This document shows positions 1 through 42,702 of a DNA stretch of 42,702 nucleotides, one piece after another (position 1 is the first letter of the stretch; each line of letters opens with the position of its first letter). Position numbers and translations under genes: made by a program. Origin of the DNA: Lentisphaerae bacterium GWF2_49_21 (GTDB lineage: Bacteria > Verrucomicrobiota > Lentisphaeria > Victivallales > GWF2-50-93). The stretch spans positions 1 through 42,702 of the forward strand of contig MHBH01000001.1 of assembly GCA_001804805.1 (NCBI GenBank). Reading direction: 5' to 3'. The notes below the pieces were generated by a model, which searched no databases, was not told where the DNA came from, and worked only from the letters and a program-made list of their open reading frames with translations.

Positions 1-256
1 TCTTAAATGACTCACTATACCTGAAAACCTCTTTCATACTACTTGCCTTTCCTTTTGGCAAGTGTCAACTTATTTCAGGACAAGACATCAACATCGAACT
101 TCCAACTTTGAACATCGAATAAAAGAAAAAACGCAAGCTGAAGCTTGTACTCCAACTTCAAATGTCAATTTAACGGCATAATCTTCCGCATTCATTGTGA
201 AATTTATTTATATTCATCCGGAGTTGGAAGTTCAAAGTTGAATGTTCGATGTTCAA
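1..256. repeat. Gene-free stretch with two dispersed repeat families
   Basis: No credible gene lies here. Bases 95-119 (CGAACTTCCAACTTTGAACA...) and 223-256 (GTTGGAAGTTCAAAGTTGAA...) are inverted copies of one purine/pyrimidine-skewed repeat, found again at 33764-33795. Bases 138-156 (CTGAAGCTTGTACTCCAAC) match half of the palindrome at 15239-15306. A 7-bp hairpin ACTTGCC/GGCAAGT lies near 41-62 without a T-run. The repeat at 223-256 directly abuts the stop codon of ispF. Confidence 0.6.
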
Positions 257-763
257 TTATTTCCTCTTCATTCCCCGCCTAGCCGGTTCCTTCTTCTCCA
301 ACAGGATGACCGCCATCGCCGCGATCCCTTCCCCTCTTCCGCAGAATCCCATGCCTTCAGTAGTCGTCGCCTTTACAGATATGCAATTCTCCTTAACGAA
401 AAAAACCTTTGCAAGGTTTCTCCTGATTTCCGGGACATATTCCGCGATCCTCGGTTTTTCGGCGACGATGGTGGAATCGAGATTGACGAGTTTCCATCCC
501 TTGAGCCTGGAATCGGAAAGTATCTTTGAAAGAAGCTTCAAGCTGTCTGCATTCTTATAAGCGGAATCATTGTCAGGAAACCATGTTCCGATGTCGCCCA
601 GGGCAAGCGCTCCGAGGACGGCATCCATCACAGCATGGACAAGGACATCCGCATCGCTGTGGCCGAGAAGGCCTTTTCCGGAAGGAATCCTGGCTCCGCC
701 GATGATACAGAGCCTGCCTCTGGCAAATCTGTGAACATCAAAGCCCTGTCCTATTCGAATCAC
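257..763 (-). CDS. ispF: 2-C-methyl-D-erythritol 2,4-cyclodiphosphate synthase
   Basis: This enzyme cyclises CDP-methylerythritol 2-phosphate to methylerythritol cyclodiphosphate with release of CMP, in the cytoplasmic MEP isoprenoid pathway. The 168 residues match the usual family length. The N-terminal GQGFDVHRF carries the Asp and His metal ligands. HSDADVLVHAVMDAVLGALALGDIG is the family signature region, with LGHSDADV at its start, and the C-terminal ATTTEGMGFCGRGEGIA is the nucleotide-binding segment. The start is GTG at 763, supported by AAGGA eight bases upstream. It is the last gene of a minus-strand run after bamD-like and lptE-like, separated from lptE by about 60 bases holding a strong hairpin. 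ispD is not in the window. The C-terminal tail KKEPARRGMKRK is basic and slightly extended. Confidence 0.96.
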   Translation of the reverse strand: MIRIGQGFDVHRFARGRLCIIGGARIPSGKGLLGHSDADVLVHAVMDAVLGALALGDIGTWFPDNDSAYKNADSLKLLSKILSDSRLKGWKLVNLDSTIVAEKPRIAEYVPEIRRNLAKVFFVKENCISVKATTTEGMGFCGRGEGIAAMAVILLEKKEPARRGMKRK

Positions 764-782
764 TAGTGGAATCCTTTCAGTT

Positions 783-822
783 GTAAGTATTCACCGAAGG
801 AGGGGATTCGGTGAATATTTAC
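783..822 (-). other. Strong intercistronic hairpin between lptE-like and ispF
   Basis: The 16-base arms GTAAGTATTCACCGAA (783-798) and TTCGGTGAATATTTAC (807-822) pair with one G/T exception around an 8-base loop. On the minus strand the loop reads TCCCCTCC, which contains an anti-Shine-Dalgarno-like CCTCC. No T-run follows, so it is not a classical terminator. It sits between the lptE stop and the ispF ribosome binding site and could be a processing, stabilising or partial-attenuation element. This role is inference. Confidence 0.6.
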
Positions 823-823
823 T

Positions 824-1348
824 TTACCAGGCTTCAACCGTATCAATTACGATTTGCTCGGCCGCTTCACGGCATGCCTGCTGTATGCCACGGCGCCTGG
901 CGATATCATTGTCCATCGCAACCTGATAACTTGCTCTTCCAATTACCTGCCTGTTGTTTACCAGCGGCTTGGCGCGGCCAGGAATTATCACGACAAACTC
1001 AAACTTAACCTCCAGGCTGAATTCCGCAGGCGTGTAAGTCTGGTCGTCATTGTGCGAATCATAGCCGATAGATGTTGTCTTTACGCTCACGATCTTGCCA
1101 TAGAGGACGCAATCGGCCTCCTCGAGCCCCTTGACCTTCAAGGAATTATCAAGCTCAAACTGCTCGGCGAGAGACTGCCTCATAAACTGTGTCGCCATCA
1201 TTTCAATCGTCTCGTTCTTGATAGGGGCTATGGCTATTGTCTTTATCTGCGGATGCATGACCGATCCCAATTGGTATCCGCAGCCGGCAATCAGCAGGAA
1301 CATCGACGCCGCCACGAGCAGGCATATTTCATATTTTACGGCTTTCAT
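824..1348 (-). CDS. LptE-like LPS-assembly lipoprotein
   Basis: LptE is the outer-membrane lipoprotein that plugs the LptD barrel and helps insert lipopolysaccharide. This 174-residue protein starts MKAVKYEICLLVAASMFLL and has the lipobox LIAGC, followed by GYQLGS, a typical opening of LptE/RlpB lipoproteins. The conserved 'I.I.PI.NET' strand is visible as IAIAPIKNETIEM. The remainder (FMRQSLAEQFELD, then alternating strands, then a C-terminal helix AREAAEQIVIDTVEAW-like) fits the DUF/LptE fold. The frame is open up to 1408, but I start at 1348. That start lies four bases after the bamD stop and has AAGGGG upstream. The spacing implies translational coupling with the upstream gene. The family call rests on the lipobox and strand pattern and not on any catalytic residue. 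Confidence 0.75.
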   Translation of the reverse strand: MKAVKYEICLLVAASMFLLIAGCGYQLGSVMHPQIKTIAIAPIKNETIEMMATQFMRQSLAEQFELDNSLKVKGLEEADCVLYGKIVSVKTTSIGYDSHNDDQTYTPAEFSLEVKFEFVVIIPGRAKPLVNNRQVIGRASYQVAMDNDIARRRGIQQACREAAEQIVIDTVEAW

Positions 1349-1352
1349 ATAT

Positions 1353-2453
1353 CTATTTCCCCTTTTCATCTTTCTGTTTCTCCACTTCAATTTTTCCACC
1401 AAGACCAAGATCCTCTATCGGAAGCATCCATTTCCCATTGCTGTTTTCCGGGACGATCATGATTTTGTCCTTTTCAAGCGGCATTTGCTCGGTGGTGTAC
1501 TGGACAATAAAATTATCCTTCCTCTCTATCTGCGTCGGCTTGTAATCCTGGTTCATCTTCCAAAGAAGATCTTCGGCATCGTCCGAAACCTTGTTCTCGG
1601 GATATGTCCTTATCAAATCATTGAGATATACCTGGGCCGCCTCGTCCCTGTCCATCCTATGGTAGAATTTCGCTATGCCGTAGAGCCTCTTCGCGGAAAT
1701 TTCTTCGGCCACGGCAAGATTTTCCTTGGCCCAGCCGACCTCGCTGTCTTTCGGGTATTTCTCAATTATCTTCTTCAGCGCGTCCTGGGCCTGGCGCACG
1801 TATGTGCCATCGCCATCCCCCCTGCGCGCCTTCTGTATGAGTATGTTCGCAAGCTCGAACTCGGCATATTTGACCTCCTCGGACTTCGGATACATCTTTA
1901 TTATATCCCTGAAGACCCTGAGAGCCTCGTCAATCTTGTTCTCTTCTATGTAAAGCTTCCCGAGCCTCAGCCGCATCTCAGGTGCGAACTTCGCGAACGG
2001 GGCATGCTTCAGAACTGCTTCAAATGTCTCAAGAGCCCTGTCCTTGTCCTTGATCCATGGCATCCATGAAAGTGCCGGATCCCTCCTGCCCTGGTAGAAC
2101 AAAGTTGCTATTTCATATTCACGCTGGACGGTCCCCGCGAAATCTATGCTTGAAGGAAAGGCGTTGAGCAGGCTTTCAAGGCGTTCAAATTCCTTATAGA
2201 GAAGATTTGCTTTCTTGTATGCTGTGGCGGCATGCTGCAGTGCATTCACCTTCAGTACCGGATCATCGGCCCAGTGCTCGGCGGCAAGATAATCTTCAGC
2301 GGCCCCCTTGTAGTTTCCCGCCTTTTCCTGGGCGGTCGCCTGATCGAAGGCAACACGTGACTCCGCGTCGCCCGCAGAGAGCACAAAACCGCAGGAGAAT
2401 ACCCCCGCCGCCAGAAAAATAGCCTTGACTCTCTTATCCATCAGTTTTTGCAT
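1353..2453 (-). CDS. BamD/YfiO-like TPR protein of outer-membrane assembly
   Basis: About 366 residues with an N-terminal export signal (KAIFLAAGVFSCGFVLSAGDA) followed by tandem tetratricopeptide helices. Units include AGNYKGAAEDYLAAEHWA, NKIDEALRVFRDIIKMYPKS, QDALKKIIEKYPKDSEVGWA and MDRDEAAQVYLNDLIRTYPEN, with the 'YP.S' helix ends typical of BamD and Tol-Pal TPR proteins. VFSCG could be a weak lipobox, so it may be a lipoprotein, but an ordinary signal cleavage after LSA is equally possible. Codons upstream of 2453 are open but run into the divergent truB region. I chose ATG 2453, with ATG 2441 as an alternative. It is coupled to lptE-like, which supports a role in outer-membrane biogenesis. 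It could also be a CpoB/YbgF-type protein. Confidence 0.7.
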   Translation of the reverse strand: MQKLMDKRVKAIFLAAGVFSCGFVLSAGDAESRVAFDQATAQEKAGNYKGAAEDYLAAEHWADDPVLKVNALQHAATAYKKANLLYKEFERLESLLNAFPSSIDFAGTVQREYEIATLFYQGRRDPALSWMPWIKDKDRALETFEAVLKHAPFAKFAPEMRLRLGKLYIEENKIDEALRVFRDIIKMYPKSEEVKYAEFELANILIQKARRGDGDGTYVRQAQDALKKIIEKYPKDSEVGWAKENLAVAEEISAKRLYGIAKFYHRMDRDEAAQVYLNDLIRTYPENKVSDDAEDLLWKMNQDYKPTQIERKDNFIVQYTTEQMPLEKDKIMIVPENSNGKWMLPIEDLGLGGKIEVEKQKDEKGK

Positions 2454-2542
2454 ATCTTTTAAATTTCTCAAAACGCGTAATTTACACCTGTTTCCACATT
2501 TTTCTAATAGGAGGGAACAAAGTAGGGGAAATAATTCTTTGC

Positions 2543-3283
2543 ATGGCAAAAAATTATAACTGTCCTATATTAGCGCCCATGAAAAACAGGATTGAACCAT
2601 TTCCGCACAGCGGGATCGTACTCGTCGACAAGCCGAAGGACTGGACGAGCCATGACGTCGTCAACTTCATCCGCGGACGTTTCAACGTGAAGAAGGTCGG
2701 ACACTGCGGAACCCTTGATCCTGCGGCGACCGGACTCCTCGTCATGCTCCTCGGACATGCCACGAAGATGAGCCAGCAGCTCAGCGGTTCCGACAAAACC
2801 TACGAAGGCACGATACTCTTCGGCAAGGAGACCGATTCCCAGGACATGGACGGCAAGATTGTGTCCGAGAAGGACTGCTCCTTCCTCACAGAGGAGATGG
2901 TAAGAGCGGAATTTGCGAAGTTCGCAGGCGAAATGGAACAGATCCCCCCGATGGTCTCCGCCCGGAAGATCGACGGCAAGCACCTATACGAACTTGCACG
3001 CGAAGGCAAGGAAGTTGAAAGGGAGGCGAAAAAGATTACCATACACAGCATGGATGTGAAGAAAGTTTATCTGCCTTACACCGATTTCGTCATGAAATGT
3101 TCCAAGGGGACATATGTCAGGACGATCTGCTACGACATAGGAAAGAACCTCGGATGCGGAGCCGTACTATTCTCGCTCAGGAGGACGGCAAGCGGCGAAT
3201 TCAGCATTGAAAAGGCCGTCGACACCGAGACTATGAAGACCTGGACGCAGGAAGATCTCTACAAGGCGATAGTTGAATTCTAA
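2543..3283 (+). CDS. truB: tRNA pseudouridine(55) synthase TruB
   Basis: TruB isomerises U55 of the tRNA T-loop to pseudouridine. GIVLVDKPKDWTSHDVV is the N-terminal family motif. KKVGHCGTLDPAATGLLV holds the catalytic Asp (in TLDP). KTYEGTILFGKETDSQDMDG and the later GTYVRTICYDIGKNLGC are the second and third conserved blocks, and SLRRTASGEF closes the catalytic domain. The protein is about 246 residues from 2543 or 234 from ATG 2579. Neither start has a good Shine-Dalgarno sequence, and 2579 leaves a typical short lead before GIVLV. It is divergent from the bamD-like operon, so promoters for both directions should lie in 2454-2578. rbfA and ribF, its frequent neighbours, are absent. Confidence 0.96.
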   Translation: MAKNYNCPILAPMKNRIEPFPHSGIVLVDKPKDWTSHDVVNFIRGRFNVKKVGHCGTLDPAATGLLVMLLGHATKMSQQLSGSDKTYEGTILFGKETDSQDMDGKIVSEKDCSFLTEEMVRAEFAKFAGEMEQIPPMVSARKIDGKHLYELAREGKEVEREAKKITIHSMDVKKVYLPYTDFVMKCSKGTYVRTICYDIGKNLGCGAVLFSLRRTASGEFSIEKAVDTETMKTWTQEDLYKAIVEF

Positions 3284-3318
3284 GACTGAACTTCACACAC
3301 CCCGTAGCTTTAGCACAT

Positions 3319-3759
3319 TCACTTATTAGATTTCGGGCTGGGAGGTTTTAAATCCTCTGGTGGCAATACGTCTCGCTTTGTAACTTTAGTGTCGCGATAT
3401 CCCCACTCTTCCTTCACCCATTCTGCTCCGTCCATCACCCAGAACCATATTCTGGAATCGTCACTATTATACAACCATACGCGATCTTCTGAATCCCATT
3501 TCCAGTATACATTAAGCATCGGTACGAATTTCGAAGTCGAATCTCGATACATGAGAACACCTTTGGCGTCGTGAATTGTGACGATCCAACGTCGCCCAGT
3601 ATCGTTCTCTTGCCGCTTCTCTATTGGAACTGTGAGGACAAATTTGCCGGACGGCGACACCAGCGATTGAACTTGGTTTGGTTCAGGAGAGTTTGGCATG
3701 TAACCAAAAACGCATAGCAAGATGCAAGCTGATAGTGTCTTTATTATCCTATCCAACAT
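3319..3759 (-). CDS. Small exported protein of unknown function
   Basis: I do not recognise a family. The 146 residues open with a hydrophobic segment (TLSACILLCVFGYMP) that looks like a signal peptide or membrane anchor. A compact beta-rich body follows, with many aromatic residues (WIVTIHDAKGVLMYRD, YWKWDSEDRVWLYNSDDS, IWFWVMDGAEWVKEEWGYRD). The end is a Pro/Lys-rich tail (PPEDLKPPSPKSNK). The repeated W/Y strands suggest a small propeller-like or lipocalin-like extracellular domain, but no motif proves it. It is convergent with truB, 35 bases from its stop, and is separate from the paralogue pair upstream on the same strand. Base composition is more AT-rich than the neighbours. Confidence 0.65.
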   Translation of the reverse strand: MLDRIIKTLSACILLCVFGYMPNSPEPNQVQSLVSPSGKFVLTVPIEKRQENDTGRRWIVTIHDAKGVLMYRDSTSKFVPMLNVYWKWDSEDRVWLYNSDDSRIWFWVMDGAEWVKEEWGYRDTKVTKRDVLPPEDLKPPSPKSNK

Positions 3760-3831
3760 TTAATTTTGACCTTCTAAAATAATAAAGCGAATGGCGAATA
3801 AAGGATTTTATTTCCAATAGATCTAGCCGCT

Positions 3832-4500
3832 TCAGAACTTGAAGTTTATCACCGGGAAATAAGGGATCCAGCCGTCCTTGATATAGTTCAGGACGCCGAT
3901 CTGGAATCCGCTTTTCTCGCTCATGTTCAATATTCCAAGCTGGAGCCCGCCGACCTTGTCGGAGATATTCACAATGCTGAACTGGACACCGTTTACCTCT
4001 TCGGCATCGGTGAAAAAGCCTGCCGTCTGAAGACCGTTCACTTCCTTTGTCATGCTTGTGAAGACGCTCACCTCGATCCCGTTCACAATCCCGTTACCGT
4101 CGGAAATAGGTGCACCCACCTTGATCCCGTAGACTTTTGAGTTCAGGGAGTAGGAAGGTACGCCTGGGAGGAACACGAGCTCGAAGACGTCCCAGCTGTC
4201 CATGTCGAGTTCCGCAAGCGCGGCCTGGGCGGCCAGCTCCTTGGGCTTTGCTGCCTCCACCTTTGCTGGAGTATCGGCTGCAAGAAGTATCGGCTTATCA
4301 GCAGTTTTCTCCTCCGAGACTTTCGGGAGTGCATTGTCCTTGTCGGTTTCAATTTCACTCCTGGAGAAGTCGGTAATGGAGTTTTTGACAGTTTTCATTG
4401 CCGCCCCATCGCCGGTATCGCCCCTGTCGGCATAGACATAGAGGGCAATGCAGAGCCCCAGGCAGGCGAGGACAAAAAGTCCAAGTATAGTTCTTTTCAT
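3832..4500 (-). CDS. GFQ/VN short-repeat surface protein, paralogue 2 (LA_2272-like)
   Basis: The 222 residues start MKRTILGLFVLACLGLCIALYVYA, a signal peptide or N-terminal anchor. A low-complexity Lys/Glu/Ala spacer follows (about residues 25-105). The C-terminal domain begins DVFELVFLPGVPSYSLNSKVYGIKVG and ends in repeats of about 13-15 residues: EVNGVQFSIVNISDKV, GGLQLGILNMSEKSG, FQIGVLNYIKDGWIP, then NFKF. This resembles the repeat family known from Leptospira LA_2272-type surface proteins, probably a beta-solenoid or porin-like layer. The ORF is open to 4530, but ATG 4500 begins the signal sequence and has GGAGAG upstream. It follows its longer-repeat paralogue by about 30 bases, so both are likely co-transcribed. 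Function is unknown. Confidence 0.7.
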   Translation of the reverse strand: MKRTILGLFVLACLGLCIALYVYADRGDTGDGAAMKTVKNSITDFSRSEIETDKDNALPKVSEEKTADKPILLAADTPAKVEAAKPKELAAQAALAELDMDSWDVFELVFLPGVPSYSLNSKVYGIKVGAPISDGNGIVNGIEVSVFTSMTKEVNGLQTAGFFTDAEEVNGVQFSIVNISDKVGGLQLGILNMSEKSGFQIGVLNYIKDGWIPYFPVINFKF

Positions 4501-4531
4501 CGCATCTCTCCTTTTTTCCTGGTGAATCATT

Positions 4532-5179
4532 TTAGAATTTGATGTTGAAAATTATCATGAAGGGAATCCATCCGTCTTCAATGATGTTCACAAGACCAAA
4601 CTGACAACCGCTTTTTTTGCTGTAGTTAAAGACGCCCAGCTGGCCGCCCTTGAGCTCCTCGCCCACGATATTCACGGCACTCGCCTGGAAGCCGTCAACT
4701 TTGTTGGCTACATTTACCGCACCCGCCTGGAAACCGGCTACCTTGCCGGTTACATTTACCACACTCGCCTGGAAGCCTTTGATCTCATTGGCGATGTTCA
4801 CCTGGCTCAGCTCGAAGCCAATGACCTCTTCGGAGATGTTCACCAAGCTTGTCGCCTGCAGACCATATACCCTCTTGGCCCTGTTGACGCCCAACAAGGT
4901 TGCCTGTACCCCGTATACATAGTCCGTTCCGCTTAAGAGGATCGAAGGCTCGATCCCGCGGACCCTTCCATAACCGGAAACCATAGGTACGCCAATCTTG
5001 ATTCCATATACGTTGGAGTAGTTGGTCCCCTGGGGGATTCCAGGGAAAAACCCGATCTGCAGGAACGTCCACTCGTCGAGGGGCTTTAGCGTTGGAGCAT
5101 CTTGTTTGTCTCCTGCGTCCGCTGAAACCAGCAGAGCCCCGCAGAAGATGACAGCCATCATTAAAAACAGTTTTTTCAT
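4532..5179 (-). CDS. GFQ/VN short-repeat surface protein, paralogue 1 (LA_2272-like)
   Basis: A 215-residue exported protein with signal peptide MKKLFLMMAVIFCGALLVSA. The segment EWTFLQIGFFPGIPQGTNYSNVYGIKIGVP parallels the second paralogue. The rest is a run of near-identical units with hydrophobic positions spaced every second residue: GFELSQVNIANEIK, GFQASVVNVTGKVA, GFQAGAVNVANKVD, GFQASAVNIVGEELK, GGQLGVFNYSKKS. The C-terminus EDGWIPFMIIFNIKF matches that of the paralogue and ends in an aromatic residue, as outer-membrane proteins often do. The regular unit length suggests a stacked beta-strand fold. The gene is divergent from the metal-uptake unit and shares its 270-bp upstream region. 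Known relatives have no settled biochemical role. Confidence 0.72.
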   Translation of the reverse strand: MKKLFLMMAVIFCGALLVSADAGDKQDAPTLKPLDEWTFLQIGFFPGIPQGTNYSNVYGIKIGVPMVSGYGRVRGIEPSILLSGTDYVYGVQATLLGVNRAKRVYGLQATSLVNISEEVIGFELSQVNIANEIKGFQASVVNVTGKVAGFQAGAVNVANKVDGFQASAVNIVGEELKGGQLGVFNYSKKSGCQFGLVNIIEDGWIPFMIIFNIKF

Positions 5180-5294
5180 AATATGCCGACTCCCTGTTAT
5201 ATTTTCATAATCTACCTAATATTGCACTGCTCCGCCAATTTGCAACTGAAATCGGACACAAGTCCGTTATTATCGGAGCCTTACATATTGACTC

Positions 5295-5319
5295 TTGACA
5301 AAGTATTATTTTGTAATAC
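5295..5319 (+). promoter_or_regulatory. Promoter -35-like hexamer with operator-like palindrome
   Basis: TTGACA at 5295-5300 is a perfect -35 hexamer. GTATTA (5303-5308) and TAATAC (5314-5319) form a perfect inverted repeat around a 5-base spacer, where a repressor would block transcription. No -10 hexamer at ideal 17-base spacing is obvious; TTAATA at 5321-5326 gives a spacer of 20. The site precedes the RHH regulator and metal transporter genes, so autoregulation by that protein, or by a Fur/MntR-type protein, is a reasonable inference. Confidence 0.5.
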
Positions 5320-5323
5320 CTTA

Positions 5324-5413
5324 ATAAGGAATCTCCTGAAGTCCATCCCCATCCAAGCAGCGGGGGTATTACGGACGGACTCACTGCCCCTTTGGGGGCC
5401 GGAGATTCCTTAT
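5324..5413 (+). ncRNA. Candidate structured leader RNA (riboswitch-like) of the metal-uptake unit
   Basis: A perfect 13-bp stem joins ATAAGGAATCTCC (5324-5336) to GGAGATTCCTTAT (5401-5413). Three further helices fit inside it: AGTCC/GGACT (5340-5344 with 5377-5381), ATCCCC/GGGGGT (5345-5350 with 5362-5367, one G-T pair) and GCCCC/GGGGC (5386-5390 with 5395-5399). This gives a three-way-junction shape in the 5' untranslated region, close to where transcription should begin. I could not assign it to a known riboswitch class. It could instead be a small palindromic repeat or MITE. Compensatory changes in relatives would decide. Confidence 0.45.
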
Positions 5414-5454
5414 AAAGAAGGCTAAAGCCAGAAGATTAAAGAGAAGGAGTTCTT

Positions 5455-5739
5455 ATGCCGAAGAAAAACGTAGTGATGACTTTCAAGGTGGACGGACCGC
5501 TGCTCAGTGCTCTCAACAGCGTTCCGAACCGTTCCGAGTTCATACGGTCAGCCATACTCTCCGCCCTGGACAACATCTGCCCTCTCTGCGGCGGCACAGG
5601 CATATTCACTCCGGACCAGAGGAAGCACTGGGAATCCTTCAACAAAAACCATGCCATCAGACACTGCGGAGACTGCGATGCGATCCATATAGTCTGCAAG
5701 AACGACAAGAAGACAAACAGACATCCCAAGGTGGAATAA
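5455..5739 (+). CDS. Ribbon-helix-helix regulator with Cys-rich metal-binding tail
   Basis: A 94-residue protein. Residues 4-40 (KNVVMTFKVDGPLLSALNSV then NRSEFIRSAILSALDN) have the strand-helix-helix pattern of CopG/Arc DNA-binding proteins. The second half has paired cysteines CPLCGGTG (about 42-49) and CGDC (about 72-75), a further VC, and several histidines (KHW, KNHAIRH), arranged as a likely zinc-binding module. AAGGAG at proper spacing fixes the start. It is the first gene before a znuABC-like set, so I infer a metal-responsive repressor of that operon, binding the palindrome at 5303-5319. It stands where a Fur/Zur protein would be expected, and no Fur-family gene is present. The ligand metal is not shown by sequence. 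Confidence 0.75.
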   Translation: MPKKNVVMTFKVDGPLLSALNSVPNRSEFIRSAILSALDNICPLCGGTGIFTPDQRKHWESFNKNHAIRHCGDCDAIHIVCKNDKKTNRHPKVE

Positions 5740-5795
5740 ATATGACAAGATTCAAAATCCGAAACAAATGAAGAATCTATGAACAGGAGATGATT

Positions 5796-6653
5796 ATGCG
5801 ATGCCTTTCGACAATTCTACTGATCCTGGCCGCCGCCTGGGTTTGCCCGGCGGAAAATCCGAAGACAAGGATCGTGACCTCCTTCTACCCGATCCATGTT
5901 GCCGTCCTGAACATCACGGCAGGCGTACCGGGCATAACTGTCTCGAACATGGCCAGGCAGGTATCCGGCTGCCTCCACGACTACCAGCTGACACCCGACG
6001 ACATGAAAACCCTGGAGACCGCGGATATATTCGTCGTAAACGGTGCAGGCATGGAATCCTTCCTCGACAAGGTGGTCAAGAACAGGAAAAATCTGAAAAT
6101 AGTGGATGCCAGCGAAGGCATCGATCTGATTAAGACTGACAATGTGCCCAATCCCCATGTATGGGTAAGCATGAGCCTTCACATGAAGCAGATCGGGAAC
6201 CTCGCCGACGGTCTTTCAAAAGCTGATCCGGGAAACGCAGACGCATACAGGAAGAACGCGGATGCTTATCTCGCAAAACTCGATGAACTAAGAAAAAAAA
6301 TGAACGACGCTCTCAAGGATCTAAAGAACCGCGACATCATAACATTCCACGAGGCCTTCCCTTATTTCGCAAAGGAGTTCGGATTGAAAATCGCGGCGGT
6401 TATAGAACGCGAACCCGGTTCCGAACCGGATGCCCGCGAACTCGCACGGACCATAGACCTCATAAGGAAGTTCAAGGTGAAGGTTATATTCACCGAACCC
6501 CAGTATTCCGCGAAAAGCGCAGAAACGATCGCACGCGAGACTTCGGCTAAAATATATGTCCTTGATCCGGCAGTGACCGGCCCCGTCGAGGCAGACGCCT
6601 ATCTGAAGATAATGGAGAAAAATCTGGAAGTGCTGAAGACAGCATTGAAGTGA
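5796..6653 (+). CDS. Metal ABC transporter substrate-binding protein (ZnuA/TroA family)
   Basis: A periplasmic zinc- or manganese-type binding protein of 285 residues. It has the signal peptide MRCLSTILLILAAAWVCPA and the family opening RIVTSFYPIHVAVLNIT. Conserved metal ligands are visible: His in SGCLHDYQLTPDD, His in NPHVWVS, His in ITFHEAFPYFAKEFGL, and the acidic position near the end in VLDPAVTG. The His-rich loop of many ZnuA proteins is absent; only a short IKTDNVP links the two halves. The ORF is open from 5790, but AGGAG places the start at ATG 5796. It is the first transporter gene after the RHH regulator, and ATPase and permease follow in order. Metal choice between Zn and Mn cannot be settled here. 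Confidence 0.9.
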   Translation: MRCLSTILLILAAAWVCPAENPKTRIVTSFYPIHVAVLNITAGVPGITVSNMARQVSGCLHDYQLTPDDMKTLETADIFVVNGAGMESFLDKVVKNRKNLKIVDASEGIDLIKTDNVPNPHVWVSMSLHMKQIGNLADGLSKADPGNADAYRKNADAYLAKLDELRKKMNDALKDLKNRDIITFHEAFPYFAKEFGLKIAAVIEREPGSEPDARELARTIDLIRKFKVKVIFTEPQYSAKSAETIARETSAKIYVLDPAVTGPVEADAYLKIMEKNLEVLKTALK

Positions 6654-6716
6654 TACTGGAAACTCGTAACCGGGACCTTGAAACTTGAAATCAAAAATTG
6701 AAAATCAGAAATCGGA
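6653..6716 (+). repeat. AT-rich purine repeat reaching into the ATPase 5' end
   Basis: A stretch of TTGAAACTTGAAATC and AAAAATTGAAAATC units, of the same family as 8498-8600, 20616-20665, 36484-36520 and 36990-37050. In frame it encodes KSKIENQKSE. Confidence 0.6.
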
Positions 6717-6717
6717 A

Positions 6718-7635
6718 ATGGATAAAGCGGTCCATCCGCCATGCGGGGGATGCTGCACGCGCCTGAGCGGATTCGGTGTCTCCATCGGGTCGAACACGAT
6801 CCTGAAGGATATAAACTTGCACGTCCACTGCGGTGAACTCACCGCCATAATCGGACCGAACGGCGCCGGAAAGACAACCTTGCTCAGGGCGATGATCGGC
6901 GAAATCCCGCACAGGGGCGAACTGCATTTCGTCCATTCCGACGGATCCTCATTCGGCAAGCCGCGGATAGGCTACGTGCCCCAGAAACTCGACATAGACA
7001 AGACCTCCCCAGTAAGCGTGCTGGATCTTTTCTCCTCACTGAACTCAAAATTCCCGCTGTGGCTCGGTCATGTGCCCGCAGACAGGAGAAGTTCGATTGA
7101 GATGCTGAAGATGGTTGAAGCCGAAGAATACATTGACATGAAGCTGTCACAGCTGTCATGCGGCCAGATGCAGCGCGTCATGCTCGCCCTTGCGCTGAGC
7201 CCTACTCCGGATCTTCTCCTTTTGGACGAGCCCATCGCCGGAGTCGACAGGACCGGCATTGAAGTTTTCTACAGGATAGTCTCACGGATGAGGCACGAAT
7301 TCGATCTTTCCATCTTCCTTATTTCACACGACATATCCGATGTTGCGAACTTCGCAGACAGGATGCTCCTCCTGAACAGAAGCATCGTCTGCGACGGAAC
7401 CCCCGCACATGTCCTTTCGTCACCTGAAACCAAGCAGATATTCGGAGTGGACTTTTCATCGGCCGGAGCCGGTTCAAAAAATGAAAAACCTTTTGTCGAA
7501 AGACATAACTGTCCGACCTGCGGGAACTGCATCGGGCATGATTCCGACAACCCATTCGACGGATTCGACAAGCTCACCACAAGCAAGCTCAGGGCAGGCA
7601 GAAGTCAGAGGACAGACGGCAGAAGACAGCAGTAA
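6718..7635 (+). CDS. Metal ABC transporter ATP-binding protein (ZnuC type)
   Basis: The ATPase energises metal import through the neighbouring permease. GPNGAGKTT is the Walker A motif, the Q-loop lies in GYVPQKLDID, LLLLDEP is Walker B, and LISHDISDV holds the switch His. The ABC signature is LSCGQMQ rather than LSGGQ. The body (about 230 residues) is followed by an unusual tail of about 70 residues with HNCPTCGNCIGHDSD, and the N-terminus has HPPCGGCC. These two Cys/His clusters could bind metal. I start at ATG 6718. The frame is open from TTG 6685, but that adds only residues from the intergenic repeat, and neither start has a strong ribosome site. The last codons precede the permease start by 28 bases. 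Confidence 0.92.
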   Translation: MDKAVHPPCGGCCTRLSGFGVSIGSNTILKDINLHVHCGELTAIIGPNGAGKTTLLRAMIGEIPHRGELHFVHSDGSSFGKPRIGYVPQKLDIDKTSPVSVLDLFSSLNSKFPLWLGHVPADRRSSIEMLKMVEAEEYIDMKLSQLSCGQMQRVMLALALSPTPDLLLLDEPIAGVDRTGIEVFYRIVSRMRHEFDLSIFLISHDISDVANFADRMLLLNRSIVCDGTPAHVLSSPETKQIFGVDFSSAGAGSKNEKPFVERHNCPTCGNCIGHDSDNPFDGFDKLTTSKLRAGRSQRTDGRRQQ

Positions 7636-7663
7636 AAAAACAGACGACGGAGGACAAATAACT

Positions 7664-8482
7664 ATGGATTCATTAATGCTTACAGAATGGCTGCATTATG
7701 ATTTCATGAGGAACGCACTGCTTGCAATATTGCTGGTGTCGCCTCTCTTCGCCCTTCTCGGATGCCTGGTCATCAACAACCAGATGACCTTCTTCTCAGA
7801 GGCGCTTGGTCATGCGGCCCTGACTGGCATAGCGATCGGGGCCATGGCAGGACTGGCGGATCCCACCTGGGCGATGATCCTCTTCGCCATATTCCTGACA
7901 GTCGTAATCACGCTGCTGAGGAAATACAGTGCAGCCTCTACCGACACGATAGTCGGGCTTGTCATGGCATTCAGCGTGGCGCTTGGAATCGTGATACTCT
8001 CGAAATACGGCGGAATAGGCAAATACTCGAATTTCCTGATCGGTGACATCCTTACGATCACTGGCTGGGAAACTGTGAGGCTGGCGGTCGCGCTTGGAAT
8101 AGTCCTTCTGCTCTGGATACTGTTCTTCAACAAGTTCCTGTTGGTTAGCCTGAACCGTTCGCTCGCGCAGAGCCGTGGAATAAATGTCTGGCTTGTAGAA
8201 TTCATCTTTTCGCTAGTAGTGGCGCTGGCTGTCACAATCAGCATCCAGCTGATAGGACTGCTCGTCATCAACTCAATGCTCATCCTTCCGGCCGCAGCCG
8301 CAAGGAATATCGCCCGGAACATCGCCAGCTATACGATCATTGCCGTCATAATCAGCATAGTTTCCGGAATTTCAGGCCTCATCGTGTCATATTACTGCGG
8401 AACTGCAATGGGCGCCACGATCGTGCTCATCTCAATGGGATTCTTCATCGTGTCGCTTCTTTGGAGAATCAGGAAGAGATAG
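7664..8482 (+). CDS. Metal ABC transporter permease (ZnuB/TroC family)
   Basis: The inner-membrane channel of the ZnuABC-type system, 272 residues with about eight or nine hydrophobic segments. Family marks include the N-terminal MRNALLAILLVSPLFALLGC, the conserved FFSEALGHAALTGIAIG (in other members 'SDALSHAVLPG.A') and VINSMLILPAAAARNIA near the C-terminus (compare 'LLVxALLILPAAxA'). The reading frame stays open back to 7409, overlapping the ATPase gene. GGAGGA at 7649-7654, nine bases from ATG 7664, fixes the true start. It is the last gene of the unit, and a convergent gene lies downstream across a repeat-filled gap. Confidence 0.93.
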   Translation: MDSLMLTEWLHYDFMRNALLAILLVSPLFALLGCLVINNQMTFFSEALGHAALTGIAIGAMAGLADPTWAMILFAIFLTVVITLLRKYSAASTDTIVGLVMAFSVALGIVILSKYGGIGKYSNFLIGDILTITGWETVRLAVALGIVLLLWILFFNKFLLVSLNRSLAQSRGINVWLVEFIFSLVVALAVTISIQLIGLLVINSMLILPAAAARNIARNIASYTIIAVIISIVSGISGLIVSYYCGTAMGATIVLISMGFFIVSLLWRIRKR

Positions 8483-8494
8483 GATAAAATTCAT

Positions 8495-8600
8495 AACCCG
8501 CAACTTGATACTTGAAACTCGATACTGGCAACTGGCAATTAGAATCAGGAGATTGGAAAACTTCGCCTGCGCATCAATTACCGGGTATCAAGTTTCCAGT
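8495..8600. repeat. Inverted purine-repeat cluster between convergent genes
   Basis: AACTTGATAC (8502-8511) is inverted at 8585-8594 (GTATCAAGTT), with further units such as CTTGAAACTCGATACTGG and TTTCCAGTTAC. It belongs to the purine-repeat family. It lies between the stop of the permease and that of the convergent reductase and may act as a weak two-way terminator. Confidence 0.55.
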
Positions 8601-8615
8601 TACACGTATCCGGCC

Positions 8616-9731
8616 TCAATCCTTCACAAGCTCAGGATAATTGTTCGCGTAGAAGCAGTGGATTACCTTTTCGAGATTCTTTGTGTCCATCATCCACTCG
8701 ACGGAAGGACATCCAAGGGCATCCCTGATGTTCTTGAGATCAAAGACAATCTGCGAAGAGAAATATGGCAGGAAATCTGATAGGAACTTCTGGACGATCC
8801 TCTCCTCAGGGCTCGGATTCACGACATCGGATTCAACTGTCACTCCGATTATTCCGAGCGCTTTGCCAACAGCCTTCTCTATCATCTTCGTGCTGACAGG
8901 ACTGTCTCCGGTAAGATGGTAGGTCTTGTTCTTGACGGTCTTGTTAAGGAATATTTCAACGATGCATTTCTGGACATAGTCTACGGGGACAAAGTAAATC
9001 CTGTCGGACAATGGAGCCTGAAGCCTGAGATTGAGCGAAACTTTTTCAGAGGGTTTTACTTTCATCTTCGAGCAGCGGTGCTTCTTGAGCTTCGCCATGA
9101 ATTCCAGCACCCTGTAGAACGCGAGAGGTTTCCTGATTTTGCCGTCACAGATCCTTCCGATGACGATCGAGGGCCTGTATATAGTAAATGGAATACCGGA
9201 ATTCCTGACAAGCTGTTCGGCCATATACTTGCTTTTCTCATAGGAATTGTTGAAATCCTCCGCCACAAGTCCGTCCTCGACAGCTTTTCCCTTGTGCTTT
9301 CCAGCCACATAGGCTGTGCTGACATAATGGAACGCCTTGACCTTGAGCCTGTGCGCAAGATGCAGCATTTTGCGGGTACCCTCATAATTCGTCTTGAAGG
9401 TCCTGCCTTCGAGGTCTTTTCCGAAGTTTACATCTGCGGCGCAGTGGAAGAATATTTCTACGCCAGCGAGTTTTCTGTAAAGATCATCTTCATTGATGCT
9501 GGAAATTTCGCCGTCAATTACATGGATGCGTTTCAATATCCCGGGAGCAAGGTCTGCGCGTCCGTCAAATTCACACTGCTCCTGGATTATCTGCTTCACC
9601 CTCTTCTTGGCGTTCAGCATTTCAGTACCCCTGGCAAGCGCAATGACCTCGATATTGCTCTTCCTCTCAAGAAGCATGGCGGAAAATGCGCTTCCAACAA
9701 GGCCTGTTATTCCTGTGACAAATATTTTCAA
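8616..9731 (-). CDS. NAD(P)-dependent SDR, thioester-reductase / fatty-acyl-reductase-like
   Basis: An extended short-chain dehydrogenase of 371 residues. TGITGLVGS is the Rossmann TGxxGxxG loop. HCAADVNF, the catalytic-site strand HYVSTAYVAG and the YxxxK motif in SYEKSKYMAEQL follow in the right order, then IYRPSIVIG. This arrangement is that of the 'male sterility'/NAD-binding-4 group, which reduces acyl thioesters or acts on sugar nucleotides. The substrate cannot be read. The start is TTG at 9731, because GGAGGA stands seven bases before it; an earlier TTG at 9752 would swallow that site. It is followed upstream on the same strand by mnmA with a 170-base gap, so it is probably an independent unit. 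Confidence 0.82.
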   Translation of the reverse strand: MKIFVTGITGLVGSAFSAMLLERKSNIEVIALARGTEMLNAKKRVKQIIQEQCEFDGRADLAPGILKRIHVIDGEISSINEDDLYRKLAGVEIFFHCAADVNFGKDLEGRTFKTNYEGTRKMLHLAHRLKVKAFHYVSTAYVAGKHKGKAVEDGLVAEDFNNSYEKSKYMAEQLVRNSGIPFTIYRPSIVIGRICDGKIRKPLAFYRVLEFMAKLKKHRCSKMKVKPSEKVSLNLRLQAPLSDRIYFVPVDYVQKCIVEIFLNKTVKNKTYHLTGDSPVSTKMIEKAVGKALGIIGVTVESDVVNPSPEERIVQKFLSDFLPYFSSQIVFDLKNIRDALGCPSVEWMMDTKNLEKVIHCFYANNYPELVKD

Positions 9732-9905
9732 CGCCGATTCCTCCGGATTCAATCCAATGATATTATAGGATTTTTATTATATAAATTCCTGATCTAAAAA
9801 CTGATCTAAAAACATGAAGGTCATGAAAATAGCACAACTATGGGAGATTTAAACTCAAATTATGAAATTTTGGTGAATATTAGTTGCCCAAGCCCATATT
9901 ATTCC

Positions 9906-10982
9906 TCATAAAATCCATCCTCCACCTATGAGAATGTCATTATCGTATAAGACTACCGACTGCCCCGGAGTGATTGCGCGCTGAGGCCTCTCGAACTGCA
10001 CCTCTATCCCTCCATCGGCAAGAGGCTTGACCATCGCAGGCACCGGCTTGCTCCTGTATCGGACCTGCGCCATACACTTGAAGTCCGTTCCTGCGAAATC
10101 CGCAATCTGCCAGTTCATTCCGGTCGCAATAAGCCTGTCGGACATCAAATTGGATTCTTCTGATGAAACTGTCACGTCCCCGGATCCGGCATCGATCCTG
10201 ACGACATAAGCTGGTGAACCAAGCGCTATACCAAGCCCTTTCCGCTGCCCGATCGTAAAGAGATGGATTCCATCGTGTTCTCCGAGGATCTTCCCGTTCA
10301 TATCCTTCAAATGCCCCTTTTTGCCTTTCCCATTGAAAAGCTTCTGGAGCGTCTGTGCAAAAGTCTCGTCCTTGTAGCCGAAGCATGCGTCCTGGCTTTC
10401 CGTCTTCTCGGCGTTCGGAAGTCCGAACTTCCGGGCCATTCCGCGCACTTCGCGCTTTGTAAAGGGGCCGAGAGGCATGTATGACTTGGACAGCTGTTCC
10501 GGGGTGAGCCCGAACAGGAAATAAGTCTGGTCCTTTTCCGGATCAACTCCGCGCCTCAACGAGATTTTCCCGTCTTTCCTGTCGATTATCGCATAATGTC
10601 CGGTGATTATCCCCCCGGCACCGATCTTGATGGCGTAGTCTATGAGTGTTCCGAACTTGAGATAGCGGTTGCAGAGCGTACACGGATTCGGGGTTCTTCC
10701 AATGCTGTATTCCTGCCAGGCCTGCTTGAGGACTTTCTCCTCGAATTCCTCCTTCACATTCAGGAAGTAGTGCGGTATCCCGAGCTTTTCGGCGGCACCT
10801 CGTGCAAAGATATCGTCCTCGATCCCGCAGCACGACTTCCTCTTGTCGGGCATGTTCTCGCATGACCGCATCTTGAGCGTGACGGCGACCAGTTCGACGC
10901 CCTTTTCAAGGCAGAGCGCTGCGGCGACGCTGGAATCGACTCCACCGCTGATAGCCGCAACAAGCTTTTTGGGGAACTCCAT
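9906..10982 (-). CDS. mnmA: tRNA-specific 2-thiouridylase MnmA
   Basis: MnmA activates U34 of Lys, Glu and Gln tRNAs with ATP and transfers sulfur to it. The 358-residue length is standard. VAAISGGVDSSVAAALC is the PP-loop ATP site. NPCTLCNRYLKFG carries the nucleophilic cysteine and ESQDACFGY the second, persulfide-bearing cysteine. TGHYAI and HLFTIGQRKGLGIALG are further conserved blocks, and the C-terminus FERPQRAITPGQSVVLYD is the beta-barrel domain. The frame extends to 11015, but AGGAG six bases from ATG 10982 marks the start. The fusion partners seen in some bacteria (rhodanese) are absent, and the sulfur donor IscS is not in the window. Confidence 0.97.
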   Translation of the reverse strand: MEFPKKLVAAISGGVDSSVAAALCLEKGVELVAVTLKMRSCENMPDKRKSCCGIEDDIFARGAAEKLGIPHYFLNVKEEFEEKVLKQAWQEYSIGRTPNPCTLCNRYLKFGTLIDYAIKIGAGGIITGHYAIIDRKDGKISLRRGVDPEKDQTYFLFGLTPEQLSKSYMPLGPFTKREVRGMARKFGLPNAEKTESQDACFGYKDETFAQTLQKLFNGKGKKGHLKDMNGKILGEHDGIHLFTIGQRKGLGIALGSPAYVVRIDAGSGDVTVSSEESNLMSDRLIATGMNWQIADFAGTDFKCMAQVRYRSKPVPAMVKPLADGGIEVQFERPQRAITPGQSVVLYDNDILIGGGWIL

Positions 10983-11058
10983 ATTTTTCTCCTGCGGACA
11001 AAAATATATCAACAAGGGATATTTTCCAGAGGAAAGGGGGAGATTCTTAACTGTGAAA

Positions 11059-11076
11059 ACAGGCGAAGATGCCTGT
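11059..11076. repeat. Small ACAGGC/GCCTGT palindrome
   Basis: ACAGGC-N6-GCCTGT, a short member of the same family as the 33615-33685 element, upstream of mnmA. Confidence 0.4.
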
Positions 11077-11152
11077 CATATCCCCTGAAATGTCACTTCC
11101 ATAATAACTAATAATATCTTTGAAATTATTCTCCTATAATGTATTGTAATGA

Positions 11153-11392
11153 ATGAGTCCGACAGTATTAAGATACAAGAATTACAGGCTTCTGTTTTTC
11201 TCAAAGGAAGAGAACAGAATCCACATACATGTTTCATCTCCTGATGGAGAGGCGAAATTCTGGATTGAGCCTAAAATTGAACTGGCGAACAATCATGGGC
11301 TGTCGCAAAAACAGATCAATGAAGTTAAAAAACTGATTGAGGAAAATGAAAACGACATTAGAAACGCCTGGAAAAGCCACTTCAGCAATTGA
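11153..11392 (+). CDS. DUF4160 protein (possible toxin-antitoxin component)
   Basis: The 79 residues follow the DUF4160 pattern closely: SPTVLRYKNYRLLFFSKEEN, then the conserved HIHVSSPDGEAKFWIEP, then LANNHGLSQKQINEVKKLIEEN and a terminal AWKSHF. DUF4160 genes are very often paired with DUF2442, as here, with a 47-base overlap. The pair is widely suspected to be a toxin-antitoxin-like module, but its biochemistry is not settled. There is no convincing Shine-Dalgarno sequence before ATG 11153. The region is more AT-rich than the surrounding housekeeping genes, which suggests acquisition by transfer. Confidence 0.85.
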   Translation: MSPTVLRYKNYRLLFFSKEENRIHIHVSSPDGEAKFWIEPKIELANNHGLSQKQINEVKKLIEENENDIRNAWKSHFSN

Positions 11393-11612
11393 AGTCACGC
11401 ACATAGACAGCCACGGTTTCTGGCTTTTTGTGCAAGGCAAGGAATATTTTCTGTCCTTTTCAGAATTTCCTTGGTTTAAAAATGCACGGATAAATGAGAT
11501 TACCGGAGTTTCCCTTCTACACGGACACCACCTGTTTTGGCCGACCCTCGACGTCGATCTGGAATTGGACTGCCTTAAGAATCCACAGAACTATCCGCTG
11601 AAATACAAATAG
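11346..11612 (+). CDS. DUF2442 protein, partner of the DUF4160 protein
   Basis: About 88 residues from ATG 11346; a TTG at 11337 adds three residues. Typical DUF2442 features are visible: IEVTHIDSHGFWLFVQGKEYFLSFSEFPWF, then a short helix, then HHLFWPTLDVDLELDCL, which is the conserved 'I.WP.LD.D.S...L' ending. DUF2442 has been likened to the NE0471 N-terminal domain fold. GAGG lies within the overlap with the upstream gene, so translation is probably coupled. Function is unproven; an antitoxin or DNA-binding partner role is inference from pairing. Confidence 0.85.
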   Translation: MKTTLETPGKATSAIEVTHIDSHGFWLFVQGKEYFLSFSEFPWFKNARINEITGVSLLHGHHLFWPTLDVDLELDCLKNPQNYPLKYK

Positions 11613-11740
11613 CTCTCTATCAAATGCATTTGATAACCAATGGCTGACTGATAGCCGTACGATACTTGCCTTATATAAAGCTTGTCTTTAACTAAAGGAC
11701 AATGTAAACTATTTGATAACATATCGATATGCGGGGGCTT

Positions 11741-14239
11741 ATGAAATTGCATCTTCTGTTTTTCTTGTCATTTTTGCTGTCATTCGTCTGCTATTCCGGA
11801 GAACGTAAAATTGCTGATTACTATTCTTCTGACATTGCCAAGGCACTGGAGGATAAACTGCCTCAAGGATGGAAATGCTATTGCGATACTTCCTTCATAG
11901 TCATAAGCCATGAGAATCCGGTCCATATGTTACCTCTTTCAGGTTTGCCAGAGACGCCATCAGAGAAACTTGCTAAAAAGATGGGATTGGAGAAGGATTG
12001 CCTTATTGTCCTTAGGTTCGTAAGAAAATATTCTGATGAAGAATATAATGAAATTCTAAAGATCAGGAATCAAGCACTTTTAAAATCAGACTCAGGCAAA
12101 TATCATATCGATGATAAATATCCAATCCCTATTTACTATAATAATTTTTACAGCATTTATCTTGACGTCCCATACGCAGACTTCTGCAAAATCTATCCAG
12201 AAGAAGTAGAGGCCCAGTCAAAAATCATTGTCTTGGAGTTCGATAAGCTGCTAAAAAAATACGATAACACAAATGCCGCCGCATCTGATTCAGAAGTTGA
12301 TACCCCTGGGCTCAAAGAGGCGGTTGAAAAGATTAAAAATATCCATCCAGTCGTTTCAAAACCCGGGATGATGCATAATACCGGACGGGGAATTAGCGTA
12401 TTAGGTTTCAGCCATGACGGAAAATGTTTCGCAACTGCCGGATTAGATACCAAGGCATGTATCTGGAATACTTCGGACTGGTCATTAAGAACTTCCATTG
12501 AAAGATTGGACGATATTGACATCTTGCTCTTTTCACCTGATGATAAATATCTATATGTCGCCGGTCGTCAAATTATAAAACCTAATGGAGTAATAGGATT
12601 CATCTGCCGTTATGACACTGCGACTGGCTTGCTCAACAAGGAGTATATCGGACACAAGGGAGGAGTAAATCTTTTATTCCTCTCTCCGGACGGCAGCAAA
12701 ATCCTCTCAGGCAGCAGGGAAGATAAAAACATAATGTTCTGGGATGCCGAATCTCCCAAACCTCTTCAAACCTACAATTATGTTGACGGTATAGACGCCA
12801 TGGGCATTTCGCCAGATGGCAAAAGGGTTTTTGTCGATTGCGCGATTGATCTGATAGAAATTGACCTTGCCACAGGAAAAGTCGACAATGATCCTAAGAC
12901 AGATGATGGTTTGAACTATCGTCGGGACTGGACATATTCGGAAAATAAAAAATATCTTGCCACCCATTATTATGAGAAGTTAAGTGTTTACGAGATCAAC
13001 AAGGACAAATTCAAAAACCTGGAAGATCTCAAGATAGAATACGATCAAAGCCACCGTCCTTGTAATGTCGCAGCAATTTCCGAATCTGCCAAACGGCTGG
13101 CTATTGGCGGTGAAGGCGTGATCTGGTATTATTCATTGCCAGATTTCAATCTGCTGAAAAAATACTCGTATAATGACAACATGCGCCAATACTCTATCCA
13201 TAATCTTACCTTCTCGCCAGACGGCAAATGGCTCCTTGCTGCAGCTAGATTTGGCGCACCAATGATTTTCAAGGCGGAGAACATGGAGGAACTCCTTCCA
13301 TATGAAGGCCATGGGACCCGGATTGAAAACATATACTTCCCAGAGGACAAAAACATAATCAAGACTGTCAGCTATGACGGGCAAATTTGCATTTGGGATA
13401 AAAAGACCATGAAAATGAATAATCGCATCAGTCCGCCTCAGTGGTTTTCCATTCTTGGAATCCAGCCTGAAAGCGGACGTTATGCAGTCTGTTATGAACC
13501 TGATAAAATTAAGAGATTATTACAGGATGAACCAAAAGATAAAATCACCAGCTTTGTAAAGATTATGGATACCGACAACGGCAAGGTAATATGTTCCTTC
13601 TCTTCACCTTTTGTCTCCTATGGAATCAGGCTTTTCTGGCTCAACGATCATATGGCAATCCTTGCAGCTGACAAGGAGCTATGCCAATTCGACTATTTGA
13701 GTGGTAAAATCCTGAAAAGAGTTAAAATAGATGATGTTCATCTGCTCAACAGGTTTGCAACACCCTCCGAAGACGGCAAATCGATAATTATTCCAGCAGA
13801 TCAAGGAAAGGGCAATGTCTGGATAAAGTATAAGACAATAGATATTGACACAGGAAAGGCAACAGAGAAGAGACCGGAACAACATGTCTCGTATCCAGGG
13901 AACCAAGTTGGAATTGTACCAGGAGGGAAGTATTTTTACATCACAGGGGAAACTGTACACATATTCGACAGGGAAAGCCTATCGCAAGTAAGCCGGATAA
14001 AGCTTCTAAAATCGGAACTCTCGGATATCTCTTTCACAAGCGACGGTGCAAAATTCCTTATTGTCAATAACAAATCTAAAACATCCAAGGAACTTAGGAT
14101 TTATGATACCACCAGCAGTAAAATCCTATATTGTTTCCCCGAATCGTCAACTCTTGACAAGGCCAAGATATCACCTGACGGCAAAGCTGTCGTTGTCGCC
14201 AATAAAGACGGGACAATTGAATATTGGGATTTGCCGTAG
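11741..14239 (+). CDS. Exported WD40 beta-propeller protein
   Basis: The 832 residues open with signal peptide MKLHLLFFLSFLLSFVCYSG. Residues about 20-200 form an unrecognised domain (KIADYYSSDIAKALEDKLPQ..., CLIVLRFVRKYSDEEYNEIL). From about residue 215 on there are many WD-like blades, for example HDGKCFATAGLDTKACIWN, SPDGSKILSGSREDKNIMFW, SPDGKWLLAAARFG, VSYDGQICIWDKK, and a last blade ending DGTIEYWDLP. The number of blades suggests two propellers. ATG 11729 is an alternative start, and the GGGGG before 11741 is a weak ribosome site. The gene is AT-rich relative to its neighbours, stands alone between repeats, and has no enzymatic motif. It is probably a periplasmic or surface scaffold. 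Confidence 0.8.
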   Translation: MKLHLLFFLSFLLSFVCYSGERKIADYYSSDIAKALEDKLPQGWKCYCDTSFIVISHENPVHMLPLSGLPETPSEKLAKKMGLEKDCLIVLRFVRKYSDEEYNEILKIRNQALLKSDSGKYHIDDKYPIPIYYNNFYSIYLDVPYADFCKIYPEEVEAQSKIIVLEFDKLLKKYDNTNAAASDSEVDTPGLKEAVEKIKNIHPVVSKPGMMHNTGRGISVLGFSHDGKCFATAGLDTKACIWNTSDWSLRTSIERLDDIDILLFSPDDKYLYVAGRQIIKPNGVIGFICRYDTATGLLNKEYIGHKGGVNLLFLSPDGSKILSGSREDKNIMFWDAESPKPLQTYNYVDGIDAMGISPDGKRVFVDCAIDLIEIDLATGKVDNDPKTDDGLNYRRDWTYSENKKYLATHYYEKLSVYEINKDKFKNLEDLKIEYDQSHRPCNVAAISESAKRLAIGGEGVIWYYSLPDFNLLKKYSYNDNMRQYSIHNLTFSPDGKWLLAAARFGAPMIFKAENMEELLPYEGHGTRIENIYFPEDKNIIKTVSYDGQICIWDKKTMKMNNRISPPQWFSILGIQPESGRYAVCYEPDKIKRLLQDEPKDKITSFVKIMDTDNGKVICSFSSPFVSYGIRLFWLNDHMAILAADKELCQFDYLSGKILKRVKIDDVHLLNRFATPSEDGKSIIIPADQGKGNVWIKYKTIDIDTGKATEKRPEQHVSYPGNQVGIVPGGKYFYITGETVHIFDRESLSQVSRIKLLKSELSDISFTSDGAKFLIVNNKSKTSKELRIYDTTSSKILYCFPESSTLDKAKISPDGKAVVVANKDGTIEYWDLP

Positions 14240-14257
14240 GATAATTCCCAATTCCTG

Positions 14258-14402
14258 ATTTCAAGTTTGAACTTAACCGGCTTCTCCAGAATTTGTTTTG
14301 ACGCGAAGCGTCTTTCGGAGTGCGGTGTGTGAGCACCGCTTTGGAATTAAGACATCTAAAAGCGCGGCTGACACCGCGCGCTCCAAAAGATTGCTGCGCA
14401 AT
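14258..14402. repeat. Composite palindromic intergenic repeat (CGGAGTGCGGTG family)
   Basis: Several hairpins follow one another: CGGTG-N6-CACCG within GGAGTGCGGTGTGTGAGCAC, GCGCGG-N6-CCGCGC ending in GCTCCAAAAG, and GATTGCTGCGCAATC. The GGAG..GCTCC ends are inverted, as in REP-type elements. TTCAAGTTTGAACTT at 14259-14273 belongs to the purine-repeat family. No coding sequence is supported here. Confidence 0.6.
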
Positions 14403-14482
14403 CATAATAATACAAATTCCCTGTTACGAGTCACCACCCCCGGATATTACAGCGCTTATATTGGTTAATTGTCTGATATGAT

Positions 14483-14519
14483 ATATATTTCCGGAATTTT
14501 TAAAATCCCGGAAATATAT
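14483..14519 (+). promoter_or_regulatory. Hairpin enclosing the ribE start region
   Basis: The 12-base arms ATATATTTCCGG (14483-14494) and CCGGAAATATAT (14508-14519) are perfectly complementary. The only Shine-Dalgarno-like bases (GGAA) and the first bases of the ATG at 14518 fall in the 3' arm. Folding would therefore hide the start. No FMN riboswitch motif is present upstream, so this may be the translational control of the gene. Confidence 0.55.
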
Positions 14520-15171
14520 GTTTACAGGAATCATCCAGAAAGTTGCGAAGATCGCAGACAGGAAGCTGTCCGGCAAGGCCGGAAAGCTTGTCGTTGATCT
14601 CGGTTCACCGCTGAAAAATCCGATTAAGGGCGAGAGCATCGCCGTGAACGGGGCCTGCCTTACCCTCGAGGAATGTTCAGAAAACCTCCTTATATTCCAT
14701 GTGCTGGAAGAGACTTTGAAGAAGACAAACCTCGGTTCCCTGCCAAAGGGATCGAAAGTAAATATCGAACGGGCGCTTTCCGTCGGGGATTCCATTGGCG
14801 GACACATTGTATCCGGCCACATCGACGCCACGTGTCCTGTCAGAAGCCTCAGGAAAAAAGGCGGAGACTGGGTGCTCTCGGTGGAATATCCCCAGGAGTT
14901 CGCTCCGTATTTCGTCGAGAAGGGAAGTGTCTCCATCGACGGAGTTTCACTCACCGTCGTTGAGGCCGGAAAGGATTTTTTCTCAGCGCACCTGATACCG
15001 ACGACGATTGAAACGACCTCTCTGTCCGACAGGAAGCCTGGTGATCTTGTGAACATCGAAACTGACTTGATCGGCAAATATATCCTGAGATACCTGAAGG
15101 CTTCCGGCGGTTTGAAGGCCGGTTCGAAGATAAACATGGATGTCCTGAGGGATTCTGGATGGGACCACTAA
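14518..15171 (+). CDS. ribE: Riboflavin synthase, alpha subunit
   Basis: It dismutates two 6,7-dimethyl-8-ribityllumazine molecules into riboflavin and the pyrimidinedione. The 217 residues form two repeated beta-barrel halves. The N-terminal MFTGIIQKVAKI is the family start, GESIAVNGACLTLEE and SIDGVSLTVVE are the equivalent blocks of each half, and GGHIVSGHIDATC and DLVNIETDLIGKYI are further conserved segments. It stands alone, with no other rib gene beside it and no FMN riboswitch. A start-region hairpin may control it. A hairpin with T-run follows at 15198-15223. Confidence 0.95.
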   Translation: MFTGIIQKVAKIADRKLSGKAGKLVVDLGSPLKNPIKGESIAVNGACLTLEECSENLLIFHVLEETLKKTNLGSLPKGSKVNIERALSVGDSIGGHIVSGHIDATCPVRSLRKKGGDWVLSVEYPQEFAPYFVEKGSVSIDGVSLTVVEAGKDFFSAHLIPTTIETTSLSDRKPGDLVNIETDLIGKYILRYLKASGGLKAGSKINMDVLRDSGWDH

Positions 15172-15197
15172 TCAGAATACGTAGAAAGATTTAGCCA

Positions 15198-15223
15198 GAG
15201 GCAATTGTAAAATTACCTCTTTT
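15198..15223 (+). terminator. Probable terminator after ribE
   Basis: GAGGCAATT and AATTACCTC pair with one mismatch around a GTAA loop, followed by TTTT. It is 27 bases after the ribE stop. Confidence 0.5.
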
Positions 15224-15238
15224 AAGTTGATTGCTTAA

Positions 15239-15306
15239 GTTGGAGTACAAGCTTTAGCTTTCATAATGTATTGAATACTAAGACAAACTAAAGTTTGTAC
15301 TCCAAC
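15239..15306. repeat. 68-bp inverted repeat (GTTGGAGTACAAGCTTTAG)
   Basis: GTTGGAGTACAAGCTTTAG (15239-15257) pairs with CTAAAGTTTGTACTCCAAC (15288-15306) with one mismatch. Related half-elements occur at 138-156 and 33711-33730. Confidence 0.65.
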
Positions 15307-15451
15307 GGGTATATTTCCACAACAACCGTTTATGTGTTTTTGCAATCAGCTCATCAATTTATATTTTTCTGTGTAGTCTGTGTGTTCTGCATGCCATGGC
15401 GTAGCCTCGGGCGGAGACAGGTGGTTAATAAGTATTTTACAAGAGAAGCAA

Positions 15452-16288
15452 ATGAACGATCCTCATAAGATAAGCATGACCAACACCTTTGCGATGAGCT
15501 ACGCTTATGGTCCGAAGGACTGGAAGTCAACCATCGGACATATAGACCAGAAAATATTCCAGGCGGTTGAAATACCCGGAGAATTCCTAGATGTGAAGGA
15601 CATTGCAGACGAGTTCAAATCCGCCGGGCTCAAAATCATCAATGTGGAGGAGCCGCTGCCCCTGCCGGTGACCGGAAGCATCTACGGACAGGACCGGAAC
15701 ATCATTGACAAGATAAAGATGCAGTTGTCCATCATGCTCAGGGATATTTCCGGATTCCCCTGCAGGAACGTTTCAATTGACTTTGGCATCGACCTTGCTG
15801 TATCCGTCAAGGAAAAGAAGGATTTTCTCGTGGATTTCATCAAGGAAATGACACCTGTACTGGAAAGGGAAAAGATAAACCTCTGCATTCCCGCGAGGAT
15901 ACCTATGCACCCTCCGGCAGTTCCTGAGGACTACTTCTCGCTTCTGAAGGAGACAATGTACGGCGGCATCCGCTTTTCAGCCGACATATATCCCCATGAA
16001 ATAGCAAAGGCCGCCGACTACGAAGATTTTCTCAAGTGGTACAGGTTTGACATGAACCTGGCGCGTTTCATATATGAGGCGGAGGCTGGCAATCTGCTCG
16101 TTGAAAAAATAATGGAAAACTGGTTCGCTGCATTTGAAAAGACAGCCTACAGGGGCCCCATCATATTCTGTCCGAAAATTTCATCTCCAGACCACTACAT
16201 CAGTGAAAGCGAAAGGCTTGCTGAACTTATAAAATCGTTCAAGACCAGGAAGAAACCGGTTAAACAGCCGGATGAGGCCCGATGCTGA
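15452..16288 (+). CDS. Probable TIM-barrel protein, sugar-isomerase/epimerase-like
   Basis: About 278 residues from ATG 15452, preceded by AGAGAAG; the frame is open further upstream from 15380. The alternating strand-helix pattern fits an (alpha/beta)8 barrel: FQAVEIPG, GLKIINVEEPLPLP, VSIDFGIDL, INLCIPARIPMHPP, GIRFSADIYPHE, PIIFCPKIS, each followed by a helix. This recalls the xylose-isomerase-like/AP-endonuclease-2 superfamily. I cannot identify the metal ligands with confidence, so the catalytic activity is open. The stop overlaps the start of the next gene by seven bases (ATGCTGA), so the two proteins are probably made together. Confidence 0.6.
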   Translation: MNDPHKISMTNTFAMSYAYGPKDWKSTIGHIDQKIFQAVEIPGEFLDVKDIADEFKSAGLKIINVEEPLPLPVTGSIYGQDRNIIDKIKMQLSIMLRDISGFPCRNVSIDFGIDLAVSVKEKKDFLVDFIKEMTPVLEREKINLCIPARIPMHPPAVPEDYFSLLKETMYGGIRFSADIYPHEIAKAADYEDFLKWYRFDMNLARFIYEAEAGNLLVEKIMENWFAAFEKTAYRGPIIFCPKISSPDHYISESERLAELIKSFKTRKKPVKQPDEARC

Positions 16289-16968
16289 AAACAATCATGG
16301 CATTTTTGATCCTCCTCCAGTGCGCCTGCTTGTCAGCCCAGGCGAAGATAACTGACAAAGGGCAGCAGCTTTCGAAATTCCTGGATGGACTTCAGGTCGA
16401 CAAGAAATGGCTGGCTTCAGTAGAGAAGATAGACTGGCAGACCGGCGAGTTTTCAACGAAAACGGATCCTCCGAAGGATCCCAGGGATCCAGCGGCAAAA
16501 AACGGAAATACTCCTGCAATCGACAAAAAATTACGCACGCATTCCAGCTCTTTCGTCGCTGCGGCATGTGAAAAACTTGGAATCTACATACTCAAACCTG
16601 CAGGACAGCCATCGTGCCTGCTTTCAAACGCCCAGTACGACTGGCTTCTTTCCGCCGGAGCAGAAAAAGGATGGACCCAGCTTCTCCTGCCTAATGAAGC
16701 CCAGGACCTTGCGAACCAGGGGAACATAGTGGTCGCCGTCTGGAAGAATCTTGATCCTGAAAAGCCAGGCCATATCGTAATCGTAAGGCCGTGCGAGAAA
16801 AATGACTCGCAGATCACCAATGAAGGACCGGACATAATTCAAGCAGGCACAAGAAACTACAATAGCACCACCCTCAAGGAAGGCTTCAAGACCTACAAGG
16901 GGGCCTTCGACAATTCGGAAATCCTGTTCTTCTCGCATCCGCCGGCGACGGCAGCGGAAAAGAAGTAA
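16282..16968 (+). CDS. Secreted NlpC/P60-like protein with a possible Ser-for-Cys change
   Basis: The 228 residues begin with signal peptide MLKTIMAFLILLQCACLSAQA. The central segment THSSSFVAAACEKLGIYIL, then LLSNAQYDWL, then PGHIVIVRP and IIQAGTRNYN resembles a family of secreted NlpC/P60-type or amidase-like proteins, in which the first motif normally reads HCxxFV and provides the catalytic cysteine. Here that position is serine, and a cysteine occurs eight residues later. It may be inactive, a binding protein, or use another nucleophile. The family link is by pattern memory and is uncertain. It overlaps the TIM-barrel gene, and its stop runs into a shared hairpin with the convergent UDP-glucose dehydrogenase gene. 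Confidence 0.65.
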   Translation: MLKTIMAFLILLQCACLSAQAKITDKGQQLSKFLDGLQVDKKWLASVEKIDWQTGEFSTKTDPPKDPRDPAAKNGNTPAIDKKLRTHSSSFVAAACEKLGIYILKPAGQPSCLLSNAQYDWLLSAGAEKGWTQLLLPNEAQDLANQGNIVVAVWKNLDPEKPGHIVIVRPCEKNDSQITNEGPDIIQAGTRNYNSTTLKEGFKTYKGAFDNSEILFFSHPPATAAEKK

Positions 16969-16993
16969 TAAAATTCCGTCAACGGAATTTTAT
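16968..16993. terminator. Bidirectional hairpin terminator between convergent genes
   Basis: ATAAAATTCCGT (16968-16979) pairs perfectly with ACGGAATTTTAT (16982-16993). Each orientation ends in a short T-tract. Both the stop of the secreted protein and that of the UDP-glucose dehydrogenase fall at its edges. Confidence 0.75.
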
Positions 16994-18369
16994 TTGAAGT
17001 GAGACATCTTCGAACTGCCAATAGGAAACACATTGAATCCTATCTTGTACAGTCCCTTATGGTCGAGGATGTTCCTGCCGTCGAATATGAAGGCCGGCTT
17101 CTCCATCGATTCGTAGATCTTCCTGAAATCAAGCTTCTTGAACTCATTCCATTCGGTCAGGATCAGGACGGCATGCGCATCCTTCGCACATTTATACGGA
17201 TCCCGGACGAGTTCGAACCTTCCTTTTGCTCCGGCGAGATCCTTTTCTGCATTGTCGAGCGCCTCAGGATCATAAATTGAGAGTTCAGCCTTTTCCTCCA
17301 GGAGCATCTTGCTGACATATATGGCGGGTGATTCGCGGGTGTCCCCGGTATCGGCCTTGAAGGCGAATCCGAAAACTGCGATCTTCTTGCCGGCTACGGA
17401 ATCGAACATGTTCCTGACTATGTTCTTCACGAAGCGCTTCTCCTGGAAATCATTGATCTTGACTACCCCTTCCCAGTAAGCAGCGACTTCGGGCAGGTTG
17501 TAATATTCACAGAGATATACAAGGTTCAAAATGTCCTTCTTGAAACAGGAGCCTCCGAATCCCACGCTTGCACGGAGGAACTTCGGCCCGATGCGGCTGT
17601 CCATGCCGACCGCCTTCGCAACCTCGCCGACGTTCGCATCAGTCTTCTCGCAGAGCGCGGAGATGCTGTTTATGGAGGAAATCCTCTGTGCGAGCATGGC
17701 GTTCGCCACGAGTTTGGAAAGTTCGCTGCTCCAGACGTTCGTAGTGATGATCCTCTCCTTCGGCACCCAGTGGGAATAGATTGACACGATTCTGTCCATC
17801 GCCTTCTTCCCGTTGGCTGTCCTCATCCCGCCGACAAGCACCCTGTCGGGTTCCTGCATGTCTTCAATTGCGGATCCTTCGGCCATGAATTCAGGATTTG
17901 AGATCACTTCAAAATGGAGTCCCTTGGTGTTTGAATGGAGGATCCTGTGCATCGCCTCGGCGGCGCGGAGCGGCAGCGTGCTTTTCTCAACGACTATCTT
18001 GCTGTCCTCGGCGTATTCGATGATCGCCCTGGCGGTCTTCTCCCAGTACTGCAGGTCGGCGGCCTTCCCCGCCCCTTCCCCGAAGGTTTTTGTAGGTGTG
18101 TTCACGCTGACAAATATGATTCCTGACTCCCGGATGCCCTTTGCTATGTCTGTAGTGAAGAAGAGATTTTTCCCGCGGACGCCCTTGACAAGATCGGAGA
18201 GTCCGGGTTCGTAGATCGGAAGCCTGTCGGAATTCCATGCTTTAATTTTCTTCTCGTCGATATCGGCGACGGTCACCTTGTATTCAGGACATTTGGAAGC
18301 AATGACGGCCATCGTGGGTCCGCCGACGTATCCGGCCCCTATGCACAGTATGTTCTTTTCTTTTTTCAT
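16990..18369 (-). CDS. UDP-glucose 6-dehydrogenase
   Basis: It oxidises UDP-glucose to UDP-glucuronate with two NAD+ for surface polysaccharides. The 459 residues have an N-terminal Rossmann domain (ILCIGAGYVGGPTMAVIA, VADIDEKKI), the VSVNTPTKT segment, and VVEKSTLP. SNPEFMAEGSAIEDMQEPDRVLVG is the UDP-sugar motif. GFGGSCFKKDI holds the catalytic cysteine, and KKIAVFGFAFKADTGDTRESPA starts the C-terminal domain. The sequence is of the longer, animal-like type (GYVGGPTMAVIA, SSINSISALCE) rather than the shorter E. coli form. AAAGG before ATG 18369 supports the start. It is isolated from other polysaccharide genes in the window, though glycosyltransferases lie 15 kb away. Confidence 0.95.
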   Translation of the reverse strand: MKKEKNILCIGAGYVGGPTMAVIASKCPEYKVTVADIDEKKIKAWNSDRLPIYEPGLSDLVKGVRGKNLFFTTDIAKGIRESGIIFVSVNTPTKTFGEGAGKAADLQYWEKTARAIIEYAEDSKIVVEKSTLPLRAAEAMHRILHSNTKGLHFEVISNPEFMAEGSAIEDMQEPDRVLVGGMRTANGKKAMDRIVSIYSHWVPKERIITTNVWSSELSKLVANAMLAQRISSINSISALCEKTDANVGEVAKAVGMDSRIGPKFLRASVGFGGSCFKKDILNLVYLCEYYNLPEVAAYWEGVVKINDFQEKRFVKNIVRNMFDSVAGKKIAVFGFAFKADTGDTRESPAIYVSKMLLEEKAELSIYDPEALDNAEKDLAGAKGRFELVRDPYKCAKDAHAVLILTEWNEFKKLDFRKIYESMEKPAFIFDGRNILDHKGLYKIGFNVFPIGSSKMSHFK

Positions 18370-18739
18370 AAAAAAACCTTTTTCAGAATTTGAAGAAACA
18401 GTTCATAATCTATATCTCCAACCGCATAAAGCCAATAGAGGCGATTGCGAAATTGTCCTATTGCGTGTCCCAGATGGGACAGGATGAGAATAGGCAGGGG
18501 CTTCAGCCCCTGTTAGGCAGATCACAAGTGGTCGGGCGTGCCGTAGGTACGCCGTGAAAACCGCATAATCGGAATCTTGTCACGACGTCTTCCCTGCCTC
18601 ATTGCGTACCTATGGGACGAAATCCTGTGCTGAATGGGCAGTGGATGGATGTTGTGAAAACTGCATTGGAAAACGTGACAAAGCCGCTGAAACCGGTTAT
18701 ATTTCCCGACAACCAGGATAATATTATTTTGGAGTTTCA
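18370..18739. repeat. Repeat-containing gap upstream of two divergent genes
   Basis: GAATAGGCAGGGGCTTCAGC... at 18489-18512 is a hairpin (GGGGC-TTCA-GCCCC) of the same family as the large palindrome at 20427-20573. GTGTCCCAGATGGGACAGG (18467-18483) and GGCGTGCCGTAGGTACGCCG (18535-18554) are further short palindromes. The last 200 bases hold the promoter region of the HExxH protein, and no clear -35/-10 pair could be picked. Confidence 0.5.
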
Positions 18740-20389
18740 ATGAATCATCTTTTGAGGGGCCTTGCAGCGGCCGTAATCGCATTTGCATTCCTCTTTACCT
18801 CTTTCGGGGACAACAAGTCATATGCAAAACCGGGAAAGGAAGAGACTCTGGCCGCCGAAGGTTTGAAAATAAAGCTCTTCAAGGATGTTGTCAGCAGACC
18901 GCTCCCTACCCCCAACTCCCTCACGCTCCATAACAGCAAGGGAGATAAGTTCGAGGCGTGCAATCCCTGGGATGTATGGACCCGCGACCAGTATGTCGCA
19001 AGCTGGGGCTGTGCGCAGGGTACAATCCTGATCTTCAAGATGACACTCCCGGTACCGTCGGACCTGCCGATCGCCTTCAAGGGACTTTCCATCAAAAAAG
19101 ACTATGACACATGGAAATCGGAGGCGAAGCCGGACTGGAACGAAAATTCCATCAAGGAATGGCTTAAATACTTCTCCCAAAATAAATTCTCCGGCACTAC
19201 CGACGCAGTCCAGAAGGACATCCCGAAGAAAAACAAGATCCTCAGATACCATTATGCCGACAAGACGGAGGACATCTATGATTCCGCATATCTTGTCGAA
19301 TGCACCGACAGGCCCGGGGAACGGTTCCTGATCGCATATGAGCTCGCACGGGACGTGGATGTGGAAAAAAGCGAAAAGGCAATTCTGTCTTCCCTCCAGT
19401 CCCTATCATTCTTCCCTCCGAAAAAGGCCGAGGACAAGCAGTCGACCTCCATCAAGACTACTTTGAAGAAAGATGCGTCTCCGGAATTCGCGGCAAGCAG
19501 GGAGTCCGTCATAAAGAGCATTAAGAACCTGAAAGGCTGGGAATATATTCCGACCGACAACTTCATAATCGGATACAACGTCAAAAACAAGAAGACCATA
19601 TCGGAGCTCCAGAGCAACCTTGAAAAGAGCCGGAGCGCCTTTACAAAATTCTATCCCCTGAAAAATCCCCTGAAGGCCGTCAGCGTCTGCAAGGTCTTCG
19701 AGACTAGGGAGGAATATGTGGCCTATGTCCCGGAGCAGATGAGCTGGACCTCGGGGGTCTGGATGCCGATGAAGAGGGAACTGGCGATCTCTCCTTTGAA
19801 CTGGGGAACCCAGGCCGACAGCCGCAAGGTGATGATCGACATAGCATATCACGAGGGATTCCACCAGTATATATTCTACGCGGCTGACGAAATCGAATGC
19901 GCCGTCTGGTTCAACGAGGGAAATGCCACCTTCTTCGAGGGAATAGACTTCAAGGCCGGAGACAAGGTGAAGATAGACACCACCGAATATCTCAAGGAGA
20001 TGAAGAGGATCTCTGAACTGGACTTGAATCTTGATAAATTCATAAAGCTGCCCCACAGCGGATTCTACAGCGGGAACCGCAAGCAGAACTATACCGTTGC
20101 CTGGGGACTGATGTTCTACCTCCTGAAAGGCGCCCCTTCCCTGAAGGAAAAGAACAATTATTCAGATATACCATATAAGTATTATGACGCCCTGCTCGAG
20201 CTGAAGAACGGCGAGAAGGCCACGGAAAAGGCCTGGGAGGGTGTTGACATGAAAAAGTTCGCCAGGGATTTCGAAGAGTTCTGGAAGAGCGACACTATGA
20301 TTAGACGCGCCGAATCGTATGATCCAGTCGCGGAAAGAGCGAAGCTCGTTCCAAAAACACCGCCCGCCTCGGCACCGGCAGGCAGGTAG
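18740..20389 (+). CDS. Exported HExxH zinc metallopeptidase-like protein
   Basis: The 549 residues start with a signal peptide (LAAAVIAFAFLFTSFG). Residues about 30-230 form an unrecognised beta-rich domain, possibly a lipoprotein-like or PsbP-like fold. The C-terminal part (from about 255) has the gluzincin arrangement: IAYHEGFHQYIFYA gives HExxH, and VWFNEGNATFFEG about 20 residues later gives the third ligand Glu. This resembles DUF1570-type putative peptidases common in Planctomycetes and relatives. TTGGAG precedes ATG 18740. The end is Pro/Ala-rich (PKTPPASAPAGR). It lies just upstream of the sigma/VWA/giant-protein cluster but is separated by a large palindrome, so joint function is only possible. 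The substrate is unknown. Confidence 0.75.
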   Translation: MNHLLRGLAAAVIAFAFLFTSFGDNKSYAKPGKEETLAAEGLKIKLFKDVVSRPLPTPNSLTLHNSKGDKFEACNPWDVWTRDQYVASWGCAQGTILIFKMTLPVPSDLPIAFKGLSIKKDYDTWKSEAKPDWNENSIKEWLKYFSQNKFSGTTDAVQKDIPKKNKILRYHYADKTEDIYDSAYLVECTDRPGERFLIAYELARDVDVEKSEKAILSSLQSLSFFPPKKAEDKQSTSIKTTLKKDASPEFAASRESVIKSIKNLKGWEYIPTDNFIIGYNVKNKKTISELQSNLEKSRSAFTKFYPLKNPLKAVSVCKVFETREEYVAYVPEQMSWTSGVWMPMKRELAISPLNWGTQADSRKVMIDIAYHEGFHQYIFYAADEIECAVWFNEGNATFFEGIDFKAGDKVKIDTTEYLKEMKRISELDLNLDKFIKLPHSGFYSGNRKQNYTVAWGLMFYLLKGAPSLKEKNNYSDIPYKYYDALLELKNGEKATEKAWEGVDMKKFARDFEEFWKSDTMIRRAESYDPVAERAKLVPKTPPASAPAGR

Positions 20390-20426
20390 CAAAATGAATA
20401 TCCATGTCCCGGAGGGACAAAATGGG

Positions 20427-20573
20427 AATAGGCAGGCGTTTTAACGCCTGTTCTTAAATGTTAAAACATAACGCATGCCGTAAGGTATGCGGCGGATATT
20501 AATTCATCGCATACCTGACGGCATGCGATTTACAATTGCGTCATTCATACAGGCGTTAAAACGCCTGCCTATT
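20427..20573. repeat. 147-bp nested palindrome
   Basis: The outer 24-base arms (20427-20450, 20550-20573; each contains the self-complementary AGGCGTTTTAACGCCT) are perfectly inverted. The inner arms CGCATGCCGTAAGGTATGCG (20472-20491) and CGCATACCTGACGGCATGCG (20508-20527) are inverted with one mismatch. A TCCCGGAGGGA palindrome lies just before it. This is a paired REP-like or MITE-like element with no reading frame. It sits upstream of the sigma-factor gene. Confidence 0.75.
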
Positions 20574-20615
20574 GTCAACAGCCCCTATGGGGCATGAAGG
20601 TAGTGTCAAATTAAG

Positions 20616-20665
20616 ACCGGAACTTGAAATTGGAAATCAAAAATCGAAAATTAAAAATCAAAAAT
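20616..20665 (+). repeat. AT-rich purine repeat before the sigma-factor gene
   Basis: CTTGAAATTGGAAATC and runs of AAAAATC/AAAATT units, matching 6653-6716 and 36484-36520. The upstream-open frame of the sigma gene reads GNQKSKIKNQK through it. Confidence 0.6.
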
Positions 20666-20709
20666 GCTTCAAATCCTCTAATAAACCTCAAATCCAGTCG
20701 TCATATATA

Positions 20710-21270
20710 ATGAGAACAGAGAAGGAAAAAAACAGCGGCAATACCGGCAAAGGAGCGGTTCCAAAGCAGGATCTGATGACGGAAATAACTGAAATCATCA
20801 AGGAACGCGAGGCGCCCCTGCTACGGTATGCGGGAAGGCTCATACGCGACGCCGACACCGCCAGGGATGTCGTCCAGGAGGTCTTCATCAGATATGTGCG
20901 GATCTCGCAGGAACAGGACAGGCCGAGGATCGAGAACCTTCCGGCCTGGCTGTACAGGGTGACAAGGAACCTCTGCCTGGACCACCTCAAATCCAAGAAG
21001 GTCCAGCTTGAGATACCGATCGACGAAAAGATTGCGGATTTCCCGGGGACCGAGAGGCCCGACAAGACACTTGAGAAGGAAGAGAACATGATGATGCTGA
21101 GGAAAAAAATAATGGAGCTTGACCCGCGCGACCGGGAGATCGTCCTTCTCAAGCTCGAACATGGCCGGAGCTACAAGGAGATCGCGGTGATCATGAACAT
21201 CAGTGTCACAAATGTGGGTTTCATCCTGCATACCGCCATGAAGAAACTCGTAAGAGATTTTAACGTTTAA
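20710..21270 (+). CDS. ECF-type RNA polymerase sigma factor
   Basis: A sigma-70 family factor without region 1, about 186 residues from ATG 20710 or 164 from ATG 20776. The latter has AGGA four bases upstream and may be the true start. Region 2 is visible as LLRYAGRLIRDADTARDVVQEVFIRYVRI and AWLYRVTRNLCLDHL, where core RNA polymerase and the -10 element are contacted. Region 4 is DPRDREIVLLKLEHGRSYKEIAVIMNISVTNVGFILHTAMKKL, a helix-turn-helix for the -35 element. The next gene, 20 bases on, carries an N-terminal anti-sigma zinc finger. I infer that this sigma is held at the membrane by that protein and released by a surface signal. Confidence 0.93.
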   Translation: MRTEKEKNSGNTGKGAVPKQDLMTEITEIIKEREAPLLRYAGRLIRDADTARDVVQEVFIRYVRISQEQDRPRIENLPAWLYRVTRNLCLDHLKSKKVQLEIPIDEKIADFPGTERPDKTLEKEENMMMLRKKIMELDPRDREIVLLKLEHGRSYKEIAVIMNISVTNVGFILHTAMKKLVRDFNV

Positions 21271-21290
21271 TTTTTTGCAGGCAAAAAATT

Positions 21291-24200
21291 ATGACTTGTG
21301 AAAAAATATCAAAGATGATGACGGATCTTCTGGCCGGCGAACTCTCCGCCGAAGAAAAGGCCATACTCGACGCCCATCTCGCCTCCTGCGAAAACTGCAG
21401 GAAGGAGTTCGCGGATCTGGAGAAGGTCTGGAAGCTGACCGAGGAATCCCTCAGGTGCGAACCTTTCCAGAAACAGATGAATCCTGAGAACTATGAGAAC
21501 ATATACAGGCAGGCCTATACTAGGACTGAAAAACCCGCTTCGAAAAAATTCTTTTCATTCAAGGTCGACCATCTCGTAATGAAAATCGCTGCGATGCTTG
21601 CGATAACCGCAGTACTTGCCGCGCTGCTGCTGCCGGCATTCAGCACGGCAAGGGAAAAGGCAAGAAGAATAACATGTGGAGTCACAAGCACTCTTGGCAG
21701 CAGCGAGGAAGTTTCTGTACAAATCTCCGCGTCTGAAGTTACAACAAAATCTGAAGACCTCCTAAAAGATCTTGATCAAAACGGAATTGCCCCGAACGGG
21801 CCTGGAGCAAAGACTCTTCCAGAAACATTACCAACATCATCCACCCGTATATCAGCAGGGAAATACGCGGTTTCAAAATCCGGAGCCGCAGGCTATGACA
21901 GAAGAGACATGGACAAGACAGTCCAGACTGCCGTTCCGGCGAATACGCCTTCTGCCCCGCCTCCGCCACTTGTCCAGCCCGCAAAACCTTTAGCAAAGGC
22001 TTTAAAGGAAGAAATGCTTGAAAAAGATACGAGAAGCCGTGGCGTTGCCGGTTCAAAAACTGTACGCGCTGAATACAAAAAGTCGGATGGATATGTTCAG
22101 GGGAAAACAGCGGAACATGCAAAAATGAAGCAGATGTTGGAAGGAGTCGAGGACGTGCCAGCCATACCGGCTCCTGCCGCCGCCCCCGCCTACGGATATG
22201 TAAATGCTAAATCAGAGGAGTCTAAGCCTGTAACAGCTGAAAATTCTGATTTCCTGACATTGCCCGGGAGTGTATCAATAGCTGAAAGAAAATCCGCCAT
22301 GGCATCGAGAACTCCGAAAGCAGGGGAATCTTTGAAAAATAATGAACCTGTCCTAGCAGATAAGGCAATGGATGTCCTCGAGCAGGAAATCGCCCCTTCC
22401 GAACGGCAGCTGAATGAATCCGTGCGGTTAAGAACTTTCGCGTCCACCACCGCCGGACAAAATATACTCGAGGACAAGGCACAAAAACTGGATTCCCTTG
22501 AGAGGAAGAAATCACTACTTAAAATAAGAGAGTCGGGAGCGGCTGCTAAAGAAGCGGCGGATGAAGATATTGATCGTAATGGTCTCGTAGATGCAAAGCA
22601 GGAGGCAATGCAGGAAGAACAGGAAGGCGAAGTCGCGTTGGAAAAACTGGAGGTAATGAAGACAGCTCCGAGCAGTTCCGCCCTGAAATTACCCATGAAA
22701 AAAGCATTATCCGACGGCAAGGAATCCCTGCAACTTGCACAGCAAGAAGCTGTTCCTCACGACGTCATGGAGTCAAGGATCTATCCTATCAATAAAGAAG
22801 TACTGCGCGATGTCGGAGGAAGCGATGCGGAGCTTGTAAAATACCTGAAATCAAAAAAAATATCATTTGATGAAGGTGCAAAAATCATATCCCATTCTGA
22901 CATTGGAAGGATAGTAATAACAAACACTCCGGAAGAACTCCAAAAGGTAGAAAAGATATTCACCGAGCTTGAAGACGCCTACCAGAGATCCAAGGAGTTC
23001 AAGAACGGAATTCCCTTCAGCGACACGAAGCAGAAGCAGTTCTCGACATTCTCGATCGATGTGGATACCGCCTCCTACACGATGGCGAGGAAGCTTCTGG
23101 TGAACGGGATCAAGCCGGATCCTACTGCAGTCAGACCCGAGGAGTTCATTAATTATTTCGACTATCACTACCGTTCGCCTTCGAACTCGACATTCGCGGT
23201 CTATCTCGAAACCGCGCCGTCCGTGTTCCGTCCGGAAAACTACACCCTGCGGATCGGCGTCAAAGCCCGCGACATCGGACCCGACGGAAGCCGTCCGTCC
23301 GTGTTCACCATCATCATTGACGCGAGCGGTTCGATGTCACAGGCGAACAGGATGGATCTTGTCAAGAAGTCCCTGCCTCAGCTCTTCGACCAGATGAAGC
23401 CGGCCGACAAGATCGCAATTTTCCTCTGCACGCACCGCGTCATGAACCTCGTAGACTACGTTCCCGCCAGCAACAAGAAGACCATCTCCAAGCTAGTTGA
23501 AGGGATAATGCCCGCAGGCGTCGCCGACATCGAGAAAGGACTGATCGCAGCCTATGACTCAGCCCTGAAACACTACGAGTCCGGCGCGTACAACCGTGTC
23601 ATCCTCATCACCGACGGCATCTCGAACATCGGTTCGAAATCCGCCGAGACAATCCTTGCCAAAGTCAGCGCCGCCAGGAACATGGGCGTTACAAATACCG
23701 TCGTGGCGCTCGGTGGCGACGGAGACGACAAGTTCCTCGAAGCGATAGCCAACAAGGGCGATGGCAACTACGTCTTCATTGACAATGAGGAAGCCGCAAA
23801 CGAAGTATTCGTAAAGGAATTCGAAGGGCGTTTCCGCGAAATAGCGAGGGATGTGAAGATCCAGGTAGAGTTCAATCCTGTTATCGTAAACCAGCACCGC
23901 CAGATCGGCTACCAGAACCGCCAGCTCAGCAAGGCGGATTTCAGGAACGACAAGGTCGACGCCGGCGAAGTCGGAGCCGGACAATCCGTCACCGCCCTTT
24001 ACGAACTCAAGCTCAACAGGAAGCTTCCAAAAGCCGATGCCTCAATAGAAAATCCGATGTCACAGTCCGTGTGCATCGTTCGTCTCCGCTACCGCAGGGC
24101 GGACACCATGGACGTCGAAGAGAAGGAGTTCATGCTGCCGTTGTACGAGGCGAAGACCAATTTCGCGAACGCATCCTGCGGATTCCGTCTGGCATCCTCA

Positions 24201-24356
24201 GTTGCGGAATTCGCAGAATTCCTGCGCTTCCCCGATGTCTCTGGTATCGCAAATCCCGGGAACATCATGAAACAGGTGCAGGGAGTCATAAGCGAGGACT
24301 ACAAGAACGACGGAAAGGTGTCCGAGCTTAATACACTGATAAAAAATGTAAAGTAG
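21291..24356 (+). CDS. Anti-sigma zinc finger / pseudopilin-like anchor / YfbK-type VWA fusion
   Basis: A 1021-residue membrane protein. Residues 1-40 have C3, H29, C33 and C36, the HxxxCxxC anti-sigma (zf-HC2) zinc finger, expected in the cytoplasm to bind the adjacent ECF factor. Residues 95-129 are one membrane segment ending LLLPAFSTAREKARRITC, strikingly like the start of type II pseudopilins. Residues about 130-500 are Ala/Glu/Pro-rich low complexity. Around residue 545, ITNTPEELQKVEKIF resembles a secretin-type short domain. From about 575 on is a YfbK-like unit: FSTFSIDVDTASYTMARK, then the VWA domain with MIDAS motif DASGSMS at 677-683 and ILITDGISNIG, then the YfbK-type C-terminal domain. 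The VWA part should face the periplasm. Its ligand is unknown. Confidence 0.88.
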   Translation: MTCEKISKMMTDLLAGELSAEEKAILDAHLASCENCRKEFADLEKVWKLTEESLRCEPFQKQMNPENYENIYRQAYTRTEKPASKKFFSFKVDHLVMKIAAMLAITAVLAALLLPAFSTAREKARRITCGVTSTLGSSEEVSVQISASEVTTKSEDLLKDLDQNGIAPNGPGAKTLPETLPTSSTRISAGKYAVSKSGAAGYDRRDMDKTVQTAVPANTPSAPPPPLVQPAKPLAKALKEEMLEKDTRSRGVAGSKTVRAEYKKSDGYVQGKTAEHAKMKQMLEGVEDVPAIPAPAAAPAYGYVNAKSEESKPVTAENSDFLTLPGSVSIAERKSAMASRTPKAGESLKNNEPVLADKAMDVLEQEIAPSERQLNESVRLRTFASTTAGQNILEDKAQKLDSLERKKSLLKIRESGAAAKEAADEDIDRNGLVDAKQEAMQEEQEGEVALEKLEVMKTAPSSSALKLPMKKALSDGKESLQLAQQEAVPHDVMESRIYPINKEVLRDVGGSDAELVKYLKSKKISFDEGAKIISHSDIGRIVITNTPEELQKVEKIFTELEDAYQRSKEFKNGIPFSDTKQKQFSTFSIDVDTASYTMARKLLVNGIKPDPTAVRPEEFINYFDYHYRSPSNSTFAVYLETAPSVFRPENYTLRIGVKARDIGPDGSRPSVFTIIIDASGSMSQANRMDLVKKSLPQLFDQMKPADKIAIFLCTHRVMNLVDYVPASNKKTISKLVEGIMPAGVADIEKGLIAAYDSALKHYESGAYNRVILITDGISNIGSKSAETILAKVSAARNMGVTNTVVALGGDGDDKFLEAIANKGDGNYVFIDNEEAANEVFVKEFEGRFREIARDVKIQVEFNPVIVNQHRQIGYQNRQLSKADFRNDKVDAGEVGAGQSVTALYELKLNRKLPKADASIENPMSQSVCIVRLRYRRADTMDVEEKEFMLPLYEAKTNFANASCGFRLASSVAEFAEFLRFPDVSGIANPGNIMKQVQGVISEDYKNDGKVSELNTLIKNVK

Positions 24357-24379
24357 CAGCGCAATTTATTGCGCGTTTT

Positions 24380-24445
24380 AAGTAGGTACGGGCTTTAGCC
24401 TGTACCAGGATTTAAGATGGTACATCCTAAAGGACGTACCTACTT
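24380..24445 (+). repeat. 66-bp cruciform between the VWA gene and the giant gene
   Basis: AAGTAGGTACG (24380-24390) pairs with CGTACCTACTT (24435-24445). Inside are GGTAC-N12-GTACC and GGTACATCC-TAAA-GGACGTACC, giving a cloverleaf-like fold. It has no T-run. It may be a REP-type repeat and may also set relative expression within the operon. Confidence 0.6.
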
Positions 24446-24476
24446 TTGAAAAACATCTTAATAATTGGAGGATATC

Positions 24477-27400
24477 ATGAAAGGATTTTTTGCCGTAGTC
24501 GGAACTTTGATTCTATTTTTAAATTGTCATTTCACCAACGCAGAGGAACCACCGCCGCCGCAGGAAAAGAATTTCACGGTGAACAGCATCAAGCTCGAAG
24601 GCGAGATAGCCGACGAGGACAATATAACTTTCACACTGGCATTCTCGGCAGAAGCCGCTGAGCCGGGTTCGCATGTCATGGTCTCCGGCAAGATCACCGA
24701 GCTGGCGTCCGAGGTCAAGGTCAAAGCCAGCGGATTCCTCTGGCTTGGCGGCGGCAAATTCAAGATCGTATTCAAGGACGGCGCATACGTCCTGGAATGC
24801 GTGAAAGCTGGAAAGTGCGACGTGAAATTCACGTTTGCCGCGAAGGTCGAGGACATGCCGACAATCATGCCCCTGGCAAAGAACCAGAAAGCTCAGATCA
24901 TGCCTCCGCCCGAGGACAAGAAAGGCATCAAGACCTGCACTTTCGGGCTTCTCCCGGCGGTAGCGAGATCCATCCAGATAAAAAGCGCAAAAAAGGACAT
25001 TGATCTCTCCATCATGGGCGGGCTCAATATCGAGAAGAAAGACGTCCCCGGAACCGAAGGCGCGATCTTCACGGCCGTCCTGCCTCCCGAAGGCTTGCTC
25101 CAGATGACATGGCGCAGCCAGGTCGAGAAAATCACCGCGAACCTTGTCACAAGCGTCCAGGCGACGACCATCGCCGAAGTCTTCCCGGGAACAGTCAAGC
25201 TCAATTCCATGCTTCAATACACCGTCATCCAGGGCAGGCTGTCGAACCTCGAGATCAAGATAAGCCAGGGCTTGAACATACTCAGCGTCACAGGCGAGAA
25301 CATACAGGACTGGAAAGTGAACGAGGACAAGGAGAAGGGAGACACTCTCGTCGTCACATTGAGCAAATACTACGAGGATTCATATTCCGTATCGGTAGAA
25401 TCGGAAAAGGTGCTTCCTGACTTCCCGAGCAAGTTCTCACTGCCGACCGCTGTTCCTCTTAAAGCGCTGAGGATAGACGGCTATCTCGCCTTCGGAACCG
25501 ACGGCGCGATCAAGCTCATCGTCGACAAGACCACCGGACTGAACCAGATCGACAACAGTTCGTTCCCCGCTGAAAACAGGAGGAAGATCCGGGCCCTTCC
25601 GAAGAAGACACTTTTCACCTACAAGTTCTCGGGCGAGAAATATTCATTGGACACGAGCGCCGACAACATCATGCCAAACTACACAGTGGATCTCACCTAT
25701 GTGCTGAACTTCAAGGACGAGGATCTCATAGTCAGGGCGAACTGCAGTCTTGACATCAAGGACGCCCCCCTGCGCGAACTGCTGATAAAGTATTCAAACG
25801 ACATGACGGTGAACCGCGTCGAGGGGAGAGCCACCATGGCCGACGACTATGAGACCTTTGAAAAGGAAGGACAGAAATGGCTCAAGATACCGTTTGCTCC
25901 TGACACTCTTGGCAAGGCAGACCTGTTCATTAATTTCGAGAAGAGCATGAAGAACACGAGTTCCACCAAGCTCCCTTCCTTCTTCATAGACGGCGCAAAG
26001 ACCGTGCGCGGAAACGTACTTCTCGCGTCGAACCGCGGGCTCTCATTGGCAGTGGATGATATCAAGGGGCTGCGCAAGTATCCAACGGGTTCGGCGCCTA
26101 TAAGGGAACCCGGACTGCAGCACAACTACCGTTTCAAGGACCAGGAATGGGAAGGAAAGGTGACCATCACACATGAGCAAGTCAACATAGTTTCCGAAGT
26201 ATTCCACATCGGTTCCGTGGGCGAAGGCACGATCTACGGAAGTTCAATATTCACCTACCATGTCTCCGGCGCGCCCATTGACAAGATTCAGCTCAAGATA
26301 AATCCTTCCGTGAAGAACCTTGAGTTCACCGGCGGAAACATAGTCGACTGGAAGATGACCGAAAGCAATGCCGAAAGCCAGACCTGGCAGGTCAACTTCA
26401 AGGAGAAGATTTTCGGCGACTACACCCTCCTCTCAACCTACGAGAGCCCTCTTTCCGGAGCTGAGACGAAATACAGGATGGGCGATCTGGTCACAGTCGG
26501 AGCCGGTGCGGAATCAGGATTCATCGCACTCACGAGCGCAAGGAACCTCAAGGTGTCATCCGGAAAATCTTCGGAGTCTGTTACGGAAATCGAAGCGTCT
26601 GAAATCCCAGATGAATACAAGGCTTTCCTGCAGAACCCAATCCTGAAGGCATATCGCTTCACGCTCACTCCGCACTGGATCGACATGGGCATTTCGGGAT
26701 ATGCCTCGCAGCAGATGATAAATATCGCCGTCGACCATGCACGGTTCACATCGAGGATCGATCGCAATGGACAGGCAGTGACAACCGCCGAGTACCGCAT
26801 CAAGAATTCGTCCCTTCAGTTCCTTGCGATGGAGCTTCCTGCAAAATCTGAACTGTGGACAGTCAAGGTGAACGGCGAGAAGAAACGCATCTCGTCCTCC
26901 AACAGCAAATATCTGATCCCCCTTCCCCGCAACAAGAACACCGACGACCCGATCGCCGTAGAGATAACATATGCCGAAAAGAATGGCGAACTCGGGAAGT
27001 CCGCAGATATCAAGCTGACCGCCCCGACGCTGGATCTTGAAACCATGTTCTCGCGCTGGCTGGTGCAGGTCCCTGAGAACTACAACCTCTACGACTATGG
27101 CGGCAACATGGCGCCTCTGCGGAATCCGCAGAGGATCGGACTCGGTGGAATCCTTTCAAGGCTGTCCATGTGGATAAAACGTTTCCTGAATCCACTTGTA
27201 CTCATCCCATGGATCGCATTTACAGCAGTGGGCGCCCTTGTCGTATGGAGCTGGACAAGCGGCAGGATGAAAATTCCGCTTACGATAATATCCGTCATCG
27301 CCATCGGAATAGTCCTCGTGGTCATGTTCAACTCCCTGCAGAAGAAATTCCACAGGACGTTGCCGGAATTCATGCCTGAGCCTGTAAACGCCTGTGAATT

Positions 27401-30400
27401 CACGCGTCTGTTCAGCCTTCCCCAGGACACGCCGAAAATAGAGATCTGCATGTCGGACATGAAAGGGACGTCGTTCCTCAAGCTCCTCTATGCAGGAGCC
27501 ATGACGATCCTCGGTTTCGCCCTTCTCGGAATTGGAATGCTCTCAAAAGGCGGATTTAAGTCGTCCATGCTCATCTCTGTCGGTATAGTATTCCTGCTCT
27601 CTGCGCTGTCGCACTGGCTCTACGTGAACGCGATAATCGCATTCCTGCTTGCAGCCCTTGTGCCAGTGATCCTGACTTTCGGATTCTGGCGGATGATATT
27701 CATGAAATACCGAAACATCGCGGTCGCGTGCCTGGCCTTCTGCTTCATCATTCCTTTCTCCACGCAGGCGGCGGACAGCAGTGGAATAACCATAGAAGAC
27801 GTGCTGTTCAAGATCTCGGCGGCGATCACCGACGACGAAAAGTCCATCACAGGAACCGCCCGCTACATCATCAAGGCGGAAAAAGGCGGAACTGTGATCT
27901 TCCTTCCGGCTCCTGCCGTCCTCACAGGTGGGACAGATAAGATTTCCGGGCTCGAAATAATCCGCAGCGGGAACAACTACATGCTCAAGGCGGAAAGTTC
28001 CGGCGAGTATGAATTTGAAATATCCTTCCTCCTGCCAGTAGTCGAGGAGAAAAGCGGCAATTTCCAGTTCCCAATCACCATCCCGCTGTGCAAAAGGAAT
28101 TCCGTGGAAGTCAGGATGAACCGCGAGAACATCGACATCACCTCTCAGGCCGCAGTATTCTTCAAGTCGATCGTCACGAACAACATCTGCAGCGCACAGG
28201 CGAACTTCGTGCCCGGAACGAACGCCATATTCAAGTTCCGGCCTCAGGTCAGAAAGGTCGAGAAGGAGAAGACCGTGTTCTTCACGAGCATCGACGCACT
28301 TGCGAAGTTCGCAAGCGGATTCGTCGAGATCAAATCCTATCTCAACTTCCAGGTGGCGCAGGGCGAAACTGCGAAGTTCGCAGTCGAGATCCCGGAGAAT
28401 ATGCGCGTGACATCCGTCAGCGCGCCGGACCTCGGAGCCTGGCGCTTCGTGGAGGAAAGCCATCTCCTCGAAGTCTTCCTCTCGCAGCCGCACCACGGGA
28501 ATTTCACCGCGACGATCGTAACCCAGATCGCCAACTGCAACCTTCCGTATGAGTCCAAGATAGGGACGCTGTCAGTCAAGGACGCCGGCAAGCAGCATGG
28601 TACGCTCGGAGTCAGCGTTGATTCCAATGTGCAGGTGCTGGTCGACGACAAGCTCGACGGATTCAACAGCATCAACCTGAACGATTTCACTGCGAAGTTC
28701 GCAGACATCGGTCCGGCCCTCAAGAAGGCGTTCCGCTACAACAAGCCTCCAGCGTCGATAACGGTGAAGGCGAGCGCGGTCGAGCCTGAGCTGAGAGTCA
28801 AGGAAAACTACACCGTATCGTTCGAAGAAGAGAAGACTGTGCTGACATCGGATCTCAACCTTGAGATCGCAAAGTCCGGAATATTCTCGGTGTCGATCGA
28901 CATTCCCGAAAACTACGATATCGACAAGGTGACAGGTTCCGACGTCCAGCACTGGGACGAAATATCCGAAAAGAACGTCCACAAGATCCTTGTCCATTTC
29001 GACAAGAGCATCTGCGGCACTACCGACATCCATCTCGAACTCACCCTTTCCGAGAGGAAGCGCGAGAAGTCGATGACCATTCCAAAGATCACGGTTTCCG
29101 GCACGCAGAAGCACAAGGGTGATCTGACTATCACGCTTGAACGGGGCACGAGGATGGACATCGCATCGAGACAGGGACTTGAAATCAAGACCGAAGGATT
29201 CGCTCAGAGCCGCGACAAGAACGCACACAGGTTCTCTATTGTCAGGGCCGACTGGGAGTTGAAGGTCAGTTTCGACGTGATCGCCCCATGGGTCCAGGCG
29301 GAAATCCTCCAGATCGGAAAAGTCACAGAGGGTGTCGTGGAATATGACGCCTATTTCCATTATTCCATTGAGAACGCTGGCGTCAAATCCTTCAGGATAC
29401 GTCTGCCGGAAAATGCCGAGACTCCTGAATTCTCCGGAGAGAACATGGCGGATCCGCGCAACGTTGAAAATGACAAGAGCCTCTGGGAGATCGAACTCCA
29501 CCAGAAGGTCAACGGCAAATATATGCTCCAGGCCCATTACCGTATCCCCTTCGGCAAAAACACACAGGTGAAAATCGCCCCTGTCGTGACCGAAGGCACC
29601 GAACTCCAGAAGGGTTATCTCGCTGTGCTGTCAGATGATTCGCTCCAAGTGAAGCTCTCCGACAAGAAAGGCGAGATCTCCGAATTCGATGTGAGGAAGA
29701 TACCGACATATTTCAAGGTGAGCTATCTTTCAAATGCCGTGATGTGCTTCCGCACTGTCGGAAACGACTATTCGATAACTCTCGAAGCAATCAGGCACAA
29801 GACTGCGGACCAGCTGAAGGCGCAGATCAAAAGCGTGAATATAAGTTCCGTAGTTTCGCCGGAGGGAAGGGTCATCACTTCGACGCAGCTGTCTCTGATC
29901 AACGGAAACCAGACCTTCCTCGAGATGAAGCTTCCTGAAGGCAGCAACCTGTGGTCGGTGCTGATCGACAACCAGGCGGTAGATGTCGCCAAGGAGAAAA
30001 GCAACCTCCTGATTCCGCTGAGGCAGGGCCTTTCCGGCGGCGGACGCGACCAGAACATCGAGATAATCTATTCATTGCAGGCCGACAAGGCATGGTCGAC
30101 AAGGAACCAGATCTACAACGGTCCGTCGTTCAACCTGCCGCTCAGGAACGTCAGCTGGAACCTGTATCTGCCGAAGGAATTCCAGTATTCCAACTTCGGT
30201 GGCACGCTGGACTATTTCGACCGCACGCTTACAAGCCTTACCTACATAAATCTCGAGGATTATGACAAGGACAACGAAATGTATAACGACGAAAAAAACA
30301 GGACCGCGAAGGTCATGCTGAGCAAGGCGAACAAGAGCGCCGCTTCCGGAAAAAAACAGGAGGCGTCTGAATTCTTCCAGAGCGCATCGAACCTTTCACT

Positions 30401-30905
30401 CAATGATGCCGAACTCAACGCAGACGTCAAGGGACAGTGGCAGCAGGTACAGAGGGATAATTCAATACAGGGACTTGTCGGAAGAAGGGTAGCCCAGAAG
30501 AAAGGGAAATCCGTGTCAATGGATGAACTCCAGGTTGCTCCAAATGCTCCAATCAAGCCGCTTGCACAGATTGAAGACATCAATGCGATAAAACAGCAGC
30601 TCGGCGGCACGGAAGTAAGCCATCTGCAGACAATCTCCGACAAGATATTCATGCAGCAGCAGCAGGCCGCAGCGGTTCCACATCCTCTGAGACTGACAAT
30701 TCCCGAAGGCGGAACAAAGCTTGAGTTCAGGAGGGCCCTGCAGGTGACGCCATTCGCACCGACTCAGATTTCCTTCAAGGCGAAAAAGACGCTTTCCTGG
30801 GACGACTTCTCGGAAGTATTTGCGGGCATCGCAATAATGTTCGGTATCGCGATACTGTTCCTGCTGGTGAAGCCCATGTTCAGGAAGACGGAAACGGCGG
30901 ATTGA
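24477..30905 (+). CDS. Giant two-part membrane protein of the sigma/VWA cluster
   Basis: The 2142 residues belong to no family I recognise. GGAGG before ATG 24477 and signal peptide MKGFFAVVGTLILFLNCHF fix the start. Residues about 25-890 are a beta-rich extracytoplasmic region. Residues about 905-1095 hold five or six hydrophobic segments. The last, MKYRNIAVACLAFCFIIPFS then TQAADSS at M1076, looks like a complete signal peptide. A second beta-rich region (about 1100-1900), a helical, Lys/Ala/Gln-rich stretch and a C-terminal membrane segment at about 2114-2134 follow. A module with the core '(V/F)(T/S)G.(N/D)(I/V).(D/H)W' recurs near residues 268, 615, 1311, 1482 and 1649. I infer an ancient fusion of two related genes, acting at the envelope under the upstream sigma factor. 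A strong terminator follows. Confidence 0.85.
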   Translation: MKGFFAVVGTLILFLNCHFTNAEEPPPPQEKNFTVNSIKLEGEIADEDNITFTLAFSAEAAEPGSHVMVSGKITELASEVKVKASGFLWLGGGKFKIVFKDGAYVLECVKAGKCDVKFTFAAKVEDMPTIMPLAKNQKAQIMPPPEDKKGIKTCTFGLLPAVARSIQIKSAKKDIDLSIMGGLNIEKKDVPGTEGAIFTAVLPPEGLLQMTWRSQVEKITANLVTSVQATTIAEVFPGTVKLNSMLQYTVIQGRLSNLEIKISQGLNILSVTGENIQDWKVNEDKEKGDTLVVTLSKYYEDSYSVSVESEKVLPDFPSKFSLPTAVPLKALRIDGYLAFGTDGAIKLIVDKTTGLNQIDNSSFPAENRRKIRALPKKTLFTYKFSGEKYSLDTSADNIMPNYTVDLTYVLNFKDEDLIVRANCSLDIKDAPLRELLIKYSNDMTVNRVEGRATMADDYETFEKEGQKWLKIPFAPDTLGKADLFINFEKSMKNTSSTKLPSFFIDGAKTVRGNVLLASNRGLSLAVDDIKGLRKYPTGSAPIREPGLQHNYRFKDQEWEGKVTITHEQVNIVSEVFHIGSVGEGTIYGSSIFTYHVSGAPIDKIQLKINPSVKNLEFTGGNIVDWKMTESNAESQTWQVNFKEKIFGDYTLLSTYESPLSGAETKYRMGDLVTVGAGAESGFIALTSARNLKVSSGKSSESVTEIEASEIPDEYKAFLQNPILKAYRFTLTPHWIDMGISGYASQQMINIAVDHARFTSRIDRNGQAVTTAEYRIKNSSLQFLAMELPAKSELWTVKVNGEKKRISSSNSKYLIPLPRNKNTDDPIAVEITYAEKNGELGKSADIKLTAPTLDLETMFSRWLVQVPENYNLYDYGGNMAPLRNPQRIGLGGILSRLSMWIKRFLNPLVLIPWIAFTAVGALVVWSWTSGRMKIPLTIISVIAIGIVLVVMFNSLQKKFHRTLPEFMPEPVNACEFTRLFSLPQDTPKIEICMSDMKGTSFLKLLYAGAMTILGFALLGIGMLSKGGFKSSMLISVGIVFLLSALSHWLYVNAIIAFLLAALVPVILTFGFWRMIFMKYRNIAVACLAFCFIIPFSTQAADSSGITIEDVLFKISAAITDDEKSITGTARYIIKAEKGGTVIFLPAPAVLTGGTDKISGLEIIRSGNNYMLKAESSGEYEFEISFLLPVVEEKSGNFQFPITIPLCKRNSVEVRMNRENIDITSQAAVFFKSIVTNNICSAQANFVPGTNAIFKFRPQVRKVEKEKTVFFTSIDALAKFASGFVEIKSYLNFQVAQGETAKFAVEIPENMRVTSVSAPDLGAWRFVEESHLLEVFLSQPHHGNFTATIVTQIANCNLPYESKIGTLSVKDAGKQHGTLGVSVDSNVQVLVDDKLDGFNSINLNDFTAKFADIGPALKKAFRYNKPPASITVKASAVEPELRVKENYTVSFEEEKTVLTSDLNLEIAKSGIFSVSIDIPENYDIDKVTGSDVQHWDEISEKNVHKILVHFDKSICGTTDIHLELTLSERKREKSMTIPKITVSGTQKHKGDLTITLERGTRMDIASRQGLEIKTEGFAQSRDKNAHRFSIVRADWELKVSFDVIAPWVQAEILQIGKVTEGVVEYDAYFHYSIENAGVKSFRIRLPENAETPEFSGENMADPRNVENDKSLWEIELHQKVNGKYMLQAHYRIPFGKNTQVKIAPVVTEGTELQKGYLAVLSDDSLQVKLSDKKGEISEFDVRKIPTYFKVSYLSNAVMCFRTVGNDYSITLEAIRHKTADQLKAQIKSVNISSVVSPEGRVITSTQLSLINGNQTFLEMKLPEGSNLWSVLIDNQAVDVAKEKSNLLIPLRQGLSGGGRDQNIEIIYSLQADKAWSTRNQIYNGPSFNLPLRNVSWNLYLPKEFQYSNFGGTLDYFDRTLTSLTYINLEDYDKDNEMYNDEKNRTAKVMLSKANKSAASGKKQEASEFFQSASNLSLNDAELNADVKGQWQQVQRDNSIQGLVGRRVAQKKGKSVSMDELQVAPNAPIKPLAQIEDINAIKQQLGGTEVSHLQTISDKIFMQQQQAAAVPHPLRLTIPEGGTKLEFRRALQVTPFAPTQISFKAKKTLSWDDFSEVFAGIAIMFGIAILFLLVKPMFRKTETAD

Positions 30906-30941
30906 GGATACTCAGAGATACAATGAACATGTCAGCAGAGA

Positions 30942-31283
30942 CATCTATTGCTTCGACGGATAATCAGCTTGCATTTCAGTCGCTCTCTTCAATGTCGCCG
31001 CCCTGCGGTGGCTTTTTTCTTTTTAACTTATTGACTTCCCAGGGCTTTTGCCCTGGGCTACAATATACCGCCCTCTGCGAGGGCTTAAGACAGAATCTGA
31101 TTCCATAGGAAGCCTCCGCAGGATGGCGACATATTGTAGCCCATGGGCGTCAGCCATGGGACATGTGTGGAATAAAATGTATCCAGAGTCCCCGCAGGGA
31201 GGCGACATAAAAACAGCCTTTCCGAACTCGCGTATTATTGCTTCGGAGATAATCAACTTGCATGTCTCTCGCTCTCAGCGCCT
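30942..31283. repeat. Direct repeat pair flanking palindromic repeats
   Basis: ATTGCTTCGACGGATAATCA... (30947-30990) recurs as ATTGCTTCGGAGATAATCAA... (31235-31279), each followed by TTGCAT and TCGCTCTC. Between them, CCCTGGGCTACAATATACCG... (31053-31074) is inverted at 31122-31144 (GGCGACATATTGTAGCCC...), and CAGGGCTTTTGCCCTG and CCATGGGCGTCAGCCATGG are local hairpins. Confidence 0.55.
30997..31018 (+). terminator. Rho-independent terminator of the sigma/VWA/giant operon
   Basis: GCCGCC-CTGC-GGTGGC (30997-31012, one G-T pair) is followed by TTTTTTCTTTTT. It is 92 bases after the giant gene's stop. Confidence 0.8.
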
Positions 31284-31730
31284 CCAAGAAATTGCAGGCT
31301 GATTAATCGCCGGCTCTATAGGGAAGTTTGTCGGACTTAGAAATGAAGGCGTCTTCGCTTGTAGTAGCGCATGTTTGCGCGTTATTCTTGATTCTCCAGT
31401 GGAATGCCGACCTTCCGCCGTCGCTAAGAAGCTATGGCGGGACACGCCAGGTCGGCAACAGCCGGTCTGGAGACCGGCGCTCCTTTGGAAACCTGAAGAA
31501 CACGCGGACAGAATGACATCCTAGGAGATTTTATTTAGATTATTATTCACCTTTCTTCTATTCCTCCTATTTTCCTGCAGTGGCAGCATCGACGGCAAAT
31601 GCTGACTCTTCATCTATTTCAATTTTCATTCCTTCAAAGGAAAAGCAGTTGTAAAGATACGAATATCTTCCATTTTACAAGCAGACGATGATTGGGACAT
31701 TAATGGAAGGACTGATACAGGAACAAACAG
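31284..31730. repeat. Gene-free stretch with further palindromic modules
   Basis: GTAGTAGCGCATGTTTGCGC (31361-31380), TTCCGCCGTCGCTAAGAAGC... (31410-31441; the inverse of part of 33815-33860) and AGCCGGTCTGGAGACCGGCG (31459-31478) are three different repeat modules. A small open frame through 31328-31516 consists only of these modules, so I do not call it a gene. Confidence 0.5.
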
Positions 31731-32045
31731 ATGCGAAGGTTCAGAAAAACAATCAGGCACCCGGAATCGATGCGGCAAAGAGGCCGTGACAACGCCTCAT
31801 CGCAGTTCGACTACGTACTTGACCTCCATGGAGAAACCTCGGACGAGGCCACGGCCATACTCAATACTGTCCTTTCAACACACACGAACTCGAGCATACT
31901 CATAGTCCACGGCAAGGGCGAAGGAATTCTCAGGAGACGGATACGCGCCGTGGCATCTTCGGATCCAAGGATAAAAAAAGTCGAATTCGGCGAAAATGCG
32001 ATGGTACAGGGAGGCGATGGAGTGACGGTTGTTTATACGAAGTAG
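31731..32045 (+). CDS. Small Smr-domain protein
   Basis: The 104 residues consist of a basic N-terminal lead (MRRFRKTIRHPESMRQRG) and one Smr domain: FDYVLDLHGETSDEATAIL with the LDLHG motif, ILIVHGKGEGILRRRIRAV with HGKGxGxLR, and a final GVTVVYTK. Smr domains, as in MutS2, nick branched or RNA substrates or bind nucleic acid. No MutS part is attached here. AGGA eight or nine bases before ATG 31731 supports the start. It is convergent with the radical SAM gene, with 47 bases between stops. The substrate is unknown. Confidence 0.88.
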   Translation: MRRFRKTIRHPESMRQRGRDNASSQFDYVLDLHGETSDEATAILNTVLSTHTNSSILIVHGKGEGILRRRIRAVASSDPRIKKVEFGENAMVQGGDGVTVVYTK

Positions 32046-32092
32046 AAGAGGTCGTCGGTCGCCAGCAGTTAAAAACAATCCCGTCTCCGGAA

Positions 32093-33607
32093 TTATTTTT
32101 CATTCATGAAATAGTCTGAAATCACGCCCATGAAAGGATTGTACTTGACCGCGTAGTGGCTGAGGTTCTTTTCCTGGAATGATTTTGAAATCTCCTTGTC
32201 CTCGGCAAGTATGTGCGGGGCCCGTTTCGCCCATTCATCCGCTGAAAGCGCAAGCAGCTCGTCCACTTTTTCCCTGTAGAAACCCGAAGTCCCCAGCCCC
32301 ACACATGCGTTCACAAACCACGGCATTATGCGTCCGATCTTTGAAAGCAGGAGGTTCTGCTCCTTCCCGAAGTCCAGGCATGACTCATCGGTGAAATTGA
32401 CAAGCTTACTCATCTTTTCATGATCAATGAAATCTCCCTTCACGCTCAGGTTATATGCTTCAGTGCCGGGATATGGGAAGAAATATGTCCAGCGGAAACG
32501 GCCGGGCTTCGCCTTGCCGAGAAGGGTGATAGTATCCATCAGATCCTTTTTCTTCTCGAAGGGTATTCCTACCATGATGAACACCGAGCTGTGCATGCCG
32601 TGTTTTTCGACGAGATTGACCGATTCAATTATCTTTTCGTTGCCCATGTGCCGGTTCATGACGCTTGCACGGATCCTCTCGCTTCCGCTCTCTATTCCGA
32701 ATTTGACAATCCTGCAGTTCGCATCCTTCAAGGCCTTCGCGCGTTCCTCGTCGAAGAAACCGAAATGAGCATTGACGACAAAGGGCAGCTTTGAGACTTT
32801 CTTGTATTCCCTGCAGAACTCCAGCACATAATCCTTGTCAAAGGTGAAGAGGTCGTCGTCGAATATATACATCGAGATGTTCCTGTAGTTCTTCTGCAGG
32901 TAGACAATCTCATCTATGACCTTCTTAACCGGGAAATGCCGTATGTATTTCAGATCCTTGAAACTGCACTTGAGATCGGAGCGGTATTTTTTCACCATGA
33001 AATGGTTGAAGCAGTACGTGCAGGAGAAAGGGCAGCCTCGCGAGGCCATGAGCCCCACCCAGCCCTTCTTGGCGTCAATGATCTTCTGGAAGTCGAACGA
33101 TTCATAATCCTTGAAGGGAAGCTTGTTGAGATCCGGCAGCGGACGGACCGGATTAATTATTACCTTTCCACCCTTCAAATATCCGAGGTTGCTGAGATCC
33201 TTGACATCCTTCCTGAGTGCATGTTTTTCCACGAAATCCACAAACGCCTCGTCGCATTCACCTATGAAGACGTACTCGAAAAGCTTTGATTTCAATACTT
33301 CCTCTGGGACGACCGTTGCATGTATTCCCCCGCATACAAGAGGGACCTTGGTCCCCCGTGCCCATTTTGCGAGTTTCGCAGCATACTGCCACTGGTTCGT
33401 CACAACGGAAAAGCCGATTATGTCAGGAGCGGATTTCTTCAGTGCGGCAATGAATTCCTTCTTTTCCGGAAGCTGGGCGATATCCTCGCAGAGCTGCCAG
33501 ATCTCAACGGAATGCCCGTATTTTTTCAGGACTGCGGACATGTGCGACAGCCCATAGTTGAAACCGAGTTGTGAACCTGCATTTGGATAGATGAAAAGAA
33601 TTTTCAA
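32093..33607 (-). CDS. B12-binding-domain radical SAM protein
   Basis: The 504 residues begin with a cobalamin-binding Rossmann domain (MKILFIYPNAGSQLGFNYGL, PDIIGFSVVTNQWQYAAKLA, PLVCGGIHATVVPEEVL). The usual DxHxxG cobalamin His motif is not evident. Residues about 185-200 hold the cluster motif SRGCPFSCTYCFNHF (CxxxCxxC), which binds the 4Fe-4S cluster that splits S-adenosylmethionine. IFDDDLFTF, RIVKFGIESGSERIRASV and FIMVGIPFE are the later barrel motifs of BchE/P-methylase-type enzymes. The start is TTG at 33607 without a clear ribosome site. It precedes glycosyltransferases on the same strand across a repeat-filled gap. The product is unknown; lipid or envelope modification is one possibility. 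Confidence 0.88.
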   Translation of the reverse strand: MKILFIYPNAGSQLGFNYGLSHMSAVLKKYGHSVEIWQLCEDIAQLPEKKEFIAALKKSAPDIIGFSVVTNQWQYAAKLAKWARGTKVPLVCGGIHATVVPEEVLKSKLFEYVFIGECDEAFVDFVEKHALRKDVKDLSNLGYLKGGKVIINPVRPLPDLNKLPFKDYESFDFQKIIDAKKGWVGLMASRGCPFSCTYCFNHFMVKKYRSDLKCSFKDLKYIRHFPVKKVIDEIVYLQKNYRNISMYIFDDDLFTFDKDYVLEFCREYKKVSKLPFVVNAHFGFFDEERAKALKDANCRIVKFGIESGSERIRASVMNRHMGNEKIIESVNLVEKHGMHSSVFIMVGIPFEKKKDLMDTITLLGKAKPGRFRWTYFFPYPGTEAYNLSVKGDFIDHEKMSKLVNFTDESCLDFGKEQNLLLSKIGRIMPWFVNACVGLGTSGFYREKVDELLALSADEWAKRAPHILAEDKEISKSFQEKNLSHYAVKYNPFMGVISDYFMNEK

Positions 33608-33614
33608 TTTTTTA

Positions 33615-33685
33615 ATGTAACACAGGCATCCTGCCTGTGAATTCCTTAGTTTAATTAAGGCACAGGCAAGATGCCTGTGCTACAT
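33615..33685. repeat. 71-bp inverted repeat (CACAGGCATC..TGCCTGTG family)
   Basis: The 25-base arms at 33615-33639 and 33661-33685 pair with two mismatches. Each arm is itself a hairpin (CACAGGCA..TGCCTGTG). TTCCTTAGTTTAATTAAGG forms the middle. Confidence 0.7.
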
Positions 33686-33689
33686 TCCA

Positions 33690-33880
33690 GTTTCAAGTTT
33701 CAAAGACACGCTAAAGCTGTGAACTCCAACATTCTTTAACATTCAGTCTTATTCAACCTTATTCGATGTTGGAAGTTCGAAGTTGAATGTTCGACCTGTC
33801 CACCATCTTGTCGCGCCGTAGCTTCTTTGCGTAGGAGGAATCTTCTCAGCGACGGCGGATGTTCATTATATTCCATCCTC
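33690..33880. repeat. Mosaic of four dispersed repeat modules
   Basis: In order: TTTCAAGTTTCAAAG (purine family), CTAAAGCTGTGAACTCCAAC (33711-33730), GATGTTGGAAGTTCGAAGTT (33764-33783) running on to GAATGTTCGACC, and TCGCGCCGTAGCTTCTTTGC (33811-33830) with AGCGACGGCGGA. Each has relatives elsewhere in the window. No gene is supported between 33608 and 33918. Confidence 0.55.
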
Positions 33881-33918
33881 GCCGATACTCCGTCACTCCG
33901 ATGCGCCGTTACGTTCCC

Positions 33919-35403
33919 TCAAGTCCTCTCGTCGATTATGCGGGCGATGATGTCCTCCGTGTCGAAAGTCCGCGGATGAGAGAGAGTATCGACATGGATG
34001 ATTTCGCTCTTTTCCGGACCACAGGCGTTCCATCTCCTGATGAAGCGCGGATTGTTGCTTCCCGCGAAAATAGTATATGCCGTTATGCCAAGGGCAGCCG
34101 CGATATGCTGGCATGCCGAGTCATAACCTATGAATTCGTCGCTCTCAGCTATAAGCGACGCCACCTCTCCGATTCCTGAACGGATCCCTATGACGCCTCC
34201 GGAAATCTCCGCTCCGTTGAACGAGCCAAAAGATATGTCCTTGATTCTGATTTTTTTCTTCGCTGCCTCCTTGAGTATGCTTTCAGAACGTGCATTCTCA
34301 TCCGTACCGAACCCCCTGTCAAGAAGTACGACGGTGCGGGGTTCTGCAAGAAGCTTGAGGACAAGTTTCTCCTCGAAGCCGTCATCGACCCTTTTCCTTG
34401 AATTTCCGCCCACCCCGAAATTTACAGATATTATTTTCCGGCAGCCCTTCTTCCTGAGCTTCTTTGCGAAATTCGCAGATTTCTCAATGACATCATCCGA
34501 GAGCCAGACCATAGGATAGCAGAATTCGGATTCTCCGAGGATCTTGTCCATCCACAGGTTTGCAAGCCTTGAAAGGGAGAGTTTGGGAGGGAATTTCTGG
34601 CTTCCCCTGCTGTTGAAGAAAAGATATTTGCTGTCGTCGACAAGAGGCAGGACACCGAGCTGCGACAATCTTGAATCGGGATCTATCAGGAGGGTGCTGT
34701 CGATATTGCCTGATGTCTCATTCTCGACGATTTCAAGAACGCTGTGCCAGGCGCCGAATCTTTCTATCAGTCCGCCGCGTCTGGAATAGACGACTGGCGC
34801 GATCCTGATATTTGAATTGTTCCCGAAGAGCTCCGAGAGCCTGGCGTCGCCGATAAGGACAATCTCCGCCGAGAGGAATCTGTTCATGAGGCGCTGTATG
34901 ATGACGCTGGTTATTGCGACATCAGCACCGATGGTGACTCTGGAGAGGACCATTATCTTTTTTGGGTTCCTTGTAAGCTTCCTGAAAGTTCCGCTCTCTG
35001 CACGCAGTTTTTCGACGCGCTTCATGAGGTCATTGAAATCAAAGAGTCCGAACTCATGGAGGCATTTGTTGAATTCCCTGCCGGACGGAATTTTCCTGCA
35101 GAATGAAATCACCTGGCTCATGACTCGGTTGTATGTCTCCGTCTGGAGGTCCTCGAAATCATCGCATAATCCTTCGACGACAATTCCAAAGAGGGCCGAG
35201 GACGCTATCTTGTTGAACTCGTCGTCCTCAAAGCAGGTCGCCATCTCGCAGAGGAGGTCTATGTATTCGGCCTCGTAGCGGTCATTGTAGAAATAGCGGT
35301 CGAGGAATGAAAGGGCGACCTGGTTCGCGAGATGCTTTATCGCGATCGCGTCAGGCTTCCTTTTCAATGCGTTCCATTTGCTCTTGTAGAAAGATGGTTT
35401 CAT
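33919..35403 (-). CDS. GT9-family glycosyltransferase-like protein with helical N-terminal domain
   Basis: The 494 residues split at about 165. The N-terminal part is an all-helical domain of unknown role (KPDAIAIKHLANQVALSFLD, EAEYIDLLCEMATCFEDDEF, FNDLMKRVEKLRAE). The rest resembles ADP-heptose:LPS heptosyltransferases: PKKIMVLSRVTIGADVAITS, then KIISVNFGVGGNSRKRVDD, then VASLIAESDEFIGYDSACQHIAAALGITAYTIFAG, where the family has 'lva..Dl.i..DSg..HlAaA'. These lines indicate GT9. The loop around GADVAITS differs from the usual 'GD.l...P', so the donor may differ. No Shine-Dalgarno sequence is visible. It follows the heptosyltransferase by 64 bases holding a hairpin. Confidence 0.75.
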   Translation of the reverse strand: MKPSFYKSKWNALKRKPDAIAIKHLANQVALSFLDRYFYNDRYEAEYIDLLCEMATCFEDDEFNKIASSALFGIVVEGLCDDFEDLQTETYNRVMSQVISFCRKIPSGREFNKCLHEFGLFDFNDLMKRVEKLRAESGTFRKLTRNPKKIMVLSRVTIGADVAITSVIIQRLMNRFLSAEIVLIGDARLSELFGNNSNIRIAPVVYSRRGGLIERFGAWHSVLEIVENETSGNIDSTLLIDPDSRLSQLGVLPLVDDSKYLFFNSRGSQKFPPKLSLSRLANLWMDKILGESEFCYPMVWLSDDVIEKSANFAKKLRKKGCRKIISVNFGVGGNSRKRVDDGFEEKLVLKLLAEPRTVVLLDRGFGTDENARSESILKEAAKKKIRIKDISFGSFNGAEISGGVIGIRSGIGEVASLIAESDEFIGYDSACQHIAAALGITAYTIFAGSNNPRFIRRWNACGPEKSEIIHVDTLSHPRTFDTEDIIARIIDERT

Positions 35404-35437
35404 AAAAGGTTAATATACCATGTCAGAGCCAAGAGAA

Positions 35438-35460
35438 AAATTTTTCCAGAGGAAAAATTT
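35438..35460 (-). terminator. Possible weak terminator or attenuator after the heptosyltransferase gene
   Basis: AAATTTTTCC (35438-35447) pairs perfectly with GGAAAAATTT (35451-35460) around a 3-base loop. It is AT-rich and followed by TTCTC on the minus strand. It may reduce read-through into the next glycosyltransferase gene. Confidence 0.4.
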
Positions 35461-35467
35461 ATATTTC

Positions 35468-36517
35468 TCAAACTCCCAGGAGCCTGAGGCTTTCGGCAAG
35501 CACCCTTCCAGGCCTGATGTTCCGCATGCAGCGGTGATCCCTTCTGCAGACCTTGTGGTGGCACGGCGAGCAGTCGAGTTCCTCCCTGATGACAACAGTC
35601 TTTTCGAGGTTTGCCGCAGTGTAACGCGGATCGGTGGGCCCCATTAGCACGACGACTGGCACGTCGAAGGCGACAGCATAGTGGCGCGGACCGGTATCGT
35701 TTGTGACAAGAAGATCGCATCTTTTCACAAGAGGCTTGAGGAGCGCGAGGTCGACCTTGTCAGGTGCGGTATTGATTATCTCCGCCTTGGATTTCCCGAT
35801 TATCGCCTTTGCAATTGAATCTTCGCCGGGGCCAGCGAAAAGGAGAATCCTGCATTTTAGCTTTTCCAGAAGGAGTTCTGCGAGTTCCGCAAAATATTCA
35901 GCCGGCCAGCATTTCGACGAACCGAATTTCGCCCCGGGATTGAGACCGACGACAAAATCCCCTTTCCTGATTCCTTTCTCCTTAAGATAGATTTCCGCCT
36001 TTTCCTCAAGGGAATCTGAAATAAAAAGCCTGGGTTTCATGCTTGAAGGAAGCTCAAGTCCGAGCGAACGGCATATTTCAATATAGTAGTCCGACATCGG
36101 AGCCGGAGTTATCTTCCCTTTTTCAGTTTTAGGACTCGGACCTCCGCTCAGGAGGAGGCTTCTGAATCCTCTCTTATATCCGACTATCTTCCTGGCCCCT
36201 CCGAAAAAGACCGGCAATGTGGATCTTGCGGAATTCGGGAAGAGGATTGCAAGGTCAGGTTTAATGTTCCTGACATGGCCGATGGTCTTGAAAAAACCGG
36301 AATAGCTCTTGTCGTCTGAATTCACGATCTCGTCGAACCATGGCCCGTCCTCGATGACGCCCCGGGCATATTTCCTTATGGAGGCGGTGATATGGGCGTC
36401 AGGGAAGTTCCTGCGGATGCAGTCGAAGGAGGGGGTCGCCATGACGACATCTCCGACCCAGTTGGGACATCGGACGAGGATCTTTTTGATTTTCGATTTT
36501 TGATTTTCGATTTTCAA
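35468..36517 (-). CDS. Lipopolysaccharide heptosyltransferase II-type enzyme
   Basis: A GT9 enzyme of 349 residues that transfers an ADP-activated heptose to the LPS inner core on the cytoplasmic side of the inner membrane. Marks are ILVRCPNWVGDVVMATPSFD (the N-terminal 'R.pnwlGD.vm..P' motif), PDLAILFPNSARSTLPVFFGG, GLNPGAKFGSSKCWPAEYFAELA, and VKRCDLLVTNDTGPRHYAVAFDVPVVVLMGPTDPR, the nucleotide-binding end. The tail has CSPCHHKVCRRDHRC, a Cys/His cluster found in many WaaF proteins. The start is TTG 36517 with AGGA seven or eight bases upstream, so the leading KIENQKSKIKK, which is encoded by the intergenic purine repeat, appears to be translated. The presence of this enzyme implies a heptose core. 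Confidence 0.93.
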   Translation of the reverse strand: MKIENQKSKIKKILVRCPNWVGDVVMATPSFDCIRRNFPDAHITASIRKYARGVIEDGPWFDEIVNSDDKSYSGFFKTIGHVRNIKPDLAILFPNSARSTLPVFFGGARKIVGYKRGFRSLLLSGGPSPKTEKGKITPAPMSDYYIEICRSLGLELPSSMKPRLFISDSLEEKAEIYLKEKGIRKGDFVVGLNPGAKFGSSKCWPAEYFAELAELLLEKLKCRILLFAGPGEDSIAKAIIGKSKAEIINTAPDKVDLALLKPLVKRCDLLVTNDTGPRHYAVAFDVPVVVLMGPTDPRYTAANLEKTVVIREELDCSPCHHKVCRRDHRCMRNIRPGRVLAESLRLLGV

Positions 36518-36520
36518 TTT
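36484..36520 (-). repeat. Purine repeat encoding the heptosyltransferase N-terminus
   Basis: On the minus strand, AAATTGAAAATCGAAAATC and AAAAATCGAAAATCAAAAA run directly from the TTG start codon. It is the same family as 6653-6716 and 20616-20665. Confidence 0.65.
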
Positions 36521-36554
36521 ATCTTCCTATATTATAAAATTTGCAGAGCAAATT

Positions 36555-36899
36555 TTATCCGAAGGTCGAGCCATTGTGGCCCCAGTTGGAGGCTGCGATG
36601 TCGGTAAAGTTGATATAGACGGCGGAAGGGCTGATCTTGAGCTTCTCCTCGAGGGTCTTGCATATTGCCGCGCTGAGGGCCTTGTTCACGGCGGGATTGA
36701 GTCCGCCGATCCCCTTGACCTCCACAAAAGCCGAATTTTCTATTTTTCCGCCCATGGCGATGACCGCGTCGTCTTCAACGACCGACTGCACATATCCCTC
36801 AGGCTTTTTCGTGCACTGGGCGCATACTTTCGAGAGCTCAAGCGCGAGCGCCGCCTTGTCCTGGACCTTCACCGACGTCTGAATCTTTATGAGTGGCAT
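36555..36899 (-). CDS. MIF-like tautomerase (phenylpyruvate tautomerase family)
   Basis: The 114 residues match the length of macrophage migration inhibitory factor homologues. The Pro directly after the initiator Met (MPLIKIQTSV) is the catalytic base of the tautomerase superfamily. KKPEGYVQSVVEDDAVIAMGG is the conserved 'kp..yv.v....d..m.f.G' block, and YINFTDIAASNWGHNGSTFG matches the C-terminal 'y..f.d....wg.nG.Tf'. AAGGAG before ATG 36899 is ideal. The protein normally forms trimers. Its bacterial role is not established. It sits just upstream of the heptosyltransferase gene, 37 bases away, and could share its transcript. Confidence 0.93.
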   Translation of the reverse strand: MPLIKIQTSVKVQDKAALALELSKVCAQCTKKPEGYVQSVVEDDAVIAMGGKIENSAFVEVKGIGGLNPAVNKALSAAICKTLEEKLKISPSAVYINFTDIAASNWGHNGSTFG

Positions 36900-37050
36900 G
36901 GAATCTCCTTAGGTTAAATTCCAAAACAAATATAATGCAATTGCCGGCGAGACGCCAGCGCTCCATAATTATTTCAACATGTTTGGAACTTGCATGTTTG
37001 TTATTTGGAAATTGTCTGGATTTTGAAATTTGGAACTTGGAGCTTAAAGG
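36900..37050. repeat. Purine repeat and GCCGGCGAGACGCC module
   Basis: GCCGGCGAGACGCCAGCGCT (36945-36964) is related to AGCCGGTCTGGAGACCGGCG at 31459. TTTGGAACTTGCATG, TTTGGAAATTG and AATTTGGAACTTGGAG (36984-37045) are purine-family units. Confidence 0.5.
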
Positions 37051-37665
37051 TTACAGGTTCTTCAGCTCCTCCTGGAATGCGACGAGAGTTTTTGTCAGGA
37101 GATACGGATTACTGATCTTCTCATCGCCAAGCGGGGCATGCGGACATCGCCCGTAGTCGTGTCCGGAATACACCTCGTTCGAATCGGCAAGAGGGTAAAC
37201 GACTTCCCTCATGGTCTTGAACATGGAATTTGGTTCGCAGTAGCCGCAGCAGTCGATGAAGAGGGTATCACCGGTGAAAATGGCGAAATCATCCGTCAGA
37301 TGGTAGATGATGCTGTCTTTTGTGTGACCAGGCGAATACAGACATTCTATATATATGTCCCCGAACGGGAGCTTCTGCCTGTCTGAAACGCCGATGTCAT
37401 GTTTGAAACTGCATGATGGATGTGCGACCACGGGAGCCTTGAAAAACGCCTTCACCGAATCTACGCCGGAAACATGATCTCCGTGCCCATGGGTAAGGAG
37501 AATATATTTAGGAAAGGATTTTTTAATGCAAAGGAATTTGTCCTTGATGAGCTGGGTGCTGCCGCAGGGATCGACAATTGCGGCGTCCCCGGTCTTTTCA
37601 TCGTGCAGAAGATATGAGAAATTCGAATCGAAGCCTCCGACGTTGATCTGGTGGATCTTTATCAT
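37051..37665 (-). CDS. Metallo-beta-lactamase-fold hydrolase (glyoxalase II-like)
   Basis: The 204 residues start MIKIHQINVGGFDSNFSYLL, typical of the glyoxalase II-like branch. LLTHGHGDHVSG is the HxHxDH dinuclear metal motif. VVAHPSCSF, YSPGHTKDSIIYHL (third-ligand His), FTGDTLFIDCCG (bridging Asp) and VYSGHDYG (last His) complete the metal sites. ATG 37665 has GGAAA upstream; ATG 37680 adds five residues. The substrate could be a glutathione or other thioester, or a persulfide. No glyoxalase I or rhodanese gene is beside it. Downstream of its start lies a 91-base palindrome. Confidence 0.9.
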   Translation of the reverse strand: MIKIHQINVGGFDSNFSYLLHDEKTGDAAIVDPCGSTQLIKDKFLCIKKSFPKYILLTHGHGDHVSGVDSVKAFFKAPVVAHPSCSFKHDIGVSDRQKLPFGDIYIECLYSPGHTKDSIIYHLTDDFAIFTGDTLFIDCCGYCEPNSMFKTMREVVYPLADSNEVYSGHDYGRCPHAPLGDEKISNPYLLTKTLVAFQEELKNL

Positions 37666-37688
37666 GATATTTCCAAGCAAAGCACAAG

Positions 37689-37779
37689 AACAGCCCTTGC
37701 GGGCTTAACTACGAACGTATACAATCAATTTCCTGAAGATTGAATATGCTTGTAGTTAACGTCGCAAGACGTGTTCTTT
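37689..37779. repeat. Imperfect palindrome upstream of the MBL hydrolase gene
   Basis: AGAACA..TTAACTAC (from 37691) is inverted as GTAGTTAA..TGTTCT (to 37778), with local hairpins GCCCTTGCGGGC and GTCGCAAGAC and inner ATCAAT..ATTGAT-like arms. It is probably another REP-type element. Confidence 0.5.
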
Positions 37780-37844
37780 GATTTTTCTTATAATTCCTTA
37801 TTCAGAACAGATACAAACATTGCATTTCAGTATTTACCTGCCAA

Positions 37845-38051
37845 TTAAAAAATAACGTAGTAGAGACCCGTCAGGAAGATTACGACTGCGATGGCCGCCA
37901 TTACGTAGCGCCTGCGGTCGGTATAGTCCCCATGTATCCTGGCACCGCCTATTTTCTTAAAGCCGCCGGCTTTCAGGTAATGTGCGAGTTTTTTCCTCTT
38001 GCCGTCGTATTTGAGGTAGTTGACACTGTCGGAATATGGGCGTTTTTTCAT
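37845..38051 (-). CDS. Small single-pass membrane protein, unknown
   Basis: The 68 residues are not recognised. A basic, Tyr/Lys-rich N-terminal half (KKRPYSDSVNYLKYDGKRKK, GARIHGDYTDRRRY) is followed by one C-terminal hydrophobic segment (VMAAIAVVIFLTGLYYVIF). The layout is that of a C-tail-anchored protein with a cytoplasmic basic head. It starts nine bases after the upstream gene's stop on the same strand and is very probably co-transcribed with that coiled-coil membrane protein. Confidence 0.6.
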   Translation of the reverse strand: MKKRPYSDSVNYLKYDGKRKKLAHYLKAGGFKKIGGARIHGDYTDRRRYVMAAIAVVIFLTGLYYVIF

Positions 38052-38060
38052 TTCATGCCC

Positions 38061-38693
38061 TCATCTCAATGCCAGGAGCATTGCTATGGCGACGATAAAG
38101 GAGCCGAGGATGATGGTGATTATGACAGGCATTAGGAAAGACAGGCCGATCTTGAATCCCTGCCTCCATGAGATGGAACATATTTCAGGGATCAGGGAGC
38201 TGGATTCACCGCCTTCTGCGGCATAGCTTTCCCTCTGGAGCGCATCAAGCTTCGAGGTGACCCTCAGATATTCAAGTCTTATATGCTCGATCCTGCGCAT
38301 AGCAACCGCAAGTTCTGTGGAGAAGTTGTCCTTGTTCCAGGCTGAGTCGTCGATAGTCTCCATCTGATCTAGCAGGTGGGCGAATTTCTCAAGGGCGCTC
38401 TGGAGCTGTTCCGCATGCTCCTTGGCAAGGCGGATCTCCTCCGGTAGGGATGCGAGGTTTTCGGTCAGCCTCCCTGTAAAGTCCCTTTTCAGGATGCGGA
38501 ACTCATCCCAGCGTTTTTCCAGGGCCTTTCTCCATTCCCTGTCAATGACAGTTTCAGGCGGTGGCACTGTCACAGTCGCGTGCGTCTGCGCAGGCTTCTG
38601 TCCGGCAGCCTCCCTTTCACCATGGGAGGTGGCCTCGGAAAGACGGCCTCTTATTTTAATTAGTTCGGCACCGACAAAACCATTTTTCTGCAT
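38061..38693 (-). CDS. Coiled-coil protein with C-terminal membrane anchor, unknown
   Basis: The 210 residues show three parts: a Gln/Thr/Pro-containing lead (to about 50), a long charged helical stretch (REWRKALEKRWDEFRILKRD, EEIRLAKEHAEQLQSALEKF, AVAMRRIEHIRLEYLRVTSK) likely to form a coiled coil, and a strong C-terminal membrane segment (FKIGLSFLMPVIITIILGSF then IVAIAMLLALR). I do not recognise a family. It forms a two-gene unit with the small membrane protein downstream and is divergent from rpmH across about 290 bases. A role in envelope or division scaffolding is only a guess. Confidence 0.65.
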   Translation of the reverse strand: MQKNGFVGAELIKIRGRLSEATSHGEREAAGQKPAQTHATVTVPPPETVIDREWRKALEKRWDEFRILKRDFTGRLTENLASLPEEIRLAKEHAEQLQSALEKFAHLLDQMETIDDSAWNKDNFSTELAVAMRRIEHIRLEYLRVTSKLDALQRESYAAEGGESSSLIPEICSISWRQGFKIGLSFLMPVIITIILGSFIVAIAMLLALR

Positions 38694-38981
38694 TTGAGTT
38701 TTCTCTTTTTTCTGTAGTATCAGCCAGCATCATGGCCTGATTGAGATTCAAAACCATACAATAACAGGAAATACCGTTTATGGCAATTGAAATGCGAATA
38801 TAAATGGCATCAGGTCTACTTTATGGGAACCTTATTTGATTTCAACCGGACACGTGATATATTTCCAGTTCGCATAAATCTGTAACTAGAACAGGTTGCA
38901 ACAAAAACCGTTAATCAGGCTGTTTTTACCCGAACCACCTGGGTACTCATCAAAGCCTGAAAAAAAGAAGGAATCTTTAAG
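38694..38981. promoter_or_regulatory. Divergent upstream region before rpmH
   Basis: No reading frame is supported. The region must hold the promoter of the rpmH cluster and of the coiled-coil gene. I found no DnaA-box (TTATCCACA) cluster and no clear -35/-10 pair. AAGGAATC directly before ATG 38982 is the rpmH ribosome site. Confidence 0.4.
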
Positions 38982-39116
38982 ATGAAAAGGACATTTCAGC
39001 CGTCAAAGATAAGACTGAAAAGAAGAAAAGGGTTCAGAGCTAGAATGGCCACCCGCGGAGGACGTCTTGTGATCAAACGCAGGCGTCAGAAGGGTCGCAA
39101 GAAGCTTTCAGCCTGA
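38982..39116 (+). CDS. rpmH: 50S ribosomal protein L34
   Basis: The 44 residues [20 protein letters not shown] then [20 protein letters not shown] carry every conserved part of bL34. It is a small basic protein buried in the 23S rRNA of the large subunit. AAGGAATC supports the start. The gene heads the conserved rpmH-rnpA-yidD-yidC-jag order found near the origin in many bacteria. 'I.lKR.R' replaces the more common 'N.kRkr.hGFR', which is within family variation. Confidence 0.97.
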
Positions 39117-39206
39117 AATCCCTGAGCCGTAAACCGGCGATGGAAACTTTCCGGGCGGAAAAAGCCCCCTGCTCCGAGTCACTCAAAATGATCCTCGAAG
39201 GCATAA

Positions 39207-39593
39207 ATGGGTAAATATCCCGTTCAATTCGGCAAAGCCACACTGAAAAAAGAAGAAAAGCTAGCTCTTCGTTCAGAATTTGACTATGTCCGCAATTCCG
39301 GAAAAGATTTCGCAGGCAGGCTGATGCTGGTTGTCGTGGCGGAATGTCCGGAGAATTCCCGGCGCATTTCCAGGTTCGGGGTGATCTGCGGAAAGAGATT
39401 CAGCGGCAGTTCCGTTGTCCGCAACAGGGCGAGACGGCTTCTGCGCGAGTCATTCCGCCTGATCAAGACGAAAGTAAGGTCCTGCCATGTGCTGTTCATA
39501 GGAAGAAGGGCGCTTCTGGGCAGATCGCTCCAGGAGACGCAGAAGGAAATGATATATCTATTTAAAAAAGCTGGACTTTGGATTGAGGAATGA
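39207..39593 (+). CDS. rnpA: Ribonuclease P protein component
   Basis: The protein subunit that helps the RNase P RNA cut tRNA 5' leaders. The 128 residues contain LKKEEKLALRSEFDYVRNSG (the 'l....eF..v...G' start), RFGVICGKRFSGSSVVRNRARRLLRESFR (the RNR motif region, with the usual SxKxGxAVxRNRxKRxxRE modified to GKRFSGSSVVRNRARR), and a final helix. GAAGG precedes ATG 39207. The stop overlaps the yidD start by four bases (ATGA). Confidence 0.93.
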   Translation: MGKYPVQFGKATLKKEEKLALRSEFDYVRNSGKDFAGRLMLVVVAECPENSRRISRFGVICGKRFSGSSVVRNRARRLLRESFRLIKTKVRSCHVLFIGRRALLGRSLQETQKEMIYLFKKAGLWIEE

Positions 39594-39883
39594 TCAAGTT
39601 TTTACATCCCGCTAACATGGCGCTGGGGCTGATATGGCTCTACAGGAAGCTCGTATCTCCATGGATGCTGCCCTGCTGCAGGTTCAAGCCCACCTGTTCG
39701 GAATACGCCCAGTCGGCCATAAGAAGCCATGGCTTGTTTGCAGGCGGCCTGCTTTCCTTCTACAGGATCCTCAGATGCAATCCATTCTGCAGGGCCGGAC
39801 ACGATCCGGTTCCGGAGAACTTCCATATCCTTCCTGGAAAACATGATGATTGCTGCTGCCAAATTAAAAAGGTGCACAGGTGA
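39590..39883 (+). CDS. yidD: Membrane-protein insertion efficiency factor YidD
   Basis: YidD is a small amphipathic inner-membrane-associated protein that assists YidC. The 97 residues show LIWLYRKLVSPWMLPCCRFKPTCSEYAQSAI, where the family reads 'YQ..iSP..g..CRf.PTCS.Ya..Ai', then SHGLFAGGLLSFYRILRCNPF, and HDPVPENF where 'G.DPVP' is usual. It overlaps rnpA at its start and yidC at its stop by four bases each, so all three are translationally coupled. The tail has extra cysteines (DDCCCQ). Confidence 0.95.
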   Translation: MIKFLHPANMALGLIWLYRKLVSPWMLPCCRFKPTCSEYAQSAIRSHGLFAGGLLSFYRILRCNPFCRAGHDPVPENFHILPGKHDDCCCQIKKVHR

Positions 39884-41664
39884 AACTCGATAAAGAAACA
39901 ATTATAGTCCTGAGCATTTGTTTTGTGCTTCTGATAATCTGGCCCTACCTGTTCTCAGTCCCGAAACAGCCTCAGCCTGAAACCCAGCCTCAGAATATTG
40001 AAAGCAAAGGGAAGGCCGCCCCCTCCGATTCATCGATAAGTCCCGCAGGAGCAAACGGGAAAGAGCTGAAAAAGCCCGAACCTGTGAATAAGGAACCTCT
40101 GCGGACTGAAGAAATAAAAAAGGATGCAAGTGTCCAGAAGACTGAAAAGACTGGAAAATCCGAAGACGAAATCAAGCTTCCGGAAATACCCGACCAGATC
40201 ATTTCGAACGACTGCATATCCTTCAAGATCAATCCTGCCGGGGGCTATGTCTCCTCGATAGAATTCAAGAAGTTCCTGACCACCGACAAGAAGAAGACCA
40301 TCACTTTGAACGAGGATTTCGATCCCGGAGCCCTTTCATTCTCTACGGCCGGCAAGCTGAAGACCACGAGCCTGGAATGCTTAAAGGAAAATGAAAATAC
40401 ACTGAAAGTCACCCGTGGATTCAGAAATGAAGCCGGGAGGGATTTCACCGTGGTGCAGACGTGGAAGATACTGGAGAAATATAAGACCGACTACAGGATC
40501 CAGATAATAAACAGTTCGAAGGAGAAGCTGAGCGTGGACGGCATCCGTGTCAGTGCCGGCAGTATAATTCCGGTGCTTGAGCTTTCTGGAGACTACTTCA
40601 TGATGGAAACCCACTGCATCAGCACATGTCTTGAAAACACTGTTGCGTCCAAGAGCGCATCAGCGGACAAGCCTTTCGAGGAGCTTCAGGAGAATGCAGC
40701 TTCATGGATAGCTGTTTCAAACAAGTATTTCGCCTGCATCCTCAAGCCTGAGACACCTTTCAAGAAGGGTGAAGGCAATGTGCTGCGCCAGATCATCAAG
40801 ACCATGAAGGATGAAAAAGGCAAGGAGAAGAGCTATTCATCTATCGAGACTTACGGTGTCATAGAGAAAATTGAACTGGAGCCTGCCTCGGAGGCCAGCC
40901 TTGGATTCACATATTTTTCCGGACCGAAGGAACTCGCCCTGGTGAAGGAGTTCGATCCGAAGGCCTCCGAAATAATGTATCTTGGCTGGGCATGGTTCGA
41001 GCCTATCTCCCAGGGATTCCTCGTTGCGCTGATATGGCTCAAGAAGTTCTGCGGCAGCTACGGCCTGAGCATAATACTGCTGACTTTCATTGTAAAGATG
41101 ATCTTCTGGCCCGTCACAGACAGGGCAAACGCGTCAATGCGGAAAATGCAGAAGATCCAGCCGCTTGTCCAGGAGATCAAGACAAAATACAAGGACGACT
41201 CCCAGAAGATGAACCAGAAGATCATGCAGCTCTACAAGGAGCACAAGGTGAATCCGCTAGGGGGCTGCCTTCCGATACTGCTCCAGATACCAGTATTCAC
41301 AGCCCTTTATTTCTCGTTAAACGGCGCAATAGAGCTCCGCCAGTCGTCATTCCTATGGGCGTTCGATCTCTCGAGGCCTGATACAATATATACCATTCCT
41401 GGAATTGAACTGGCGATAAATCCTCTCGTAATCCTGATGGCGGTCACAATGGTCTACCAGCAGCATCTCACACCGTCGGCAATGGATCCCATGCAGCAGA
41501 AAATGATGATGATAATGCCTCTTGTCATGCTGGTGCTCCTGTATTCGCTGCCTTCAGGGCTGACACTCTACTGGACCATCAGCCAAGGCATAAGCATAGT
41601 CCAGCTGCTTGTGAACAAGAGGATCGACGAGAAGGAAAAGAGCCTGGAAAAGAAAAACGCATGA
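39880..41664 (+). CDS. yidC: Membrane protein insertase YidC
   Basis: YidC inserts and folds inner-membrane proteins, alone or with Sec. The start is GTG 39880, overlapping yidD. The 594 residues have an N-terminal membrane segment (IIVLSICFVLLIIWPYLF), a charged Lys/Glu/Pro linker (about 30-105), a periplasmic P1 domain (about 110-340) and the conserved C-terminal bundle. Its blocks are SIILLTFIVKMIFWPVTDRA, MRKMQKIQPLVQEIKTKYKD, NPLGGCLPILLQIPVFTALY (cytosolic hairpin region), and LPSGLTLYWTISQGISIVQ. The P1 domain indicates the Gram-negative form. It is followed by jag across a repeat-bearing 109-base gap. Confidence 0.96.
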   Translation: MKLDKETIIVLSICFVLLIIWPYLFSVPKQPQPETQPQNIESKGKAAPSDSSISPAGANGKELKKPEPVNKEPLRTEEIKKDASVQKTEKTGKSEDEIKLPEIPDQIISNDCISFKINPAGGYVSSIEFKKFLTTDKKKTITLNEDFDPGALSFSTAGKLKTTSLECLKENENTLKVTRGFRNEAGRDFTVVQTWKILEKYKTDYRIQIINSSKEKLSVDGIRVSAGSIIPVLELSGDYFMMETHCISTCLENTVASKSASADKPFEELQENAASWIAVSNKYFACILKPETPFKKGEGNVLRQIIKTMKDEKGKEKSYSSIETYGVIEKIELEPASEASLGFTYFSGPKELALVKEFDPKASEIMYLGWAWFEPISQGFLVALIWLKKFCGSYGLSIILLTFIVKMIFWPVTDRANASMRKMQKIQPLVQEIKTKYKDDSQKMNQKIMQLYKEHKVNPLGGCLPILLQIPVFTALYFSLNGAIELRQSSFLWAFDLSRPDTIYTIPGIELAINPLVILMAVTMVYQQHLTPSAMDPMQQKMMMIMPLVMLVLLYSLPSGLTLYWTISQGISIVQLLVNKRIDEKEKSLEKKNA

Positions 41665-41773
41665 CCGGATAACAGGATTGACATGATAAATGAATTAAAT
41701 CATAGAAATCCTGTAATCCTGTATATAAATTTTTAAAGTTCTATATTAGTAAATCAGCAGGGAGACAACAAAA
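41665..41773. repeat. ACAGGATT/AATCCTGT dispersed repeat before jag
   Basis: ACAGGATT (41672-41679) is inverted twice in tandem at 41707-41714 and 41715-41722 (AATCCTGT). TGAT..ATCA lies between. AGGGAG before ATG 41774 is the jag ribosome site. Confidence 0.5.
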
Positions 41774-42541
41774 ATGGCAGAGAACACAGCCGCAATGACA
41801 ATGCAGGAAAAGATGCAGAAGGCATCGACAACGCTCGCAACAATGCTCGACTACCTCGGACTCGACGCCAGCGTCAAAGCTGAAGACAGGGATGGCAGGA
41901 TCGCACTCGTCGCCGTCAGCGAAGATGCAGGGAGGATTATCGGCAGGAAGGGGCAGACACTCGACCAGCTCCAGCTCCTCGTCAACAGGATGGTGCTCAA
42001 AAACGACACGGAAAGCCCGAGGATCTCGATCGACGTGGACGGCTATTCCAGAAGACCCATGAGAGATCATCGCGACCGCGGAGATCGCGGTGGTGAAAGA
42101 GGCGCCGATCGCGGAGACCGTGGCGGAGACAGGACAGAACAGCGCAACGACAGGGGTGGAGAGCAGCGTAGCGACCGTGGAGATAGAGGTGGAGATAGAG
42201 GAGATCGTGGCGGCGACAGGGGCGGCGAACGCAGGCGCAGGGATGACCGGCGCGAAGGAGGCGGAACCAGGAACTTCGATGACAGACGTCCTTCCGAGGA
42301 TGTAGCAAGGGTGGAGACTGATGCCGAACATGAGCAGAAAATCCGCCAGCAGTCCCTTGATGCCGCAAAGGAAGTGAAGAGATGGGGTGATCCCGTAGTT
42401 CTTCCACTGATGAATTCACATGACAGGCGGATCGTCCATGTCACGCTCAAGGAAGACACGGACATAAATACAGAGAGTGCGGAAACTGATGATTCCGTAA
42501 AGTTGAAGAGCGTCACAGTTTCGCTGAATAAGCAGGGATAA
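41774..42541 (+). CDS. jag: Jag/KhpB-like RNA-binding protein with Arg/Asp/Gly repeat linker
   Basis: A cytoplasmic RNA-binding protein of 255 residues. Residues about 35-95 are a KH domain with RIIGRKGQTLDQLQLLVNRM (the GxxG loop as GRKG), followed by RISIDVDGYSRR. Residues about 95-175 are a low-complexity run of RGDRGG- and DRGGER-type units. The C-terminal R3H-like domain has LMNSHDRRIVHVTLKEDTDI, with the RxxxH motif. The usual N-terminal Jag domain is replaced by a short lead. Position after yidC is the normal place for jag. The linker resembles RGG boxes of RNA-binding and phase-separating proteins. R3H residues are less conserved than usual, but the order of parts is clear. Confidence 0.88.
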   Translation: MAENTAAMTMQEKMQKASTTLATMLDYLGLDASVKAEDRDGRIALVAVSEDAGRIIGRKGQTLDQLQLLVNRMVLKNDTESPRISIDVDGYSRRPMRDHRDRGDRGGERGADRGDRGGDRTEQRNDRGGEQRSDRGDRGGDRGDRGGDRGGERRRRDDRREGGGTRNFDDRRPSEDVARVETDAEHEQKIRQQSLDAAKEVKRWGDPVVLPLMNSHDRRIVHVTLKEDTDINTESAETDDSVKLKSVTVSLNKQG

Positions 42542-42621
42542 CACAAGCTTCCTGGAATATGTGCAGCAAGCGTATTGTATTTTGCCTTATACAAGTTATC
42601 TTGGTTTCCCGGTCAGTAATT

Positions 42622-42702
42622 CGGGGTGTGGCTCAGCCTGGTTTAGAGCGTCCCGAGCACGCCGCCAAGGCGGGTCTCGGGAAAGTCGGAACCAGGACCG
42701 GA
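42622..42702 (+). other. tRNA-like 5' domain, cut by the window end
   Basis: CGGGGTG, T, G, then GCTC-AGCCTGGTTTA-GAGC (42631-42649) satisfies the acceptor and D-arm rules of a tRNA, close to tRNA-Pro. TCCCGAG (42651-42657) and CTCGGGA (42676-42682) pair, but enclose an 18-base loop (CACGCCGCC..GGGT) with its own small hairpin. The normal 7-base anticodon loop is absent. AAGTCGGAACCAGG follows without a recognisable T-loop. It could be a tRNA with an insert, a tRNA remnant or another structured RNA. The 3' part is outside the window. Confidence 0.35.

Follow-up and report, generated by a model that had tools for sequence, protein, structure and literature searches.

Among the closest described systems are the pairs of ECF sigma factors and class I anti-sigma domain (ASDI, zf-HC2) proteins, which comprise a two-domain ECF sigma factor, an adjacent single-pass anti-sigma protein with an Hx3Cx2C motif and a promoter of their own. 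A mix of zinc and non-zinc forms is known within one group of class I anti-sigma domains (PMC7406223). YfbK proteins combine PF12450, VWA and PF12034 with a MIDAS motif. In cell-surface signalling, an envelope receptor contacts the anti-sigma factor (PMC11637429).

Here we describe a locus of Lentisphaerae bacterium GWF2_49_21 in which an ECF sigma gene is followed by a gene for an anti-sigma/VWA fusion and a gene for a giant envelope protein. All positions are those of the window, the whole 42,702-nucleotide stretch of contig MHBH01000001.1 that was analysed. The first two genes share with ECF/ASDI pairs each of the features named above; they differ in a predicted periplasmic part of 900 residues that ends in a complete YfbK VWA, in prepilin- and secretin-like pieces, and in the third, giant gene fixed to the pair. 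All three Pfam domains of YfbK and an intact MIDAS motif are likewise present. However, canonical YfbK proteins form a separate clade with ORFs of 455-742 aa, whereas the giant-linked forms mostly reach 680-1700 aa and carry an anti-sigma N-terminus. Cell-surface signalling would be the best known working analogue of the trio: on our reading, the periplasmic part of an anti-sigma protein is in both contacted by a large envelope partner, which thereby sets sigma activity (PMC11637429). The analogy differs in that the giant is no TonB-dependent receptor and is predicted to lie in the inner membrane, and no FecR domain was found. We regard the trio as ECF signalling with an added giant family that lacks a Pfam or NCBIfam entry, and the ECF/VWA pair may already be a group in the ECF classification.

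Architecture of the ECF-VWA-giant locus

The initial annotation had proposed three consecutive plus-strand genes closing at one terminator. The three ORFs are confirmed, as is the intrinsic terminator (30994-31018, plus strand), whose 8-pair stem at 30994-31012 is followed by TTTTTT; the gap from the sigma stop to the VWA ATG measures 20 bases, just as claimed. The ECF sigma factor (20710-21270, plus strand; 186 aa) matches Sigma70_r2 (E 2e-12) and Sigma70_r4_2 (E 3e-13) in Pfam, scores 311 bits with our own HMM, and contains regions sigma2 and sigma4 and no others, as an ECF member should. Position 20710 lies only 6 bases past the predicted -10 element, so translation from there would be near-leaderless; an ATG at 20776, giving 164 aa, is the alternative, and the choice between the two starts is uncertain. 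The operon of sister genome G001 has an ECF gene from which the greater part of sigma region 2 has been lost (137 aa; L024:6046-6459). Just downstream of the giant gene of that genome stand another ECF gene, which is intact and 80% identical to that of the window, and a zf-HC2 protein without VWA (L024:16604-18601).

The second gene (21291-24356, plus strand) encodes a 1021-aa protein that Pfam and hydropathy describe as a single-pass membrane protein. The earlier assignment of an anti-sigma zinc finger to its N-terminus and a YfbK-type VWA to its C-terminus proved correct at both ends. A zf-HC2 domain, predicted to be cytosolic, occupies residues 3-37 (21297-21401; Pfam E 6e-10) with the HxxxCxxC motif HLASCENC, which together with the adjacent ECF gene makes the protein a candidate class I (ASDI) anti-sigma factor. 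The YfbK module (23013-24350) is made up of vWF_A (575-651), VWA (674-836; E 5e-15) and YfbK_C (849-1020; E 5e-38); the arrangement of vWF_A, VWA and YfbK_C with a DxSxS-type MIDAS motif, here DASGSMS, is that of the YfbK type, and DxSGSM and DG are invariant across 66 proteins. The AlphaFold model of the VWA core (pLDDT 89.8, pTM 0.83) retrieved with Foldseek the VWA/beta-sandwich cores of ArnA/ArnB, Sec23/24 and the inter-alpha-inhibitor heavy chain, and the pilus adhesins SpaC, Mfa5 and PitA too.

Between these ends lie two pieces with relatives elsewhere in the same genome. The transmembrane (TM) helix at residues 99-117, predicted from hydropathy, is set in a prepilin-like stretch (residues 94-133, 21570-21689; LLLPAFSTAREKARRITC) that is 44-53% identical to prepilin-like proteins; one of these, when checked, consisted of N_methyl and DUF1559, and three proteins related to the VWA protein score above cut-off for DUF1559 itself. 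Just ahead of the YfbK module, a Secretin_N-type domain (residues 483-561, 22737-22973) is 41-45% identical to two secretin-family proteins, both of which a model of the domain recovers (E 1e-13 to 1e-18), and its AlphaFold model has the order beta-alpha-beta-beta-alpha. Only in the window's clade is this domain present throughout; for the middle part of the protein, no match was obtained in most other clades. What recurs over the phylum is the predicted topology of a cytosolic anti-sigma-like domain, a TM helix, a long linker and the VWA. In one clade the Hx3Cx2C zinc motif is absent and a helical-looking N-terminal domain of about 100 residues is kept before the TM helix, which agrees with the known zinc and non-zinc mix of class I anti-sigma domains (PMC7406223). 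The VWA protein is a candidate transmembrane anti-sigma factor, with binding and inhibition of the sigma factor predicted from its domains, and it would be one built of prepilin-like, secretin-like and VWA parts. The corresponding protein of G005 (L029:4476-8333) contains an alpha-alpha toroid of the squalene-hopene cyclase or TED-like kind, a fold found in alpha-2-macroglobulin as well.

A terminator-like hairpin (24359-24374, plus strand) stands just past the VWA stop and ahead of the giant gene, so that some transcripts in the source genome may stop short of the giant. Besides this hairpin, the spacer of 24356-24476 contains a longer inverted repeat with an interruption (GTAGGTACGGGC...GTACCTAC), which may be an attenuator or a mobile repeat.

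The giant (24477-30905, plus strand) is a protein of 2142 aa whose ATG at 24477 follows a good ribosome site, ggagg. Hydropathy suggests a signal peptide, followed by an N-terminal ectodomain (residues 25-900, 24549-27176), six clustered TM helices (residues 907-1099, 27195-27773) that are kept in relatives, with a signal-peptide-like AxA stretch next to the last, a C-terminal ectodomain with a helical TPR-like tail seen in the AlphaFold model (residues 1100-2110, 27774-30806), and a C-terminal TM helix (residues 2113-2131, 30813-30869) with a short tail predicted to be cytosolic. Much the same TM pattern was found in the full-length relatives examined. Both large parts are therefore predicted to lie outside the inner membrane, on its outer face. 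The description of the giant as a two-part protein turned out to be an understatement: the two halves are homologous (hhalign of 25-900 against 1100-2110: 809 columns, probability 100, E 1.4e-91, 19% identity), and this alignment identifies the giant as an ancient tandem duplication of beta-sandwich strings. AlphaFold renders the second half as a chain of beta-sandwiches and then helices; at a mean pLDDT of 84.2 and a pTM of 0.46, its domains are reliable and their arrangement is not.

The giant was said to belong to no known family, and indeed no Pfam or NCBIfam family matches it. A PDB profile search returned only designed TPRs, aligned with the helical tail. Foldseek paired the modelled half with ribophorin I, integrin alpha and CD109, all chains of beta-sandwiches and all at a TM-score below 0.3, so an assignment to a fold family was dropped; C5 was also matched weakly. 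The TMEM132 cohesin-like family (PF23039) was likewise rejected, its single match (residues 258-301, E 0.005) reaching 16.9 bits against a cut-off of 27 and occurring in only one of 11 giant members, which is not membership. No MG2, A2M, bait or TED domain was matched that would make the giant an alpha-2-macroglobulin. No giant was found on plasmids. The closest named relative is Lentisphaerae bacterium GWF2_50_93, with a giant 80% identical.

Conservation of the gene order

A protein search found the giant in 12 of the 100 nearest relatives, and a scan of genome contigs turned up only two close relatives. With a profile of 11 members, relatives came up in 80 of the 388 genomes of Verrucomicrobiota; in 65 genomes the matches were strong and of the full-length type. 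The trio spans the phylum, including Lentisphaerae. HMMs derived from the window group served to annotate the loci, and 57 of the 66 strong loci have more than 1.5 kb of upstream sequence on the contig. In 52 of these 57 testable loci a same-strand VWA ORF lies upstream, usually no more than a few hundred bases away, and in at least 46 an ECF ORF stands ahead of the VWA. The order ECF-VWA-giant spans many families, and in many relatives the genes are only a few bases apart; the flanking genes of the operon are common only within the genus. Contig breaks interrupt the locus in G004 and G007, with the ECF-VWA pair running up to a contig end and the giant starting at one, which fits adjacency. 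Hence the expectation that giant homologues lie beside ECF and VWA genes was borne out.

The counter-case, that of homologues occurring without these genes, is confined to a small remainder, and to that extent it holds. A giant without an adjacent VWA gene was seen at five loci (L034, L119, L128, L129 and L130). In four genomes of this set (G062, G186, G204, G224) YfbK_C was not matched anywhere, and the genome of L119 encodes a YfbK_C protein elsewhere. A further 15 genomes have only very distant giant relatives; at the eight such loci that were read (L131-L135, L139-L141), two or three genes encode the protein in pieces, with no ECF or VWA gene. These split forms are perhaps an ancestral or a separate system. 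At seven of the loci (L131, L132, L134, L135, L139-L141) the parts measure about 1200 and 1300-2500 aa.

YfbK_C occurs in 133 of the 388 genomes. It is present in 59 of 65 with a giant but in only 74 of the other 324 (Fisher P 1e-25, a value that ignores shared ancestry). Pairs of an ECF gene and a TM-containing YfbK gene in the same order also exist without a giant, several of them with canonical YfbK (L065-L070). The VWA anti-sigma protein thus does not need the giant, and sigma and VWA appear as a separable unit to which the giant is an added part. In an unrooted, quick tree, the canonical YfbK proteins included form a single clade (support 100) and all primary giant-linked VWA proteins fall outside it; the VWA protein of the window does not group with canonical YfbK there. 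One operon, in G212 (L143:11173-16115), has both kinds of VWA gene, in the order ECF, canonical YfbK, giant-type VWA, giant.

Taken together, the kept order, the position of the VWA proteins outside the YfbK clade and the literature support well the proposal of one undescribed envelope system: the open-access papers that the search covered yielded none on the trio, and among them no comparable envelope-stress pathway was found to have been described for Verrucomicrobiota.

Promoter elements and regulon candidates

An ECF-type promoter is predicted immediately ahead of the sigma gene (20677-20704, plus strand), with a -35 element TCTAATAAA at 20677-20685, a 13-base spacer and a -10 element CGTCAT at 20699-20704. 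The same element precedes the ECF gene in G001, G002, G004, G005, G012 and G025, and this conservation supports an ECF-type promoter ahead of the operon's own sigma gene. Over the phylum the promoter takes two clade-specific forms. Form 1, TAATAA[AG]-N12-15-[CGT]GTC, occurs in 12 of the 48 regions upstream of ECF genes against 0.04 in shuffles, and form 2, [CT]AAGG[AT][AT]-N12-GTGTC, in 11 of 48 against fewer than 0.05; both patterns were written after the regions had been viewed, so the shuffle comparison overstates the enrichment. A blind enumeration showed strongly enriched dyads upstream of ECF genes, with 10 occurrences where shuffles gave no more than 4, a figure in which, as in the pattern counts, related sequences are counted more than once. 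Genome-wide, form 2 had 15 matches against 2 in controls (12 genomes), mostly at the giant operon itself. Form 1, searched as a loose pattern within single genomes, was no commoner than its reversed control; its raw counts do not beat the control, and the evidence for it is one of position. Autoregulation of the sigma operon via its own promoter would be the best reading of these data.

Beyond the operon, form 1 precedes an alpha-2-macroglobulin gene in five genomes of the window's family (G000, G001, G002, G003, G004), always with a 13-base spacer. The encoded protein of 2070 aa has the MG2, bait, A2M, TED and bMG10 domains of bacterial alpha-2-macroglobulin (PMC4498604); it differs in being predicted to be ECF-driven, and the giant itself has only weak structural matches to CD109 and C5. 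In G253, which belongs to another family, the promoter stands ahead of a protein 31% identical (E 1e-72) to the N-terminal part of the alpha-2-macroglobulin, in the fetched part of which Pfam gives TPR-like matches only. At the alpha-2-macroglobulin gene of G012 or G307 the promoter was not seen. On the position of these sites, the sigma factor probably also turns on this protease-trapping alpha-2-macroglobulin in the window's family. The alpha-2-macroglobulin frame of G007 (C410 620-5961) contains three in-frame TAG codons, which may reflect decay of the gene, faulty assembly or recoding of TAG.

Other candidates fared less well. Sites upstream of a TonB-like gene in G000, G001 and G003 were dropped because they lie inside the translated end of an ExbD-like protein (VLIRADGTRQYNEVMEVMKAV) and would thus be conserved as protein. 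Sites of the source genome at SIMPL (C39) and ARPP-1/ECF2 (C22) are leads only: as isolated targets they are unsure, since the single-genome counts of form 1 equal those of the reversed control. The C22 locus of the source genome (L037:6717-10165) consists of ARPP-1, an ECF gene (57% identical) and a zf-HC2 protein, with the same promoter ahead of the ARPP-1 gene, and is a possible sigma cascade. In G240 and G345 (L243 and L255, near 1440-1990), a secreted protein of 141-143 aa, 77% identical between the two, follows the promoter GTAATAAA-N13-CGTCA and is likely to be a further target of the sigma factor.

A candidate envelope switch and its alternatives

The gene order and its conservation, the domain make-up, the duplication and the conserved promoter can all be read from the DNA, and the topology is predicted. 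We give an even chance to the reading that the trio forms an ECF switch which spans the membrane, regulates itself and keeps watch on the cell envelope. The VWA protein would keep the sigma factor at the inner membrane through its cytosolic zinc-finger domain, and its only TM helix would carry the secretin-type N domain and the VWA into the periplasm. There, the giant, with seven TM anchors and two homologous beta-sandwich strings, would serve as the dedicated partner, the MIDAS-bearing VWA most likely docking on a giant module. Loss or change of this contact, perhaps through envelope damage, force or proteolysis, would free the sigma factor to transcribe its own operon and, in the window's family, the alpha-2-macroglobulin protease trap. 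With alpha-2-macroglobulin as a target, the output would be envelope repair or defence. We infer the binding of VWA to giant, the signal, the proteolytic release and the direction of control; the giant could equally be an effector rather than a ligand. It is tempting, and for now speculative, to extend this to a so far undescribed, phylum-wide envelope-stress pathway of three components in which the VWA reads the state of the giant and turns on alpha-2-macroglobulin, a bacterial analogue of surface immune surveillance. The conserved promoter, the likely regulon member and the new giant family make signal, partner and output each testable.

Were the giant the effector, sigma and VWA would be a complete switch and the giant its main regulated product, a scaffold or adhesin anchored in the membrane that reinforces the envelope. 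ECF and YfbK genes do pair without a giant, some genomes have a giant without any YfbK, and the giant is the final gene of the operon, preceded by a hairpin that may attenuate transcription. However, the giant-linked VWA proteins are a lineage apart from canonical YfbK, and the VWA gene stays beside the giant over the whole phylum, beyond what co-regulation alone would need; we therefore hold this reading to be possible and rather unlikely.

The prepilin-like TM stretch and the Secretin_N domain of the anti-sigma protein, each matching proteins of the same genome, invite a further explanation, namely that the system monitors a type IV pilus or type II secretion, with the anti-sigma protein docking on the secretin or pseudopilus and the giant as a periplasmic scaffold of the apparatus. 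Pilus proteins with VWA domains, such as the Foldseek matches SpaC, Mfa5 and PitA, would be in keeping with this, but the restriction of the secretin-type domain to the window's clade and the lack of recognised secretion genes beside the operon make it improbable. Gene order can persist for a while by vertical inheritance alone, and three envelope genes might then be neighbours by chance or convenience and share no functional link. An order kept over dozens of families, with flanks common only within the genus and genes few bases apart in many relatives, renders such an origin very improbable indeed.

Around the trio, the gene immediately upstream (18740-20389) encodes a secreted DUF1570 protein with an HEGFH motif. 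It is syntenic in G001 and G002 (55-59% identity) and absent from this position in more distant relatives, and hence falls outside the phylum-wide unit. No PADLOC model of a known anti-phage defence system was matched. Downstream of the terminator, the Rfam 'RNA' Acido-Lenti-1 is matched at 31038-31085 (plus strand) and 31111-31160 (minus strand). The source genome has 55 matches, 28 of them above cut-off, and many copies form close inverted pairs (C63, C82, C50, C1, C17, C64 and C77); judged by this pattern, Acido-Lenti-1 has the look of a dispersed repeat of the REP/BIME type and not of an sRNA gene.
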